Assembly: GCF_005166025.1 (NCBI RefSeq) | Contig: NZ_CP028923.1 | Span: 2,606,001-2,670,000 of the forward strand | Length of the DNA stretch: 64,000 nt | Direction of reading: 5' to 3' | DNA from: Mangrovivirga cuniculi | Lineage (GTDB): Bacteria; Bacteroidota; Bacteroidia; Cytophagales; Cyclobacteriaceae | In this document: piece by piece, positions 1 to 64,000 of the stretch | Numbering within the stretch: the first letter of the stretch is position 1 | Layout: every line of letters begins with the position of its first letter | Notes under the pieces: model-generated | What the model was told of the DNA's origin: nothing | Seen by the model: the letters and a program-made list of their open reading frames with translations, nothing else | Database searches by the model: none | Made by a program: the position numbers and the translations under genes

Positions 1-238
1 GGTTGACTTTGTGAGTCGCACCATTGTTCCTCATGTAGAGGCCCTGGAAGATCAGGCCACAGGTTCATCTCATGCAGCACTGTTTCCATTTTGGGCTAAA
101 AATCTTAAAACTGATACTTTGAAAGCTCATCAATTAAGTCAGAGAGGTGGTTATTTTAAAGGCTATGTTAATGACGGAAGAGTCCTTATCCGTTCTTGTT
201 ATAAAAAATACTCTAAAGGCACTTTAAAAGACCTATGA
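1..238 (+). CDS. PhzF family isomerase, C-terminal fragment
   Basis: This is the last ~78 codons of a gene that begins outside the window; the frame is open back to base 2. The residues EDQATGSSHAAL, followed by LSQRGGYF and RVLI, match the C-terminal half of PhzF-like (phenazine biosynthesis-like) proteins, where the ED.xTGSxH stretch lines the active-site cleft. Family members are two-lobed epimerases/isomerases of mostly unknown substrate. The catalytic glutamate lies in the missing N-terminal lobe and cannot be checked. Its stop overlaps the 3' end of the convergent small membrane-protein gene by 6 bases. The family assignment is good; the substrate is unknown. Confidence 0.85.
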   Translation, partial: VDFVSRTIVPHVEALEDQATGSSHAALFPFWAKNLKTDTLKAHQLSQRGGYFKGYVNDGRVLIRSCYKKYSKGTLKDL

Positions 239-478
239 TGTTTGTCCCGAATCCTTTTTCTCTGGTATAATCAATCTTACAATGGTGATTAACAGCAATA
301 ACCATGGAGCTCCATGAAGGACGAGGTCAAACCAGTCGATTAGTTGCATACCATTAGCTCCACCAGCAACCCATTTTATTTTTCCTAGGATATGAGGTTC
401 GGGAAAGAAGGGAGCTAATCCAAGGGTTAAAGATAAGATTAACGGTAATATTAATTCTTTTATTTTATTTATGTCCAT
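233..478 (-). CDS. small membrane protein, two predicted transmembrane helices
   Basis: An 81-residue hydrophobic protein. Residues ~9-25 and ~52-70 look like membrane helices, and the linker carries a conserved-looking KWVAGGANGM segment. I recall similar small proteins in Bacteroidota that databases loosely label RND transporter, but the size rules out a transporter on its own. The start overlaps the end of the upstream porin-like gene by 14 bases, so the two are almost certainly cotranscribed and translationally coupled, suggesting a shared role in the envelope. The function is not known. Confidence 0.7.
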   Translation of the reverse strand: MDINKIKELILPLILSLTLGLAPFFPEPHILGKIKWVAGGANGMQLIDWFDLVLHGAPWLLLLITIVRLIIPEKKDSGQTS

Positions 479-1847
479 GATAGTCTTCTTGTTTTGATTG
501 GTTAAAATGATAATTGAGTATAAAACTAAAATTGGTCATATTGACTCTGTTAATTTTATACCTGGGTTCAATATTATCAGCTTTAGCCAATTTATGTGTT
601 AATAATAAGTGGGCTTCCATTCCATTTAGGAACCCATGAAATTCATAATTTATATCAATTACACCATGGTAAAAAGAAGGTAATCCATACCTGTTTTTTA
701 TTGAATCAGTTGGTTCAGGTAAATCATAATATCCTGCACTAGTCCGCAGATCTATTGACTCAGATAACTTTAAATCTGTTGAAAGATAAAATGCATTAGC
801 ATCTGCAATTCCTTCTATTCTTTCCCGGGGCATTGTGGTATACATCTTTTCTTTGCCATATTCTCTAGGGATCAATAGCTGGCCACTATTTGAGATCCTT
901 GAAAAGGCAGCCTTAATTATACCCTTATTGAATTTATATCCGACCATTGTTGAAAGATAACCGGATGAATGATCAGCTTTATAATAAAAGTCTTCAAATG
1001 ATTCATTTACCATGCTTCTTTGATAAAATAGTTGAAGCCCGAACTTAAAATGATTATTTTCAAAAGTGGTAGTTAACAGTGAATTATTAATCAGATTCTC
1101 AAAGTAAAAGTCCCATAAATCAATTTTAAATTTGTTAGTCATATAGCCTATTTTACCATAGACTACTCCCTTCGATTCAGGGAAAATTTTATCATTTTCT
1201 TCGGATAAGCTATTATATAATCCGATAGTTTCAGTGGTAGAGTACCAATCTACTGTAGATCTGGGAGAAAATCTATATATAAACCCACCACCCCAGTTTA
1301 TCTTTTTGTCAGGGTTTATATATTCGTATGTGAGTCCTTCGAATAAGTTGGGGCGCATTCTACTATCCTGTGCATTTAAAACAGGCGTTTCTAAAAATTG
1401 CTTACCGAAAATTAATGTGTGATCATTGTTGGTATACTTAATATATAGCTCTTCAAGCCTGTCCAGATCATGTTTGTTGTCACGGTGCTCTATATCAAAT
1501 AACCCGATCTCGTAACGATTTAATACTCCTGTGGTAGGATCTGGAGCAGTCAAATCCGATGAAGATATATTGTGAATTATAAACCCGCTGATTACTCCTT
1601 GCAGTCCTTTATAAACTGCGGTCTCGTATCCTATTCCAAGGCCGGTTCCGACAGCATAATAGTCCGACAGATCTTTAGTATTATTGGTAGCCATAAAATA
1701 GGTTCGAAAATGACCCTTGATCTTACCTTTTGAGAAATAGTCACTTAATGAATGAAGTTCCCAGCTGTCTTCCTGAATCGTATCGAGCTCATGATCTTGA
1801 GCCATTAATAAGACTGGAAATATCAGCAAAATCAATATTCCTCTCAT
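465..1847 (-). CDS. OprD-like outer membrane porin
   Basis: A 460-residue protein with an N-terminal signal peptide (hydrophobic residues 3-15, cleavage after LLMAQ) followed by many short amphipathic, aromatic-ended strands, as expected for a beta-barrel of 16-18 strands. Features such as LDRLEELYIKY, TLIFGKQ and RMRPNLFEGLTYEY resemble the OprD/OprE porin superfamily, which passes small solutes across the outer membrane. Length fits the family. It is transcribed ahead of, and overlaps, the small membrane-protein gene. The substrate cannot be read from sequence. An alternative would be a general outer membrane barrel of another family; the barrel fold itself is well supported. Confidence 0.72.
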   Translation of the reverse strand: MRGILILLIFPVLLMAQDHELDTIQEDSWELHSLSDYFSKGKIKGHFRTYFMATNNTKDLSDYYAVGTGLGIGYETAVYKGLQGVISGFIIHNISSSDLTAPDPTTGVLNRYEIGLFDIEHRDNKHDLDRLEELYIKYTNNDHTLIFGKQFLETPVLNAQDSRMRPNLFEGLTYEYINPDKKINWGGGFIYRFSPRSTVDWYSTTETIGLYNSLSEENDKIFPESKGVVYGKIGYMTNKFKIDLWDFYFENLINNSLLTTTFENNHFKFGLQLFYQRSMVNESFEDFYYKADHSSGYLSTMVGYKFNKGIIKAAFSRISNSGQLLIPREYGKEKMYTTMPRERIEGIADANAFYLSTDLKLSESIDLRTSAGYYDLPEPTDSIKNRYGLPSFYHGVIDINYEFHGFLNGMEAHLLLTHKLAKADNIEPRYKINRVNMTNFSFILNYHFNQSKQEDYHGHK

Positions 1848-1990
1848 TGCTTTTTTAATGCAATGTTCGGGAAATAGAAGCCTTATTTCTGTATCTTTTG
1901 TTACAGTGGGTTATCTACTATCATTTTATTTTGTTTTGACCTGACAATGAGTTGCTTAAAACTAGTTTGAATAAACTTAGGAACATAAAA

Positions 1991-2014
1991 AAGCCGGTTA
2001 AAACTAACCGGCTT
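1991..2014 (-). terminator. intrinsic terminator of the M28 peptidase gene
   Basis: A perfect 10-bp stem (AAGCCGGTTA / TAACCGGCTT) with the loop AAAC, followed on the minus strand by a T-rich run, lies 20 bases after the stop of the M28 peptidase gene. Confidence 0.85.
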
Positions 2015-2034
2015 AGATATATTTTAATCAATTG

Positions 2035-3531
2035 TCAATTAATGCCATATAAAACTTTGGCCCGACTTTCATAACTGTCTCCTTCCATCCAATATGGAGT
2101 AAATGCAGAATTAGCAATCATCGCTGCAGTTTGAACAAAAGTACTCCAATATTTTACCAGGTATTCAAAGTTTAATGATTCAGCCTCATCAGCAGGATTG
2201 TGATAATATTTGAAAATTTCCTGGTTGAAGCTTTTCATTCCTGGAGCCATTGTAATACTAGGTACACCTTTTCTGGCAAAAGAAGCATTATCAGACCGGT
2301 CGAAAAGGTTCTGTTCCGGAGCCGGATCATCACCTGCCTCTAAACCATGTGCATTTGCGGCATTATAAATATAATTCTTTACGTTCGTACGGTTCAATCC
2401 GATCACGCTTACTCGTGTTGTATCATTATATCCAGCTCCATCTGCATTGAGATTATAAACTGTTTGATCTAATGGAATTACAGGATGGTCTGCATACCAG
2501 ATACTTCCCAGTAATCCCATTTCCTCTGCAGTGAAAGCTATAAGAATGATTGATCTTTTAGGCGGATGTTCTGTGAAAAACTTTGCGGCGTTCATTATAG
2601 CACCAACACCTAAAGCATTATCACGTGCACCGTTATACACCGAATCACCTTCTATCGCTCTTCCTGTTCCCAGGTGATCATAATGAGCAGTTACAGCTAT
2701 GTATTTTTCCTTTAATCTAGGATCAGTTCCTTCGATAACACCAACAAGGTTATATGCATCTATTTTTTCGGAATTACTATAAGCTGTAATCGATGCATTT
2801 GTATCCTCACCTTGCTTAATCTCAGTGATCATAGTATGCATCGTGTCATTATTGTAGTTTAACCATCCATAGGGGAAGGTTTCATTACCCTGGTCTAATA
2901 CAACTTGTTCTTTGTTAAGGTTTCTGACAATAATCGGCCAGGGTACTTTATCAGACTTATACAGCTCAATTAATGCGATGCCTCCATTTTCCTTTACCAG
3001 GTCAATCTTTTTACTGCTCGCCTCAAGCATTGCCATAGGATGCTGATTTTCTTCTGAACCAGCCCAGGAAATTACTATTTTACCATCAATATTGAGGTTT
3101 TTTAAAGCGTCTTCTGAACCATGTCCGACAAAGATTAATTCGGCATCGTATGATCCGGCACCTGTAAAGAAAAGTAATTGTTCTCCCTGTGTATACGTGC
3201 TTTCATCAATTTGGAAAATAGATTTTTGTTTTCCAGGCATCGATTTTCTAAGTCCCACATATTGCTTGTAAGAATCAGTGCTTCCCATCGGCATAATACC
3301 TAATTCTTTCCAATAAGAAATAATCAAATTGGCTGCAGAATCTATTCCGGCAGTACCTGTGCCTCTACCACCAAAATCATCTGAGGATAACCTGTAGATC
3401 CAGTCTTTTGATTGATCCTTATCAATTACATTGTGAACTTGCTTTGTTAGTTTACTTTCTTTTTCATCCTGAGCATTTATCACGAAGGATGATAGTATTA
3501 GTAAACAGATTAATTTAAGTTGATTATTCAT
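2035..3531 (-). CDS. secreted M28 family metallopeptidase
   Basis: A 498-residue exported zinc peptidase. Signal peptide: residues 1-20, cleavage near NAQ. Residues ~120-230 resemble a PA-like insert, and the M28 catalytic domain follows. The two-zinc ligands are visible: H283 in TAHYDHLG, D304 in GARDNALG, the glutamate pair 336-337 in FTAEEMGLLGS, D364 in NLNADGAG, and a late histidine in KYYHNPADE (~451). This is the layout of bacterial aminopeptidases of the Aaphy/Vibrio type that trim amino-terminal residues from peptides in the periplasm or outside the cell. It lies 9 bases downstream of glnS on the same strand, so it is probably cotranscribed, and ends at a strong terminator. Confidence 0.92.
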   Translation of the reverse strand: MNNQLKLICLLILSSFVINAQDEKESKLTKQVHNVIDKDQSKDWIYRLSSDDFGGRGTGTAGIDSAANLIISYWKELGIMPMGSTDSYKQYVGLRKSMPGKQKSIFQIDESTYTQGEQLLFFTGAGSYDAELIFVGHGSEDALKNLNIDGKIVISWAGSEENQHPMAMLEASSKKIDLVKENGGIALIELYKSDKVPWPIIVRNLNKEQVVLDQGNETFPYGWLNYNNDTMHTMITEIKQGEDTNASITAYSNSEKIDAYNLVGVIEGTDPRLKEKYIAVTAHYDHLGTGRAIEGDSVYNGARDNALGVGAIMNAAKFFTEHPPKRSIILIAFTAEEMGLLGSIWYADHPVIPLDQTVYNLNADGAGYNDTTRVSVIGLNRTNVKNYIYNAANAHGLEAGDDPAPEQNLFDRSDNASFARKGVPSITMAPGMKSFNQEIFKYYHNPADEAESLNFEYLVKYWSTFVQTAAMIANSAFTPYWMEGDSYESRAKVLYGIN

Positions 3532-3540
3532 TGTGCGTGG

Positions 3541-5235
3541 TTATTTTTTTCCTTTATGTTTAGACCAGCTGTCTTTTAGAGTTACTGTTCTATTAAATAT
3601 AAGATTATCTTCTGTGGAATCAAGGTCTACACAGAAATATCCTTGTCTTTCGAATTGAACAGTAGTTCCTGGTTCCGCATCTTTTACCGATGGCTCAACC
3701 TTTGCATTTTTTGCAACAGTTAAACTTTCAGGATTGAGAAACTCTTTAAAATCTTTTTCTTTATCTGCTGTAGGTGCTTCGACGTTAAACAACCTGTCAT
3801 ACATATTAACGGTAATAGCCAATGCACTTGTTGCATGAACCCAACTTAAAGTACCCTTTGGTTTAATTCCACTGGTGTCCTCGCCTGATTTGCTGTCTTT
3901 ATGATAGGTGCAGTAGATTTCTTCAATTTCTCCTGTTTCTTCATTTTTCTTATAATCATCACAAGTAATGATATAAGCGTATTTCAGCCGAACATTTCTT
4001 CCAGGACCAAGACGGAAAAACTTACGAGGTGGATCTTCCATAAAGTCGGCTTTGTCAATATAAATTTCCCTTCCGAATGGAATATGCCTTTTTCCGGCAC
4101 TTTCGTCTTCAGGATTATTGATCGCAGGAAGCTCCTCAGTTTCTCCTTCAGGATAATTTGTTATTATCACTTTGACAGGATTTAAGACACCCATTACACG
4201 GTTAGCCTTTTTATTGAGATCTTCCCTCACGCTATGCTCCAGAAGTGCGATGTCAACTATACCATCTCTTTTTGCAACCCCTATTGTTTCACAAAAATTT
4301 CTAATACTATCAGGAGTATAGCCTCTTCTTCTCATACCACTAATAGTTGGCATTCTTGGATCATCCCATCCGGAAACGTAATTGCCTTCAACAAGCTCGA
4401 GTAATTTTCTCTTACTCATCACTGTATAATTCAGGTTAAGCCTGGCAAATTCAATTTGCTGAGGATGGAAAACTTCTAATTCATCAAGAATCCAATCGTA
4501 TAGTGGCCTGTGTACTTCAAATTCAAGAGTACACAAACTATGAGTGATTCCTTCAAGACTATCTGACAGACAGTGAGCGAAATCATACATTGGGTAAATA
4601 GACCATTGATCACCTGTTCGATGATGATCTACTTTTCTAATTCTATATAATGCCGGGTCTCTCATGTGCATATTCGGACTCGACATATCAATTTTTGCGC
4701 GAAGAATTTTTTCTCCATCCTTAAACTCTCCATTTTTCATTTTCTCAAAGAGTTTAAGATTTTCTTCTACAGATCTGTTTCTATATGGACTTTCTTTACC
4801 TGGAACTGTTGGAGTACCCCTGTTTTCAGCAATTTCTTCAACAGACTGATCATCAACATAAGCTTTGCCTTTTTTGATTAGCTGTACTGCATAATCATAT
4901 AGATTATCAAAGTAATCTGAGGCAAAAAATTCACGGTCATCCCAGTCAAAACCGAGCCATTTGACATCCTCTCTTATCGCATCAACGTATTCAGTCGATT
5001 CTTTCAAAGGATTTGTATCATCAAAACGCAGATTAGTTTTGCCCTTGTAATCTTCCGCAACACCAAAATTCAGGCAAATTGATTTAGCGTGACCGATATG
5101 AAGATAGCCATTAGGTTCAGGAGGAAAACGAGTATGGACTTTGTTGTCGTATCTCCCTGTTTTATTGTCGTGGTTAATTCTTTGCTCAATAAAGTTGAGT
5201 GACTTTTTTTTCTTATCTCCCTCTTTAGTAGACAT
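3541..5235 (-). CDS. glnS: glutamine--tRNA ligase
   Basis: A 564-residue class I aminoacyl-tRNA synthetase that charges tRNA-Gln. The HIGH signature is residues 46-49 in [15 protein letters not shown]; the KMSKS-equivalent is VMSKRKL (~272). LRFDDTNP and [17 protein letters not shown] match the GlnRS branch rather than discriminating GluRS, so this organism charges tRNA-Gln directly. The C-terminal beta-barrel anticodon-binding region is complete (GYFCVD, then a lysine-rich tail). Length is normal. The start at 5235 is the first ATG giving the full N-terminus. Upstream of, and probably cotranscribed with, the M28 peptidase gene. Confidence 0.97.
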
Positions 5236-5336
5236 ATGCTTTTTATCTTTACTGATATTAATGCGAAAATACGCATAGCAACTTAAAAAGAGATGAAATT
5301 GAGCTAAATTTTAAATAGGAAGGTTTATAAAAAAAG

Positions 5337-5363
5337 AAAGGTTTTCCTTCGGGGAAAACCTTT
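5337..5363 (-). terminator. intrinsic terminator after the 52-aa lipoprotein gene
   Basis: An 11-bp stem (AAAGGTTTTCC / GGAAAACCTTT) with a 5-base loop, followed on the minus strand by a run of T. It lies just after the stop of the small lipoprotein gene. Confidence 0.85.
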
Positions 5364-5388
5364 TGGTATTATCGTGTCGTTATTTCAC

Positions 5389-5547
5389 TTAACCATTCAC
5401 TGTTTCCCCCTCTGTCGTCATATCTACTTCTACTTGCTGTGTTTTTTCAACAGGTGTTGTTGTATCAGCATAAGTAGGGCAAGTGTAATAACCGCATGAG
5501 GTTAACCCTAAAGAAACTAAAGTTAAAAGTGCAAAAATCTTTTTCAT
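5389..5547 (-). CDS. small lipoprotein of unknown function (52 aa)
   Basis: A 52-residue protein: signal peptide MKKIFALLTLVSLG, lipobox LTSC with the lipidated cysteine at 18, then a short acidic/threonine-rich tail. I take the internal ATG at 5547 because it immediately precedes a textbook lipoprotein signal; the open frame extends 45 codons further upstream but that part looks non-coding. Own terminator, so a single-gene unit. No function can be assigned; such mini-lipoproteins are common in Bacteroidota envelopes. Confidence 0.65.
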   Translation of the reverse strand: MKKIFALLTLVSLGLTSCGYYTCPTYADTTTPVEKTQQVEVDMTTEGETVNG

Positions 5548-5846
5548 AAAAAAGTTAATTAGGTTTAAAAAGTAATAGTCAAACAAGTAAATCATTCTTT
5601 CCTCATGCACAACTTTTACAAAGAAACCAGTAATTGTACTCACCAACCACCCTGAATTGAGAATTAACTTACATCGGTACAATATTCGATAGAAGGCGAT
5701 AAATATCAGATAATGTCAAAAAATGACAATCACACACTATTGGTGATATCATTTTTCCTTTTGAAAACATGATTAATTTAATTTCAGTTTAAAAAGTGGG
5801 TTGAAATCTTCAGATATTATTACACTGGAGGTTACCTGGATTATAC

Positions 5847-6308
5847 CTAATATGGATTAAACTCAGGTTTGCTCTCTCCTTCTTTGACAAAAATCAATGC
5901 TGCGGAATTAATACAATAACGCAATCCTGTGGGTTCAGGCCCATCATTAAATACATGGCCAAGGTGGCTGCCGGATTTTGCATCTAATACTTCAATTCTA
6001 TGCATACCATGACTATGGTCTTCACGATATAGTACCGCATTTTCTGTGATAGGTTTTGTGAAAGAAGGCCATCCGCAACCACTTTCGAATTTATCCTTTG
6101 AATCAAATAAAGGCTCAAGTGTCGCCGCACTATAATAAACACCTTTCTCTGTATGATCATTATATTCTCCGGTAAAAGGCCTTTCTGTTCCGGCTTCACG
6201 GCAAATAAAATATCTTGTCGGACCGAGACGCTTTTCCCACTCCTTGTTATCAACTGTTATTTCAAATTTATGATCCTTCTCAACGAAATTCATTTTAACT
6301 TTTTCCAT
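5847..6308 (-). CDS. msrB: peptide-methionine (R)-S-oxide reductase, zinc-less type
   Basis: A 153-residue MsrB that reduces methionine-R-sulfoxide in proteins. Signatures: FESGCGWPSF, HLGHVFNDGPEPTGLRYCINSAAL, with the catalytic cysteine in RYCIN (~133) and a probable resolving cysteine in SGCGW. The two CxxC pairs that bind structural zinc in many MsrBs are absent: the first position reads YYSAATLEPLF and the second DAKSGSHLGH. This is a recognised zinc-free subtype, so the protein should still be active. No signal peptide, so cytoplasmic. Start could be 6308 or the internal ATG at 6293. Monocistronic; no terminator seen. Confidence 0.94.
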   Translation of the reverse strand: MEKVKMNFVEKDHKFEITVDNKEWEKRLGPTRYFICREAGTERPFTGEYNDHTEKGVYYSAATLEPLFDSKDKFESGCGWPSFTKPITENAVLYREDHSHGMHRIEVLDAKSGSHLGHVFNDGPEPTGLRYCINSAALIFVKEGESKPEFNPY

Positions 6309-6497
6309 GTCTGTTTAACTATAATTATCAATTGATTGTTATAATCTTTAACGATTCGTACATGCCTGAATTTAGTAAAATTTTGGTTTAAATCGTTTGC
6401 ATAAAATATTCACTTGTATATAGGTGTAAAAGCATTTTTATTATTGTTATCTTGTATTGGTCATAATATATTATACTTATAAATTAATCAACCAATA

Positions 6498-8449
6498 ATG
6501 AGAAATTACAAGGGACAAAGCAGAGTAATTATCGAATCTGTAATTCCTGAGATTAATAATGGTCAGTATTATGCAAAGGGTATCGTAGGAAAAAAAATCA
6601 GAGTTGAATGCGACCTTTTTGGCGATGGTCATGATGTTGTAAATGGTTCTTTATTATACAAACATAAAAATGCAAGATCATGGAGCGAAACACCTTTAAT
6701 TTTTGATATAAATGATCATTGGTTTGCCGATTTTGTGCCTGAAAAGCAAGGTATCTTTGAATTTAAACTTGAAGGTTGGGTCGATCATGCTTTGAATTGG
6801 CAATATGAATTAAAAAGAAAAGTCGAAGGGAAACAACCAGTCAATGTTGAATTGCTGGATGGTGTCAATTACCTTAATAATATTCTCAAGAAAGCCAGCA
6901 AGACTGATAAAAAATACCTTGAAAAGGGAATTCAACTTTTTAATGAGGGAATTCAAAATCCTGAAACCATTGAATATGCACTGGGAGATAAATTACTCTA
7001 CCTATTTAAAAAGTACCCTGTAAAAGAGTTTAAAACTATTTATGATAATGATCTGAAAGTGTATGTCGACAGACAAAAAGCTTTATTCAGTAGTTGGTAT
7101 GAGTTTTTTCCACGGTCAGCCGGTGATTATACTGATACTCATGGGACTTTCAAGGATTGTATTAAGAGATTACCTTATGTAGCTGAATTAGGGTTTGACG
7201 TTTTATATCTTCCCCGGTACATCCTATAGGGATTAGTCATAGAAAAGGTAAAAATAATGCCGTTACAGCAGAAGAAGGAGATGTCGGTAGTCCATGGGCT
7301 ATAGGAAGTGAAAAAGGCGGCCATAAAGATCTTCACCCTGAGCTGGGAAGTGTAGAAGATTATAAAGCCCTTATTTCAGAAGCAAAAAAACAAGGTATTG
7401 AAATTGCCATGGATTATGCCCTGCAATGTGCCCCTGACCATCCATATGTTAAGGAACATCCTGAATGGTTTAAATGGAGGGCGGATGGGACTGTTCAATA
7501 CGCTGAAAATCCCCCAAAGAAATACCAGGATATTCTCCCAATAAACTTTGAGACCAAAGACTGGAAAAACCTCTGGAAAGAGCTTTACTCCATATTGGAA
7601 TATTGGATTGAATTGGGAATAACTATATTCCGGGTCGATAATCCACATACAAAACCGTACAGATTCTGGCATTGGATAATCAATGAGGTGAAGGCTAAAT
7701 ATCCTGATATAATTTTTTTATCAGAAGCGTTTACAAGACCCAGGGTAATGCATGAACTAGCCAAAGTCGGTTTTACTCAGTCATATACTTATTATACCTG
7801 GAGAAACAGTAAGTATGAAATTGAAGAGTATATGGATGAATTGGTTAATGGACAAGGTAAATATTATTTCCGTCCTAATTTTTGGCCTAATACTCCGGAT
7901 ATCAATCCATATTCATTACAAAGTGGTTATCCTGCAACGTTCATGACCAGATATTTCATGGCTGCTACTCTTTCTTCAAATTATGGTATATATGGTCCGG
8001 TTTTTGAAAATATGGTTCACGAAGCATATCCGGGAAAAGAGGAATACATGAATTCAGAAAAGTATGAAAAGAAAACCTGGGAATGGAAAATTGATACGAA
8101 ATTAAAACACATTATAAAGAAGATAAATCAATTCAGAAAGGAACATCCTGCATTACAGGATACCTATAATTACAAAAAATGTGAAGTAGACAATGAACAG
8201 ATAATTGCTTATTACAAAGAGTCTGAAGATAAGAAGGATCAATTACTAATGGTAGTCAATCTGGATCCTCACTATACTCAATCAGGTTGGCTACAATTGC
8301 CACTTGATATTCTCGGACGTGAAGAAGGTCATCATTTTACCGTAACTGATCTTTTATCTGAGAATTCATATCTCTGGGATAAAGAATGGAATTTCGTAGA
8401 ACTTAATCCATCCTCTCTTCCCTTTCATTTGTTAAAAATAAGTCATTAA
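6498..8449 (+). CDS. glgE: alpha-1,4-glucan:maltose-1-phosphate maltosyltransferase (one-base frame break)
   Basis: GlgE adds maltosyl units from alpha-maltose-1-phosphate to glucan chains. The N-terminal DUF3416 domain (VIPEINNGQYYAKG, KRKVEGK) is followed by a GH13 domain with nucleophile in RVDNPHTKP (~379) and acid/base in LSEAFTRP (~408). The frame is broken at the C run 7212-7215: reading one extra C turns LPRYIL-stop into LPPVHPIGISHRKG, the expected GH13 region I, and gives a 650-residue protein of normal length. I treat this as a base-call deletion. First gene of an operon; maltokinase starts 5 bases after the stop. No clear promoter in 6309-6497. Confidence 0.93.
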
Positions 8450-8454
8450 AAGAA

Positions 8455-10095
8455 ATGGAACCCCTGATAAGAGCGGTGCATACAACTCATAAATGGCAAG
8501 AGGTATTTGAAGACCCCTTGTTTCGTGATGCTTTTATCGAAGAATGGGTCCCTCAATATATAACAAAACGTCGATGGTTTGCAGGGAAAAGCACCCCGGT
8601 AAAAGTGTTCAAAATTGAAAGGATTCTACCTCTACCAACAGATTTTGGATATTACTATCATGTGATAGTTGAAGTAATATATGAACCTGGATATACGGAG
8701 ACGTATTTATTACCCTTATCGTTCGTAACAGTGCTACCTGAAGAGGAAAGTATCCAAATTTTAGGTAAATGTGTAATTGAAGAAAAATCCGGTTATTTAG
8801 TTGAAGCGGTATATCTGGAAGATTACAGGAACGCTCTTTTTAATCATATAATTAAATCGAGTAAAACTAATATCGGAGTGGATAACTTCTTTGTTTTCGA
8901 AAGAGGAAAAATAATGACTGAAAAGGAAGGAGATCGAATCCACAGTAAGCTTCTTGATGTAGAACAGAGTAACACTTCTATTATTTATAATGACAGATAT
9001 ATTTTAAAGATATATAGAAAACTATTCATGGATCATAATCCCGATCATGAATTAGTGAGGTTTTTATCTGAATATGCTGAATTCACTCATGCACCAAGTT
9101 ATGGTGGAAGTGTTTCCTGGGTGAGATCGGGAAATTTCACTGTTTCAATTGCTCTTATGACAGAGCTTATCCCCAATGATGGAGAGGGATGGGAATATAT
9201 GTTGCAAAAGATCGAAACAGCCTTTGATAATTTTCTTTCTTCAGACCTGAATATTTCTGAACTACCGAAATTGAAATATTTAAAAAGAATGAAAGCATCT
9301 TCTATACCCGATCAGTATAGGGAATTGATAGGAAATGACTTTTTAAATAATATTGAGATTCTTGCTAAAAGGACTGCTCAAATGCATGTAGCCTTAGCTT
9401 CAAATAAAATTGACAGACATTTCGTTCCAAGATCATATAATAGTGATTTTAGTGTATGGTTAAAAAATCGCTTGATATATATTTTTGAGAACCGATATAA
9501 TATGCTTGAATCAAATCTGCATAAACTTGAAGGAGTTGGATTGGATTATGCTCATGAGTTTATCGCTCATAAATCAGATATAATTAAGCATTTTCTATCC
9601 TTTGATGAGCTAAAACTTAATAGTAAAAGAATTAGAATACACGGGGATTATCATTTGGGTCAGGTTCTTCTCACTGATAATGACTTTTTTATTCTTGATT
9701 TTGAAGGTGAGCCAGAAAGTACGATCAGAGATAGAAAGGTTAAGCAATCTCCATTAAAAGATGTTGCAGGTATGTTTCGCTCTTTTCACTATGCCATTTA
9801 TGCAACGCTATTCAAATCTGATAAATACAGGGATAATAAAGATGAGTGCTCTTTATTAGGCTCAAAATTATTCAGGGTTATCACAAATGTATTTATGGAC
9901 AAATACTGTAGGATTGCTTTTAAAAATAATCTCGATATCGGATATAACGATGAGATAAAATATCTTTTAAAGTATCATTTACTGGAAAAAGCAGTGTATG
10001 AATTAGGGTATGAATTGAATGCCAGGCCGGACTGGGCAATAATTCCTTTAAAGGGAATAATGCAAATATTAAAAGTAGAAGAAAATGAAAAATAA
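8455..10095 (+). CDS. mak: stand-alone maltokinase
   Basis: A 546-residue aminoglycoside-phosphotransferase-fold kinase that phosphorylates maltose to maltose-1-phosphate, the GlgE donor. Residues ~28-90 (VPQYITKRRWFAGK) form the N-terminal cap typical of maltokinases. The catalytic segment HGDYHLGQVLL (~396) and metal-binding FILDFEGEP are intact, followed by SPLKDVAGMFRSFHYA. In many bacteria this protein is fused to trehalose synthase; here it is free, and no trehalose synthase lies in the window. It overlaps the start of glgB by 11 bases, implying coupled translation. Confidence 0.92.
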   Translation: MEPLIRAVHTTHKWQEVFEDPLFRDAFIEEWVPQYITKRRWFAGKSTPVKVFKIERILPLPTDFGYYYHVIVEVIYEPGYTETYLLPLSFVTVLPEEESIQILGKCVIEEKSGYLVEAVYLEDYRNALFNHIIKSSKTNIGVDNFFVFERGKIMTEKEGDRIHSKLLDVEQSNTSIIYNDRYILKIYRKLFMDHNPDHELVRFLSEYAEFTHAPSYGGSVSWVRSGNFTVSIALMTELIPNDGEGWEYMLQKIETAFDNFLSSDLNISELPKLKYLKRMKASSIPDQYRELIGNDFLNNIEILAKRTAQMHVALASNKIDRHFVPRSYNSDFSVWLKNRLIYIFENRYNMLESNLHKLEGVGLDYAHEFIAHKSDIIKHFLSFDELKLNSKRIRIHGDYHLGQVLLTDNDFFILDFEGEPESTIRDRKVKQSPLKDVAGMFRSFHYAIYATLFKSDKYRDNKDECSLLGSKLFRVITNVFMDKYCRIAFKNNLDIGYNDEIKYLLKYHLLEKAVYELGYELNARPDWAIIPLKGIMQILKVEENEK

Positions 10096-12019
10096 TCATG
10101 AGTCACCTGACAATCAGGTTCAGGGATATTCGTTACTGACTGATTTTGATATAGGTTTATTTAATACTGGTAAGCATTTTAAGCTTTATGAAAAACTGGG
10201 TAGCAGGGTAACTGAAAATGAAGATCAGCATGGAGTTTATTTTGCTTTATGGGCTCCTAACGCTTCTAAAGTGAGTGTGATTGGTGATTTTAACGGCTGG
10301 AATGGTGATCAACATTATTTGTTTCCAAGATGGGATGGTTCTGGTATCTGGGAAGGATTTATTCCGGGTGTCGATAATGGAACTATTTATAAGTATCGTA
10401 TACATAATCAGCAAACAGGTGAAATTTTAGAAAAAGGAGATCCTTTTGCGATTTTCTGGGAAGTTCCACCGAATACTGCTTCAATAGTCTGGGATATTGA
10501 TTATAAGTGGAGTGATGATGATTGGATGAATAAACGGAAGGAAATCAATTCACTCGATCGACCGATTAGCGTATATGAAGTTCACCTTGGATCCTGGAAG
10601 AGAAAGTATGATGATAATAACCGATCATTTTCATATAAAGAATTAGCGAAAGATCTGGTGCCTTATGTTAAGGAGCTTGGATTTACCCATGTTGAATTTA
10701 TGCCTGTTATGGAGCATCCGTTTTTTGGCAGCTGGGGATACCAGGTGACTGGGTATTTTGCACCATCTTCACGCTACGGTACACCTCAGGATTTCATGTA
10801 CCTGATGGAAAGCTTTCATAACGAAGGAATTGGTGTCTATCTTGATTGGGTACCCTCCCATTTTCCAAATGATGCTCATGGATTGCATCGCTTTGACGGT
10901 ACTCACCTTTTTGAGCATGAGGATCCTCGCCAGGGATATCATCCTGACTGGAACAGCTATATATTTAACTATGGCAGAAGTGAAGTGAAATCATTTCTAA
11001 TATCAAATGCATGCTTCTGGTTTGAAAAATTTCATGCTGATGGACTTAGAGTGGATGCTGTAGCTTCCATGCTTTACCTTGATTATTCCCGTAAGGAAGG
11101 GGAATGGATACCAAATAAATATGGTGGAAGAGAAAATCTGGAAGCAATCGATTTCATGAAAGAAATGAATGAAACCGTCTATGCAAACTTTGAAGGTATT
11201 CAAACTATCGCTGAAGAAAGTACTTCATGGCCGATGGTGACCAAACCAACTTATTTAGGAGGCCTGGGCTTTGGTATGAAATGGATGATGGGTTGGATGA
11301 ATGACACATTAGAGTACTTTAGTAAAGACACTCTTTACAGACAACATCATCAAAATGAAATCACCTTTAGCATGACTTATGCATTCACGGAAAATTTCAT
11401 GCTTCCTCTTTCTCACGATGAAGTAGTTCATGGCAAGGGATCTCTTTTATCAAGAATGCCTGGAGATGAATGGCAGAAATTCGCTAATCTTCGTTGTTTA
11501 TATGGTTATATGTACACTCATCCCGGAACTAATTTATTATTTATGAGTGGAGAAATAGGCCAGAGTGATGAATGGAAACACGACAAGAGTCTGGATTGGT
11601 GGCTTACAGAGCATAAATATCACCAGGGAATCTTCGAATGGGTAAAAGATCTCAATAATTTATACAAGGATTCACCAGGATTATATGAGAAGCAATTCAG
11701 TGCTGAAGGATTTGAATGGATAGATTATACTGATGCGGCCAATTCAGTTATTGTCTTTATGAGAAAAGGCCACTACAAAGAGAATACATTATTTGTGGCT
11801 ATAAATTTCACACCTGTACCAAGAGAAAAATATGAAATCGGAGTACCTTATGAAGGGGAATATGAAGAAATAATCAATTCTGATTATGAAAAGTACGGGG
11901 GAAGTGACCAGTATAATGGAGGTGTATTAAAAACATCTAAAGGTGAAATGCATGGTCATCAGCATAAATTAAAGCTGAATCTTTCTCCTTTGGGGGTTAG
12001 TATTTTAAGAAAGAAGTAA
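10085..12019 (+). CDS. glgB: 1,4-alpha-glucan branching enzyme
   Basis: A 644-residue GH13 enzyme that makes alpha-1,6 branches in glycogen-like glucan. The CBM48 N-terminal domain (YFALWAPNASKVSVIGDFNGW, split across ~50-75) precedes the catalytic barrel with DGLRVDAVASML (nucleophile ~324), TIAEEST (acid/base ~376) and LSHDEVVHG (~444). A C-terminal all-beta domain is present. It starts inside the end of mak and its stop directly abuts the GH57 start, so it is the third gene of the glgE operon, which turns maltose-1-phosphate into branched alpha-glucan. Confidence 0.97.
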   Translation: MKNNHESPDNQVQGYSLLTDFDIGLFNTGKHFKLYEKLGSRVTENEDQHGVYFALWAPNASKVSVIGDFNGWNGDQHYLFPRWDGSGIWEGFIPGVDNGTIYKYRIHNQQTGEILEKGDPFAIFWEVPPNTASIVWDIDYKWSDDDWMNKRKEINSLDRPISVYEVHLGSWKRKYDDNNRSFSYKELAKDLVPYVKELGFTHVEFMPVMEHPFFGSWGYQVTGYFAPSSRYGTPQDFMYLMESFHNEGIGVYLDWVPSHFPNDAHGLHRFDGTHLFEHEDPRQGYHPDWNSYIFNYGRSEVKSFLISNACFWFEKFHADGLRVDAVASMLYLDYSRKEGEWIPNKYGGRENLEAIDFMKEMNETVYANFEGIQTIAEESTSWPMVTKPTYLGGLGFGMKWMMGWMNDTLEYFSKDTLYRQHHQNEITFSMTYAFTENFMLPLSHDEVVHGKGSLLSRMPGDEWQKFANLRCLYGYMYTHPGTNLLFMSGEIGQSDEWKHDKSLDWWLTEHKYHQGIFEWVKDLNNLYKDSPGLYEKQFSAEGFEWIDYTDAANSVIVFMRKGHYKENTLFVAINFTPVPREKYEIGVPYEGEYEEIINSDYEKYGGSDQYNGGVLKTSKGEMHGHQHKLKLNLSPLGVSILRKK

Positions 12020-14424
12020 ATGAAGAAATATATATGTATACACGGGCATTTTTATCAACCACCGAGAGAAAATGCCTGGTTGGAAAAATTGAAGTTCAGG
12101 AATCTGCTTTTCCATTCCATGACTGGAATGAGAGAATCAATTTTGAATGCTATGGACCAAATGCACAGGCAAGGGTTCTTGATGAGGAGGGAAAGATCAT
12201 TAATATTGTAAATAACTACAGTAAAATAAGTTACAATTTTGGTCCGACGCTTCTTTCCTGGATGGAAGAACATGAGCCATCAACCTATAAGGGTATACTT
12301 GAAGCTGATATTGAAAGTATGACCCGATTTAATGGTCACGGATCAGCAATGGCCCAGGTATATAATCATATTATAATGCCTCTTGCTAATTCCCGCGATA
12401 AAGAAACTCAAATTATATGGGGTATTCAGGATTTTGAATATAGGTATAAAAGAAAACCCGAAGGAATGTGGCTGGCAGAAACAGCTGTAGATTTAGAATC
12501 CCTGGATCTGATGGCTAAGCACGGTATTAGGTATACTTTGCTGGCTCCAAGGCAGGCAAAGCGGTTCAGGAAAGAAGGTGAAACTGAATGGCAAGACGGA
12601 ATAAATACAAGAAAGTCCTACTTCATTAATCTACCGTCCGGACGAAAAATGAATTTGTTTTTTTACGACGGTGATCGTTCACAAGAAATTGCGTTTAAAG
12701 GTTTACTTTCTGATGGTGAGAAATTCGCAGCTCATTTAACTAGTTCTTTTGACGAATCTGATAAGGAAAGCCAACTCGTTCATGTCGCTACTGATGGAGA
12801 AAGTTATGGTCATCATCATAGTTATGGAGAAATGGCACTCGCCTATTGTCTGAGAAAAATAGAAACAACAGAAGATATTGAACTTACCAATTATGGCCAA
12901 TATCTAGATATAAATCCACCGGTTCACGAAGCTGAGATTCATGAGGATAGTTCCTGGAGTTGTGTTCATGGGGTTGATAGATGGAAGGCTGATTGTGGTT
13001 GTAGTACCGGTGGACATCCTGATTGGAATCAAAAATGGAGAACCGGATTAAGAGAATCATTAAACTGGCTAAGGGATCAATTATCAGAAGCCTACGAAGC
13101 TGAAATGCAAAAATTTGAGACGGATCCCTGGGAATTAAGAGATAAATACATTGAAGTTTTGCTGGACCGTTCTAAAAGTTCTGTTGATAGATTCATCAGC
13201 AAAAATGTTAAAAGAATACCAATTGATCAAAAGGAAAAAACTCATTTATTGAGACTTTTAGAACTTCAAAGACAAAGTCTGTTGATGTTTACAAGTTGTG
13301 GCTGGTTCTTTGATGAATTATCAGGTATTGAAACAGTCCAGATACTTCAATATGCTGATCGTGCCATTCAGTTAGCAGAAAGTGAAGCCAAAATAGGTCT
13401 TGAAAAAGAATTTTCTAAAAGACTTGGAACGGCTTTTAGTAATATTGAAGCTTATGGTTCAGGAAAAGACATTTATGAAAGGCATGTTAGAAGCGGTAGG
13501 TTAACGTTAACTAATATTGGACTCCACTATGCTGTAAACTCTCTTTTTGCTGATAATCCGGCAATGCTTTCTGTTTTAAATTATGATTGTGAAAGTGAAA
13601 TTTATAAAAGATACGAGGCAGGAATTCAAAAATTAGCCCTTGGAAAAACGAAGGTTGTTAGTAAAGTAACTCAGAGTGAAAAAGTATTCTGGTTTGTAAT
13701 TGTATATCTTGGGCAGCATCAATTATTTGGAAGTTCCTCCAATAAACTGGACGATGAATCTTTCGATAAAGTAGCCAAGGATATTAGAAATGAGTTTAAC
13801 AAAGGCAATCTGTCAAAGACTATTGATATTATAAGAGCAAATTTCAAATCCAAAAATTTTAGTTTCTTTGATATGTTCAGAGATGAGCAAAACAAGCTTC
13901 TGGATACTGTACTTCAGGAAAGTATTGGTCAGGCAGAGGCTTCATACCGCCGTATTTATGAAAGAAATTATAATTTACTTAACGTGATGAAAAATAGTGG
14001 TCTCCATATACCCTTAGCATTACAAAGAAATATTGAAGGTGTTGTTCAAAGTGAATTAAAGAAGGTCTTTTTAAATGACAAACTCGACATGAATAAGCTG
14101 GAAAGTATAGTGCGAGATGCTATTAAATGGAATGTATCTGTCAATAATATAATATTAAATCCATTGGTTAATAGTAAGCTTATTTCCATGCTAAATGAAT
14201 TTATTGAAAAACCGGAGGATGAGTCATTAATTGGTGATATTAGAAAATCTATTGTTCTAATGAGATCTATTGGACTTGAGAGTAATTTTAAGAAAATACA
14301 AAACCTCACGTTTAATTTGATCAGAGGTTATGATCCATTTATGCAGGATAAAATATATTTAATAGAAGATCTCGCTAAAGAATTGAATTTAAACCCCGAT
14401 GGTATCAGGGAAAATGGAAAATAA
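12020..14424 (+). CDS. GH57 / DUF3536 glycoside hydrolase (one-base frame break)
   Basis: An ~801-residue protein with an N-terminal GH57-like domain (CIHGHFYQPPRENAW) and a long DUF3536 C-terminal region. The GH57 glutamate is in WLAETAVDLE (~153) and the aspartate in TDGESYGHHH (~258); CSTGGHPDWNQKWR lies in the DUF3536 part. The frame breaks at the A run 12084-12088: adding one A joins ENAWLEK to IEVQESAFPFHDWNER, the expected continuation. Start at 12020 abuts the glgB stop. Family members act on alpha-glucans; whether this one cleaves or transfers is unknown. Operon ends here at a terminator. Confidence 0.88.
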
Positions 14425-14428
14425 AAAA

Positions 14429-14443
14429 CCCGGTAGAACCGGG
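14429..14443. terminator. bidirectional terminator between the glucan operon and the glycogen-binding gene
   Basis: Stem CCCGGT / ACCGGG with loop AGA, flanked by an A run on the left and a T-rich run on the right, so it can stop transcription from both converging genes. It lies 4 bases after the GH57 stop and 7 bases after the minus-strand stop. Confidence 0.8.
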
Positions 14444-14450
14444 CTTTATT

Positions 14451-14759
14451 TTATACAATTACTACAGAATTATCTTCAAAAGTAAGATTATTCGGTACGT
14501 ATTTATCAGCTTCCGGATCGTTTTCCCAGATTTTTCCGTCGATCAAATATCTGAACTGGTACTCTCCTCCTGCTTTAAGGTTTTTTACAACTTTAAATTC
14601 ACCTGATTTTAGTTTTTTCATCGGGATTGCATCCTTATCCCAATTTGCAAAATCAGCTACGATACTTGCTGTTTGTGCTCTCTCTCCTAATTCTTTAGGA
14701 ATTAAAAAAGTCACTTTACATTCTGGCTTGCTCTTTAGGTACTGTTTCTTGATACTCAT
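14451..14759 (-). CDS. glycogen-binding (AMPK1-type CBM48) domain protein
   Basis: A 102-residue protein made of one early-set carbohydrate-binding domain: KVTFLIPKE, ASIVADFANWDKDAIPMKKL, EYQFRYLIDGKIWENDPEAD. The ADFANWD and YQFRYLIDG elements match the glycogen-binding domain found in AMP-kinase beta subunits and in isoamylase N-termini. No catalytic domain and no signal peptide, so it is a free cytoplasmic glucan-binding module. Its position facing the glgE operon and the shared terminator suggest a role on glycogen, for example as an adaptor; that is inference. Confidence 0.85.
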   Translation of the reverse strand: MSIKKQYLKSKPECKVTFLIPKELGERAQTASIVADFANWDKDAIPMKKLKSGEFKVVKNLKAGGEYQFRYLIDGKIWENDPEADKYVPNNLTFEDNSVVIV

Positions 14760-14920
14760 GATGGATTGAATTTTTATTCAAAGAACCACCAATTTTTAAT
14801 TATTTCAACCCTAAAGTGCACTTTTAACAGATTGATAACTATAAAATTGAAATTTAGTAAAAGAAATTAATGAAAAATTGATAAAAAGATAATACAACTA
14901 TTAATCAAACGATTACGGTT

Positions 14921-15697
14921 TTATTTTTCGTAAAAATGGTTCATCAGACGTAATCCGTCGAGGGTCAGATTTACATCTACAATGTCAAAACTATCCTTTA
15001 GCGGTGATAAAATTGATGAAAGACCACCTGTAGCATAGACATTCATTGGAGTTTTGAGTTCTTCTTTGATCAATTGAACCATTTTTTCGACCAGCCCGGT
15101 ATATCCGCTAAGTATTCCTGCTTGTATGGCATGAACGGTGTTTTTACCAAGAACCGAAGTAGGCATTTCAAGTGGGACTTCAGGTAATTTAGCTGTGTTT
15201 TGAGTAAGGGCCCTGATTGCAGTTTTTAATCCAGGGGCAATTGCTACACCAGCAACACTTCCATCATTATTAACAGAAGTAAAGGTTAAAGCAGTACCAA
15301 AATCTACCACTATGCAAGCTTTTCTTCCTGCTCTTATGTAGGCTGCAAGGGCATTACACATCAGATCCGAACCGATCTCCGTTGGTCTTTCAGTTGAAAT
15401 TGGGATTTTATGATAAACATCCGGACCAATAATTAAAGGATTGATTTCAAATAATCCCTTTACAGCTTTACTCACTGTATCAGATAATTCCGGCACCACA
15501 CTACTTAAGGAAATAGAATCTACTTCACTGATCTTTATATCAGACTCTAGAAGCCATTCCCGAAAAATCATTTGAAAAGCTTCCGCATTTTTCTCTTTCG
15601 AAGATGGAGTACGCCAAATGAATTCTATTTTGTCGTCTCTCCATAAACCGACAACCATGTCTGAGTTACCAATATCGATCGATAATAGTGTCTTCAT
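14921..15697 (-). CDS. coaX: type III pantothenate kinase
   Basis: About 258 residues; phosphorylates pantothenate in the first step of coenzyme A synthesis. The N-terminal ATP-site motif LSIDIGNSDMVVG, the central CIVVDFGTALTFT and the YATGGLSS element near the C-terminus are those of CoaX (ASKHA fold). I favour the ATG at 15697, which puts the IDIGN motif at the usual distance; an ATG at 15709 adds four residues. Divergently arranged with the D-threonine-aldolase-like gene. Monocistronic as far as can be seen. Confidence 0.94.
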   Translation of the reverse strand: MKTLLSIDIGNSDMVVGLWRDDKIEFIWRTPSSKEKNAEAFQMIFREWLLESDIKISEVDSISLSSVVPELSDTVSKAVKGLFEINPLIIGPDVYHKIPISTERPTEIGSDLMCNALAAYIRAGRKACIVVDFGTALTFTSVNNDGSVAGVAIAPGLKTAIRALTQNTAKLPEVPLEMPTSVLGKNTVHAIQAGILSGYTGLVEKMVQLIKEELKTPMNVYATGGLSSILSPLKDSFDIVDVNLTLDGLRLMNHFYEK

Positions 15698-15762
15698 AAT
15701 TTTCGACACAAATAAAAGTAATTTATATTTAATGAGCTTACTTTATGATAAATAATAATCCT

Positions 15763-16866
15763 ATGAAATTTGATTACCCTGCACTACTGGTTGATAAAGA
15801 GAAGGTTTTAAAGAATGTCAAAAGAATGAAGCAAAAAGCTTCAGATTTGAAAAAGGATCTCAGGCCTCATTTTAAGACTCACCAATCTGTTGAAATTGGT
15901 GATTGGATACGTGAACAGGGTATTGATAAAATTGCAGTTTCTTCGCCGCAAATGGCAGAATATTTTGCCAGGTATGGTTGGAAAGACATTTTGATAGCAT
16001 TTCCCTTAAACATCAGGGAAATGAACTTAATTAATACTTTAGGGAAAAAGATAAAATTAGGTATTTGCATTTCTGATATTAAAGTATTGGATCAGTTATT
16101 GAATGAAGCGAAATCTAATATTGATGTTTGGATAGAAACAGATATTAATTATTACAGAAGTGGAATAGATTATAAAAATCAGGAGGATGCGATTGAAGTG
16201 ATTAAAAGGGTCAACGAACATCAATTCTTAAACTTCAAAGGCTTAATGATCCATAAGGGAGATCTTTACATAAACGATGTTGATCAGCAGGAAAAGAAAC
16301 ACCTGGAAGCAATCAGGATTATAAAAGAATTGAGATCTGTCTTAGGTGAATTTAAAAAAGATATCAAAGTGTCATATGGAGATACACCTTCTTGTTCTTC
16401 ATTCGACTATTTTGAGGGTGTTGATGAATTGCGACCCGGTAATTTTGTGTTTTATGATCTAATGCAAAATACTTTTGAAGCATGTGAGTTAAATGATATT
16501 GCCATTTGCCTTTCATCACCTGTAGTTGCAGTTTATGAAGAATCAAGGAGGGTTATTTCTTACGGAGGAGCTGTTCATCTGGCAAAGGATTATCTTCAGG
16601 GTGAGGAAGATAGTTATGGTAAAATAGTAAAGATCAAGGAGGATAAATGGGAGCTGGAAATAGTAGGTAATATTTACAAGCTTTCGCAGGAACATGGGGT
16701 GATCAGATGGTCAGAAGAGCACGATTTACCATCACCAGGTGATGTAATTGGTGTTTTACCTGTTCATTCCTGCCACACCGCTTCAGCAATGGGGTGTTAT
16801 TATGAATTTAATGGCAGTAGAATAGAACGTTTTAATGTTTCAGATCTGGGACATTGCTATAATTAA
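15763..16866 (+). CDS. D-threonine aldolase / DSD1-like PLP enzyme
   Basis: About 367 residues: an alanine-racemase-type PLP barrel followed by the D-serine-dehydratase-like domain. YPALLVDKEKVLKN at the start, the PLP lysine in RPHFKTH (~32-38) and the metal-binding PVHSCHTASAMG near the C-terminus are the family signatures. Members cleave D-threonine or dehydrate D-serine using PLP plus a divalent metal; the exact substrate is not readable. An ATG at 15745 would add six residues (INNNP) with no family match. Runs in the same direction as the thioredoxin-fold lipoprotein 42 bases on. Confidence 0.85.
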   Translation: MKFDYPALLVDKEKVLKNVKRMKQKASDLKKDLRPHFKTHQSVEIGDWIREQGIDKIAVSSPQMAEYFARYGWKDILIAFPLNIREMNLINTLGKKIKLGICISDIKVLDQLLNEAKSNIDVWIETDINYYRSGIDYKNQEDAIEVIKRVNEHQFLNFKGLMIHKGDLYINDVDQQEKKHLEAIRIIKELRSVLGEFKKDIKVSYGDTPSCSSFDYFEGVDELRPGNFVFYDLMQNTFEACELNDIAICLSSPVVAVYEESRRVISYGGAVHLAKDYLQGEEDSYGKIVKIKEDKWELEIVGNIYKLSQEHGVIRWSEEHDLPSPGDVIGVLPVHSCHTASAMGCYYEFNGSRIERFNVSDLGHCYN

Positions 16867-16908
16867 TCTATATTTAGGAATAGAAATTAAATTAACTGCA
16901 AAAATATT

Positions 16909-18051
16909 ATGAGTCTAAAATACTTTTATTTTTTACTTTCAGTAATCGTTCTTTTTTCATGTGGTAACGAAGAGGAATCTAAAGAAGAGACAAACGATCA
17001 ATTGGTTCTCAATGGTTCTGTCATGAATGTAGGTGATCGTGAAATGGTTTATATCTATTCCAGCATTAACCCTGCAGAAGGAGCTATCGATTCTGTAATG
17101 CTTGATTCGGGCAAATTTAATTTTGTTTTGGATTGGCAGGGACCTGAAGCTGTAGGTATTCAGATCGGAAAGCAAAACTTGCGTTTTAATCACATAATTC
17201 TAACTCCCGATACAATCGATTTATTCATCGATCCTCAAGACAGGGAAAATCCGATTGATATCAAGGGTTCAGAAGTACATAATGAATTTTTAGCATTTCA
17301 GGAGAAGAAAAATAACTATAAGGCTGAAATGTATGATTCTTTGATAAGTGAATATTATCGAGCTGACAGTACAGGGACAGAGGAAGATAAAAATGAAATA
17401 AGAAGTCAGCTGACTAGTGTATATGACGAAAGAGTAAATCTTGTTAAAGATTATATTGCTGACAATCCTGATTCCTATATTGGACCTCTTCTAATCCGCA
17501 CGGAATTAATGTATGGAAAAAACTATGAGCAATTAGATAGTTTAGTAAGCTTGGTAGGGTCTTCTCAGGAGGATACAAAAGTAATGCAATACCTTACTGA
17601 TCGTCTGGAGCGTTTGCAAGTTGTAAAAACCGGAAATTCAGCTCCTGAAATTTCTCAGGAAACTCCTGATGGAGATACGCTTAAATTATCCGATTTCAAA
17701 GGTAAATACGTCTTAATCGATTTTTGGGCAAGTTGGTGTGGGCCTTGTAGAAAAGAAAACCCTTATATGGTGAAACTATATGATCGATTTAAGGGAGAAG
17801 ATTTTGAAATTTTCGGTGTTTCATTAGATCAAAATGAAAAAGCCTGGATAAGTGCCATAGAAGCTGATAATATTAATTGGGCTCATGTATCGGATCTTCA
17901 GGGTTGGGGAAATGAGGCTGCAAAAAAATATGTTGTCAACTCTATCCCTCATACGGTACTGATTGATCCTGAAGGAAAAATCATTGCCTCAGGATTACGA
18001 GGAGAAAGCTTAAACACAAAACTTGAAGAGATTTTCCGGAAGGAAATCTAA
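16909..18051 (+). CDS. TlpA/ResA-like thioredoxin-fold lipoprotein with DUF4369
   Basis: A 380-residue lipoprotein: signal MSLKYFYFLLSVIVLFSC with lipobox cysteine at 18. Residues ~30-130 resemble DUF4369, a central helical stretch follows, and residues ~240-380 are an AhpC/TlpA-type thioredoxin domain with FWASWCGPCRKENPY carrying the redox CGPC pair and the cis-proline region NSIPHTVLID. Such proteins reduce disulfides in periplasmic or outer-membrane clients. Its stop is 9 bases from that of the convergent RDD protein; no hairpin separates them. Confidence 0.9.
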   Translation: MSLKYFYFLLSVIVLFSCGNEEESKEETNDQLVLNGSVMNVGDREMVYIYSSINPAEGAIDSVMLDSGKFNFVLDWQGPEAVGIQIGKQNLRFNHIILTPDTIDLFIDPQDRENPIDIKGSEVHNEFLAFQEKKNNYKAEMYDSLISEYYRADSTGTEEDKNEIRSQLTSVYDERVNLVKDYIADNPDSYIGPLLIRTELMYGKNYEQLDSLVSLVGSSQEDTKVMQYLTDRLERLQVVKTGNSAPEISQETPDGDTLKLSDFKGKYVLIDFWASWCGPCRKENPYMVKLYDRFKGEDFEIFGVSLDQNEKAWISAIEADNINWAHVSDLQGWGNEAAKKYVVNSIPHTVLIDPEGKIIASGLRGESLNTKLEEIFRKEI

Positions 18052-18060
18052 ATGCTCTGA

Positions 18061-18795
18061 TTACCTTGTCAGAGAAACATAGTCATCAATGATTTTTGAA
18101 ACGAACTCATCTTTATTTCTGAATTTGAGTTCGTTTCTTTTTATTTCCAGCCTGTTAACCAAATCATCAACCATTTCCTGGTATATTTTCCTGTTAACCT
18201 CATTGTTATACTGCTTTGTTCTTTCCTTTATTTCTTTAAGAGCGAGAACGTATTCATCATTTAATGAAGTTACTTGAGGAAACATAGGTTCATAATTTGA
18301 CCTGTCTGATAATTTTAATATATCATCAAGAGAGATGTTATACTTGGGTGATAATTTAATTACTGTGGTATTAGCCGCAATATCACCTAGTCTTTGGGCA
18401 TATTTTGTGGATGTAATTGATAAAATCGCAATTGATCCGATAGTAAAAATAACATCAACTGGCTTAAGGGCCCATCTTAGAAAATAATCGCCCCAGGATG
18501 CTTGTTCCCCTGTTATTTTAACAGCTTGAAACTTTAATATTCTTTTACCGGGTGTCTGTCCATTAAGTATGATCTCAAAAAACAAACTATAAAAAACCGC
18601 CTGGGGAAAAAGAAAGGCCAGGGATACTTCTTGCAAATATTTTCCCACTACAGCACTAAGAATCGCAAATTGCAGACCCAAGCCAATAGAAATTATCAGG
18701 ATATCTATTATGTAGCTGATTATTCGGTACTTAGCTCCAGCCAGTTCATATCTTATGATAACATTTTGACTGGTATTAATTTCTATGGTTTGCAT
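18061..18795 (-). CDS. RDD family membrane protein
   Basis: A 244-residue protein with about four hydrophobic segments in residues ~20-140 and the RDD signature region YRIISYIIDILIIS, NGQTPGKRILKF and AQRLGDIAANT. The C-terminal ~90 residues are charged and helical, likely cytoplasmic. RDD proteins are of largely unknown role, some linked to transport. It is divergent from the SpoIIM-like gene 30 bases away; this RDD next to SpoIIM/DUF4129/DUF4350/MoxR/DUF58 order recurs in Bacteroidota, so I count it as part of that cluster. Confidence 0.87.
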   Translation of the reverse strand: MQTIEINTSQNVIIRYELAGAKYRIISYIIDILIISIGLGLQFAILSAVVGKYLQEVSLAFLFPQAVFYSLFFEIILNGQTPGKRILKFQAVKITGEQASWGDYFLRWALKPVDVIFTIGSIAILSITSTKYAQRLGDIAANTTVIKLSPKYNISLDDILKLSDRSNYEPMFPQVTSLNDEYVLALKEIKERTKQYNNEVNRKIYQEMVDDLVNRLEIKRNELKFRNKDEFVSKIIDDYVSLTR

Positions 18796-18825
18796 TTTTA
18801 TGTCTAATTAGTGTATCTTCGACCC

Positions 18826-20628
18826 ATGCGCGAATCGGAGTTTATCAGACAAAATAAAGAAAAGTGGCAGTATTTTGAAAGGTTATCGAAAACTTCAGGA
18901 TCAAATCCTGATGAATTTCATAAGCTTTACATTGAAATAACTGATGATTTAAGCTACTCCAGATCTCATTATCCAAATAGGATGATCCGGGTCTATTTAA
19001 ATAATATAAGCCAGAGACTTTACCATAGCCTAAATAAAAACAAAAAGACAGGGATGAACCGATTCCTGAATTTTTGGAAATTTGATCTTCCACAAACTAT
19101 GTGGAACTCAAGAAAGGAAGTTTTGGCTTCATTTATTTTATTCTGGATGTTCTTTGCCATAGGCGCTTTTTGTGCTCACTACCAACCAGATTTTATCGTT
19201 CAGATACTTGGCCCTGAGTACGTATCTATGACAGAAGAAAACATCGCAGCCGGTGATCCAATGGGTGTTTATAAAGATGATAATGAACTGTCAATGTTCG
19301 TAGGGATAAGTTTAAACAACATGGTTGTCATGGCTAAAACCTATCTCTTTGGCATTTTTTCATTGATTGGTACTTTTATTATTCTTCTTTATAATGGAAT
19401 AATGATTGGATCATTTCAATACTTTTTTATTGAAAAAGGCTTGTTCTGGGAATCATTTTCAACAATATGGGTTCATGGTACCATAGAGATATCGTGTATT
19501 GTTCTGGCAGGTGCAGCAGGTCTGGTTCTTGGAAAAGGCTGGATGTTTCCAGGAACTTATTCGAGATTACAATCTTTTTTAATCCAGGCAAAAAGGTCTA
19601 CTAAGATTATTGTAGGAACTGCCCCATTCGTAATCATAGCAGCATTCATCGAAAGCTTTATCACAAGGTTTGATGACACACCAATTATATTTAGATTATT
19701 ATTTATTTTGGTTTGTGCAGTATTAATGGTTGGTTATTTTATAGTTTATCCCTGGTTCTTAAATAAAACTTCCCAGGTTAAAGATGAAAAAGTAGAGGTT
19801 CCTTTAACTGCCAACCATGACTTCAAACTTCGGAACCTGATCAAAAGTCCTGGTCTTATTATTACCGATTCTTTTTTTCTGATAAAGTCTAATTTTAAGA
19901 AATTAATGAAAGCTACTACCCTGTTAGTTTTTGTAATATCCGGAGTAACATGGGCCTTATTAAATATTGATCCTATTTTAAAGGAAGACTTTTTCTCAAT
20001 TTATGATTATTATAATGCAAGTACTTTGGTAGCGCGATTTGAAGAACTAAATGTGATTTGGTTAATAGTCTTTGTTCTTACAACTTCATTTATAGGCTAT
20101 TATAGTCAAAAGCTGATATATAATAAATTCAATATAAAAATTAAACCTATACAGGTTTTTTTACATTGTGTTATTGCCTTTTCACTTATATGTGTTCTTT
20201 TAACCTTTAATTTCTTCTTACTCACTATAACAGGAATTATAATCTTTCCTATTTTGATTATTCCTGTTTTTGCATCCGTTTCAGGAGATTATAGGTTTTC
20301 TGAAATAATCGGTTCAGGATTTAAAGTACTTAAATTTAATTTTTCTTCAGTACTGTTAGTTGGGCTTAGCTGGCTGTTTTTTTCATTTGTGATCTCTTAT
20401 CTAATTGATTTTTTATTGGGAGCAGGTTCCTTTGTTAATTACCTGGTAAGTATGCATTTTGAGCAATTTGAAAGTTATGATATTTTTAATTCTATTTATT
20501 TATTGAGTATCGATCTTTTAAAGTTGCCATTATTTCAACCTTATTCTTTTTTTTACAGATACAGATATTTTACTCTTACAGAGAAATATCGGAATCAAAT
20601 GGCTTGCGAGAAAAAATTCACAGTTTAA
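18826..20628 (+). CDS. SpoIIM-like (stage II sporulation M) membrane protein with extra C-terminal membrane domain
   Basis: A 600-residue protein. Residues ~1-320 match the Bacteroidota SpoIIM/DUF95 form: MRESEFIRQNKEKW, DDLSYSRSHYPN, then five or so helices with YNGIMIGSFQYFF, WVHGTIEISCIVLAG and MFPGTYSRLQS. Residues ~335-590 add roughly six further membrane segments with no SpoIIM match, resembling the membrane protein usually encoded as a separate gene at this point. So this may be a fusion (inference). The organism is not a spore former by these signs. I chose ATG 18826; a GTG at 18811 adds five residues. First gene of a five-gene operon. Confidence 0.86.
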   Translation: MRESEFIRQNKEKWQYFERLSKTSGSNPDEFHKLYIEITDDLSYSRSHYPNRMIRVYLNNISQRLYHSLNKNKKTGMNRFLNFWKFDLPQTMWNSRKEVLASFILFWMFFAIGAFCAHYQPDFIVQILGPEYVSMTEENIAAGDPMGVYKDDNELSMFVGISLNNMVVMAKTYLFGIFSLIGTFIILLYNGIMIGSFQYFFIEKGLFWESFSTIWVHGTIEISCIVLAGAAGLVLGKGWMFPGTYSRLQSFLIQAKRSTKIIVGTAPFVIIAAFIESFITRFDDTPIIFRLLFILVCAVLMVGYFIVYPWFLNKTSQVKDEKVEVPLTANHDFKLRNLIKSPGLIITDSFFLIKSNFKKLMKATTLLVFVISGVTWALLNIDPILKEDFFSIYDYYNASTLVARFEELNVIWLIVFVLTTSFIGYYSQKLIYNKFNIKIKPIQVFLHCVIAFSLICVLLTFNFFLLTITGIIIFPILIIPVFASVSGDYRFSEIIGSGFKVLKFNFSSVLLVGLSWLFFSFVISYLIDFLLGAGSFVNYLVSMHFEQFESYDIFNSIYLLSIDLLKLPLFQPYSFFYRYRYFTLTEKYRNQMACEKKFTV

Positions 20629-20641
20629 TCAGTAACGTGGG

Positions 20642-21328
20642 ATGAGTAAAACCAGATTTTTTTATTTTTATATTTTTTTTACTTCCATATGTATCATATC
20701 TATCCAAGCTCAGGATTCCTTAAGTCTAGACCAGAAAGATTTGGAACAAGTATCAAAGGGAGTCGACTACAAATTCCAGGAAAAAGAAGTGGAAAAAGAT
20801 GAGGATAGTTCCGGAGATATAGATTTTGATCCAGGAGTCGGAAGCTGGTTTAATAATGCCGGGCCGGTATTTAAAGTAGCCCTCATAATTATAGGAATAG
20901 GTGTCATTCTATCTTTATTGATATGGCTTGTAAATAACAGTGGTAAATCTAATCTGAAAAATAATCAGGCTGTTACCATTTTATCAGATGAAGAGATCAC
21001 TGAAAAAACAATGATTCTAGATTTTGACCAGTTGATTAAACAGGCAGAAGATGAAGGTAAATATGCTTATTCTTTAAGATTATTTTATCAATGGATTATA
21101 AGAATACTTGCGGAGAATGGTTATATAGTCTGGAAAAAAGATAAAACAAATCATCAATTTTTAAATGAATTAGAAGATCAGGATATTAAATCTGATTTTC
21201 GTAAGATCACACTTATTTTTGAAAAATACTGGTATGGAGAATATCCTATTGATGTAAATAAATACCTCGAAGAAAAAGGAAAGTTTAACAATCTGCTAAG
21301 AGAATTAAATGAGAGACAACCTGGTTAA
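20642..21328 (+). CDS. DUF4129 domain membrane protein
   Basis: A 228-residue protein: signal peptide (residues ~5-22, ending IQAQ), an acidic periplasmic stretch, one transmembrane helix at ~78-97, then the cytoplasmic DUF4129 helices (YSLRLFYQWIIRILAENG, NHQFLNEL, FEKYWYGEYP). DUF4129 resembles the domain attached to transglutaminase proteins in MoxR/DUF58 gene clusters. Starts 13 bases after the SpoIIM-like gene and overlaps the DUF4350 gene by 20 bases, so it is in the same operon. Role unknown. Confidence 0.88.
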   Translation: MSKTRFFYFYIFFTSICIISIQAQDSLSLDQKDLEQVSKGVDYKFQEKEVEKDEDSSGDIDFDPGVGSWFNNAGPVFKVALIIIGIGVILSLLIWLVNNSGKSNLKNNQAVTILSDEEITEKTMILDFDQLIKQAEDEGKYAYSLRLFYQWIIRILAENGYIVWKKDKTNHQFLNELEDQDIKSDFRKITLIFEKYWYGEYPIDVNKYLEEKGKFNNLLRELNERQPG

Positions 21329-22517
21329 TATTATTATAGCAGTTTTTATTGGTCTAGTGGCTCTTCTTTTTGTAATAAATGCACTAAATGATAATTATCA
21401 TTGGTCAGAAAATTATTACTGGGAAGGAGAAAACCCATATGATCTTAAAATATATAAAGATTGGCTGGAAACACTTGATGATAAAACAGTTGATTTTATA
21501 GATGTCAGAAATGCAGAACGTTCTTTCGATAGTACTTCAGCATATATTATTGTTGGTAATCATTTAGCTGAAAGCAATAAACAACTTCCAAAATTTTTTG
21601 ATGCTGTTAATAATGGTGCTACGGCGTTAATAGCAACTTATACTAATCCGTCTGATATTTTAGATTCTCTTGAGGCAGAATTAGGTTATGAACTATATTA
21701 TTTCAGTAATGAAACGCTTAAGAGATTTACAATAAGCAATGAAAATTATTCAGAAATCTTTGTTAAGTATAATCAATATGGTGATCCTCTAATAACTAGT
21801 GAAGTCAGGGTTTTGCAAGATTATAATATAGACCACCTCACTCCTTTACTTTATATTGATGAAGGACCAATTGCATTTGAAGTTTCTTATGGAAATGGTA
21901 AGCTTATTTTCATTAACACACCCATCGTTTTTTCGAATTACTATCTGTCGAATAGAAAATTTCAGACAGCAAAATTCCTCACTAAACGGCTGGAAGGCGA
22001 AAAGATATATTTGGACAGATACTTCACCAATCCTTATAAAAACGAAGAATATATAGATGATGACCAAATGGGTTCGAATCCATTAAGTTTTGTTCTGTCC
22101 GACAAACATTTATCAACTGCATGGTATGTTTTTCTTGCAACAGCTTTGATTTATCTATTTTATGTTTCGAAAAGAAAACAAAGAGTAATTCCCGTAATTC
22201 CAGATAAGGAGAACAGGACACTTAACCATGTTAAGTTAGTTGGAGAGCTTTACTATCAGAAAGCTGATTCTTATGTGATATTTCAAAAGCTTTACAAGGT
22301 GTTTTTTGAACATATAAGGTCCAGATATAATCTGAACACTTCAAAGATTGATGATAATTTAATAAAGAAACTTAATATGAAATCCGGAGTTGAGATTGAG
22401 TTGATTCAAACAATTGTTCAGAAAATTGAAAATTTGAATTACAAAAAATCAGTTTCAGATAAAGAATTAATAGACATTTATAATTTAATACAAACTTTCT
22501 ATAAAAAGGAACTATAG
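21309..22517 (+). CDS. DUF4350 domain membrane protein
   Basis: A 402-residue protein with an N-terminal membrane helix (residues ~6-25), a ~240-residue periplasmic DUF4350 domain resembling a glutamine-amidotransferase-like fold (YIIVGNHLAES, ATALIATYTNP, GNGKLIFINTP), a second helix at ~268-285 and a ~110-residue cytoplasmic tail. Its overlap with the DUF4129 gene and the 3-base gap to moxR mark one transcription unit. No catalytic triad is evident. Probably a partner of the MoxR ATPase at the membrane, by context only. Confidence 0.86.
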   Translation: MRDNLVNIIIAVFIGLVALLFVINALNDNYHWSENYYWEGENPYDLKIYKDWLETLDDKTVDFIDVRNAERSFDSTSAYIIVGNHLAESNKQLPKFFDAVNNGATALIATYTNPSDILDSLEAELGYELYYFSNETLKRFTISNENYSEIFVKYNQYGDPLITSEVRVLQDYNIDHLTPLLYIDEGPIAFEVSYGNGKLIFINTPIVFSNYYLSNRKFQTAKFLTKRLEGEKIYLDRYFTNPYKNEEYIDDDQMGSNPLSFVLSDKHLSTAWYVFLATALIYLFYVSKRKQRVIPVIPDKENRTLNHVKLVGELYYQKADSYVIFQKLYKVFFEHIRSRYNLNTSKIDDNLIKKLNMKSGVEIELIQTIVQKIENLNYKKSVSDKELIDIYNLIQTFYKKEL

Positions 22518-22520
22518 ATT

Positions 22521-23540
22521 ATGGAAGAGAATAGAATTGAAGAAAACGGACCAGTATCAGACTCAGGTGAAATTGAAAATAACAACGAGGAAAAGTATAT
22601 ACAACTAAGTGATAAAGTTCAATTACTAAAAAATGAAATAGGCAAGCTTGTTGTTGGACAAGAAGAGTTGGTAGAATTATATGTAATAGCACTATTTAGT
22701 GGTGGTCATTTATTACTGGAAGGTTTTCCTGGTATCGCTAAAACTATGAGTGCCAAACTTCTATCTAAAGCGATTGATGCAGAGTTTAGCAGGATACAAT
22801 TTACGCCGGACCTAATGCCTTCTGATGTTTTAGGTACCTCAATATTTAATATGGGTAAATCAGAATTTGAATTTAAAAAAGGTCCATTATTTTCTCAGGT
22901 GGTACTTATCGACGAAATAAACCGTGCTCCGGCCAAAACACAGGCAGCACTTTTTGAGGTTATGGAGGAACGTCAGATCACCGTAGACGGTATGACATAT
23001 AAAATGGAATTTCCATTTATGGTGCTCGCTACTCAAAACCCAATCGAGCAGGAAGGAACATATAAGTTACCGGAAGCTCAATTAGATAGGTTCCTTTTTA
23101 AAGTTAATATGACCTATCCAAACCTTGAGGACGAGATTTCTATACTAAATAAATTTAAGGATGATTTCAATAAAGAAAGTAAAACAGATATAAATACTAT
23201 CCTTGAGAAATCTAATATTACAGAATTCCAAAAGTTAGTAGAAGAAGTTCATATAAAAGACCAGCTGGTGAATTACATCGCCTCGATAGTGTTTAATACC
23301 AGAAATCATCATGATCTATATCTGGGAGCATCTCCTAGAGCTTCTTTATCAATATTAAAAGCTTCAAAGGCTACAGCTGCACTAAAAGGCAGGAGTTTCG
23401 TTATACCAGAAGATATAATGTATGTAGCACCTTTTGTATTAAATCACCGGGTGGTATTAACTCCGGAAAAAGAACTTGAAGGTGTAGATACCAAAGAAGT
23501 AATTAAAAATATTGTCGAAGAAATAGAGGTGCCGAGGTAA
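22521..23540 (+). CDS. MoxR family AAA+ ATPase
   Basis: A 339-residue AAA+ ATPase. Walker A GFPGIAKT at ~68-75, Walker B VVLIDEINRAP at ~129-139, sensor 1 LATQNPIEQEGTY, then LPEAQLDRF, and the C-terminal lid with GASPRASLSILKASK. MoxR proteins act as chaperones that remodel or activate a partner carrying a vWA-type domain, here almost certainly the DUF58 protein whose start overlaps the moxR stop by one base. Cytoplasmic; residues 1-30 are an acidic extension. Confidence 0.95.
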   Translation: MEENRIEENGPVSDSGEIENNNEEKYIQLSDKVQLLKNEIGKLVVGQEELVELYVIALFSGGHLLLEGFPGIAKTMSAKLLSKAIDAEFSRIQFTPDLMPSDVLGTSIFNMGKSEFEFKKGPLFSQVVLIDEINRAPAKTQAALFEVMEERQITVDGMTYKMEFPFMVLATQNPIEQEGTYKLPEAQLDRFLFKVNMTYPNLEDEISILNKFKDDFNKESKTDINTILEKSNITEFQKLVEEVHIKDQLVNYIASIVFNTRNHHDLYLGASPRASLSILKASKATAALKGRSFVIPEDIMYVAPFVLNHRVVLTPEKELEGVDTKEVIKNIVEEIEVPR

Positions 23541-24874
23541 TGTTCCTTAAAAAACTATTTATTAATTCTCCTTTTTACCTGATCCTATTGGGAGTTACAG
23601 GGGTATTTTTTCTATCATTCTTTTTTCCTGCTATATACTTTGCAGGATTTGTAATGCTGGGAATACTACTTGTTGTTTCCTGCGTAGATATATTATTGCT
23701 TTTTAACTGGTATAAAGATCAATATTTTTCAGCGAGAAGGTCACATGCCAAAGTGCTTTCTCTGGGAAACAATAATAAAGTCAGAATACACCTTTCAAAG
23801 ACGGTTGACAAAAAATTAAATGGATATTTTATTGATGAGATACCAGTTAAATGTCAGGAAAGAAACCTTAGGTTTAGTTACGATTTTGGAGGTCTGGATC
23901 ATTTGACTAAGACATATAGTTTACATATTGTCGAAAGAGGGAAATATAAATTCGGTGATTTAAGACTATTTGTAAACAGTCCGCTAAAGCTATTTACAAA
24001 GAGAATTACTATACCACTTTCTGAAACTGTTCCCGCCTACCCTTCTATAATCGATCTTAAAAAATATAATCTACATTCAATTCAATCCCTCCAGATGTTT
24101 GAAGGGATAAAAAGAATAAGGCGAATTGGTCAAAGTACTGAATTTGAGCAAATTAAAGATTACGTTCAGGGAGATGAGATTAAAAAGATCAATTGGAAAG
24201 CAACCGGAAGAACGGGAAAGCTGAAGGTAAATCATTATGAAGAGGAAAAATCTCAGCAGATCTATTCAATTATCGATCGTTCGAGAGCCATGTATATGCC
24301 ATTTAATAAGATGTCGTTAACCGACTATGCTGTGAACGCTTCTTTAATTCTTTCTAATGCTGCTATTCAAAAAAATGACAAGGCAGGATTGATTACTTTT
24401 TCAGCTCATCAGGGAGCTATGATTAAAGCTGACAAAAATCCTATTCAGCTTCGAAGAATTAATGAGGTGCTTTATTCTTTAGATCAGGATACTACTGAAG
24501 CAGATTTTGAATTATTATATCAGAATATAAGAAGAGTTATAAAGCATCGAAGTATGTTAATGCTATACACTAATTTCGAAAGTAAGTATACTATAGAAAG
24601 GGTGTTGCCAGTGCTTCGGAAATTATCAAAATTACATTTATTGATAGTGGTTATTTTTGAGAATGAAGAGACAACCAAATATGCTACGGAAGATGCTCAA
24701 AACTTGAGAGAGATTTATTATAAGGTCGTTGCTGGTGAATTGGCCATGGAAAAAAAGCTTATGATAAAGGAACTTCAGCATCTTGGAATTCAAACCATTT
24801 ACACCCGTCCACAAGACCTGAGCATCAATACTTTAAATAAGTACCTGGAGTTGAAAGCCAAGGGGCTGATATAA
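23540..24874 (+). CDS. DUF58 domain protein (vWA-like partner of MoxR)
   Basis: A 444-residue protein with two membrane helices at ~12-55, a beta-rich middle and a C-terminal DUF58/vWA-like domain; the hallmark is YVQGDEIKKINWKATGRTGKLKV with YSIIDRSRAMYM as the metal-site-like strand (DxSxxM-like). Stop/start overlap of one base with moxR. MoxR-DUF58 pairs are widespread and thought to control assembly or integrity of envelope complexes. Last gene of the operon; no hairpin follows in 24875-24973. Confidence 0.93.
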   Translation: MFLKKLFINSPFYLILLGVTGVFFLSFFFPAIYFAGFVMLGILLVVSCVDILLLFNWYKDQYFSARRSHAKVLSLGNNNKVRIHLSKTVDKKLNGYFIDEIPVKCQERNLRFSYDFGGLDHLTKTYSLHIVERGKYKFGDLRLFVNSPLKLFTKRITIPLSETVPAYPSIIDLKKYNLHSIQSLQMFEGIKRIRRIGQSTEFEQIKDYVQGDEIKKINWKATGRTGKLKVNHYEEEKSQQIYSIIDRSRAMYMPFNKMSLTDYAVNASLILSNAAIQKNDKAGLITFSAHQGAMIKADKNPIQLRRINEVLYSLDQDTTEADFELLYQNIRRVIKHRSMLMLYTNFESKYTIERVLPVLRKLSKLHLLIVVIFENEETTKYATEDAQNLREIYYKVVAGELAMEKKLMIKELQHLGIQTIYTRPQDLSINTLNKYLELKAKGLI

Positions 24875-24973
24875 AACAATTGAAAATAAAGGCTGCCTTT
24901 AAATAGCATATAATGTTCCTGTTTCTTATTTTCGGGACAATTTTTTTGAGAAAAAAACTTAAAACCTAAACTA

Positions 24974-26656
24974 ATGCAAGAATTAAATTCTTATTTAGAA
25001 TCGATTAACAGCTATGTTGGAGAGGCCGATTGGTTTTTATTTTTACTACTTGGTACTGGCTTGTTTTTCACAGTATATTTAGGATTTCCTCAGATACGGT
25101 ATTTCAGGCATGCCATAAATGTTGTTCTTGGAAAGTATGATAAAAAAGGAGAAGCTGGAGATGCGTCACACTTTCAGGCATTAACAACTGCCCTTTCCGG
25201 AACTGTAGGTACAGGTAATATTGGTGGTGTAGCCCTTGCATTACATATCGGTGGTCCGGCAGCATTATTCTGGATGCTGGTTACCGCGTTTTTTGGTATG
25301 ACTACTAAATTCGTTGAGGTTACCCTGTCGCATAAATACCGTGAAAAAACGGCAGACGGTACTATGGCCGGTGGTCCTATGTACTACATGAAGCATGCGA
25401 ATTTCAAATTATTTAATCTGAATTTCAATGGCGTAAGTAAGGTTTTAGCAGTAGTATTTGCTTTAGCAACGATCCTGTCTTCCTTTGGTACAGGTAATAT
25501 GCCGCAAATAAATAATATTGCAACATCAGTTAAAACCACTTTTGATGTCGATCCTATAATTACCGGCTCTGTTCTTAGCGTATTATTGGCACTAGTAATT
25601 ATTGGTGGTATTAAAAGGATTGTTAAAGTAACTGAAAAATTAGTGCCTTCAATGGCATTGATCTACTTCCTTGGTGCATTTAGTGTTATATTTTATAACT
25701 GGGAAAATGTACTTCCTTCGTTAACTTCAATATTTACAAATGTATTTAGTGGTACTGCCGTAACAGGTGGTTTCCTTGGAGCAGGATTTAAATTTGCATT
25801 CAACAATGGTGTTGCTAGAGGCCTTTTTTCAAATGAAGCAGGTCAGGGTAGTGCACCGATTGCTCACGCTGCTGCAAGAACTGAAGAGCCTGTTTCTGAA
25901 GGTATGGTTGCTATACTAGAACCATTTATCGATACAATACTGATCTGTACAATTACAGGTCTTGTTTTATTGTCTTCAGGAGCATGGAAAGATAAGTTCC
26001 AAAATGACTTTGCAACGACTGATATCGAAGTCATCGCTAAAGTGATGGAAGAGAATCCTGAAAATCAGCGTGCTGTATTCAGGCATCTGGAAGAGCGTGA
26101 ATTGCTTCCTGATTACAATGGCGACCTTACCATTAAAGATGGGAAGTTCGTCGATGATGTAACTATTATTCACGCAAGATCCTTTGCTGAGAATGTCAGG
26201 GTTACTAAAGACGGACAACCCTATAATGGAACGATTCCGGCAGAAGATGGTGATGTTTCTTTACCTGATGGTGTAGTAGTTTCAGGAAAATCTCTTGTTC
26301 ACTCGGCTCCTTTAACTACTCAGGCATTCAGACTTGGATATCTCGGTGATTGGGGTAAATATATTGTTTCCATTGGAATGTTGTTATTCGCATTTTCTAC
26401 AGCTATTTCATGGTCATATTATGGTGACCGTGCGACAACTTTCTTATTTGGTAATAAGTATGTTATCATCTATCGAATATTCTATGTAATAGCATTTTTT
26501 ATAGCTGCTTTTGTGGAAGCCAAAATAATCTGGACAATTGCAGGAATTACAATTGCCTTGATGACATTACCAAACCTTATTGGTATTGTTATGCTACATA
26601 AAGAAATGAAGTCAACGGTTGGTGATTACTGGGAAAAATTTAGAAATAGAGATTAG
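24974..26656 (+). CDS. alanine/glycine:sodium symporter (AGCS family) with an extra soluble loop
   Basis: A 560-residue inner-membrane symporter. AGCS motifs: [44 protein letters not shown], and [30 protein letters not shown]. It imports alanine or glycine with sodium. Compared with the ~450-residue bacterial forms it carries an insert of ~110 hydrophilic residues (~335-450) between two late helices, rich in acidic residues. I have seen such inserts in other Bacteroidota members; the role is unknown. Monocistronic, with its own terminator. Confidence 0.93.
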
Positions 26657-26682
26657 CCTTAATTAAACCTAAACCTATAAAA

Positions 26683-26700
26683 AGTGGCCCGAAGGCCACT
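26683..26700 (+). terminator. intrinsic terminator of the AGCS symporter gene
   Basis: Stem AGTGGCC / GGCCACT, loop CGAA, followed by TTTTTATTTT, 26 bases after the stop. Confidence 0.9.
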
Positions 26701-26832
26701 TTTTTATTTTATTCTATTATCAGAGGTTACATTTTTCATATAAAAAGTATAAATATTTAAATAGATTGTTTGAGTAATTGAAGATAAACAAATGATTTTT
26801 TAAGGTGAATGAGGTATTTTTATCGATAAAAA

Positions 26833-26862
26833 TTGATTATTGATATTTTTTAGCTTACTTTG
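26833..26862 (+). promoter_or_regulatory. Bacteroidota-type promoter for the 26.9-kb secreted protein
   Basis: TTG at 26833-26835, a 19-base spacer, and TTACTTTG at 26855-26862 (7 of 8 to TAnnTTTG). Transcription would begin near 26869, which is why I place the gene start at 26917 and not at the upstream ATG. Confidence 0.5.
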
Positions 26863-26916
26863 CCCTTCCGGTATTATAAAATAATGATAAATAAGCGGTT
26901 ACATATTGAATTTAAG

Positions 26917-27549
26917 ATGTCCAATGCCAAAATACTCATTTTGGCTGTGGCTATGCTATTCGTATGTGATTTATCAATATATGCACAACAATATGCTTAT
27001 ATACCTGCCGCTAACGTCACAAGATCTAATTCTGATGAAATAAATCAGGCCAGAGCCGATTTACAATCTCTTTTATATCATAGAGAGAAATATGATCTTG
27101 AATTTCAGATGAAAGAAATTAAAAGGATTAAGAATCTAGGATTGAAAGATGACGTTGTAATCAACCTGGTAAAAACTCTTGAAGAATTAATTGAAAAAGA
27201 GAGAGTTTTCTTACCTGAAGAAAATACAAAAGCTGATAATTTTGTATTCATTAAAAATTTCAACAAGGAATTTTCTTTAGTTATAGATAATATCGCAAGA
27301 GCAGAAGATTATGATGAAGCTAATGAAATAATTTCAGAAGCTCTTGATTATTTTTCAAGCGATAAAGTGACTGTATTAGTTGATTTTGCCTCTGCTGGTG
27401 AAGATCCTGTTTACGAAAGACCGCAAACTATTTACGAATTTCTTGAATATTGTAAATTTGTTAAGCAAACAAATTTTACAGTTTCCAATCTTAAGCTTGA
27501 AGAAAATAACAAAATAGATAGACTAATTCTTCGTAAAATTTACGATTAA
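26917..27549 (+). CDS. secreted protein of unknown function (first of three)
   Basis: About 210 residues with a signal peptide (MSNAKILILAVAMLFVCDLSIYA, cleavage before QQYAY). The rest is charged and helical up to ~residue 130 and ends in a small mixed domain (YERPQTIYEFLEYCKFVKQ). I do not recognise the family. The ATG at 26860 gives a 19-residue extension of poor signal-peptide quality and lies upstream of the likely transcription start. It precedes two more secreted proteins on the same strand, 177 bases upstream of the next. Confidence 0.72.
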   Translation: MSNAKILILAVAMLFVCDLSIYAQQYAYIPAANVTRSNSDEINQARADLQSLLYHREKYDLEFQMKEIKRIKNLGLKDDVVINLVKTLEELIEKERVFLPEENTKADNFVFIKNFNKEFSLVIDNIARAEDYDEANEIISEALDYFSSDKVTVLVDFASAGEDPVYERPQTIYEFLEYCKFVKQTNFTVSNLKLEENNKIDRLILRKIYD

Positions 27550-27726
27550 TCTTTCTTCTGTTTTTTTTCGTTCGAATATTTATTCTTATTTATCCTGTTT
27601 TTTTGTAGGTTTGATTTTAGAAGTTTTTAGATTTAAAGTAAAAACTTTTTTAACGAAGGTCGTTATTTTTTATATGTCCGAAATGTTTATTTCAGATATT
27701 TGAGACGCGAAAATTATGTAAGTCGA

Positions 27727-28548
27727 ATGAAAAAGTTATATTTTTCAATTTTTATCGCCATCGTGCCATTTTTTGTAGCGCAAGCACAAGTCGGAAATGA
27801 TTTTGCTGATAAGGAAGTATTAGTAGCCTCAACAAAGCAGGTTAACCAATTTTTCCGGAGGTTTAATCTCGAAGAGGATTGGCAGGGCAATCGGTTAAGG
27901 AAAGATGATCCATTATATCGAAATAATGAGTTGCGGAAAAAAACCATCGCTCAGTTATTTGATATGAGTAATAATGGGATCAGTAATGATATCAAAAGAC
28001 AATTCATTGAAGATGTTACAAGTCCAACTTCATCAAATTATCTTACTTTCTGGGAAGGAGAATGGTTTGCTGAAGCTCACTGTAAGTTCATGTACAATGG
28101 AAAAGTAGAAGACGCCATTTTGTATATGAAACTTGAAGAGGAAAATAAGGGTATCAAATGGGTGATCAGCGATATATATTTTGAACCATTTTTTGAGATT
28201 TTTGATAAAGACCCGAATATTCGTAAAAAATATTTACATCCGATGAGTCACGAATTGGATTTTATGAATCTTAAGAAAAACCTTAAAGAAAGAGAAGAAC
28301 AAGATCTTGCTGATAATTCTTATAAACCTCATTATCTGACAGTTTTCTTTTATGAGTTGAAAAAAGGAAATCTTAAATTTTTATATACTACACAAACCTT
28401 TTATCATTTCTTCCAGGTGGATAACTGGTATTTTAAATTAGAAGAATTTAATCGCAGTACATATAACAGTGGTTGGTTAATAGCTGATTTGTTGAAGATT
28501 TCACAGTCAGAAAAGAACCTTTTACTAAAGAATATCTATCATGACTAA
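27727..28548 (+). CDS. secreted protein of unknown function (second of three)
   Basis: About 273 residues; signal peptide MKKLYFSIFIAIVPFFVAQAQ. The mature part starts with VNQFFRRFNLEEDWQGNRL and contains EGEWFAEAHCKFMYNGK and GIKWVISDIYFEP. This looks like a conserved Bacteroidota secreted domain of unnamed function with an NTF2-like feel, but I cannot name it. I chose the internal ATG at 27727; 27700 adds nine residues. A TAGGTTTG box at 27606-27613 may be the -7 element of its promoter, but no good -33 element precedes it. The gene overlaps the LRR gene by 8 bases, so the two are cotranscribed. Confidence 0.75.
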   Translation: MKKLYFSIFIAIVPFFVAQAQVGNDFADKEVLVASTKQVNQFFRRFNLEEDWQGNRLRKDDPLYRNNELRKKTIAQLFDMSNNGISNDIKRQFIEDVTSPTSSNYLTFWEGEWFAEAHCKFMYNGKVEDAILYMKLEEENKGIKWVISDIYFEPFFEIFDKDPNIRKKYLHPMSHELDFMNLKKNLKEREEQDLADNSYKPHYLTVFFYELKKGNLKFLYTTQTFYHFFQVDNWYFKLEEFNRSTYNSGWLIADLLKISQSEKNLLLKNIYHD

Positions 28549-30657
28549 TAGAAATTCAATATTCATTTTTCTTTTTTCAATTGCTTTGGCGTTTTCTTCT
28601 GCGAATCTAAACGCCCAAAGTAATTTATCTGTAAAAGAACAAAATGAGAACAAGCAACGTGTCGAAGGGCTTGTTTCATTTTTGGAGTATTTATTTAATA
28701 CTTTAGGTGGAGACCGGGCGACAGTTAAAGAAAAGCAGATTATTACAGAACAGAGTTATCTGAAAGTCTTTAAGAATTCAGAGGTTCAAATTGAAGATGA
28801 TTTGGATGAACAAAGAAGCTCTGCAATTAATAAAGATGTCCAGGATTATTTAAAGGACATTGATTTCTTTTTTCAAAAGGTAAATTTTGAATTACAAATA
28901 AAAAATATTTCCCACATTAATTCCAAAAAAGGAATTCATACTTATAAGGTTACCCTGGTCCGAAGGATGAATGGTACCAATGTTAAGGGGAGAAAGTAAG
29001 TTCTGATAAAATCAGATATATTGAGGTCAATTTAAATGAAAATAAGGATGACCTTAAGGTAGTTAGTATGTATTCTACTGATATTTCTGAATCAGAGATT
29101 AACCAGTGGTGGTCTAAAATACCTGATGAATGGAAAATCGTATTTCTTGATGAGGTTGGTAGTGATGCAAAACTAGACTACAGCCTCCTAAAAAGAATAG
29201 CTAATATCGATAAAATTGATATTTCAAATAATAAGAATATTCAATCTCTTAAGCCTCTTGAAACGCTTATAAACCTAAAAGAAATAAATCTGGCGCATAC
29301 CCAGATTACTTCTCTTAAAGGTATTCAGGATTTAAAATTTTTGGAAGTGGTTGATATTTCAGATACGGATGTGGCTGATATTGATGAATTAACAGGGATG
29401 GAAAACCTGAGGTTGATGTTCGTTCAAAATTCTTTGGTGTCTGATTTATCTCCTCTAGAAGCTTCAAAAGACCTTCAAAAGATATATTGTGATAATACTC
29501 CTATCAGTCCTCAGGAAGCAACCAGGTTTAATAAGGTTGTCCCTAATTGCAAGGTGATATTTGACAGAGTAAACCTTGCAGATTGGTGGGGAAATCTTTC
29601 TATTGAATGGAAAAAAATGCTTTCCAGAATCATTGGTAAAACAAAGATGGAGAGAAATGACCTGTTAAAGATTCAAAATCTCCAGGCTATAAATGTTTCT
29701 GATGATAAGTCTATTACTTCGCTGGATCCGATCAGGGATTTTGAAGACCTCAAAGAGATCAAAGCATCAAATACAGGTATAGTTAATATCCAGGCTCTAT
29801 CAGGAATGGAAAACCTTGAGGTAGTCGACATTAGCTATACTCAGGTAAGCGACCTCTCTCCTATTGCAGGTCTGGATAATATTTCAAAATTGAATTTTGA
29901 AAAAACCAGAGTTAACTCATTAGATGTAGTCAAGGGCTTTGATAAGCTTACTTATCTAAATTGTGAGGAAACTGATATTCCTGAATCTGAAATTGAAAAA
30001 TTTATTTCTAACAATCCAAAAATCCAGGTGATTTATAAGGCTATACCTTTTACTATCTGGTGGATTAACCTTTCTCAGGAATGGCAATCTGCATTCAAAG
30101 ATGCTTTAAAAATGAATGCTAATGATGTTCTAACGGTTGAGCAACTTCATGACCTTGTATTTAAGAAAGAATTAGATTTATCAAATAAACCTCAGCTTGG
30201 ATCTTTGGAACCACTAAGGATATTTAAAGATCTTAGAAAATTAAACATTAAAAATAGCAGAATTCCTTCTCTGAATCCATTAAAGGAGATTACAAGTCTG
30301 GAATGGATCGACGCAAGTCAAAACCCTATTTCTTCTATTGAAGAATTAGAGCCACTGAAAAATCTGAAATATTTCAATATAGAATTCACCCAGGTTGATG
30401 ATGTGTCTGTAGTGTCTTACTGGCAGGAACTTAAAGAATTAAAGATATCTGCTACATACGTGAGATCTTTAAAGCCAGTTGGAAGAATTGTATATCTTGA
30501 AAAAGTAGAGTTCTACAATACTGATATTAAAGATATCGGTCCGGTATTAGGACTTAACTACCTTAAGAAGCTTGTTTGTTACAACACAAAGATTTCTAAA
30601 AAAGATATCGAGACATTTAAAAACCTCAATGAAGGATGTGAAGTAGTTTATTACTAA
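28541..30657 (+). CDS. secreted protein with three WW/leucine-rich-repeat modules (one-base frame break)
   Basis: Signal peptide (residues 1-26, ending NAQ), then a ~150-residue domain with NTLGGDRATVKEKQI, EDDLDEQRS, KDVQDYLKDIDFFF and IRYIEVNLN that recurs in Bacteroidota secreted proteins. Three tandem ~170-residue modules follow, each opening with WW..(L/I)..EW (NQWWSKIPDEWK, ADWWGNLSIEWK, TIWWINLSQEWQ), carrying about five LRRs (SDLSPL, LEVVDIS) and closing in CKVIF, IQVIY or CEVVYY. The frame breaks at the G run 28987-28990; one added G restores a continuous 705-residue protein. Binding role likely; ligand unknown. No sorting domain at the C-terminus. Its start overlaps the upstream gene. 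Confidence 0.85.
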
Positions 30658-30681
30658 AAAGATTTCTTTTTTAAAAATATT

Positions 30682-30705
30682 AAACCGGGTTATTCAATCC
30701 GGTTT
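30682..30705 (+). terminator. intrinsic terminator of the LRR protein gene
   Basis: Stem AAACCGG / CCGGTTT, 10-base loop, followed by a T run, 24 bases after the stop. Confidence 0.8.
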
Positions 30706-30729
30706 TTTTATTGATAAATCTGTTCTTTT

Positions 30730-30753
30730 GTGTAACCCTGATATCGAATAACT
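30730..30753. repeat. 24-bp imperfect repeat, copy A
   Basis: GTGTAACCC-TGATATCGAATAACT in the intergenic space before mnmA. Copy B at 32546-32570 differs by one inserted C and one A/G change. Copy B codes for VIRYQG in the hydrolase on the minus strand; copy A on the minus strand also reads VIRYQG. Function unknown; it may be a relic of the hydrolase 3' end. Confidence 0.5.
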
Positions 30754-30784
30754 GGTTAAACGTTAAGTTGATGAAATTTTGTAA

Positions 30785-32015
<1,231 letters not shown>

Positions 32016-32107
32016 CGTTCATCGAATAAATCATCAAGTCAATCGATTTTAAAGTATCAAATGGGTGACTATTTATCCTGTAACAGGGATATATAGAAAA
32101 AGGGACA

Positions 32108-32500
32108 ATGAGAATTTTCAATTTTTTCCGGGATAAAAAGAACAGAGAGGCTGTCGAAAGCTTTATAAAAGGATTATTATCTGTGGGCAAGATCGATTCT
32201 CATCTATCTTATACCGAATTAAAATATGTATATCAGGTAGCAGATAAATACTCGTTTTCTAAAGACAGAGTAAGAGAATTAATCAGGGAGAGAAGAAGCG
32301 AAAGATTTGAATATTCAGAAAAACATAAATTTCAGCATCTTAAAGGTATCGTAGCCATGATTTCTATCGATGGAAAGATTTCTATAAAAGAATTGTCATA
32401 TTGTAAAAATCTGGCCTTGAAAATGGGATACGATTCAACGGTTGTTGATGAATTACTTGAAGAATTTAAAAAGAAAGATTCAGAATTAGTTTTGATCTAA
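32108..32500 (+). CDS. TerB-like domain protein
   Basis: A 130-residue soluble helical protein. Its C-terminal half, GIVAMISIDGKISIKELSY..NLALKMGYD, has the acidic helix-loop-helix pattern (DGKIS.KE) of TerB / DnaJ-N-terminal-like domains, and the first half repeats a weaker version (SVGKIDSHLSYTELKYVY). TerB-like domains bind metal ions or act as adaptors in stress responses. No tellurite-resistance genes are nearby, so the role is open. Sits 92 bases after mnmA on the same strand. Confidence 0.6.
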   Translation: MRIFNFFRDKKNREAVESFIKGLLSVGKIDSHLSYTELKYVYQVADKYSFSKDRVRELIRERRSERFEYSEKHKFQHLKGIVAMISIDGKISIKELSYCKNLALKMGYDSTVVDELLEEFKKKDSELVLI

Positions 32501-32503
32501 AAA

Positions 32504-33192
32504 TCAAGATGTTATAATTGTTCCTAAAATAGAGGAATTGATCGTGTGTAACCCCTGATATCGAATGACTTCAGGGGTTATTTTTGTCAGATCCTTTAAG
32601 TAATCAATTATTTTTATAGCATTTTCTTCATTTATATACTCATCCTGATCTCCATATACAAAATGAACCTTAGTATTGATTTTTAGTTCTAAAGGAAACT
32701 TGATATCATGGGCTGGATTTCCGGCATAAAAAATGAGATGGTCAGGTTTTAAGTTTAATTCTGATACCACTCTGGAAGCAGTTGCTACACCCTGAGAAAA
32801 GCCAAAGACTATCAGTTCTTTTTGTTCTAAATCAATATTACCCAGCTCTTTTTAAGTATTTGATTTATATAATTAAGCTGATTTTTTCTACCAAATTCCC
32901 GATATTCTTTAGTTAGCCAGGAGGCTCCGACTTTTCTATATCCATTATCTAGGTAAAATAATGATAACCCTTGTGGTATAATCAAACAATCTGACTTTTC
33001 ATATTGTTGAAACTTCTTAGAGAAATATTCTATATTCTGGCCATAACCATGGAAAATGATCCATATACGTTTTGCTTTTTCAGGATTGACTCCTTTTAAT
33101 AAGTAAGGAGCTTCAAATGAAAATTGACGGAAGAGAAATTAGTACCCAAGATTACCTTTTTTAAACTTATGATCGATTGAACTTAAATCCAT
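32504..33192 (-). CDS. alpha/beta-hydrolase (phospholipase/carboxylesterase-like), broken frame
   Basis: About 228 residues. KRIWIIFHGYGQ (oxyanion region), GFSQGVATA (nucleophile serine) and the late YGDQDEYI and GLHTI (acid and histidine regions) fit small serine esterases. The frame breaks at the T run 32849-32853: one more base joins NQILKK to ELGNIDLEQKELIVFGFSQG. Near the 5' end a TAA at ~33142 interrupts the frame from the ATG at 33192, between NLGY and FLFRQFSFEAPYLLKG; this needs at least two further events or a different start, and I could not resolve it. The start lies 5 bases after the fadJ stop, so it belongs to the fadI-fadJ operon. Confidence 0.7.
32549..32585 (+). terminator. 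terminator of the TerB-like gene, inside the convergent hydrolase coding region
   Basis: A perfect 10-bp inverted repeat TAACCCCTGA / TCAGGGGTTA with a 12-base loop, followed by TTTTT, 48 bases past the TerB-like stop. The same bases encode the C-terminal part of the opposing hydrolase. Confidence 0.6.
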
Positions 33193-33197
33193 GATGA

Positions 33198-35304
33198 TTA
33201 GTCGTCATAGATATTTTTATCTTGATCTTTATATTCAATCAATATCGGAGCTGGTTTAAACCTTTTATCAAATTTGTCTTCAAGGGTATTTAAAAGGTTT
33301 ACAATATTATCAATTCCTTTTTTGTGAGTATACATAAATGGCCCTCCTGTGAATGCAGGAAATCCTAATCCGAAAATTGCTCCTACATCACCAGATTCAG
33401 CATCTTTCAAAATGTTATCCTGCAAGCAATAAAAAGACTCATTGACCATCATCATGATCAATCTGTCAGCTACCTCACTATCAGCTTTTTTATCAAAATT
33501 GTGATCATCGCCAAATAGATTAACTAAATCTGGATTTACCGTTTTCTTTTTATCCTCATACACATAAAATCCTTTACCTGATTTTTTGCCGAGCCAGCCT
33601 TTGTCTTCCATTAATCCCATTACAGAATGAGATTTAGCTCCTCTTTCCTTAAACATTTTACCTAATGCACCCCTGTTGATGTGAGCACCCACGTCGATTC
33701 CTATTTCATCGATCAGGGTGATAGGGCCTACAGGAAAACCTCTTTTTTTCATCACCCGGTCAATACTTTTTGGTTCATAACCTTCCGACAATGCCACCAT
33801 TGCTTCATTTAACATTGGAGCTAGAATTCTAGTCGTGTAAAAGCCGGGCCATCACTTACATCTATACATACTTTTCCCTGTTTTAGTCCGATATCGTATG
33901 CTTTTGCCAGAGCTACGTTGTTCGTTTTTTCAGTTTTGACAATTTCCAGTAATGGCATTTTTTCGACTGGTGAGAAATAATGCATACCAATAACTCGCTC
34001 CGGATTAGTACAAACCTCTGCGATTTCTGTAACGGGTAGTGCAGAAGTATTAGTAGCGATCAATACATCTGAATCGAGATGTTCACTCCATTTTTTAAGT
34101 ATTTTTTGTTTTAACTCAAGGTCTTCGAAGACCGCTTCAATAAGAGCGTCAGATTTTACTGGTTCACCCGATTCAACTAACTGCAAATCGTTTAGTAATT
34201 TTTGATAATCAGATCTGCTTATTTGTTTTCTTTTAACTTTCTTTTCAAGATATTCAGAGGTGTTTTTCTTTGCTTTTTTAAGAGCATCATCACTCAAATC
34301 CAAAAGAGTAACTTTATATCCATTGTCTATGGAGACAGTAGAAATACCATTGCCCATCAAACCTGCTCCTAACACTGATAAATGCTCTGGCGCTTCCGAA
34401 AGATCTTCTGAATAAGGATTCTTTTTATAACTATTCATCAGGAAGAATAACCTGATTAGCTGACGTGCTTCCGGAGAATGAAGTAATTTAGTAAAGCCTT
34501 CAATTTCTCTCTTAATAGCCTCATCTCTTGATTTACCCGGATGGTGTTCAAGACATTTAAGGATTTCGAGTGGTGCAGGATAATTACCTTTTGTTTTAGC
34601 CATTACATTGTCTTTGGCTTTGCTGATCACAAAACTTTTAAATGGACCAAATAACAATGCTTTATCTTTGACAGATAGTCCTTTGGACTTATTTGTGGTA
34701 TGTTTACCCGAAGCGATATCCTTTACAAGTTGAATACCTGCTTTTAATCTGAAACTTTCATCCACAAAAACATCTGCGAGGCCCAACTTTTTTGCTTTGC
34801 TCGCATACATGTTTTTTCCAGTAAGTATATAATCCAGTGCATTAGGTAAACCAATTCGCTTATAAAGCCTGACAGTTCCACCTAATCCAGGAAGTAAACC
34901 TAGTTTAACTTCAGGTAATCCCAGTTTTGTTTTCGATGAGTCTGTAATAACTAATCCATGGCAGGCCAGGGCTAATTCTGTCCCCCACCCATACAGGCAC
35001 CATGAATAATCGCTACAAATGGCTTTTTACTATCTTCTATACGATTGAATAAAGAATGTCCTGTCTTACCGACTTCTCTTGTTTCTCTTTCTGACATCTC
35101 GAGGAACTTTTTAATATCAGCTCCTGCAAGGAAGTCCTTCTTTTCACTATAAAAAACAGCACCTTCAACTGAATCGTCATTTTCAATCGTATCCAGTAAT
35201 TCAACCATCGAGTCGAGATCATCCATTGAGATGGTATTGTGATCACTACCCTCTTTGTTCAACTTTATGATACCGACATTATTTTCTATTTGTAGCTTAA
35301 ACAT
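33198..35304 (-). CDS. fadJ: fatty-acid oxidation alpha subunit: enoyl-CoA hydratase / 3-hydroxyacyl-CoA dehydrogenase (two one-base frame breaks)
   Basis: A ~702-residue two-enzyme protein of beta-oxidation. Residues ~1-190 are a crotonase-fold hydratase (AGADIKKF, GACMGGGTELALA); residues ~300-480 bind NAD (LSVLGAGLMGNGIS) and include NTSALPVTEIA and GMHYFSPVEKMPLLE; the rest is the dehydrogenase C-terminal pair (MKKRGFPVGP, GLGFPAFTGGPF). Frame breaks at the C run 34982-34986 and at 33844-33845; one added base at each restores MGGGTELAL and DGPGFYTTRILAPM. The start at 35304 follows the thiolase stop directly. fadB is an equally fair name. Confidence 0.92.
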
Positions 35305-35306
35305 AA

Positions 35307-36589
35307 TCAGACCCTTTCGATTAACATTGCATGACCATGCCCTCCTGCTGCACATGCAGCTATGATAGCATATTTTTTATTTTCTACGTGCAGACGATGA
35401 ACGGCTGTATTTAATATTCTGGAACCTGTGGCTCCAAATGGATGACCAATACTTAGTGAGCCTCCCCACAGGTTTAATTTTTCCATTGGAATTTCTCCGA
35501 AAGCACCATCCAGACCAAGATTATTTTTTCCGAATTTCTTACTCTTCAGCAGTTTGAGGTTATATAATATTTGTGCCGCAAACGCTTCGTGAATTTCAAA
35601 TACATCGATGTCTTCAAGAGACAATTTACATTTTTTCAATAACTTCGGAATGCTGTAAGCCGGACCTAATAAAAGCTCCTCACCCGGATTTCTCGCAGTA
35701 AAAACGTGATCTATAATTTTAGCTTTGGGTTTGAGATCATATTTTTTTAACCCTTCCTCTGAAGCGAGTACGCTTACCGCTGCTCCATCTGTTAAAAAAG
35801 AAGAATTACCTGCAGTCAATGTGCCGTATTTCTTTTCAAAAGCAGGATTTAATTTTTGTAATTTTTCTTTTGTTGTTCCCTTTCTAACACCATTATCAAA
35901 AGTTATTTCATCAGAGGCGCCAGGATAAAATACACCGGTAACTTCTTCTTTTAAATAGCCCTCATCCCAGGCTTTAGCCGCTAATTGTTGTGAACGGGCT
36001 GCATATTCATCTTGATCCTCTCTCGAGATTTCGTATTTTGCTGCCGATCTCTCACAATCCATTCCCATAACAGTTCCGGTGGTGAACTCCGCAATGTCCG
36101 GGATCTCCGGTTTGAAATCACCTGGTCTTAGCTTAAGAAGAAATTTCGCATAATCACCACTTGATTTAAAGGATCTTGCCTGGAATAGTTTCTGCCTCAT
36201 CTCCCTTGGGAATTGAATTGGAATATCAGAAACACTATCAGTACCACCTGCTAAAGTTAGGTCTGCACGGTTTAACCGAATGACATCTGCCATACTGGCT
36301 ATTGCAGCATTAGCACTTATACAAGCTTGTGAAACCGTATGGCAAGGAGAAAAAGAGGTGACCCCCCGGTCAATGCGGCCTCTCTGGCAACATTAGAAGT
36401 CTGAGTCTGATGTATAACGGTTCCCAAACACACCTGTTCAATTTCTTTCTCCTCAATGTTATTCTTTTGCATTACAGCCTGAATAGCATTAGCTCCCAAT
36501 TGATAGGACATCAAATTACGGTAGCCCGTTCCTGCTTTTTGAAAGGGAGTTCGAATGCCATCGACAAAATAAACCTCTTTTATATCCAT
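35307..36589 (-). CDS. fadI: acetyl-CoA acyltransferase (thiolase) (one-base frame break)
   Basis: A ~427-residue thiolase, last step of beta-oxidation. MDIKEVYFVDGIRTPFQKAG opens the protein. The active-site cysteine lies in CHTVSQACIS, the histidine in IHEAFAAQIL and GHPFGATGSR, and a second cysteine in AIIAACAAGGHGHAML. The frame breaks at the C run 36362-36367: adding one base turns GGSPLFLLA into GGVTSFSPCHT. Start 36589 chosen because the upstream eight residues (from 36613) have no family match; a TAGATTTG box at 36618-36611 on the minus strand would put the transcript start between the two. Cotranscribed with fadJ. Confidence 0.92.
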
Positions 36590-36653
36590 TGTTTGTTTTT
36601 TTCTTGTATTCAAATCTATGATTTATTTGACAAATAAGAAACTTCCTTATATA

Positions 36654-36669
36654 TTGAACAAACGTTCAA
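36654..36669. promoter_or_regulatory. palindromic operator between fadI and the TetR gene
   Basis: TTGAAC-AAAC-GTTCAA, a perfect 6-bp inverted repeat with 4-base spacer, ending 10 bases before the TetR start codon and 65 bases upstream of the fadI start. It is the natural binding site for the TetR protein, to repress itself and the divergent fad operon. Confidence 0.65.
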
Positions 36670-36679
36670 CACCAATTAA

Positions 36680-37270
36680 ATGGGAAGAAAAAGTATATCT
36701 GAAGATAGGAAAAAAGAAATACTTGAAGCTTATAAAATCGTAATAAGAAGAGAAGGTATAGAAGGAGCCTCTATTGGCAAGCTAGCTAAACAAATGGAAA
36801 TACCACCCTCTTTGATAATGCATTATTACAATACCAAGAATGCATTGATTGTTGCTGTAGCTCAGGATATTATTGAAGAAACCTATTCCAGAATCATTGA
36901 TAATATAGAAAACCTCCCGGCTGATAATACAAAAGAAAGGCTGGTGAATTTTTTATTTGGCGTAGAATGTCAGAAAAGTTTTGACTTATACTGTTATCGA
37001 TTAGTCAACTACTTAGCCCATTCTTCAGAGGAAATTTCTTTATTTCTGAGAGAAAAATTTGATAATGTAGTTAATCGTATAGCTGATTATATTAAATCTG
37101 AAATCCATTCAATTAATAGTTATCCAATAGAAATAAATGAAATGAGCTCGTCACTATTAAGCTCATCACTTGGATTTATGGAAGTAGAGATTTTAAGAAA
37201 TGATCAATCTGCATTTTTTAAAAATAGCCGCGTTATCAGAGAATATTGGTTGAAGGCATTGAGTGACTAA
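36680..37270 (+). CDS. TetR family transcriptional regulator, probable repressor of the fad operon
   Basis: A 196-residue regulator. Residues ~8-55 form the TetR helix-turn-helix: RKKEILEAYKIVIRREG, then GASIGKLAKQMEIPPSLIMHYYNTKNAL. The C-terminal helices form a ligand pocket. It is divergent from fadI-fadJ, with a palindrome between, which is the usual layout of acyl-CoA-responsive FadR-type TetR repressors. The ligand is inferred from neighbours, not seen. Confidence 0.9.
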   Translation: MGRKSISEDRKKEILEAYKIVIRREGIEGASIGKLAKQMEIPPSLIMHYYNTKNALIVAVAQDIIEETYSRIIDNIENLPADNTKERLVNFLFGVECQKSFDLYCYRLVNYLAHSSEEISLFLREKFDNVVNRIADYIKSEIHSINSYPIEINEMSSSLLSSSLGFMEVEILRNDQSAFFKNSRVIREYWLKALSD

Positions 37271-37338
37271 AAACTGTATATTTAGAGAATTTATTACCTT
37301 TTGAAGCAATTCCGGGTAGTTCTTCGTAAACTTCAAAA

Positions 37339-38564
37339 ATGAATGATATGATGTTCGTGAAGGATAGTGAAGAAGCGAGGTTAAAGCAGTTAGAGGAACT
37401 ACAGATAATCGGAACGCCTGAAGAAGAGCAGTATAATCGAATAGTCGAACTTGCCTCCAGAATTTGTGATGTACCAATTTCTTTAATTTCCCTAATTGAT
37501 AAGGATAAACAATGGTTTAAAGCTAAAAAGGGAGTTGAAATATCTTCAACCTATCGTGAATTGTCATTCTGTGCTCATTCAATTGAGAAAAGAGAAAAGC
37601 TAATAGTTGAAGATGCTATTTCCGACATTAGATTCAAGGAAAACCCATTAGTTACTGCTGATCCAAATATTAGATTTTATGCTGGCATACCATTGATCAA
37701 TCCAAAAGGATATGTACTGGGTAATCTATGTGTAATTGATAGAAAACCAAGAACATTAAGTGAAGATCAATTGTTTGCTTTAGAGGTTTTATCTGAACAA
37801 GTGCTGTTGCTTTTTGATAACCGTTTAAAGCAGATAGAACTTGATGCGAAAATCAATTTATTAAACGAAAAAAACTCACAATTAACTGAATTAAATAAAT
37901 TAGGTAATCAATTTCTTTCAGTAATTTCCCATGACCTGAAGAGTCCGATTTCCACTACTCAATCCCTGGTATATTTATTGAAAATAATGCTATTTCTGGT
38001 AAGGATCTGGAGAAGTATCTAGACCAGATGGATGTAATTATTGATGGGACCAATCATTTGATTGAGAATCTTGTTTCATGGGGTTACCGACAGCTTGATG
38101 GACGAACATCAGAAATCTCATCTGTTAAACCCTCTGATTTAATTGATTCTACAGCAGATATATATAAGATTAGTCTTGATGATAAAGGGTTGATTTTAGA
38201 AAATAAGATTTCTAACTCTTTGGAATTAAATACAGATAAGGATATTTTATTATTTGTATTCAGGAACTTGATTCACAATGCAATTAAGTTTTCATTTGAA
38301 GGTAGAATTGTAATAGAACACCAGGAAACAGAGGAGGAACATATTTTTTCAGTCACAGATTCCGGGACAGGAATTTCTCCAAAAGTGTTAAAGAACATTA
38401 ATACTAATGAGATTTTAAATTCGGTGAAAGGAACAAAAGGCGAAAAAGGGTCTGGTTTAGGTATATTTTTATGTAGAAAATTTCTCAACATTTTAAATGG
38501 AAATATAATATACGAGTCCGTTGAGAGTTATGGGACTAAGGTAAAGATGGTGCTGAAAAAATAA
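37339..38564 (+). CDS. soluble GAF-domain sensor histidine kinase (one-base frame break)
   Basis: A ~408-residue protein without membrane segments. GAF domain at ~20-165 (EEEQYNRIVELASRICDVPISLISLID, FYAGIPLINPKGYVLGNLCVID), HisKA with the phospho-acceptor in SVISHDLKSPIS (~198), then HATPase with NLIHNAIKFS (N box), DSGTGIS (G1) and GSGLGIFLC (G2). The frame breaks at the A run 37981-37984; one added base reconnects VYLL to NNAISGKDLEKYLDQMDV. No response regulator lies beside it, so it is an orphan kinase or signals to a distant partner. It precedes an outer membrane barrel by 74 bases. Confidence 0.9.
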
Positions 38565-38638
38565 TAAGTATTTTTTTATCTCAAAATTTCTCTTAAAACA
38601 ACTCTTTACCTATTTTAGTGACTCAATTTTTACTAGCT

Positions 38639-39549
38639 ATGGAAATGAAACGATTAACACTAGTCGCAGCAATATTCTTATTGCTGAGTTATTCACATGT
38701 ATTTGGACAGGGAAGTATAAAGACCGCTCCCAAAATAGGCAGAGTCAGTTTTGGATCGGATTAAAAGGTGGAGCCAATCTGACAAAGGCCAGTCCAGGAA
38801 CACAATATTCAATTTTTAACAGGCTTCTTGGAGAAACAGATCAATCAGCGCTTAAAAATTATGATGATTACGGGAATTTAAATGGTCATTTTGGAGTTGT
38901 TTTTACCTATGATAGTCCTTTTGGTCTCGCAATAAGTTTTCAACCAACTGTTCAAAATTATACGTTTTCATATGGTTATGAATTTGATTGGGTAGATGAT
39001 ACCAATACTGGTAATTCGATGACATTGAACTATCAACATGACCATTTTTTCAGATATATGGAATTACCCCTTTTCCTCCGATACCAGTTTCCTCTTGGAT
39101 CAAGCAATGTTAAAGGATCAACAGGTGGTGTAGGTGGTAAAAGAGAATTTATACCATATGTTCAGGGAGGTTTTTACTATAGCCGTCTGATAGATGCATT
39201 CAAAACTATTACTACTTCAGGTACTGATAATGTTATTGGTAATCAGGGGAATATTCAAACCTCAGAGGAATCTTTTGGTGTTAAAAATCAGATCATGGAT
39301 GGAAGCATTGGCTGGATAGCAGGAATTGGTGCTGCTTATGATATCGGAAATATCAGGGTTTCAGCTGAAATAAATTATAAGAGTGGGATCAATAATATTG
39401 CTTCTTCACAAAACAGGTATTCTAACGGTAATACAGCAACAGGTTATTATGATGTTTTCGATGATTTCACACTTCAGCATATCGAATTTAACCTCAACTT
39501 ATTATTCCCATTGAAGTTTATCACAAACGATTCTTTCAACGCTCTATAA
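38639..39549 (+). CDS. PorT-like outer membrane beta-barrel protein (one-base frame break)
   Basis: A ~303-residue protein: signal peptide MEMKRLTLVAAIFLLLSYSHVFGQ, then the opening strand FWIGLKGGANLTKA of PorT-like barrels, with strands such as LPLFLRYQFPLGSSN, FIPYVQGGFYYSRL, WIAGIGAAYDIGNIRVSAEINYKSGI and EFNLNLLFPLKF. The frame breaks just after the signal peptide at the G run 38710-38712; one added G gives GQGKYKDRSQNRQSQFWIG. The downstream part looks fully conserved, so this is a base-call loss rather than decay. Likely cotranscribed with the lipoprotein 10 bases on. Confidence 0.83.
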
Positions 39550-39559
39550 TTTTTTTGTC

Positions 39560-40792
39560 ATGTATTTATATTCAAAAAATATATATATTCTATTAATAAC
39601 CCTGCTGATTTTCTCCTGTGATCTTAAGGATGATGAATTGGCACCCGAAGAAAGCTTTGTCAAAGTTTATGATGTAAATAATTTTAATCTGGACCTTGAA
39701 CCAATTGATATAATTCAAACAACAGATAGTGGTTATGTGATTCTTGCTCAGGATAAAGATGGTATACCCAATATCCTGGAAGCGAATAATCAGGGTGAGA
39801 TACAAGCAATACGTTCTACAGCTTCTTCGGGTACTGGAAGTCAATACTACAAGCCAGTTGGAGAGTTAATGAATATTGATGGTTCAGTTTATTTTATTGC
39901 TATGAATATCAATCTTGAAGCAGTATTGTTTGAGATTGAGCCAGGAAGGATCGGAACCAGAGTTTATTCTCAGGTATATCAACCTTTAGCAGCCTCTCAA
40001 GGACCAGGGAATGAAATACTAATTGCAGGTTATAGTTCTGCACAAGGTGATGAAATCGTTACTGAACAGAGTACTTTTTACGTGATGACACCTAATTCTT
40101 CTGCTCCAAGGTATTCATATAGCATGAGAACTGAAGATTCTTTCACTGATGATCTGATCAATGCTTATTTCAATGGTGAAGCTGACTTTCCTTTCTTTAC
40201 TGGATACATCGGAAACGAATCTTCTGCAACTAATTATTTTGTTAATACTTTTTATAATTTTAATCTGTCAACTGTTTTTCTAAACCCTACCAATGATCCA
40301 GATAATCAGGTTAGCGGGAGTGTAATTGGTGATAATTATGCTGGCGGTTTAAAATCAATGTTATCGCTCGGAGGAAATAATTTTGCAACTGCTTATCAGC
40401 ATACGAATGATTATTACTTTAATCCACTAAATAATATTCCTGTTAATCAACATACCTCAAGTCTCGATTCCGGAGAGATTAGATTTTCTGAAATAGATAA
40501 CCTTTCAGATATTATTATTAAAAGATTAAACATTGGGGAGCAGGATATTATTGTTTATGCAGCTCAAAATAGAAGGAAGCAGATTTTATTATATAGCTAC
40601 GATCCTATCACCGGAGAGTTTATCGGAAAAATGACACTAGGTAACAATAGTCCTTATGAAGCGATCGATTTCGAGATAACCAACGATGATGGAATGGTCA
40701 TACTTGCAAAAACGTATGTGGCAGAAGCCAGATTTGGTAGAGTCGCACTTTTTAAGCTAAATAATGACCAGTTATCTAATTTGATAAGATAA
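39560..40792 (+). CDS. lipoprotein of unknown function
   Basis: A 410-residue lipoprotein: signal with lipobox IFSC, lipidated cysteine ~20. The mature part has spaced repeats of the type TTDSGYVILAQDKDG, ..GPGNEILIAGYSSAQG, ..DDGMVILAKTYV, reminding of beta-propeller blades. No catalytic motif. It starts 10 bases after the upstream barrel gene, so an outer-membrane pair is likely. Ends at a bidirectional terminator. Function unknown. Confidence 0.75.
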   Translation: MYLYSKNIYILLITLLIFSCDLKDDELAPEESFVKVYDVNNFNLDLEPIDIIQTTDSGYVILAQDKDGIPNILEANNQGEIQAIRSTASSGTGSQYYKPVGELMNIDGSVYFIAMNINLEAVLFEIEPGRIGTRVYSQVYQPLAASQGPGNEILIAGYSSAQGDEIVTEQSTFYVMTPNSSAPRYSYSMRTEDSFTDDLINAYFNGEADFPFFTGYIGNESSATNYFVNTFYNFNLSTVFLNPTNDPDNQVSGSVIGDNYAGGLKSMLSLGGNNFATAYQHTNDYYFNPLNNIPVNQHTSSLDSGEIRFSEIDNLSDIIIKRLNIGEQDIIVYAAQNRRKQILLYSYDPITGEFIGKMTLGNNSPYEAIDFEITNDDGMVILAKTYVAEARFGRVALFKLNNDQLSNLIR

Positions 40793-40814
40793 GAACAAGA
40801 TGATTTAAAATAGA

Positions 40815-40838
40815 AAAGGGAGCTGAGTAGCTCCCTTT
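40815..40838. terminator. bidirectional terminator
   Basis: AAAGGGAGCT / AGCTCCCTTT stem with GAGT loop, flanked by A run and T run, between the convergent lipoprotein and DUF1501 genes. Confidence 0.88.
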
Positions 40839-40840
40839 TT

Positions 40841-42607
40841 TTATTTCTTGATTATTTTTTGAGTAAGTTTTTTGTCTCCCTGAGAAAGTACAGCCATATA
40901 AATTCCAGGCGTAAGTGCTGTCAGATCATGATCGATTTTGTACTTACCAGAGTTTAATTTTCTGTCAACAACTTTCATAACCTCTCTCCCATTAATATCA
41001 TAAATCGAGATTTGTGTAGAGGCAGTCTCATTGATATAGATATCGAACGTAGCAATTGATTTTACAGGATTTGGATAAGTTTTAAATTTAAACCTGTTGC
41101 TCAGGAAATTATTATCACCGGCACTGAGAGCTTCACTTCCAATTATTCCACTAATTTTTAAAAGATTTGAATCCAGTGAAGGGAGAATTTGATTTCGGAC
41201 TGTATTTGTATCGGTACCAAACCAATCTTCAAGTACGGAAACGTAAACCTGCCTATAGTCGACAGTCGGTGTTATATTACCTCTGCCCTCTCCTTTAATA
41301 AATGATTGCTTTATGTTAGGATTCTTTCCATGATTGTAAAGTTCATGTTCACCTACGGCACCATTTATTCCGGTTTGATTTTCAGTATTTTCCTGATTAT
41401 AGACACCACCATTCACTTTATTTCCACAAATGAACATTGGAGCAGCTTTTCCGTGGTCAGTACCATAACTGTAGTTAGAAATAGCTCTTCGACCAAATTC
41501 AGAAAATGTCATACTAATCACTTTATCACCTAAACTTTGTTTGTTTAGATCTTCGTGAAAAGCTCTCATGGCAGATGAAACGTGATATAATAATGATGAA
41601 TGGAACCCTACTGTTGGATCATAAGATTCAACTTGGTCCGCATGAGTATCGAAACCTCCCAGTTTAGCAAGGTAGACCCTTGTTTTACACCCACCTGAAA
41701 TAAGTCTGGCGATCATTTTTAATTGACCTGCTAATGAATTTTTCATCACCGCCCCGGGAGCATTCATGTGGTATCTTTCAGGATAAGTCACTTCTGATGA
41801 ATTAGTTCCAGCCTGATAATATTGAGCGAGTAAAGCAGCATAAGAATTGCTTTGACTTTCAATATCCATAATATACTTCAGCTTTTCTCTGTATCTGGCA
41901 CTTGTGACCAGGGATGGATCAGAACAAGTAGTTGGGTCTACTCCTACAGAACTCACCAGGTTTGCGAATGCCTCAGGATTTCTAATCGCAAGAGCCGTAG
42001 GGCCACCTATATCTGCTGAGTGAAAACCAAGAGAAACTGTTGATCCAATTTCTATTCCCAGTGGATCTTTAAATGCTAAAGAATCGAAATTTTCTTCTTC
42101 AAATGGATATACTTCATATTGATCATCCAAAAATCTACCAATCCAACCTCCATCATTACCTATTTCATCAGAATTAATACCACTTAGCCAGATATCCTGG
42201 CTTCTAAAGTGAGATTGATTAAGTTGTTCGTATCCTACATTTTGAATAATTGCCAAATTACCCCTGTCATACATGTATTTAAAATCTAACAGGTCTGGAT
42301 GTAACCCGATCTGAGATTTTGTATCAAGTGTGTTATCTAACGGGATAAAAGATCTTGCACCTCTGGATGGAATCGCAAGATTGGGTCTTAGATTATAATA
42401 ATCATCGTATAAATCTATTGGAATCAAGCTATTGATTCCATCATTTCCTCCATGCAACTGGATCAAAACAAGAATTCTATCTTCGTTATTGTTGGCAGCA
42501 GCCCTTAAGAGCTGATTGCTTTCCATTATTTGCATTGGCATTCCATTCATTACGAATGGAGAAGCACTTAATATTCCTAGGTTTCTTAAAAATTTTCTTC
42601 TTTGCAT
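40841..42607 (-). CDS. DUF1501 protein with type IX secretion C-terminal sorting domain
   Basis: A 588-residue exported protein. The N-terminus MQRRKFLRNLGILSASPFV has a twin-arginine-like signal. The DUF1501 body includes VLIQLHGGNDGINSLIP, HPDLLDFKYMYDRGNLAIIQNVGYE, GGFDTHADQ and TFSEFGRRAISNYSYGTDHGKAAPMFICG, resembling sulfatase/phosphatase-like folds. The last ~80 residues (KTYPNPVKS.., ISIYDINGREV, GIYMAVL) are a Por secretion sorting domain, so it is exported through the type IX system and anchored or released. Paired with DUF1800 10 bases upstream. No substrate known. Confidence 0.92.
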   Translation of the reverse strand: MQRRKFLRNLGILSASPFVMNGMPMQIMESNQLLRAAANNNEDRILVLIQLHGGNDGINSLIPIDLYDDYYNLRPNLAIPSRGARSFIPLDNTLDTKSQIGLHPDLLDFKYMYDRGNLAIIQNVGYEQLNQSHFRSQDIWLSGINSDEIGNDGGWIGRFLDDQYEVYPFEEENFDSLAFKDPLGIEIGSTVSLGFHSADIGGPTALAIRNPEAFANLVSSVGVDPTTCSDPSLVTSARYREKLKYIMDIESQSNSYAALLAQYYQAGTNSSEVTYPERYHMNAPGAVMKNSLAGQLKMIARLISGGCKTRVYLAKLGGFDTHADQVESYDPTVGFHSSLLYHVSSAMRAFHEDLNKQSLGDKVISMTFSEFGRRAISNYSYGTDHGKAAPMFICGNKVNGGVYNQENTENQTGINGAVGEHELYNHGKNPNIKQSFIKGEGRGNITPTVDYRQVYVSVLEDWFGTDTNTVRNQILPSLDSNLLKISGIIGSEALSAGDNNFLSNRFKFKTYPNPVKSIATFDIYINETASTQISIYDINGREVMKVVDRKLNSGKYKIDHDLTALTPGIYMAVLSQGDKKLTQKIIKK

Positions 42608-42617
42608 AGCTGGCAGA

Positions 42618-44318
42618 TTAATTTAGTTGAAACTCTGGTGTTTGAATCATGGCGGTAATTAGTTTTTCTAACTGTGTTTCAACTGGAAGTGAATCACCTC
42701 CTGACTGATAGTTATTCCAATCGTTTTGCCACATAGCTGCATCTAAACCGTCATATAGAATTTCATTAACGAAGAAGTCTATCCTTTCCGTACATACACC
42801 CTCAGGAAACAACAGGTCTATTAATTGAGTAACTAATAACTGGCCATCACCCGGGTTGGTAAAACCATTAACTGGATTTTCAATAAAGGATAAAGGATCA
42901 AGCCTGAAAGGAGGATCGCCATCATTTCCGTTATTAAATAACACGCTGGTGTAATTATATCTGTTAGCCAGATAATTTGGTGTAATCCATGATTTGTCAA
43001 ACGTAGGAAACTGATGATGTGCAGGATATCCGGCCACTTCAAATGGTCTGTAAAAAGGTAAGCCCTGGTCACCAATCACCGATAAGACACCGTTTATCAT
43101 ACTGTCATAAAAACCCTGTAAATCGGTGTCATAATCTGGAATGCTAATATTTAAAAGCCTCAAAGAGCCAAGACATAATTCCAGAGGTGATTTTATCAAT
43201 CCCCCAACAATGTCAGTATCATTAGCAGAATTATTTGAATCCAGAAAATAAGTTGAACCGAGTAATTGTCTCAATGCGGGTTCGATATTATAATTATTGG
43301 CTACAAGAGTTTCAGCCATAGGCTCGATAACATCTGTAATTACAGTTCCAGGACCGTAATTTCCATCATCGAAACCGGAAATGTCATGATGTACAAAATA
43401 TCTGTATAATTCTGCACAGATAAATTGCGCTGTACGTGGTGACCCGTTAACCATTGGTTGATCAAAGATTAGTTCAATCAGATCATCCAGTTCTTTTTCC
43501 ATCCCCGCAGCAGTGATGCCATTTTCACCAACTAGCTCTGTCGGATCTACGGAAATTACAGCATCATTAAAAACAGAACTAAATTGTTTGTCTGTTAATT
43601 CATGCTGATAACAGGTGTCACCACCTTTAACTATACCCCTGGGTAACCCGGTATCCGGATCAATATTTTCGTAGTTGTTGTCAGTTCCGTAGCCAGTTAG
43701 AATTTTAGCAGCGGCCTGGATATCAGCCTCAGTATAATATGTATAGCTGTCTTCTGCATCCTGTGGCCCCTTACCTACTGTATATAATTCCAGTAATTCC
43801 CTGGCGAAGTTTTCGTTAACAACGCCTTTAACATTTAGTCTTCCATCCAGAAAAAGTAACATTGCATTATCCAGACACATCTTTTTAGATAATTCTTTGA
43901 AATCACCTGAAGCGTAAAATCTGAACAATTGATTCTGAAAATATAAGGACCTTTCGTCATTAACCTTCTGTTGTGAGGTAGTCCAGTGCGTGTGCCAAAA
44001 CCATACAAGTTTTTCCCTGATAGACCGATTTGATTTAAGCATCAGGTTTAATTGCCAGGCATAAAAATATCTTGTTCTTAAAAAACCTTCGCTGTTTAAT
44101 TCTGTAGCTCCGGTTGTCATCCATTCCTCTCCCGTTAAAGGATCGATTGGTGGTTCGGGAAGTGTTGAATCAAAATTAAATAGAGTGTCGAGAGCCTGAG
44201 AAACAGAAAGTCCTGCAAAGTAATTTATATCTTCTTTTGATGGACAAAAAGTCGCCCTGCGCAATAAAAGTTCGGCTCGTCGTAACCCTAAGGTTCCACT
44301 AGCTGGTGTTAAAGCCAT
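42618..44318 (-). CDS. DUF1800 domain protein, partner of DUF1501
   Basis: A 566-residue protein of DUF1800: LRRAELLLRRATFCPSKEDINYFAGLS at the start, REKLVWFWHTHWTTSQQKV, VKGVVNENFARELLELYTVG, DIQAAAKILTGYGTD and FDGG-like FDDGNYGPG. DUF1800-DUF1501 gene pairs recur across Bacteroidota and Planctomycetota with no settled function. No clear signal peptide at the start I see; an upstream start is not evident. First gene of the pair; 10-base gap to DUF1501. Confidence 0.9.
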   Translation of the reverse strand: MALTPASGTLGLRRAELLLRRATFCPSKEDINYFAGLSVSQALDTLFNFDSTLPEPPIDPLTGEEWMTTGATELNSEGFLRTRYFYAWQLNLMLKSNRSIREKLVWFWHTHWTTSQQKVNDERSLYFQNQLFRFYASGDFKELSKKMCLDNAMLLFLDGRLNVKGVVNENFARELLELYTVGKGPQDAEDSYTYYTEADIQAAAKILTGYGTDNNYENIDPDTGLPRGIVKGGDTCYQHELTDKQFSSVFNDAVISVDPTELVGENGITAAGMEKELDDLIELIFDQPMVNGSPRTAQFICAELYRYFVHHDISGFDDGNYGPGTVITDVIEPMAETLVANNYNIEPALRQLLGSTYFLDSNNSANDTDIVGGLIKSPLELCLGSLRLLNISIPDYDTDLQGFYDSMINGVLSVIGDQGLPFYRPFEVAGYPAHHQFPTFDKSWITPNYLANRYNYTSVLFNNGNDGDPPFRLDPLSFIENPVNGFTNPGDGQLLVTQLIDLLFPEGVCTERIDFFVNEILYDGLDAAMWQNDWNNYQSGGDSLPVETQLEKLITAMIQTPEFQLN

Positions 44319-44432
44319 TTTTAAGTTAATTATCTAATCGTGCAAGTAAACAAAAACGAAAAATAATCATTTTTTTTTGAAATTATCTAACCGATTACGT
44401 TCAATTTCTTACTTCAATGAAAAAGAAATAAA

Positions 44433-44462
44433 AAAAGCCTTCTGACATGTCAGAAGGCTTTT
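44433..44462 (-). terminator. terminator of the 44.5-kb PorT-like barrel gene
   Basis: A 24-bp perfect palindrome AGCCTTCTGACA / TGTCAGAAGGCT extended by A and T runs, just after the stop of the minus-strand barrel gene. Confidence 0.85.
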
Positions 44463-44480
44463 CCTGTAAATTTAAATATC

Positions 44481-45077
44481 TTAAGGTCTTTTATTTAATT
44501 GAAAACCTAATGATAAAGTCAGTGTGCTATTTTTAAAACTGTTATCAGCGTATAAATCTTCAAATTGGAAACCATCATGAATTTCAGTTATACCCCAGTC
44601 ATATCGGGCAGATAATTGAAATCTACCAATATCTGCCCCGAGACCTGCTACTAAGGCCCATTCAGATGATTTTAGAAAATTATCTAATGATTGCTTATTT
44701 CCGGATTCAATTTCTCTTACGCTGTTAGTAAGAAAACTAATTTGTGGTCCTGCTTCAATGTACAAGGGGCCAACAACACCGATCTTAACAAGGACAGGTA
44801 CAGATAAGTAATCTAATTTGATCTCTTCACTTTGATATTCAGCTCCCTTTGTGTTGTAAAGAACTTCCGTTTGAACTGCCAGACGTGAAGAATTACCAAA
44901 TCTAAGAAAGGCACCAAGCTGATAACCTGTTCTACTATCAAAATTAGTAGAAGATTCAATAGTGGCGAAATTCATTCCGCCTTTTACGCCTATTCCAATG
45001 TCTTGCGCTTTTCCCTGAAAAGATACGACAGTGACTAATAAAAAAATGATTCCGGTTAATATTTTATACTTATTCAT
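44481..45077 (-). CDS. PorT-like outer membrane beta-barrel protein
   Basis: A 198-residue protein: signal peptide MNKYKILTGIIFLLVTVVSFQGKAQ, then IGIGVKGGMNFATIES and repeated barrel strands (YLSVPVLVKIGVVGPLYIEAGPQISFL, WALVAGLGADIGRFQLSARYDWGITEI, TLTLSLGFQL). This is the small eight-stranded PorT/OMP_b-brl_2 type, common in Bacteroidota outer membranes; role unknown. Independent unit with its own terminator. Confidence 0.9.
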   Translation of the reverse strand: MNKYKILTGIIFLLVTVVSFQGKAQDIGIGVKGGMNFATIESSTNFDSRTGYQLGAFLRFGNSSRLAVQTEVLYNTKGAEYQSEEIKLDYLSVPVLVKIGVVGPLYIEAGPQISFLTNSVREIESGNKQSLDNFLKSSEWALVAGLGADIGRFQLSARYDWGITEIHDGFQFEDLYADNSFKNSTLTLSLGFQLNKRP

Positions 45078-45173
45078 ACACGATTAATTTTATTAACAGT
45101 AACCATGGTTACAAGTTCTATGCCAGAAATAATTATTGAGAAGTAATCAGTATTGAGAACTAACTATGTTAAT

Positions 45174-45755
45174 TCATTCAGATTGACTTTCTTTTTCAGC
45201 TTTTAAAAGGTGTCTCATGTCCTTTTCTGGATTTTTTCCTGTCAATTCTCCAAAAAACTGAATTGCTTTTAACCTGTCTTCTTCCCAGCTCCTGGCTTTA
45301 TAAGGCTCGGATACAACTAATTCTTTATTGCCATAATCAAAACCACACAAAAAGTAATGAATATCTGCTTTTTTAGCGATATGCCAGAATCCTGATTTTA
45401 TATTTTCAACCTTTGAACGGGTTCCTTCAGGAGTGATAGCAATTAACAGATCATCTTCCTTTTTAAATATATCTGCAATGGTATCAGTCAGTTTAGTATT
45501 TCTACTTCTGATTACCGGATAACCTCCCATCCATTTGAAATAACTTCCGAATGGCCACACGAAAAGTGAATCTTTTGCCACAAAGTGAGCATTGAGGTCA
45601 AGGATTCTTCTAGCCATTACACCAATGAAAAAATCAGAATTGGATGTGTGAGGTCCTACAACGATCAGACCCTGTTTGACATTCTTATCAAAGCTGCCCT
45701 TAACTTTCCATCCCAGGATATTGAAAAATATGAATTTATAGAATCCTTTTAACAT
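45174..45755 (-). CDS. PlsC-like 1-acyl-glycerol-3-phosphate acyltransferase
   Basis: A 193-residue acyltransferase of the PlsC/LPLAT fold. The HX4D motif is in GPHTSNSDFF (H36, D41), the second block is FGSYFKWMGGYPVIRS, and the third is PEGTRSK. These proteins transfer an acyl chain to lysophosphatidate or related lysolipids at the inner membrane. Starts one base after the hutU stop, the last gene of a four-gene operon that also encodes a patatin lipase, so lipid remodelling is plausible. Shorter than canonical PlsC but with all motifs. Confidence 0.88.
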   Translation of the reverse strand: MLKGFYKFIFFNILGWKVKGSFDKNVKQGLIVVGPHTSNSDFFIGVMARRILDLNAHFVAKDSLFVWPFGSYFKWMGGYPVIRSRNTKLTDTIADIFKKEDDLLIAITPEGTRSKVENIKSGFWHIAKKADIHYFLCGFDYGNKELVVSEPYKARSWEEDRLKAIQFFGELTGKNPEKDMRHLLKAEKESQSE

Positions 45756-45756
45756 T

Positions 45757-47757
45757 TTATAAATTGTTTAGTAAGTCATCATCTGCCTTATTAGGTATAG
45801 TTACCATTAGTGACGGATTATTTTTCATTGCTTCCTTAATTGCAAACAGAGCACCTTCATTACCGGCCCATGCCCGTCTGGATATGCCATTGTTTACATC
45901 ATAAAATAACATGGAGTTTATCCTGTCTTCAGCTTGATTTGATCCATCCAGAAGCATTCCGAAACCTCCGTTTATAACTTCACCCCAGCCAACTCCACCT
46001 CCGTTGTGGATTGATACCCAGGTTGCTCCCCTGAAGCTATCACCTATGACATTTTGAATTGCCATATCTGCAGTGAACCTAGAACCATCATAAATGTTTG
46101 ATGTTTCCCTGTAAGGGGAATCAGTTCCGGATACATCATGGTGATCTCTTCCAAGTACTACAGGACCAATTTTGCCATCCTTTATAGCGTCATTGAAGGC
46201 TTTGGCTATTGCCATACGTCCTTTTGCATCAGCATATAAAATCCTCGCCTGGGATCCAACCACCAATTTATTGTCTCCAGCTGCTTCAATCCAGGTTATG
46301 TTATCGTCAATCTGAGTACTGATTTCCTGATCAGCAGTTTCTTTTTGTTCTCTTAACACTGCAGAAGCAAGTTTATCAGTATAATCCAGATCCTCAGGTT
46401 TTCCTGAAGTACATACCCATCTAAATGGTCCAAAACCATAATCAAAACACATTGGTCCCATAATGTCCTGAACGTAGGATGGATATGTGAATTCACCATT
46501 GTCTTTTATAATATCAGCACCGGCTCTTGAAGCTTCCAGAAGGAATGCGTTACCATAATCAAAGAAATACATTCCTTTGTCAGATAATTTATTTATAGCC
46601 TGTATTTGTCTCAACAAGGAATCTTTGACAGCCTTTTTAAATTTCTCAGGGTCTTTCGCCATCATTTCATTTGATTCTTCGAATGAATAGCCAACAGGAT
46701 AGTAACCTCCCGCCCAGGGATTATGTAATGAGGTTTGGTCAGATCCAAGATCAACAGAAATATCGTTTTTATCCAAATACTCCCAAAGGTCAACGATATT
46801 ACCCAAATAAGCATATGAGCGTGCTTTTTTACCTTTTCTGTCTGACTCAACTTTTTTCATTAAGGTAGCCAGGTCTGATTCAATTTCATCTACCCAACCT
46901 TGCTCATGTCTCTTTTTAGCTGCCAGAGGATTGATTTCAGCAGTAATACTGACACATCCGGCTATATTTCCTGCTTTTGGTTGTGCTCCACTCATTCCAC
47001 CGAGTCCGGAGGTAACAAATAATTTTCCGCCTGTTCCCGTGCCTTCCTTATCTATTTTTCTAATGGCATTTAATACAGTAATCGTTGTGCCATGAACAAT
47101 TCCCTGTGGACCTATATACATATAAGATCCTGCTGTCATTTGTCCGTATTGAGTGACTCCCAACGCATTATATCTCTCCCAATCATCCTGGCTACTATAA
47201 TTCGGTATCATCATGCCATTGGTGACCACCACTCTGGGAGCGTCAGGTGATGAAGGAAAAAGTCCCATTGGGTGACCAGAATACATATGTAATGTTTGGT
47301 CATCTGTCATTACAGACAGGTATTGCATAGTAAGCCTGTATTGAGCCCAATTTTGAAAAACAGCACCATTTCCTCCATATGTTATTAGTTCTTGAGAATG
47401 TTGAGCTACTGCAGGATCAAGGTTATTCTGAATCATCAGCATAATCGCTGCCGCCTGTTTAGAACTTGCCGGATAATCTTCAATAGGTCTTGCATGCATT
47501 TCATAATCAGGCATGAACCGATACATGTAAATTCTGCCATACTTATTGAGCTCTTCAGCAAACTCAGGAGCTAACTCCTCATGGAATTTTGAGTCAAAAT
47601 ATCTCAGGGCATTTTTGACAGCTAATTTTTTCTCTCTTTCAGAAAGAATATCCTTTCTTACTGGTGCATGACTATATTTTTCGTCTCGTGTTTTTTTTGG
47701 AGGTAAGGAATCAGGTATTCCTTGTCGGATTTCGGTTTTAAAATCTTCTGCACTCAT
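45757..47757 (-). CDS. hutU: urocanate hydratase
   Basis: A 666-residue urocanate hydratase (histidine degradation, urocanate to imidazolonepropionate), with tightly bound NAD. Motifs: TSGLGGMSGAQPKAGNIAG (NAD site), VDLGSDQTSLHNP, YGFGPFRWVCTSGKPEDL and SIHNGGGVGWGEVINGGFGM. The length exceeds the ~550-residue enterobacterial form by an N-terminal extension usual in Bacteroidota. No other hut genes (hutH, hutI, hutG) lie in the window; instead it sits between patatin and PlsC-like genes. The start directly abuts the patatin stop. Confidence 0.96.
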   Translation of the reverse strand: MSAEDFKTEIRQGIPDSLPPKKTRDEKYSHAPVRKDILSEREKKLAVKNALRYFDSKFHEELAPEFAEELNKYGRIYMYRFMPDYEMHARPIEDYPASSKQAAAIMLMIQNNLDPAVAQHSQELITYGGNGAVFQNWAQYRLTMQYLSVMTDDQTLHMYSGHPMGLFPSSPDAPRVVVTNGMMIPNYSSQDDWERYNALGVTQYGQMTAGSYMYIGPQGIVHGTTITVLNAIRKIDKEGTGTGGKLFVTSGLGGMSGAQPKAGNIAGCVSITAEINPLAAKKRHEQGWVDEIESDLATLMKKVESDRKGKKARSYAYLGNIVDLWEYLDKNDISVDLGSDQTSLHNPWAGGYYPVGYSFEESNEMMAKDPEKFKKAVKDSLLRQIQAINKLSDKGMYFFDYGNAFLLEASRAGADIIKDNGEFTYPSYVQDIMGPMCFDYGFGPFRWVCTSGKPEDLDYTDKLASAVLREQKETADQEISTQIDDNITWIEAAGDNKLVVGSQARILYADAKGRMAIAKAFNDAIKDGKIGPVVLGRDHHDVSGTDSPYRETSNIYDGSRFTADMAIQNVIGDSFRGATWVSIHNGGGVGWGEVINGGFGMLLDGSNQAEDRINSMLFYDVNNGISRRAWAGNEGALFAIKEAMKNNPSLMVTIPNKADDDLLNNL

Positions 47758-48519
47758 CTATTTGGGTATTATTGTTTCAAACTTATCAATATTGTCGTTG
47801 GTGAACTGATAACCAGCATTAAATGCTTCATCAACAGATTTAAAATCTATTGCTCTTACTTTTGCCATAGGTTCCAGCTCGAGATAAATATCACATTTTT
47901 CCATTTGTGGTGTAACATTTCCATTAACTACCAGTAAAAATGTTCTTTCCAGAATATCTCTGATGTTCGTTTTTTCTCCTGTAGATTTTCTTGGGTTGCA
48001 ATTTAAGCCTACTATCGGTTTTTTCCCTGCATTAATAAGAGGAGTTACCGGTAAATTATCAGTTAATCCTCCATCATAGCAGTTTTTGCCATTTATTTTT
48101 ACAGGTAAAAACATTCCCGGAATGGACATGGAAGCGGTTAGTGTTTCGACAAGGGGTCCTTTGTTGACATATACAGGTCTGCCTTCATCAAAATCTGTAT
48201 AACAAATCCAGGTTTCCCCATTCAGATCTTCAAGGTAGATATCCCTAAAAATATCCTTGAGAACCCCAACTACTTTTTTGTGATTAAGTAATCCTCTTTT
48301 ACTCCATGCGATGCCTTTGGGATCAAATAGCGAAAAGCTTTTTGTTCTGTCTAAAAATTCCTGGTAATCAAGTCCAAAATTTACAGCACAAGCTACAAGA
48401 GCTCCAAAACTTGTGCCTGAGAAAGATTCGAATTTAACTCCTTTTTCCTGGAGTGCTTTTAAAGCACCCAGGTGAGCAATTCCTTTTACTCCACCACCAG
48501 AAAGACAGAAATTAGCCAT
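47758..48519 (-). CDS. patatin-like phospholipase
   Basis: A 253-residue serine lipase with a Ser-Asp dyad. Oxyanion motif GGGVKG at 8-13, nucleophile S37 in GTSFG, and the aspartate in YDGGLTDN (~168). No signal peptide, so cytoplasmic or inner-membrane associated. It hydrolyses acyl chains from phospholipids or related esters. Overlaps the MBL-fold gene by one base and abuts hutU. Confidence 0.93.
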   Translation of the reverse strand: MANFCLSGGGVKGIAHLGALKALQEKGVKFESFSGTSFGALVACAVNFGLDYQEFLDRTKSFSLFDPKGIAWSKRGLLNHKKVVGVLKDIFRDIYLEDLNGETWICYTDFDEGRPVYVNKGPLVETLTASMSIPGMFLPVKINGKNCYDGGLTDNLPVTPLINAGKKPIVGLNCNPRKSTGEKTNIRDILERTFLLVVNGNVTPQMEKCDIYLELEPMAKVRAIDFKSVDEAFNAGYQFTNDNIDKFETIIPK

Positions 48520-49358
48520 TAACTTATTTCAGAAAGTTTAAACTTTTCGTCTACACGAACTCCCTTTTCTGTTCTTTTTAGAGTACAGCATTCTACTTCA
48601 GGATCGTGTTCGAAGAAAAGAATATAGTCGTTTTCTACTGCTTCTTCTAAAAATTCCGACTTTTCTTTTAGGGTGTCAAGTGGTCTGACATCAAATCCCA
48701 TGACATAAGGTAAAGGTATATGGCTTGATGTTGGTAGTAAATCTGCGGCGAATACAATTTTATGCCCCTTATAATTGATCATTGGCAGCATTTGTTTTTC
48801 AGTGTGTCCATCAACTGTGATATATTCAAACACATCAAAAGGATTAGATTTATCGTCGGCAAATTGTAACTGCCCTGATTCTTCGATAGGTAAAATATTT
48901 TCTTTCAGGAAAGAAGCTTTTTCACGTGCATTTGGATGGGTGGCCCAATCCCAATGGCTACTATGTGACCAATATGTGGCATTTTTAAAAGCAGGAACTA
49001 AATTTTTACCCTGGTCATATTTAACAGAGCCACCACAATGATCAAAATGGAGGTGGGTCTGGAAAACGTCAGAAATGTCGTCAAAATCCAAGCCTATATT
49101 ATTTAATGACCCCTTCAGTGATTTGTCACCATGTAAATAGTAATGAGAAAAGAATTTCTCACTTTGTTTGTCACCTATTCCTGTATCGATTAAAATCCGT
49201 CTGTTATCGGATTCTACCAGCATACATCTCATGGCAAGATCAATTAGGTTGTTGCTATCTGCAGGATTCGTTTTGTTCCACAAGACCTTGGGTACTACTC
49301 CAAACATAGCACCTCCGTCTAATTTGAACATACCGGCATGTATAACTTCAAGATTCAT
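48519..49358 (-). CDS. MBL-fold metallo-hydrolase
   Basis: A 279-residue metallo-beta-lactamase-fold hydrolase. Metal ligands in THLHFDHCGG (HxHxDH), WDWATHPN region, DGHTEKQ and FAADLLPTSSH, and a late FFEHDPEV. The pattern resembles lactonase/N-acyl-homoserine-lactonase-like MBL proteins, but substrate cannot be read from sequence. First gene of the MBL-patatin-hutU-plsC operon. Confidence 0.9.
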   Translation of the reverse strand: MNLEVIHAGMFKLDGGAMFGVVPKVLWNKTNPADSNNLIDLAMRCMLVESDNRRILIDTGIGDKQSEKFFSHYYLHGDKSLKGSLNNIGLDFDDISDVFQTHLHFDHCGGSVKYDQGKNLVPAFKNATYWSHSSHWDWATHPNAREKASFLKENILPIEESGQLQFADDKSNPFDVFEYITVDGHTEKQMLPMINYKGHKIVFAADLLPTSSHIPLPYVMGFDVRPLDTLKEKSEFLEEAVENDYILFFEHDPEVECCTLKRTEKGVRVDEKFKLSEIS

Positions 49359-49416
49359 ATTTAATTGGGTTAAATGTTGCTGTTTAAATCTATCGAAAAT
49401 AGATAGTAATAAAAAA

Positions 49417-49436
49417 GGTCAGCTTAAGGGCTGACC
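49417..49436 (-). terminator. intrinsic terminator of accA
   Basis: Stem GGTCAGC / GCTGACC with a 6-base loop, followed on the minus strand by a T run, 24 bases after the accA stop. Confidence 0.85.
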
Positions 49437-49460
49437 AATAATATAAATTCTATTTCTTAT

Positions 49461-50405
49461 TTACTCATTAAAGACTCCCATTTGAGAGAACTTGTCAATT
49501 CTAAGATTGATTCGTTCTTCAGGAGAAAGAGTTTCAAGTTCATTTGTTGTTTTTGTAATCGTCCTTTTAAGAGTTGATGACATTTTTTTGAAATCCGTAT
49601 GAGCACCGCCCAAAGGTTCTTTTACTATACCATCTATCATCTTAAATGACTTCATATCACCTGCGGTTAATTTAAGAGCTTCTGCTGCCTGTTCTTTATA
49701 ATCCCAGCTTCTCCATAGAATTGATGAACAAGATTCAGGAGAAATCACAGAATACCAGGTGTTTTCCAGCATTAATACTTTATCTCCGATTCCTATTCCT
49801 AAAGCGCCACCTGAGGCACCTTCACCAATGATCAGGCATATAACGGGTACCTTCAGCATGAACATTTCTCTCAGGTTTCTGGCGATTGCTTCACCCTGTC
49901 CCCTTTCTTCAGCTTCAATACCAGGAAATGCTCCGGGAGTATCAATGAAGGTAATGATAGGTTTATTAAATTTTTCAGCAAGCTTCATAAGTCTAAGAGC
50001 TTTACGATATCCTTCAGGATTAGCCATACCGAAGTTTCTCATCTGACGCTGTTTGGTATTTCTACCCTTTTGCTGACCGATGAGCATGTAGGTCTTTCCA
50101 CTTATTGTTCCAAAACCACCAACCATTGCTTTGTCGTCTGATACCGATCGGTCTCCATGTAATTCGACAAAGTCATCAGTTAATTCATATATATAATCTA
50201 AAGTATATGGTCTGTCCGGGTGGCGTGAAAGCTGGACTCTCTGCCATCTGGTAAGATTTGCAAATGTGTCCTTTTTCAAGTCCTCAATCTTGTTTTCCAA
50301 TGATTTTATAGTTTCATCCATATTGACACCGCTCTCACCGGCGATCTTGGTCATGTCCGATAATTTAGCTTCTAATTCTGCTATAGGTTTTTCAAAGTCG
50401 AGCAT
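49461..50405 (-). CDS. accA: acetyl-CoA carboxylase carboxyltransferase subunit alpha
   Basis: A 314-residue subunit that with AccD moves the carboxyl group from biotin to acetyl-CoA in the first step of fatty-acid synthesis. [15 protein letters not shown] opens the protein; [53 protein letters not shown] and [15 protein letters not shown] are the AccA core. Normal length. Monocistronic here; accD is not in the window. Confidence 0.97.
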
Positions 50406-50546
50406 TTAATTATTCAAATGGTTTAATGCAAAGTTAATTGATTAGGTTGTTTGAACTAACATAATTTATCGCTTTTTCTAAATTACTGATATGCAATTAA
50501 ATAAAAAATATTTTATTCAATTGTAGTTATTTTTGCTCATTTTGTG

Positions 50547-50577
50547 TTGCAAATATAAAATCCTAAACATACCTTTG
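50547..50577 (+). promoter_or_regulatory. promoter of tRNA-Asp copy 1
   Basis: TTG at 50547-50549, 20-base spacer, TACCTTTG at 50570-50577, a perfect TAnnTTTG. Matches the Bacteroidota primary sigma factor consensus. The gap to the tRNA is 32 bases. Confidence 0.75.
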
Positions 50578-50609
50578 CATCACCTTTTTAAGAAAGGGAA
50601 AAAACAGAG

Positions 50610-50683
50610 GGTCTGGTAGTTCAGTTGGTTAGAATACCTGCCTGTCACGCAGGGGGTCGCGAGTTCGAGTCTCGTCCAGACCG
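50610..50683 (+). tRNA. tRNA-Asp (GTC), copy 1
   Basis: 74 bases. Acceptor stem GGTCTGG / CCAGACC with discriminator G; anticodon loop CTGTCAC with GTC at 50644-50646 between CCTGC and GCAGG; T-arm GTTCGAGTC. CCA is not encoded. Identical to the second copy 488 bases downstream. Confidence 0.97.
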
Positions 50684-50692
50684 CCTCCTAGT

Positions 50693-50719
50693 AAAAGCCA
50701 CTCAAATCGAGTGGCTTTT
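50693..50719 (+). terminator. terminator of tRNA-Asp copy 1
   Basis: AAAAGCCACTC / GAGTGGCTTTT with a 5-base loop, followed by T run. Confidence 0.88.
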
Positions 50720-50747
50720 TTTATGTCTATCAACCAAATAAAATTCG

Positions 50748-50918
50748 ATGAATACCTGGTATGTATATATTTTATACAGTCCTGCTCATAACCTATTTTA
50801 CAAAGGTCAAACCAATGATCTTGATGAAAGATTGCTAAGGCCTAATCATGGCAGGGAGAAATCTACCAGCAAATAGATTCTATGGATCCTACTCTGGCAA
50901 ACTAAGAAGAGTAGTCTT
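50748..50918 (+). pseudogene. decayed GIY-YIG nuclease gene
   Basis: ATG at 50748 opens 42 codons: NTWYVYILYS is the GIY strand, YKGQTNDLDERL the YIG strand with the catalytic arginine. An in-frame TAG at 50874 then interrupts the frame at EKSTSK, yet the same frame continues with LWILLWQTKKSS, the expected next conserved stretch (family: GxPWxLxW.). After ~50918 nothing is recognisable. So it is a relic of a small UvrC-like/YhbQ-type nuclease of about 85 residues, sitting directly behind the tRNA terminator. Confidence 0.75.
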
Positions 50919-51039
50919 TATTTGATGTACCAGTTTTCAGTAATAAAATTATTTTAAAAAGATTTTGGCTGTAATTTAAAGGTTATCAGATAGATGGGTT
51001 TGTAATTGAAAAATAATCAGTTTTTTTATAAAAACAGTA

Positions 51040-51070
51040 TTGCATATTTAAATTCCTGTACATACTTTTG
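51040..51070 (+). promoter_or_regulatory. promoter of tRNA-Asp copy 2
   Basis: TTG at 51040-51042, 20-base spacer, TACTTTTG at 51063-51070 (perfect TAnnTTTG). Same architecture as copy 1 although the spacer sequence differs. Confidence 0.75.
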
Positions 51071-51097
51071 CATCACCTTCAACGGAAGGAAACAGAG

Positions 51098-51171
51098 GGT
51101 CTGGTAGTTCAGTTGGTTAGAATACCTGCCTGTCACGCAGGGGGTCGCGAGTTCGAGTCTCGTCCAGACCG
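51098..51171 (+). tRNA. tRNA-Asp (GTC), copy 2
   Basis: Identical in sequence to copy 1, with anticodon GTC at 51132-51134. Own promoter and terminator, so an independent transcription unit. Confidence 0.97.
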
Positions 51172-51180
51172 CCTCCTAAT

Positions 51181-51205
51181 AAAGCCGCTCAATTTGAGCG
51201 GCTTT
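51181..51205 (+). terminator. terminator of tRNA-Asp copy 2
   Basis: AAAGCCGCTC / GAGCGGCTTT stem, 5-base loop, T run. Compared with copy 1, CACTC/GAGTG became CGCTC/GAGCG: a compensated pair change that keeps the stem. Confidence 0.88.
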
Positions 51206-51456
51206 TTTTATAGTCTTCACTTCGATATATTAAAAATATATAATTGGGTTAAATTATTTTGTGGGTCATTAGTGTTCGAGCCAATAACGAGCAGGGGCTG
51301 CTTTTCTTACGATGCTGGCGGATAATGTCAATCATCAACATCCTGACCCGTCCCGAAAAGATTGACGGTTTTGGTTTTGTAAATATTTGAGATGATTAAT
51401 ACCCAGTAAAGATTAGATTAATAATTGAATTAGTGTAATTTTTTATTTTATAGAAA
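51206..51456. other. gap without a supported gene
   Basis: About 250 bases of mixed composition after the second tRNA. It is GC-richer near 51290-51360 than its surroundings, hinting at a second, more decayed relic, but no frame gives a convincing protein match. Confidence 0.4.
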
Positions 51457-52194
51457 TTATTTAATATTTCTAACTTTACTGCTAGGGAATTCATTAAACT
51501 GATCAAATTTCATCCATGAAAAATTCCCGATTTTCCATTCGTTATTCTTTTTTTCTCCTGATATCGTCGCGATTAAAACTGCTTTACCAACTAATTCACC
51601 CTTTAAGCGAACTGTCAAATTGGCTACATAATGAGCATTAAAAATATTATCTCTTACGTAGATGTTCTTGAAATAGGGATTGCCGATTCGAATATCTAAG
51701 CCATCTACATTTGCAAGGGAACGAAGGTGTTCCTGAAAGTTGTTAGTGTTATGACTTTTAACAGATGGGATATTATTGACATTAATAGAAACTTCATTAG
51801 TAGAATGCCTTGGGGTAAAAAATTTGAGAACAGCATCAGGATTACCAGTCTTATTCAACTGTCTGTATCCCAGGTGCAAATCCTTAACTAATTTAACCAC
51901 ATTTTTTTCTTCTTCAGAAAGATTAGTTTCTTTTATTCCGGAACTGTCATTAGTTGTATCGCTATCAATGACTTTTTTTAATTCAGTATCCCTGGGTATT
52001 AAAAGAGCTGCTTTTAGTTCTGATACTTGATTTTGCAATTTTTCATTAGCATCCATTAAGCTATCAGTTCTATTCTTGTATACTTCATCGTAGTCCCCGT
52101 CTTCCGAATCTGTAAAAATAAATATGGAAGAAAATAATAACAGGATTATCAGGATTATAGATAATGTTTTGTATTTATTATTAGAACTTGGCAT
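51457..52194 (-). CDS. membrane-anchored protein of unknown function
   Basis: A 245-residue protein: one N-terminal membrane helix (~9-28), a short coiled-coil-like segment (SLMDANEKLQNQVSELKAAL), a polar linker, and a C-terminal ~130-residue domain with LVKDLHLGYRQLNKTGNPDAVLKFFTPR and AHYVANLTVRLKGELVGKAVLIATI, which has the feel of an NTF2/SnoaL-like fold. No family named with confidence. Divergent from the SIMPL gene. Role unknown. Confidence 0.72.
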   Translation of the reverse strand: MPSSNNKYKTLSIILIILLLFSSIFIFTDSEDGDYDEVYKNRTDSLMDANEKLQNQVSELKAALLIPRDTELKKVIDSDTTNDSSGIKETNLSEEEKNVVKLVKDLHLGYRQLNKTGNPDAVLKFFTPRHSTNEVSINVNNIPSVKSHNTNNFQEHLRSLANVDGLDIRIGNPYFKNIYVRDNIFNAHYVANLTVRLKGELVGKAVLIATISGEKKNNEWKIGNFSWMKFDQFNEFPSSKVRNIK

Positions 52195-52294
52195 AAAATT
52201 GGTGTTTATTTTATTATAAAAATTTACTTAGTTGACTCACTGTAATAATTTAATGATTTAATTGATTAATTGAGAGATATAACATCAAATATTT

Positions 52295-53020
52295 ATGAAA
52301 AAGCTTATAAAAATTTCTTTATTAGTTGTACTTTTCTTTGGAACATTACAGGCTTATACCCAGGACCATATGTCAAAGATCATAGTAAAAGGTAATTCCG
52401 AGATAGAAACACTTCCAGATGAAACTACTGTTAGATTCGTTATTCGTTCTAAAAAAATGGATTATTCTGAAACTGTTGAAGATTTGAATAGGCGAATTAA
52501 TGTCCTGGTCAAAGATTTATCAAAAAATGGTTTTGATGAAAATGAATTAAAAACTTCTAATTTCAGGGTAAACAAAAATGTTGTTTATAATAGAGGTACA
52601 CGAGCTGACAGTGGTTATGTTGGAACGCAAAACCTTGAAATAACTTTTCAATTCACGAAAGAAAAATTATTAAAAGCAATTAATACAGGAACAGGATCTG
52701 ATGCCGAACCTGAAATATCGATGTCTTTTGGATTGAGTAAGGAGAAAAGAAGATCCTTAGAAGATGAACTGATTAGGTCTGCTGTTAAAGATGCCCGATC
52801 AAAAGCCGGAATTTTAGCTGAGGCTTCCGGAGTTGAAATTGGTAAAATTATTGAGATAAGATACGAAATTAACGATAATGATTTTCCACAACCTATGCGT
52901 TTTGAATCAGCCTCAATGCGGTCAGCATCGATGGATAAAAGCAATGAAACAAGCCAGATGAATCCTGATAATATTACCCTGTCCAAAGATGTGGTAATGG
53001 TATTTGAGATTCAACAGTAA
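52295..53020 (+). CDS. SIMPL (DUF541) domain periplasmic protein
   Basis: A 241-residue exported protein: signal peptide MKKLIKISLLVVLFFGTLQAYTQ, then IIVKGNSEIETLPDETTVRFVIRSKKMDYSETVEDLNRRI and AVKDARSKAGILAEASGVEIGKIIEI, the DUF541/SIMPL core. Related proteins form oligomeric periplasmic assemblies; the role here is unknown. Its stop is 3 bases from that of the convergent AI-2E transporter. Confidence 0.92.
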   Translation: MKKLIKISLLVVLFFGTLQAYTQDHMSKIIVKGNSEIETLPDETTVRFVIRSKKMDYSETVEDLNRRINVLVKDLSKNGFDENELKTSNFRVNKNVVYNRGTRADSGYVGTQNLEITFQFTKEKLLKAINTGTGSDAEPEISMSFGLSKEKRRSLEDELIRSAVKDARSKAGILAEASGVEIGKIIEIRYEINDNDFPQPMRFESASMRSASMDKSNETSQMNPDNITLSKDVVMVFEIQQ

Positions 53021-53023
53021 AAT

Positions 53024-54073
53024 TTAATCTTTATTCCCGGGCTTATCTTCCAGAAAAACTGAATAAGGAGATAGCTCGGGAATTGCTTCAAGAATAATCT
53101 TTAACACACCAACCATAGGTACAAATAATATCATCCCGGATACACCCCAAATCATTGCTCCGATCAATACTGATAATAAGATAGCAAGAGCGTTTATACT
53201 TGTTGAAGACCCGACAAGCCATGGTCTGAGAATGTTTTCCTGAGCAATGTTGGCCAAGTATAATAATCCTATCACCAGAAAAAGAGTTAATGAACTATCT
53301 TCAGTAACATAAGTAAACCCGATTACTACCAGATTGGCAAGAAAGTTTCCGATATATGGTAATAAATTCAATACTGCTATAAAGACAGCAAAAAACAGAG
53401 CGTATTCAATTCCCAGTATTAATAATATAAGATAATCGAGCACTGCCAGAGCAAAGGTGAGCCAAATTAACCCTCTGAGATAATTATTGATCATTTTTTT
53501 GATCTTCCCAAAAATAACGATGATCTCCGAATACTTATCATCGCTGTATTTACGATTAACGAACCTTGAAGGTATTTCCCGATAGTAAAGAAAAAAATAA
53601 ATAAAGATCGGCATTAATCCCAGATCTACTAAAGTATTACCAACACCGGTAAGCTTAGTAGAAAGCCACTGAAAGATAGTATCCAGTTTAGATTTAATAA
53701 AAGTTACCAAATCAAATTGATCAGGTGTTACATAAGGAATATCACCTATAAAGTCATTAATGTCATTTACCGATTTAGTGAATTTACCCGATATTTCTGG
53801 CAGGTCTTTAGTGATGTTGACCACCTCCATTGTTAGAACCCCAAAAATCGCCAATACCACTATGAAGAATAAAAGCTCTGCTATAATAATAGCTAATGCA
53901 CGTTTAAACTTTTTGGATTCAAGATAATCAACCAATGGGATAAGCAGAAATGAAAATAGTAATGCCCAGGTTATAGGAATGAGTATATTTTTTGCCATGC
54001 TTAAGCAAAAGATGATAATAATTAATGTGCCAAGCCCAAAAAATATGTTTCTAATGCTAAGTTTAGAGTTCAT
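53024..54073 (-). CDS. AI-2E family transporter
   Basis: A 349-residue integral membrane protein with about seven to eight helices; residues ~75-160 are an extracytoplasmic insert typical of the family. Motifs: AVLNLLPYIGNFLANLVVIG, ENILRPWLVGSSTSINALAILLSVLIGAMIWGVSGMILFVPMVG. Family members have been linked to AI-2 export or sodium/proton antiport; the substrate is not decided by sequence. Monocistronic. Confidence 0.92.
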   Translation of the reverse strand: MNSKLSIRNIFFGLGTLIIIIFCLSMAKNILIPITWALLFSFLLIPLVDYLESKKFKRALAIIIAELLFFIVVLAIFGVLTMEVVNITKDLPEISGKFTKSVNDINDFIGDIPYVTPDQFDLVTFIKSKLDTIFQWLSTKLTGVGNTLVDLGLMPIFIYFFLYYREIPSRFVNRKYSDDKYSEIIVIFGKIKKMINNYLRGLIWLTFALAVLDYLILLILGIEYALFFAVFIAVLNLLPYIGNFLANLVVIGFTYVTEDSSLTLFLVIGLLYLANIAQENILRPWLVGSSTSINALAILLSVLIGAMIWGVSGMILFVPMVGVLKIILEAIPELSPYSVFLEDKPGNKD

Positions 54074-54189
54074 TCCATAGTAATTATGTAATAGAATAAA
54101 GGTATTAGTTATATATTGATTAGAAAAATATATCTAATAAATAAAATTCTATTCATTTGAAATAGATAATATCCGGTTAAATTAAATTA

Positions 54190-54501
54190 TTATCTAACTT
54201 CTATTTTAACCCCAATCTTTTTTTCCTGCTGGTAAACCTTTTGCTTTAGGGATGAACGAAAAGCCAGAAACATTTTTAAAAGATTGTAGTAATCTTTTCC
54301 ATTTATTTTTTCCAGATCTTTACCAAATAGTTTTTGTGCTGCATCATTCAAAACCACGCTCTTATCTACCTTAATGACTTCATATTTGTTAAGGTCCTCT
54401 CCTACTACATCGTTGAGTGATTTTAATTCTCCTGATTTTTTATCCTTTAGAAACGTTCCTTCTGTTTCCAGTTGCTCGGAATAGTTTTTTATAAGATTCA
54501 T
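54190..54501 (-). CDS. small soluble protein of unknown function
   Basis: A 103-residue charged, mainly helical protein without signal or membrane segment. Repeated lysine-rich segments (LKDKKSGELKSL, EKINGKDYYNLLKMFLAFRSSLKQKV). Codon use fits coding sequence and there is an ATG right after an AT-rich promoter-like region. I do not recognise the family and see no conserved partner nearby. Confidence 0.6.
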   Translation of the reverse strand: MNLIKNYSEQLETEGTFLKDKKSGELKSLNDVVGEDLNKYEVIKVDKSVVLNDAAQKLFGKDLEKINGKDYYNLLKMFLAFRSSLKQKVYQQEKKIGVKIEVR

Positions 54502-54825
54502 CGGCTTATAGTTATTAAATTAAATGAATAGAGTAAAATGTTTCTTGTGTGGGATTTAGTTGTCAGGTCAACTGATAATTATCTATTAAGTTAATAATAA
54601 TTGTTTGTTAAATTAACATTTTATGAGTATTTATTTTTGTATCTCTGAGTATTTAAGTAATATTTCTTATTAGACTAATTGGAAAAAAGATTTGTCACCT
54701 TGCCATTGTTAATAATTGCCTTCAAAATTGATTTTAATACCTCAAAAAGTAAATATCACCCTTTTATATAATTGGATATAGAAGGATATTAATAATTTGA
54801 TATATTAATATAAAAAACTAATCTA
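54502..54825. other. AT-rich intergenic region between divergent genes
   Basis: About 324 bases, very AT-rich, with no open frame of note. A TATTTTTG box at 54632-54639 may be the -7 element for the M16 protease gene, though the nearest TTG is 24 bases upstream, longer than ideal. No repeat or RNA structure stands out. Confidence 0.45.
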
Positions 54826-57603
54826 ATGAAAAAAATAATATTCACCCTACTGATTATAATGGGAGGTGCTTTTAGTATCAGTGCTCAGGATGAGTTATTG
54901 ATCACTCCCGATGATATCACTATTGATTATAAAAAGTTTGTGCTGGACAACGGACTTACATTGATTGTCCATGAGGATCATAAGGCACCAATTGTGGCTG
55001 TCAATGTCTGGTACCATGTAGGTAGTAAAAATGAAAAGCCAGGTAAAAGTGGTTTCGCTCATTTATTTGAACACCTGATGTTTAATGGAAGTGAAAATTT
55101 TAATGATGATTATTTTCAGGCTCTGGAGAGAATTGGAGGAACCGATTTAAATGGTACGACAAATAATGATCGGACTAATTATTTTCAGAATGTACCTAAA
55201 GGATCATTAGATCAGGTTTTATGGCTTGAATCAGATCGAATGGGTCATTTACTGGGAGCGATAGATCAGGAAAAACTTGATGAGCAACGGGGAGTTGTTC
55301 AAAATGAAAAAAGGCAGGGAGAAAATAGTCCATATGGTAAACAATATGATCTATTAGTAAAAGCTATGTTTCCAAAAGGTCATCCATATAGCTGGACAGT
55401 AATTGGGGAAATGGAAGATCTCAATGCTGCATCCCTGGAGGATGTACAGGAATGGTTTAAATCATATTATGGTGCTGCTAATGCTACATTGGTTGTCGCA
55501 GGGGATATCACTCCGGAAGTTGCACTCGAAAAAGTGAAAAAATATTTTGGGAATATTCCGGCAGGTCCAACTATGGTTGTTCCGAAGGTGAACATCCCAA
55601 TTAGAGAATCTGATACTCGCGAGTACTATCAGGACAGGGTTGCAGAAGCACGAGTTGTTAAGGCATGGAATACTCCGGTATGGGGATCAAAAGAATCTGC
55701 TCACCTGGAGCTTGCAGCTATGATTCTTTCTTCCGGTAAAAATAGCCGATTATATAAAAATTTAATTTACGATAAACAAATAGCTACAGGTGCCTATGCA
55801 TTTAACTGGGAGAAAGAGCTTGCTTCAAATTTTATTATCCAGGCTAATGCAAAACCCGGAGTTAACATCTACGATCTGGAAAAAGAAATTCAGGTAATCT
55901 TAGACGATTTTATGGAAAATGGTCCTACTCAAGATGAATTACACCGTGTAAAATCAGATTATTTCGCTGATTATCTTAAAGGATTAGAAAGAATTGGAGG
56001 GTTTGGCGGAAAGTCAGATATTCTTGCCCAAAACCAGGTGTATGGAGGTGATCCTGCTTATTTTAAAACCTGGTTAAAGTATATGGAAGATGCATCATTA
56101 GAAGATGTTAAGCAAGCAGCAAATAAGTGGTTAAAAAAAGGAAGTCACACCATAATTTGCGAACCATTTCCTGAATATTCTGTCACTGGAGTAGAAGCTG
56201 ACAGAAGTGGTTTGCCGGAAGTTACTGAAGTGAGTGAAATTAAATTTCCTGAATTACAAACCAGGGAACTCAAGAACGGGTTAAAAATTAAATTGGCAAG
56301 AAGAGAAGGTGTACCTACCATGGTTATAAATATGGTTCTTGATGCAGGCTATGCTTCTGATCAATTTGCTTCACCGGGAACTGCTAAATTAGCAATGAGC
56401 ATGATGGATGAAGGCACAAAGAATATGAGTGCTCTGGAAATTAACGATAAATTACAGCGATTGGGTGCTTCTGTTGGAGCTTACAGTGATTTGGATAACT
56501 CGTACGTAACCCTGAATACTTTAAAACCTACTTTAGAAGAAAGTATGAAAATATTTTCGGATGTTCTTCTAAATCCGGCATTTCCTGAAAAAGAACTTGA
56601 AAGGCTCAAGAAGCAACAAATTTCGTCGATTCAAAGAGAAAAAACGACACCAGTTCAAATGGCTTTAAGGGTTGTTCCAAAATATTTATATCCCGAGAAT
56701 CATGCATATCATCAACCGTTAACTGGTTCTGGGTATGAAGAAACTGTTAGTCAGCTTGAAAGAGAGGATATGATCGATTTTTATAATCAATGGATCCGTC
56801 CAAATAATGCCACTCTTGTTGTGGTTGGCGATATTTCAATGGATGAATTAGAAAATATCGTTAAAGAAAATCTCGGTAAGTGGAAAAAGGGAGATATTCC
56901 TGAGAAAACATTAACAGAAGTAAATGTAGCAGAAAGTGATGTTTTGTATCTAATGGACAGACCTGAATCCCAGCAATCTGTGATCTTCGGAGCAAAGTTG
57001 ATTCCGGGTTATGGAGAGATTGATGAAATTGCTTCTAATTCGATGATGGATGTTTATGGTGGAGAATTCACTTCAAGATTGAATATGAACCTTCGCGAAG
57101 ACAAACACTGGGCTTATGGAGCTTTTGGTTTTATACAGGATAGTAAAGGCCAAAGAGCATTTATATCGTATGCACCTGTACAAACAGATAAAACTGCCGA
57201 ATCAGTAACTGAAATAAGAAAAGAGATGGGAGGTATTTCAGGTGATAAGCCGGTTACGAATGAAGAGTTAGCCAAAGTGATAAACAACACAGTACTTAAA
57301 TTACCTGGTCAATGGGAAACTAATAGCGCTGTTGCTTCATCACTGGTAGATCAGGTAGTTTATGGATTACCAGAGGATTACTACTCAACTTATGGAGAGA
57401 AAGTAAAAGGTGTTAAGGTAGATAAGGTTAATAAGCTAGCTAAAAACTTAATTAACAAAGATCAAATTAACTGGTTTATTGTGGGCGATAAAGAAAAGGT
57501 TATGGATAAACTGGTTGAAATAGGTTTTAAGGAGATCATAGTTCTGGACAAGGATGGGAATCCTGTTAAACCAGAATCTACAACTGTTAAAACTGAAAAT
57601 TAA
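54826..57603 (+). CDS. secreted M16 family zinc protease (two tandem domains)
   Basis: A 925-residue protein: signal peptide MKKIIFTLLIIMGGAFSISAQ, then two M16 halves. The first carries the inverted zinc motif HLFEH (H79, E82, H83) and the later glutamate in VVQNEKRQGENSPYG. The second half (from ~475, LKNGLKIKLARREGVPTMVINMVLDAG) lacks HxxEH and is the usual inactive partner domain of the closed clamshell. Such proteases degrade peptides in the periplasm. Monocistronic, own terminator. Confidence 0.95.
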   Translation: MKKIIFTLLIIMGGAFSISAQDELLITPDDITIDYKKFVLDNGLTLIVHEDHKAPIVAVNVWYHVGSKNEKPGKSGFAHLFEHLMFNGSENFNDDYFQALERIGGTDLNGTTNNDRTNYFQNVPKGSLDQVLWLESDRMGHLLGAIDQEKLDEQRGVVQNEKRQGENSPYGKQYDLLVKAMFPKGHPYSWTVIGEMEDLNAASLEDVQEWFKSYYGAANATLVVAGDITPEVALEKVKKYFGNIPAGPTMVVPKVNIPIRESDTREYYQDRVAEARVVKAWNTPVWGSKESAHLELAAMILSSGKNSRLYKNLIYDKQIATGAYAFNWEKELASNFIIQANAKPGVNIYDLEKEIQVILDDFMENGPTQDELHRVKSDYFADYLKGLERIGGFGGKSDILAQNQVYGGDPAYFKTWLKYMEDASLEDVKQAANKWLKKGSHTIICEPFPEYSVTGVEADRSGLPEVTEVSEIKFPELQTRELKNGLKIKLARREGVPTMVINMVLDAGYASDQFASPGTAKLAMSMMDEGTKNMSALEINDKLQRLGASVGAYSDLDNSYVTLNTLKPTLEESMKIFSDVLLNPAFPEKELERLKKQQISSIQREKTTPVQMALRVVPKYLYPENHAYHQPLTGSGYEETVSQLEREDMIDFYNQWIRPNNATLVVVGDISMDELENIVKENLGKWKKGDIPEKTLTEVNVAESDVLYLMDRPESQQSVIFGAKLIPGYGEIDEIASNSMMDVYGGEFTSRLNMNLREDKHWAYGAFGFIQDSKGQRAFISYAPVQTDKTAESVTEIRKEMGGISGDKPVTNEELAKVINNTVLKLPGQWETNSAVASSLVDQVVYGLPEDYYSTYGEKVKGVKVDKVNKLAKNLINKDQINWFIVGDKEKVMDKLVEIGFKEIIVLDKDGNPVKPESTTVKTEN

Positions 57604-57613
57604 GATGATAATA

Positions 57614-57644
57614 AAATCGGCGGGTATAATTATCCCGCCGATTT
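57614..57644. terminator. bidirectional terminator between M16 protease and hemN
   Basis: AAATCGGCGGG / CCCGCCGATTT with a 9-base loop, A run before and T-rich run after. Confidence 0.85.
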
Positions 57645-57673
57645 ATCTATTAAACCGTATGAAGAAATCAAAA

Positions 57674-59053
57674 TTATATTGTTGATGAAAACAAGGATAC
57701 TTTTGGCTGCTTTCTCAAAAGGCGTAAATCAAATGCCATACACACATTTCTCACAAAAGGTCTTCCTTTTTCAGTAACCTTAATACCCATCTCTGTAATT
57801 TTTATCAAATTATCATCTGCCAGAGGTTTTAACCTGTTTAGCATCAAAGAAAATTGTATGGTAACAAAATCTTCTTCCACCCAGTCATGATTAAAATGGC
57901 ACATTATATCCAGAATAATCTTTCGAATTGTAAGATCTTCTGAACTTAGTAAATGTCCTCTCATTAAAGGGAACTCGTTATTCTCAAGCTTCTTGTAATA
58001 TTTCTCAATGGACTTTTCATTTTGGGCAAATCCGGTCCAGCAATCACTGATTGATGAAACACCAAGGCCAATCATGTTTTTGCTCTTATTAACTGTATAG
58101 CCCATAAAATTTCTGAATAATGTTTTATTATTCAGAGCTATAGCTAGTTCATCTTCGGGAAGTGCGAAATGATCCATCCCGATTTCAACATAGCCGTTTT
58201 CCAGCAATAGCTGTTTGCCATATTCATACATTTCTCTTTTCACTCCGGGCTCAGGTAGATCCTCTTCGCTGAATTTTCTTTGTCCATTTCCTTTTATCCA
58301 GGGAACATGTGCGTAACTGTAAAATGCAATTCTGTCTGGTTTTAGTTCGGATATTTTTGAAATAGTTTCTTCGACATGTTCCAGTTTTTGAAATGGCAAT
58401 CCATAAACCAGGTCTACATTTACTGAAGTATACCCGATATTTCTGGCGTTCTCGATCGCATCAACAACATTTTTAAATGGTTGAATGCGATTTATAGCAG
58501 TCTGAACAGTTAAATCAAGGTCTTGAACCCCATAGCTAACTCGTCGGAAACCAATATCAAATAATACCTGTAAATGGTCTTTGGTCGTATTGTTAGGGTG
58601 ACCTTCGAAGCTAAATTCAGGGTTTTCGGATATGTCAACCGTATTAAACCAATCAGAAAGGAAATTCTTTAAATTAGAAGGTGAGAAAAAAGTTGGTGTT
58701 CCACCTCCCAAATGCAATGCATTAATTTTTGGCTTTTCTCCAAAAATATCTAAATACATTTTCCACTCTTTCATCATTGCGTTAAGATATGGCATCTCCA
58801 CAGAATGATTTTTAGTGATTCGCTTATTACATCCACAAAATGTACATAATGACTCGCAAAACGGAAGATGCATGTATACCGCATTTCCCTTTTTATTTGA
58901 GCTTTCAAATTGATTTTTTAATCTTTGAATATATTCTGAGGAGCTGAATATATCCTCACTCCAATAAGGAACAGTTGGATAAGATGTATACCTTGGTCCG
59001 GCTACATTATATTTCCTCGTCAGCTTTTTATTTACCTTCACATGATTTAACAT
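57674..59053 (-). CDS. hemN: oxygen-independent coproporphyrinogen III oxidase
   Basis: A 459-residue radical-SAM enzyme that converts coproporphyrinogen III to protoporphyrinogen IX in haem synthesis without oxygen. The iron-sulfur site is YMHLPFCESLCTFCGCN (CxxxCxxCxC, ~60-75); ALHLGGGTPTFFSP and VNVDLVYGLPFQ follow. Starts RYTSYPTVPYW as in true HemN rather than HemW. Normal length. Monocistronic. Confidence 0.95.
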   Translation of the reverse strand: MLNHVKVNKKLTRKYNVAGPRYTSYPTVPYWSEDIFSSSEYIQRLKNQFESSNKKGNAVYMHLPFCESLCTFCGCNKRITKNHSVEMPYLNAMMKEWKMYLDIFGEKPKINALHLGGGTPTFFSPSNLKNFLSDWFNTVDISENPEFSFEGHPNNTTKDHLQVLFDIGFRRVSYGVQDLDLTVQTAINRIQPFKNVVDAIENARNIGYTSVNVDLVYGLPFQKLEHVEETISKISELKPDRIAFYSYAHVPWIKGNGQRKFSEEDLPEPGVKREMYEYGKQLLLENGYVEIGMDHFALPEDELAIALNNKTLFRNFMGYTVNKSKNMIGLGVSSISDCWTGFAQNEKSIEKYYKKLENNEFPLMRGHLLSSEDLTIRKIILDIMCHFNHDWVEEDFVTIQFSLMLNRLKPLADDNLIKITEMGIKVTEKGRPFVRNVCMAFDLRLLRKQPKVSLFSSTI

Positions 59054-59116
59054 GAAGCAAACTTATGCAGGCCTGCATTTTACTATACTGAGGTTTGTCA
59101 GATATAAAACTGATTT

Positions 59117-59449
59117 TTATTCAGCCAGATGGGAAAACCTTTTTCTAGTTTCAATTTTCTTTAGTTCTCGCTCTATTACCATTGTTGCTAGTTGTTCTGA
59201 TTTAGCCATCATTCCGGGAGCTTCAAGAGCTCGTTTAAAATCGATTTCAGGCACATCGATGCGATAGAGTAAATTGACCAGGTAAGAAGGATCATTATCC
59301 AGTAAACGCTCTATTTGCTCTGAAAGGATATCATGAAGCTTATCCAGGCTATATTGCTTTTTTAAATTAATCTGAGAGGCATCCATGGCCAAATCTTTTC
59401 TGAGTAATTTGGAGAGGTCACGGAGATCTTTTTTAGCTAATTCGGACAT
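59117..59449 (-). CDS. conserved protein of unknown function
   Basis: A 110-residue, mainly helical soluble protein (DLRDLSKLLRKDLAMD, SEQIERLLDNDPSYLVNLLYRIDVPE). The stretch LLDNDPSYLVNLLYRIDVPE is strongly structured and I think it is a conserved small family in Cytophagales, but I cannot name it. Lies 63 bases upstream of hemN on the same strand and may be cotranscribed with it. Confidence 0.68.
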   Translation of the reverse strand: MSELAKKDLRDLSKLLRKDLAMDASQINLKKQYSLDKLHDILSEQIERLLDNDPSYLVNLLYRIDVPEIDFKRALEAPGMMAKSEQLATMVIERELKKIETRKRFSHLAE

Positions 59450-59559
59450 ATTGCAAGTTATTAATTATTAGGGAAAGAATATAAAGTAATATAATATTGT
59501 GGTGATTAGTTTAACTTAAATATTAAGTATTCTTAAAATAAGCAGCTATTGGGTTTATT

Positions 59560-60336
59560 ATGATCAGATCATTGAGAGAAATAGTGTATAAAACCATTAA
59601 ATCAAAAACAGGTAGACCAGTTTCTGACCTTTATGATCTGTCTCGCCTTTATTATTATTCATGGAAAAACAGGAAGGCTAATCGTGATCATTCCATTTTT
59701 TATAAAAATTTTAGAATTAAGACACCTGACGTTCCTCTGTTAATAAATTTGATAAATGAGATTTTCTTAGAAGAAACTTATTTTTTTAAATGTGAAAGCA
59801 ATAATCCATTTATTATTGATTGTGGAGCAAATATTGGAATGGCATCCTTATATTTTAAATCCTTATATCCTGGAAGTGAAATACTGTCTTTTGAAGCCAA
59901 TCCGGAAATGTATGCGTATTTAAAAGACAATATTGAGATTAACGACCTTAAGGATATATCTGCTTTTAATGCTGCTTTAAGCTCAAAATCTGGTGAAGCC
60001 ACATTATATATTCCTGAAAAAAGTCCTTACCTGAATCCTGGCATCATCAAAGAGAATATAAATAGCAAAGAGATAAAAGTAAATGCTGTTTGTTTGTCAG
60101 ATTATATAAATGAAAAAACCATTGATCTCTTAAAAATTGACATTGAAGGATCTGAGAATATGGTTATTAAAGACTTAGTAAACAGTGGTAAGATAGATTT
60201 AATTAAAAAGATCATTTGTGAATTTCACCCTAAGGCAGGTAATGATAAGGATTATTTAATCAAACTTTTAATTAATAAAGGCTTTCATCTGGTGGTGACA
60301 GAACCTAAAAAGAATGTATTTTTTCTTTCAAAGTAA
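59560..60336 (+). CDS. FkbM family methyltransferase
   Basis: A 258-residue SAM-dependent methyltransferase. SAM-binding motif I is FIIDCGANIGMASLYF (~84-99), motif II EILSFEANPEMYAYL, and the FkbM acidic motif is DLLKIDIEGSENMVI. Substrates of the family are sugars or polyketides and cannot be assigned here. Alone between the divergent helical protein and the satD operon; no glycosyltransferases nearby. Confidence 0.93.
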   Translation: MIRSLREIVYKTIKSKTGRPVSDLYDLSRLYYYSWKNRKANRDHSIFYKNFRIKTPDVPLLINLINEIFLEETYFFKCESNNPFIIDCGANIGMASLYFKSLYPGSEILSFEANPEMYAYLKDNIEINDLKDISAFNAALSSKSGEATLYIPEKSPYLNPGIIKENINSKEIKVNAVCLSDYINEKTIDLLKIDIEGSENMVIKDLVNSGKIDLIKKIICEFHPKAGNDKDYLIKLLINKGFHLVVTEPKKNVFFLSK

Positions 60337-60412
60337 TATCTGTTTTATAACAGATAATTATAAATATCTGTTTAATAGCAGATTAATTTGGATATATGCT
60401 CTAAAACAGATA
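60337..60412. promoter_or_regulatory. three palindromic operators spaced exactly 28 bp before satD
   Basis: Copies begin at 60337, 60365 and 60393. Copy 1 is perfect: TATCTGTT-TTAT-AACAGATA. Copy 2 TATCTGTT-TAAT-AGCAGATT matches at 6 of 8 arm positions in its right half. Copy 3 TATATGCT-CTAA-AACAGATA matches at 6 of 8 in its left half. A TTAATTTG box (60383-60390, 7 of 8 to TAnnTTTG) lies between copies 2 and 3, so bound protein would cover the promoter. The last copy ends 14 bases before the satD ATG. Confidence 0.75.
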
Positions 60413-60426
60413 TTTTAGGGTTAAAT

Positions 60427-61038
60427 ATGACAGGAATTATAACAGGAGATATAATCAGATCAGGAAGAGATTTATCAAATCCAAAGTGGCTTGAGATATT
60501 GAAAACTCAGCTTTCAACATTGAGTATTGATAATACTAGCTGGGATATTTATAGCGGTGACAGTTTCCAGCTAGAAGTAAATCCTGCAGATGGACTTACA
60601 ACAATGTTACTAATAAAATCCTTATTAATATTTAAAGCAGATATTAATGTAAGAATGGCTCTTGGAATTGGCGAAAAAGAGTATTCAGGCGATTCAATAT
60701 CAGAATCAAACGGAGAAGCATTTGTTTATTCGGGTCGGTTGCTTGATGAGTTAAAGACTGAAACTTTAGCTATCAGATCGAGTAATCAGGAATTTGATGA
60801 AACAATTAATCTAATGATTGACCTGGGTTTACTAACTATTGACAGATGGACACAAAACAGTGCTGAGGCCGTTTATTATTTTTTATCTAATGAAGTTGAA
60901 ACTCAAAAGCAATTAGCTGACAAACTAGGGATTAGTCAGGGACGAATAAGTGAGAGACTATCCAGAGCAGGATATGATCAAATCATAAAGCTAGATCATT
61001 ATTACAGAAAATACTTTAACCAAAATCTACATAATTAA
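60427..61038 (+). CDS. SatD-family protein with C-terminal helix-turn-helix
   Basis: About 203 residues. The start MTGIITGDIIRSG and the following NWDIYSGDSFQLEV-like region fit the SatD family (PF16264). The C-terminal QKQLADKLGISQGRISERLSRAGYD (~165-190) is a helix-turn-helix, making it the probable binder of the three palindromes upstream. I chose the ATG at 60427; an ATG at 60388 would lie inside operator copies. Stop and start overlap with the DUF3307 gene by one base (ATGA-type), and SatD-DUF3307 pairs recur in Bacteroidota and Firmicutes. Confidence 0.85.
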   Translation: MTGIITGDIIRSGRDLSNPKWLEILKTQLSTLSIDNTSWDIYSGDSFQLEVNPADGLTTMLLIKSLLIFKADINVRMALGIGEKEYSGDSISESNGEAFVYSGRLLDELKTETLAIRSSNQEFDETINLMIDLGLLTIDRWTQNSAEAVYYFLSNEVETQKQLADKLGISQGRISERLSRAGYDQIIKLDHYYRKYFNQNLHN

Positions 61039-61753
61039 TGACTTTATTTTTGTGGCTACTATCATCTCATTTTATTGGAGACTTTTTGTTGCAACCAAAA
61101 TCGTGGACAGTCCATAAATTTAATAAGAAGGTATTGTCATCAAGACTGTATTTTCATATTCTAATTCATGGTATTTTAACATCAGCAGTGTTATTTATTA
61201 ATTACACATATTGGTGGGTGCCTATAATGATTATGTTCACTCATTATTTGATTGATCTCGGAAAAATTTACTTGAATGAAATTATTAAGTCTCCCTCTTG
61301 TTTATAATTGATCAGCTTTTACACATTATAGTAATCGTTCTAATTACTTTTTATTTATATCCTGAAGTAATAAATTTTAATGCTGTTGAATTGAATTCCT
61401 TATTATTATTGACAACAGTAATTTTATTTATTTCAGTAGCAGGTGGTGTTATAGTAAAAGAATTAATAAAACCCTTCACTCCTGAGGCAAATTCAGATCC
61501 TAATGAATCTTTAAGCAATGCAGGTAAAATAATTGGAATACTTGAGCGATTATTTGTTTTTGTTTTTGTGGTAACCAATCATTGGGAAGGGATCGGGTTA
61601 TTAATAGCTGCTAAATCAATACTGAGATTCGGTGATCTAAAGGAAGCCCGGAGTCGTAAACTCACAGAATATGTTCTAATTGGAACCCTTATAAGCTTTG
61701 CTTTGGCATTTACTGGAGGGCTTTTATATAATTATTATTCAAACCTTATATAA
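61038..61753 (+). CDS. DUF3307 membrane protein (one-base frame break)
   Basis: A ~238-residue membrane protein: MTLFLWLLSSHFIGDFLLQPKSW opens it, with SSHFIGDFLLQ the DUF3307 hallmark, then HILIHGILTSAVLF, THYLIDLGKI and about five more helices, GIGLLIAAKSILRFGD near the end. The frame breaks at 61298-61299: one more T joins IKSPS to LFIIDQLLHI. Translationally coupled to satD. Role unknown; the pair is predicted to sense or protect the membrane, by context only. Confidence 0.88.
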
Positions 61754-61756
61754 TTA

Positions 61757-61786
61757 AAAAGCATGAACTGATTTGTCCATGCTTTT
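61757..61786. terminator. bidirectional terminator after DUF3307
   Basis: AAAAGCATG / CATGCTTTT stem with a 12-base loop between the convergent DUF3307 and 156-aa genes. Confidence 0.65.
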
Positions 61787-61812
61787 GTGTATAGTGGTGG
61801 TAGTTTAATAAA

Positions 61813-62277
61813 TTATCTGTTTCTTCCTCCTTCACCCCCAAAGACATATCTAATATTGATTCCAAAACCCCCGGCATTAAAATCTGTATCATCGATGAGC
61901 TCGAAATAAGGTCGCCAATCTACTCCAATTGCTATAGGTATATTAAATCTGTATTCAAGGCCAATTTCACCTGCCCCTCCCAATTCAAAATCATCTCCAA
62001 AAACAGTATAAGGTCCAACACCAACATACCACATGAATGCTTCACCACCCAGTTGTCTGTAAATTAAATCCCATAGAGCATCGATCCCTACTCCATCATT
62101 TCCAAATGATAAATTCGCATGAATCCTGTTAAATTTTCCTGTTGCGAATACCGCATCCACAGCAGCACTACCTTCGTTTCCTGAACCTCTACCTCCGAAT
62201 CGTACACCGAGTTCCTGACTTTGACCAACAAAAGCAGTCCCGAATATAAAAGCAAAAACAAATAAGACTTTTTTCAT
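61813..62277 (-). CDS. small exported barrel-like protein of unknown function
   Basis: About 154 residues: signal peptide MKKVLFVFAFIFGTAFVGQSQ, then glycine-rich alternating strands (LGVRFGGRGSG, EAFMWYVGVGPYTVFGDDFELGGAGEIGLEYRF, IAIGVDWRPYFELID, GFGINIRYVFG). It looks like a small outer-membrane beta-barrel of eight strands. ATG at 62283 would add two residues. No family name known to me. Independent unit. Confidence 0.75.
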   Translation of the reverse strand: MKKVLFVFAFIFGTAFVGQSQELGVRFGGRGSGNEGSAAVDAVFATGKFNRIHANLSFGNDGVGIDALWDLIYRQLGGEAFMWYVGVGPYTVFGDDFELGGAGEIGLEYRFNIPIAIGVDWRPYFELIDDTDFNAGGFGINIRYVFGGEGGRNR

Positions 62278-62480
62278 AACCAATATTTTTTGTTGAATGT
62301 GTAGTAATAATCAGTCTCTAAATTAAAAGACCTCTATATTAAATATATGAATAATTTTATATTGAACATACATATTTTAATATTAATTCGAGAGAGCTTG
62401 TTGAATAAATATCTTGAACCTGTAATTAGGGATGTTATATAAGTGATTATTGGTCAATACATTATCATTAATGAGATAAT

Positions 62481-62511
62481 AAAAAAGCTAATCAATTTGA
62501 TTAGCTTTTTT
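62481..62511 (-). terminator. terminator of the SusD locus
   Basis: AAAAAAGCTAATCAA / TTGATTAGCTTTTTT, nearly unbroken palindrome, 30 bases after the stop of the minus-strand lipoprotein gene. Confidence 0.85.
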
Positions 62512-62541
62512 AATAATTCCAAAATAAGATTATCACAAATT

Positions 62542-63309
62542 TTAATCAGCCTTTATAAATTCAGACAGTGTTGTTTGAATCTCATTATTTTCTTCATCCA
62601 GAAATATCTGTGTCAGTTTTATTTTACCACATGTATTTAGTTTTCCTTCACCTTTTACATATATATTCCCATCATTTCCTGGCATAGCTACCTGCTTTGG
62701 AACTGAAACTTCATAAGTTACTTCATCAATTTTGGTTATATACATTCTTACGTCATAACCCTCAGCGTAAAGATCTTCTGCAATTAATTGAGCTATTCCG
62801 TCTTTTACACTAACAACATATGGATTTGCACTTTCAGAAAACTTAAAATAATAGAATCCTGAAAGATTTTGTAAAGAGTATTCACAAAATTTATGAATAC
62901 TTAATTTTGTATTATTACGGAATGATTGATCTCCTTCTGAATTCGTTAATTTAAATGCAACTTCCTTATACTGAAAAGGCACCAGATTATCGAAGCTTCC
63001 CTTTATCGTTATATTACCTTCCAATTCTCCGGCAGGAATGATGACATTCGGATTGAATGAGAAATCCTTATCAAGTTCTGCATTCGTTTCTTCATTCACC
63101 AATTCAACTGTATATGTTTTATCTGTTGAATTGGACTTAGTAAGGTAAACAGGAAGTAGAAAGCTATCCTCCCGGGAGTTAACATAGTAATCATATCTTG
63201 ATTTGGCAAAATGTGCAATTGCCGGTCCCTGATAAAAGTTATAATTTTCTTCGCAGGCTCCTAAAAAAATTAATATCAGTAAAAAAAGTGATCTTGTATA
63301 TTTAATCAT
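62542..63309 (-). CDS. SusE/DUF4843-like lipoprotein of a SusD locus
   Basis: About 255 residues: signal MIKYTRSLFLLILIFLGAC with lipobox cysteine ~19, then an immunoglobulin-like DUF4843-type domain (RYDYYVNSREDSFLLPVYLT, LDKDFSFNPNVIIPAGELEGNITIKG, YKEVAFKLTNSEG). Its position 7 bases after susD and the fold fit the surface-lipoprotein partner of SusC/SusD nutrient uptake systems. I place the start at 63309; the open frame runs further upstream into susD. Ends at a terminator, so the locus ends here. Confidence 0.8.
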   Translation of the reverse strand: MIKYTRSLFLLILIFLGACEENYNFYQGPAIAHFAKSRYDYYVNSREDSFLLPVYLTKSNSTDKTYTVELVNEETNAELDKDFSFNPNVIIPAGELEGNITIKGSFDNLVPFQYKEVAFKLTNSEGDQSFRNNTKLSIHKFCEYSLQNLSGFYYFKFSESANPYVVSVKDGIAQLIAEDLYAEGYDVRMYITKIDEVTYEVSVPKQVAMPGNDGNIYVKGEGKLNTCGKIKLTQIFLDEENNEIQTTLSEFIKAD

Positions 63310-63316
63310 AATATTA

Positions 63317-64000
63317 TCAATTTTGACCGTACCCCGGGTTTTGTTGAATATTTTTATTTGCAAAAACCTCCTCTTGTGGAATAGGAAAGTTAAATCTGAA
63401 ATCATCAGATTCAAGATTACATGGTACCGCCCCGCCACAATCAAGTTCAGACCTGTTTATTGGTAAGTCGTTTCTTTTTAAATCAAAAAAGCGATGGCCT
63501 TCGTAGGCTAATTCCTTACGTCTTTCCTCGATAATCTCTTCCATTAATAGATCAGGATCTGAAACATAGGAATGATTGTATTGAACTATCCTTTGTGACC
63601 TTAATGCTCTGAGATCAGCATTAGCCTGGTCGATATTCGTATTAATAACTTTTAAATTAGCCTCTGCTCTGATTAGATAAAGTTCAGATACTCTAAAAAT
63701 CTTAATATCGTTTAGAAAAATAACTCCATTACTTCCAAGGTATTTGCCAATTATTGTATTGCCATTTTCTAAAGTAAAAAAGTTAGTGTAATACCTTATG
63801 TCAGAATTAGGGTTAATTAAAGAGGTGATTTCATAGGAAGGTGAGAAGAAAATATCCAGGTTATTACCCGTCCAGATAGTACCAACCTGAAAATCATCAT
63901 TGCTTCGCTCCAGTTTGAAAAGGACCCCATCATTACTCTCATCTGTCCATACGGATTGATAATTATTAAATGAACAAATATTAAAATTATTAATCACCTC
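63317..64000 (-). CDS. SusD/RagB family nutrient-uptake lipoprotein, C-terminal part
   Basis: The last ~228 codons of a SusD-type protein that begins beyond the window. FRVSELYLIRAEANLK, ANADLRALRSQRI, LMEEIIEERRKELAYEGHRFFDLKRNDLP and FPIPQEEVFANKNIQQNPGYGQN are the SusD C-terminal signatures. With SusC it captures glycans or peptides at the outer membrane; susC would be expected just upstream, outside the window. The substrate cannot be read. Confidence 0.93.
   Translation of the reverse strand, partial: EVINNFNICSFNNYQSVWTDESNDGVLFKLERSNDDFQVGTIWTGNNLDIFFSPSYEITSLINPNSDIRYYTNFFTLENGNTIIGKYLGSNGVIFLNDIKIFRVSELYLIRAEANLKVINTNIDQANADLRALRSQRIVQYNHSYVSDPDLLMEEIIEERRKELAYEGHRFFDLKRNDLPINRSELDCGGAVPCNLESDDFRFNFPIPQEEVFANKNIQQNPGYGQN

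What the first reader, a model, noticed from the sequence alone, without database searches (positions are those of the whole stretch)
60337..60412. Three 20-bp palindromes at exact 28-bp intervals before satD-DUF3307
Starts at 60337, 60365 and 60393; copy 1 is perfect, copies 2 and 3 each match at 6 of 8 positions in one arm pair. A -7-like box sits between copies 2 and 3. The first gene product ends in a helix-turn-helix. The set suggests cooperative autoregulation of an operon whose function is unknown. The even spacing is unlikely by chance.
Basis: partly seen in the sequence, partly recalled or inferred. Interest (0 to 1): 0.65.

Follow-up and report, generated by a model that had tools for sequence, protein, structure and literature searches.

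The report
Self-matched operator lattice before satD-DUF3307
A two-gene bacterial cassette carries, right on its own promoter, evenly spaced copies of a DNA motif whose letters differ from species to species in step with the DNA-reading helix of the cassette's first protein, so that protein very probably switches its own genes.

Summary
Three 20-bp palindromes at exact 28-bp steps precede satD; 0 of 5000 shuffles reach their lattice score. The same layout, with a 28- or 29-bp period, precedes 199 of 228 distinct satD genes, against 15 of 684 shuffles. It also occurs in Gammaproteobacteria (Kangiella, a Vibrio lentus plasmid). What is conserved is geometry, not letters: 6-bp half-sites in alternating orientation every 14 bp. 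The letters change with the protein. Of 203 SatD positions, the three that covary most with half-site bases 4-6 are 176, 173 and 172, all in the predicted recognition helix. A rule learned on 89 loci predicts new half-sites better than relatedness does (25 against 16 of 50). Best reading: SatD, a palm/cyclase-fold protein with a C-terminal HTH, represses its own satD-DUF3307 operon by covering the promoter; the -7 box lies in register in the spacer between palindromes, exactly so in 51 of 152 loci. SatD binding is strongly supported in silico; repression is likely; cooperativity, ligand and cassette function are inferred. My searches found no published account. DUF3307 is frameshifted in the window. 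New variant of a known kind (tandem-operator autorepressor).

The parts
60337..60356 (.). Operator palindrome 1, TATCTG-N8-CAGATA, perfect; half-sites 60337-60342 and 60351-60356
60365..60384 (.). Operator palindrome 2; half-sites 60365-60370 (TATCTG) and 60379-60384 (CAGATT)
   Evidence: 28 bp from copy 1
60393..60412 (.). Operator palindrome 3; half-sites 60393-60398 (TATATG) and 60407-60412 (CAGATA)
   Evidence: 28 bp from copy 2
60383..60390 (+). -7-like promoter box TTAATTTG (consensus TAnnTTTG, one mismatch); its TTTG is at lattice phase 22, in the spacer between palindromes 2 and 3
   Evidence: sequence; the same phase holds 76 of the 125 TAnnTTTG boxes found in 152 homologous upstream regions; consensus from a passage of PMC7366714
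60427..61038 (+). satD: palm/cyclase-fold domain (about residues 1-120) plus C-terminal HTH; predicted recognition helix 171-181 with specificity residues G172, R173, E176
61038..61307 (+). DUF3307 membrane protein, first part of a reading frame that is broken in this genome
   Evidence: PF11750 E 3.9e-16; intact at 238 aa in two sister genomes (L003, L004)
61298..61753 (+). DUF3307, remaining part in another frame

Best explanation
The array is the operator of an autoregulated two-gene cassette. SatD (palm/nucleotidyl-cyclase fold plus HTH) binds the 6-bp half-sites through its recognition helix, most likely as one dimer per 20-bp palindrome. Neighbouring dimers sit at a fixed 28-bp step, so that half-sites recur every 14 bp in alternating orientation. 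The -7 box lies in the spacer between palindromes and in many homologues shares its TA with the end of a half-site, so bound SatD would cover the promoter and repress satD-DUF3307. A signal, probably a nucleotide or a nucleotide-dependent state sensed by the palm domain, would release it and allow DUF3307, a polytopic membrane protein, to be made. Supported by sequence evidence: conserved geometry, residue-base covariation, promoter overlap, two-gene conservation. Inferred: repression rather than activation, dimers, cooperativity, the ligand, what DUF3307 does.
For: (1) Array at a period of 28 or 29 bp before 199 of 228 distinct satD genes against 15 of 684 shuffles; in the first set, period 28 with score 30 or more in 100 of 111 (three loci held twice) against 5 of 555 shuffles and 4 of 320 upstream regions of other ORFs in the same loci. 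(2) SatD positions 176, 173 and 172 rank first to third of 203 for covariation with half-site bases 4-6 (z 7.0, 6.4, 3.9 in 152 loci; the same three in 89 loci). (3) K/R176 goes with base 6 = C in 19 of 20 against 1 of 132 without K/R; S/T173 with base 5 = G in 55 of 61 against 7 of 91 (groupings chosen after seeing the data). (4) Out of sample, the residue rule gives the exact triplet in 25 of 50 new loci, the nearest relative 16, the commonest triplet 10. (5) 76 of 125 TAnnTTTG boxes fall at one lattice phase; at that place TTTG occurs 79 times and its reverse complement 6 times. (6) In the three Kangiella loci a sigma-70-like promoter (TTGATA, TTGACA or TTGACT, 17 bp, then TATATT or TATTTT) lies across the array instead (sequence, read by eye). 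(7) Within about 3 kb on either side, only SatD (80 of 80) and DUF3307 (79 of 80) are broadly conserved; the next family is in 23 of 80. (8) Arrays are found with 197 of 220 satD genes that have DUF3307 next door and 2 of 8 that do not.
Against: No binding or expression data. On supported branches there are only 2 to 7 independent pairs per tested residue group; on average the base never goes the opposite way, but no sign test reaches 0.05. In the smaller first set one further pairing (residue 172 = G with base 5 not G) went the other way in 0.1 of 2 pairs on average. The rule fails in 25 of 50 new loci, 12 of them because a residue was not in the training set. Some helix types are not consistent: SNE gives CTG 8 and CGG 5, STE gives CGT 7, CGG 2 and AGG 1. 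29 of 228 have no array at the threshold: nine with DUF3307 miss it by one or two points, but five loci of one family with 49-57% GC (L188-190, L194, L196) and others clearly lack one. Only 51 of 152 loci have an exact TAnnTTTG at the favoured phase. An activator bound to the same sites is not excluded.
Confidence: 0.82

Rival explanations
1. SatD binds the array but activates, or both activates and represses, its operon, with upstream palindromes recruiting polymerase.
For: In the window four of the six half-sites lie upstream of the -7-like box; copy number varies between loci (4 to 9 half-sites at the strict threshold); the -33 element could not be identified in Flavobacterium johnsoniae (passage of PMC7366714).
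Against: The favoured -7 position shares bases with a half-site, and the array's end lies on average closer to the start codon than the box (median -29.5 for the array end; -45 for the end of TTTG), as in repressors that cover a promoter. In Kangiella the -10 lies on a half-site (by eye).
Confidence: 0.12
2. The palindromes act as RNA hairpins (attenuator or riboswitch) in the leader.
For: Compensatory change between arms also suits RNA stems.
Against: In the window, and in the loci with the box at the favoured phase, copies upstream of the -7 box would not be transcribed; the spacing between palindromes is as fixed as the one inside them; half-site letters follow the protein's recognition helix. 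RNA folding was not run.
Confidence: 0.02
3. Another regulator or an architectural protein binds the array, and SatD merely travels with it.
For: No binding experiment exists.
Against: No third gene nearby is broadly conserved; the covarying residues are in SatD's own recognition helix; in this genome no second run of copies was found.
Confidence: 0.03
4. Chance, or repeat remnants of a mobile element or CRISPR-like array.
For: AT-rich sequence produces weak palindromes; 15 of 684 shuffles reach the threshold.
Against: Conserved 28/29-bp period with different letters in two phyla.
Confidence: 0.01

Closest known systems
RptR, autorepressor of a phage-defence island (PMC12255303; passages seen, part of the abstract among them)
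   Same: First gene of its operon; represses its own promoter through three evenly repeated palindromes overlapping the -10; repeat number varies among homologues (zero to five).
   Different: RptR sites are 6-bp palindromes (TAGCTA, four variants) inside 9-bp direct repeats; here half-sites sit 14 bp apart in a 28-bp lattice and their letters diverge widely with the helix. RptR subunits are alpha-helical; SatD carries a palm/cyclase-fold domain.
Class III nucleotidyl cyclases, GGDEF and other palm-fold domains (Ma1120, Rv1264, GTP cyclohydrolase III, Cas10/Cmr2)
   Same: Fold of SatD's N-terminal domain (Foldseek best 4wp9 E 3.6e-4; VIA Z 10.2, rmsd 2.9 over 110 residues to 2qv6); two conserved Asp in TGD and GD-x-F motifs.
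   Different: Positions where cyclases carry the catalytic Asn and Arg (by motif, recalled) are not conserved (100 mostly V/I; 104 most often E); fused to an HTH that appears to bind its own promoter. No activity known.
Transcription-factor families with helix/site covariation (LacI PMC2978694, GntR PMC4494728, IclR PMC8222616, MerR PMC5045206; search listing only)
   Same: Covariation between factor and site has been used to read recognition rules.
   Different: None of these listings names SatD or a 14-bp alternating half-site lattice; the papers were not opened.
Streptococcal SatD (secretion and acid tolerance; passages of PMC11323703)
   Same: Same family name.
   Different: No DUF3307 partner, array or DNA binding was tested here or mentioned in the passages seen; the window protein reaches PF16264 only at the cut-off.
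Proteins that coat repeated sites, such as TubR, ParR and BldC (recalled, not looked up)
   Same: Regularly repeated sites allow assembly along DNA.
   Different: SatD sites alternate in orientation every 14 bp; assembly by SatD is not shown.

Membership tests
SatD family (Pfam PF16264) | Score above the curated cut-off of 29 bits | tested here: met
   29.1 bits, just over, for the window protein; 27 bits, under the cut-off, in the six-frame genome search. 46 of 54 aligned homologues match at E 0.01 or better.
DUF3307 (Pfam PF11750) | Score above the curated cut-off of 23 bits | tested here: met
   First part in the window 59.7 bits, second part 16.8, under the cut-off; intact gene of the sister species 81.6 bits.
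Active class III nucleotidyl cyclase | Palm/cyclase fold | tested here: met
   AlphaFold2 model pLDDT 95.2; matches to cyclase, GGDEF and polymerase palm domains. A shared fold shows no activity.
Active class III nucleotidyl cyclase | Two metal-binding Asp | tested here: inconclusive
   D8 in 221 and D45 in 223 of 228 distinct proteins; their correspondence to metal ligands is by motif, not superposition.
Active class III nucleotidyl cyclase | Transition-state Asn and Arg | tested here: inconclusive
   Corresponding positions by motif: 100 is V in 84 and I in 83, 104 is E in 123 and R in 38 of 228; mapping by eye only. Filed as cyclase-like fold, not as a cyclase.
Autorepressor with tandem operators (RptR-like in working) | Regulator is first gene; repeated palindromes overlap its promoter | tested here: met
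   the promoter is predicted, not mapped.
Autorepressor with tandem operators (RptR-like in working) | The protein binds the repeats and represses | not testable with these tools
   Covariation supports binding; no assay available.
Known anti-phage defence system | Matches to known defence proteins | tested here: inconclusive
   No PADLOC match at E 0.01 for the window SatD or for SatD and DUF3307 of the sister species. Weak matches exist: 13 families among the 54 homologues, each in at most 6 members, best E 3.7e-05; the Vibrio lentus SatD matches a CARF model at E 0.0073.

The most novel reading that the evidence does not exclude
SatD-DUF3307 is a portable regulatory cassette in which a cyclase-fold nucleotide sensor assembles as a helical array on a half-site lattice (14-bp step, 1.33 turns; 28-bp period, 2.67 turns) laid over its own promoter. 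Repression would thus depend on assembly and on nucleotide state, and the lattice rewrites its letters along with the recognition helix whenever the cassette diverges or moves between phyla.
Probability: 0.3. Interest if true: 0.8.

Novelty: new variant of a known kind. Interest (0 to 1): 0.62.

Why it matters
It turns two protein families of unknown role (SatD, DUF3307) into a testable regulatory cassette with a predicted operator before most of its copies. It gives a natural protein-DNA recognition code with many different solutions (TATCTG, TATCGG, TATTAG, TATTCC, TATTAC, TATACG and others) at one fixed geometry, good for testing specificity prediction. The operator also gives a handle on the signal: whatever binds the cyclase-fold domain.

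Tried and rejected

Literature: a search for SatD or DUF3307 gave 319 papers of which the 30 listed were on other subjects as far as titles show; satD with the streptococcal sat/ffh genes gave 4 papers, DUF3307 one, 'SatD family protein' one. A search for a cyclase or palm domain together with an HTH autorepressor gave one review on CRISPR-Cas. A search on helix/operator covariation gave 18, of which 8 were listed, all on other families. No account of this array was found in these searches, which cover open-licence papers only.

Defence role: no PADLOC match for the window SatD or for the sister's SatD and DUF3307, weak ones in some homologues. DUF3307 matches a phage 'membrane protein' family, phrog_2470, but the sister's SatD and DUF3307 gave no tblastn match in annotated phages. 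Of four viral-contig homologues one has a 29-bp array (L252), three do not. Left open.

DUF3307 fold: no Foldseek match at E 0.001; VIA best Z 6.6; no function read from it. Solved structures by sequence: nothing better than E 0.1 for SatD.

First mutual-information step was invalid (correction over three columns only) and was redone over 14 columns; the spacer-column control is not informative, since the correction forces it negative.

The four of 320 control upstream regions that reach the threshold were not looked at.

Full report
What is there. Upstream of a two-gene operon at the right end of the window lie three 20-bp palindromes at 60337, 60365 and 60393. The first gene, 60427-61038, encodes a 203-residue protein that just reaches the Pfam SatD cut-off and has a C-terminal HTH. 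The second encodes DUF3307, here broken by a frame change. By the nearest relatives (Mangrovivirga halotolerans 86%, Marinigracilibium pacificum 61% identity) the window is from a Mangrovivirga-like bacterium of the Bacteroidota. In this genome the perfect palindrome and the run of copies occur only here; other places match singly with 2 or 3 mismatches. Shuffles of the upstream region do not produce the array (0 of 5000 at period 28).

It is a lattice, not just three palindromes. Each palindrome is a 6-bp half-site, 8 bp, and the inverted half-site; the next palindrome starts after another 8 bp. Half-sites therefore recur every 14 bp in alternating orientation. A scan that leaves both spacings free between 10 and 21 bp picks a total of 28 bp as best or tied best in 104 of 111 homologous upstream regions (111 includes three loci held twice). 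With score 30 or more at period 28: 100 of 111, against 5 of 555 shuffles and 4 of 320 upstream regions of other ORFs in the same loci. Over all loci fetched up to L251 (Bacteroidota genomes, with three Kangiella and one MAG labelled Chlorobiota), each distinct protein counted once, 199 of 228 have a period of 28 or 29 (171 and 28), against 15 of 684 shuffles. More distant homologues often use 29. Of five plasmid homologues, Vibrio lentus, Segatella copri and Pseudoalteromonas score 36, 36 and 32 at 28 bp; two Salinivibrio score 29, under the threshold. Three Kangiella genomes (Gammaproteobacteria) have it.

Letters change, geometry does not. Half-sites include TATCTG, TATCGG, TATCGT, TATTAG, TATTCC, TATTAC, TATAAC, TATATG and TATACG. 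In 152 distinct loci (score 30 or more in the fixed 14/14 register and half-site starting TA), arrays mostly start with a forward TAT half-site (118) and end with an inverted one (140), and 118 have an even number of half-sites (4, 6 or 8) at the strict threshold; so the whole 20-bp palindrome looks like the unit.

For 89 loci I asked which of the 203 SatD positions share most information with the half-site bases, correcting for background; 19 of 108 were dropped before the count (five without a 28-bp array or with another period, the rest with a score under 30 in the fixed register or a half-site not starting TA). The top three are E176, R173 and G172 (z 7.4, 6.4, 2.9). With 152 loci they are again first to third (z 7.0, 6.4, 3.9; also by raw information). 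They are spaced along the predicted recognition helix 171-181 like residues on one face. The rules read like chemistry: K or R at 176 goes with C at base 6, a G on the other strand (19 of 20, against 1 of 132); E, G, D, A or N at 176 with C at base 4 (87 of 96, against 5 of 56); S or T at 173 with G at base 5 (55 of 61, against 7 of 91). These groupings were chosen after seeing the data. Some helix types are nearly constant: SSE gives CGG in 15 of 17, NSG gives CGT in 12 of 12, GRE gives CTG in 11 of 11, AAR gives TAC in 9 of 9. Others are mixed: GNQ gives TAG in 13 of 17, SNE gives CTG in 8 and CGG in 5 of 13, STE gives CGT in 7 of 10.

Relatedness is a confounder, and I tested it three ways. 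Other SatD columns share the same history but score far lower. On a tree of the N-terminal domain, independent pairs on supported branches go the predicted way or do not differ, on average never the other way, but they are few (2 to 7 per residue group) and no sign test is significant; in the first, smaller set one pairing (172 = G with base 5 not G) went the other way in 0.1 of 2 pairs on average. On 50 loci not used for the rule and under 90% identical to the training set in the N-terminal domain, the rule gives the exact triplet in 25, the nearest relative by that domain in 16, the commonest triplet in 10; single bases right 104, 79 and 67 of 150. Twelve of the 25 failures have a residue the training set lacked; nine of these are the AAR type, which share one half-site, TATTAC.

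How the array meets the promoter. The Bacteroidota housekeeping -7 consensus is TAnnTTTG (passage of PMC7366714). In the upstream regions of the 152 loci, 76 of 125 such boxes lie at one lattice phase, in the spacer between palindromes, their TA being the end of a half-site. The half-site itself supplies that TA, so the fairer test is strand: at this place TTTG occurs 79 times and its reverse complement 6 times. An exact TAnnTTTG there is present in 51 of 152 loci; the window has TTAATTTG there, one mismatch. In the three Kangiella loci a sigma-70-like -35 and -10, 17 bp apart, straddle a half-site spacer instead, with the -10 on a half-site (sequence, read by eye). SatD on its sites would therefore sit on the promoter. 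Repression is my reading; activation is not excluded.

The protein. AlphaFold2 gives a confident model (pLDDT 95.2, pTM 0.92). Residues 1-120 have the palm fold of class III cyclases, GGDEF domains, Cas10 and Y-family polymerases. D8 and D45, in motifs that resemble the two metal ligands, are kept in 221 and 223 of 228 distinct proteins; positions 100 and 104, where cyclases have Asn and Arg (recalled), are not conserved. I infer a nucleotide-binding sensor more readily than an active cyclase. DUF3307 is predicted as nine helices with invariant His and Asp residues and no clear structural relative. Around the cassette, within about 3 kb on either side of 80 named loci, little else is conserved: SatD 80 of 80, DUF3307 79 of 80, next best family 23 of 80. 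The cassette's first gene is patchy: a match in 90 of 196 genomes of its own family and 92 of 395 sampled from the phylum at a stricter limit, and it is found on plasmids. The four of five plasmid stretches that carry annotation all have DUF3307 next door.

Geometry. With 10.5 bp per turn (recalled), 14 bp is 1.33 turns and 28 bp is 2.67, so successive palindromes do not face the same side; the lattice would wind the protein round the DNA. That is unlike the usual same-face spacing (recalled) and suggests, without showing it, a helical assembly.

Against. No experiment supports binding. 29 of 228 have no array at the threshold. Nine with DUF3307 are one or two points short (L049, L053, L064, L093, L096, L113, L134, L151, L243). 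Six have no DUF3307 in the stretch held (L002, L029, L173, L208, L210, L226). The remaining 14 have DUF3307 and score 20 to 26: L188, L189, L190, L194 and L196, from one family and with 49-57% GC against a median of 38% for the set, and L153, L175, L181, L184, L186, L198, L199, L235 and L244. SatD without DUF3307 next door mostly lacks arrays (6 of 8), the window genome's own paralogue L002 among them; L171 and L221 are the exceptions. Eight is few, and some of them are distant relatives.

Verdict. A real, widely conserved operator array that co-evolves with the DNA-reading helix of the first gene's product.

Noticed in passing
window 61038-61753: DUF3307 is split between two frames in this genome, with a one-base length difference against the intact sister gene near 61293 and both parts about 80% identical to it in DNA (200 of 255 and 371 of 460): a recent frameshift or a sequencing error.
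   Followed up: partly
   Followed up: no
L002 (own genome, C1:3496079-3496714, minus strand): A second, divergent SatD-like protein without DUF3307 next door and without an array; the same in sister genome locus L210.
   Followed up: partly
L074, L083, L136 (Kangiella) and L256 (Vibrio lentus plasmid): Gammaproteobacterial copies of the cassette; Kangiella's SatD is 42-45% identical to the window protein, which suggests transfer between phyla, and Vibrio lentus carries it on a plasmid typed as conjugative.
   Followed up: partly
L030 (order-level relative G111) upstream of satD: Five nearly identical palindromes CAGGGTTTTTACCCTG at 29-bp steps, more uniform than in other loci, perhaps a recent expansion.
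   Followed up: no
L061 DUF3307: DUF3307 matches phrog_2470, a phage 'membrane protein' labelled moron or host takeover (E 5e-13); a jumbo Ralstonia phage paper lists a DUF3307 protein (passage of PMC8504454).
   Followed up: no
literature, PMC11323703: Streptococcus pyogenes satD is reported as essential in the strains tested but present in only 178 of 249 genomes (passages), an odd combination for an accessory gene; no link to this array was tested.
   Followed up: no
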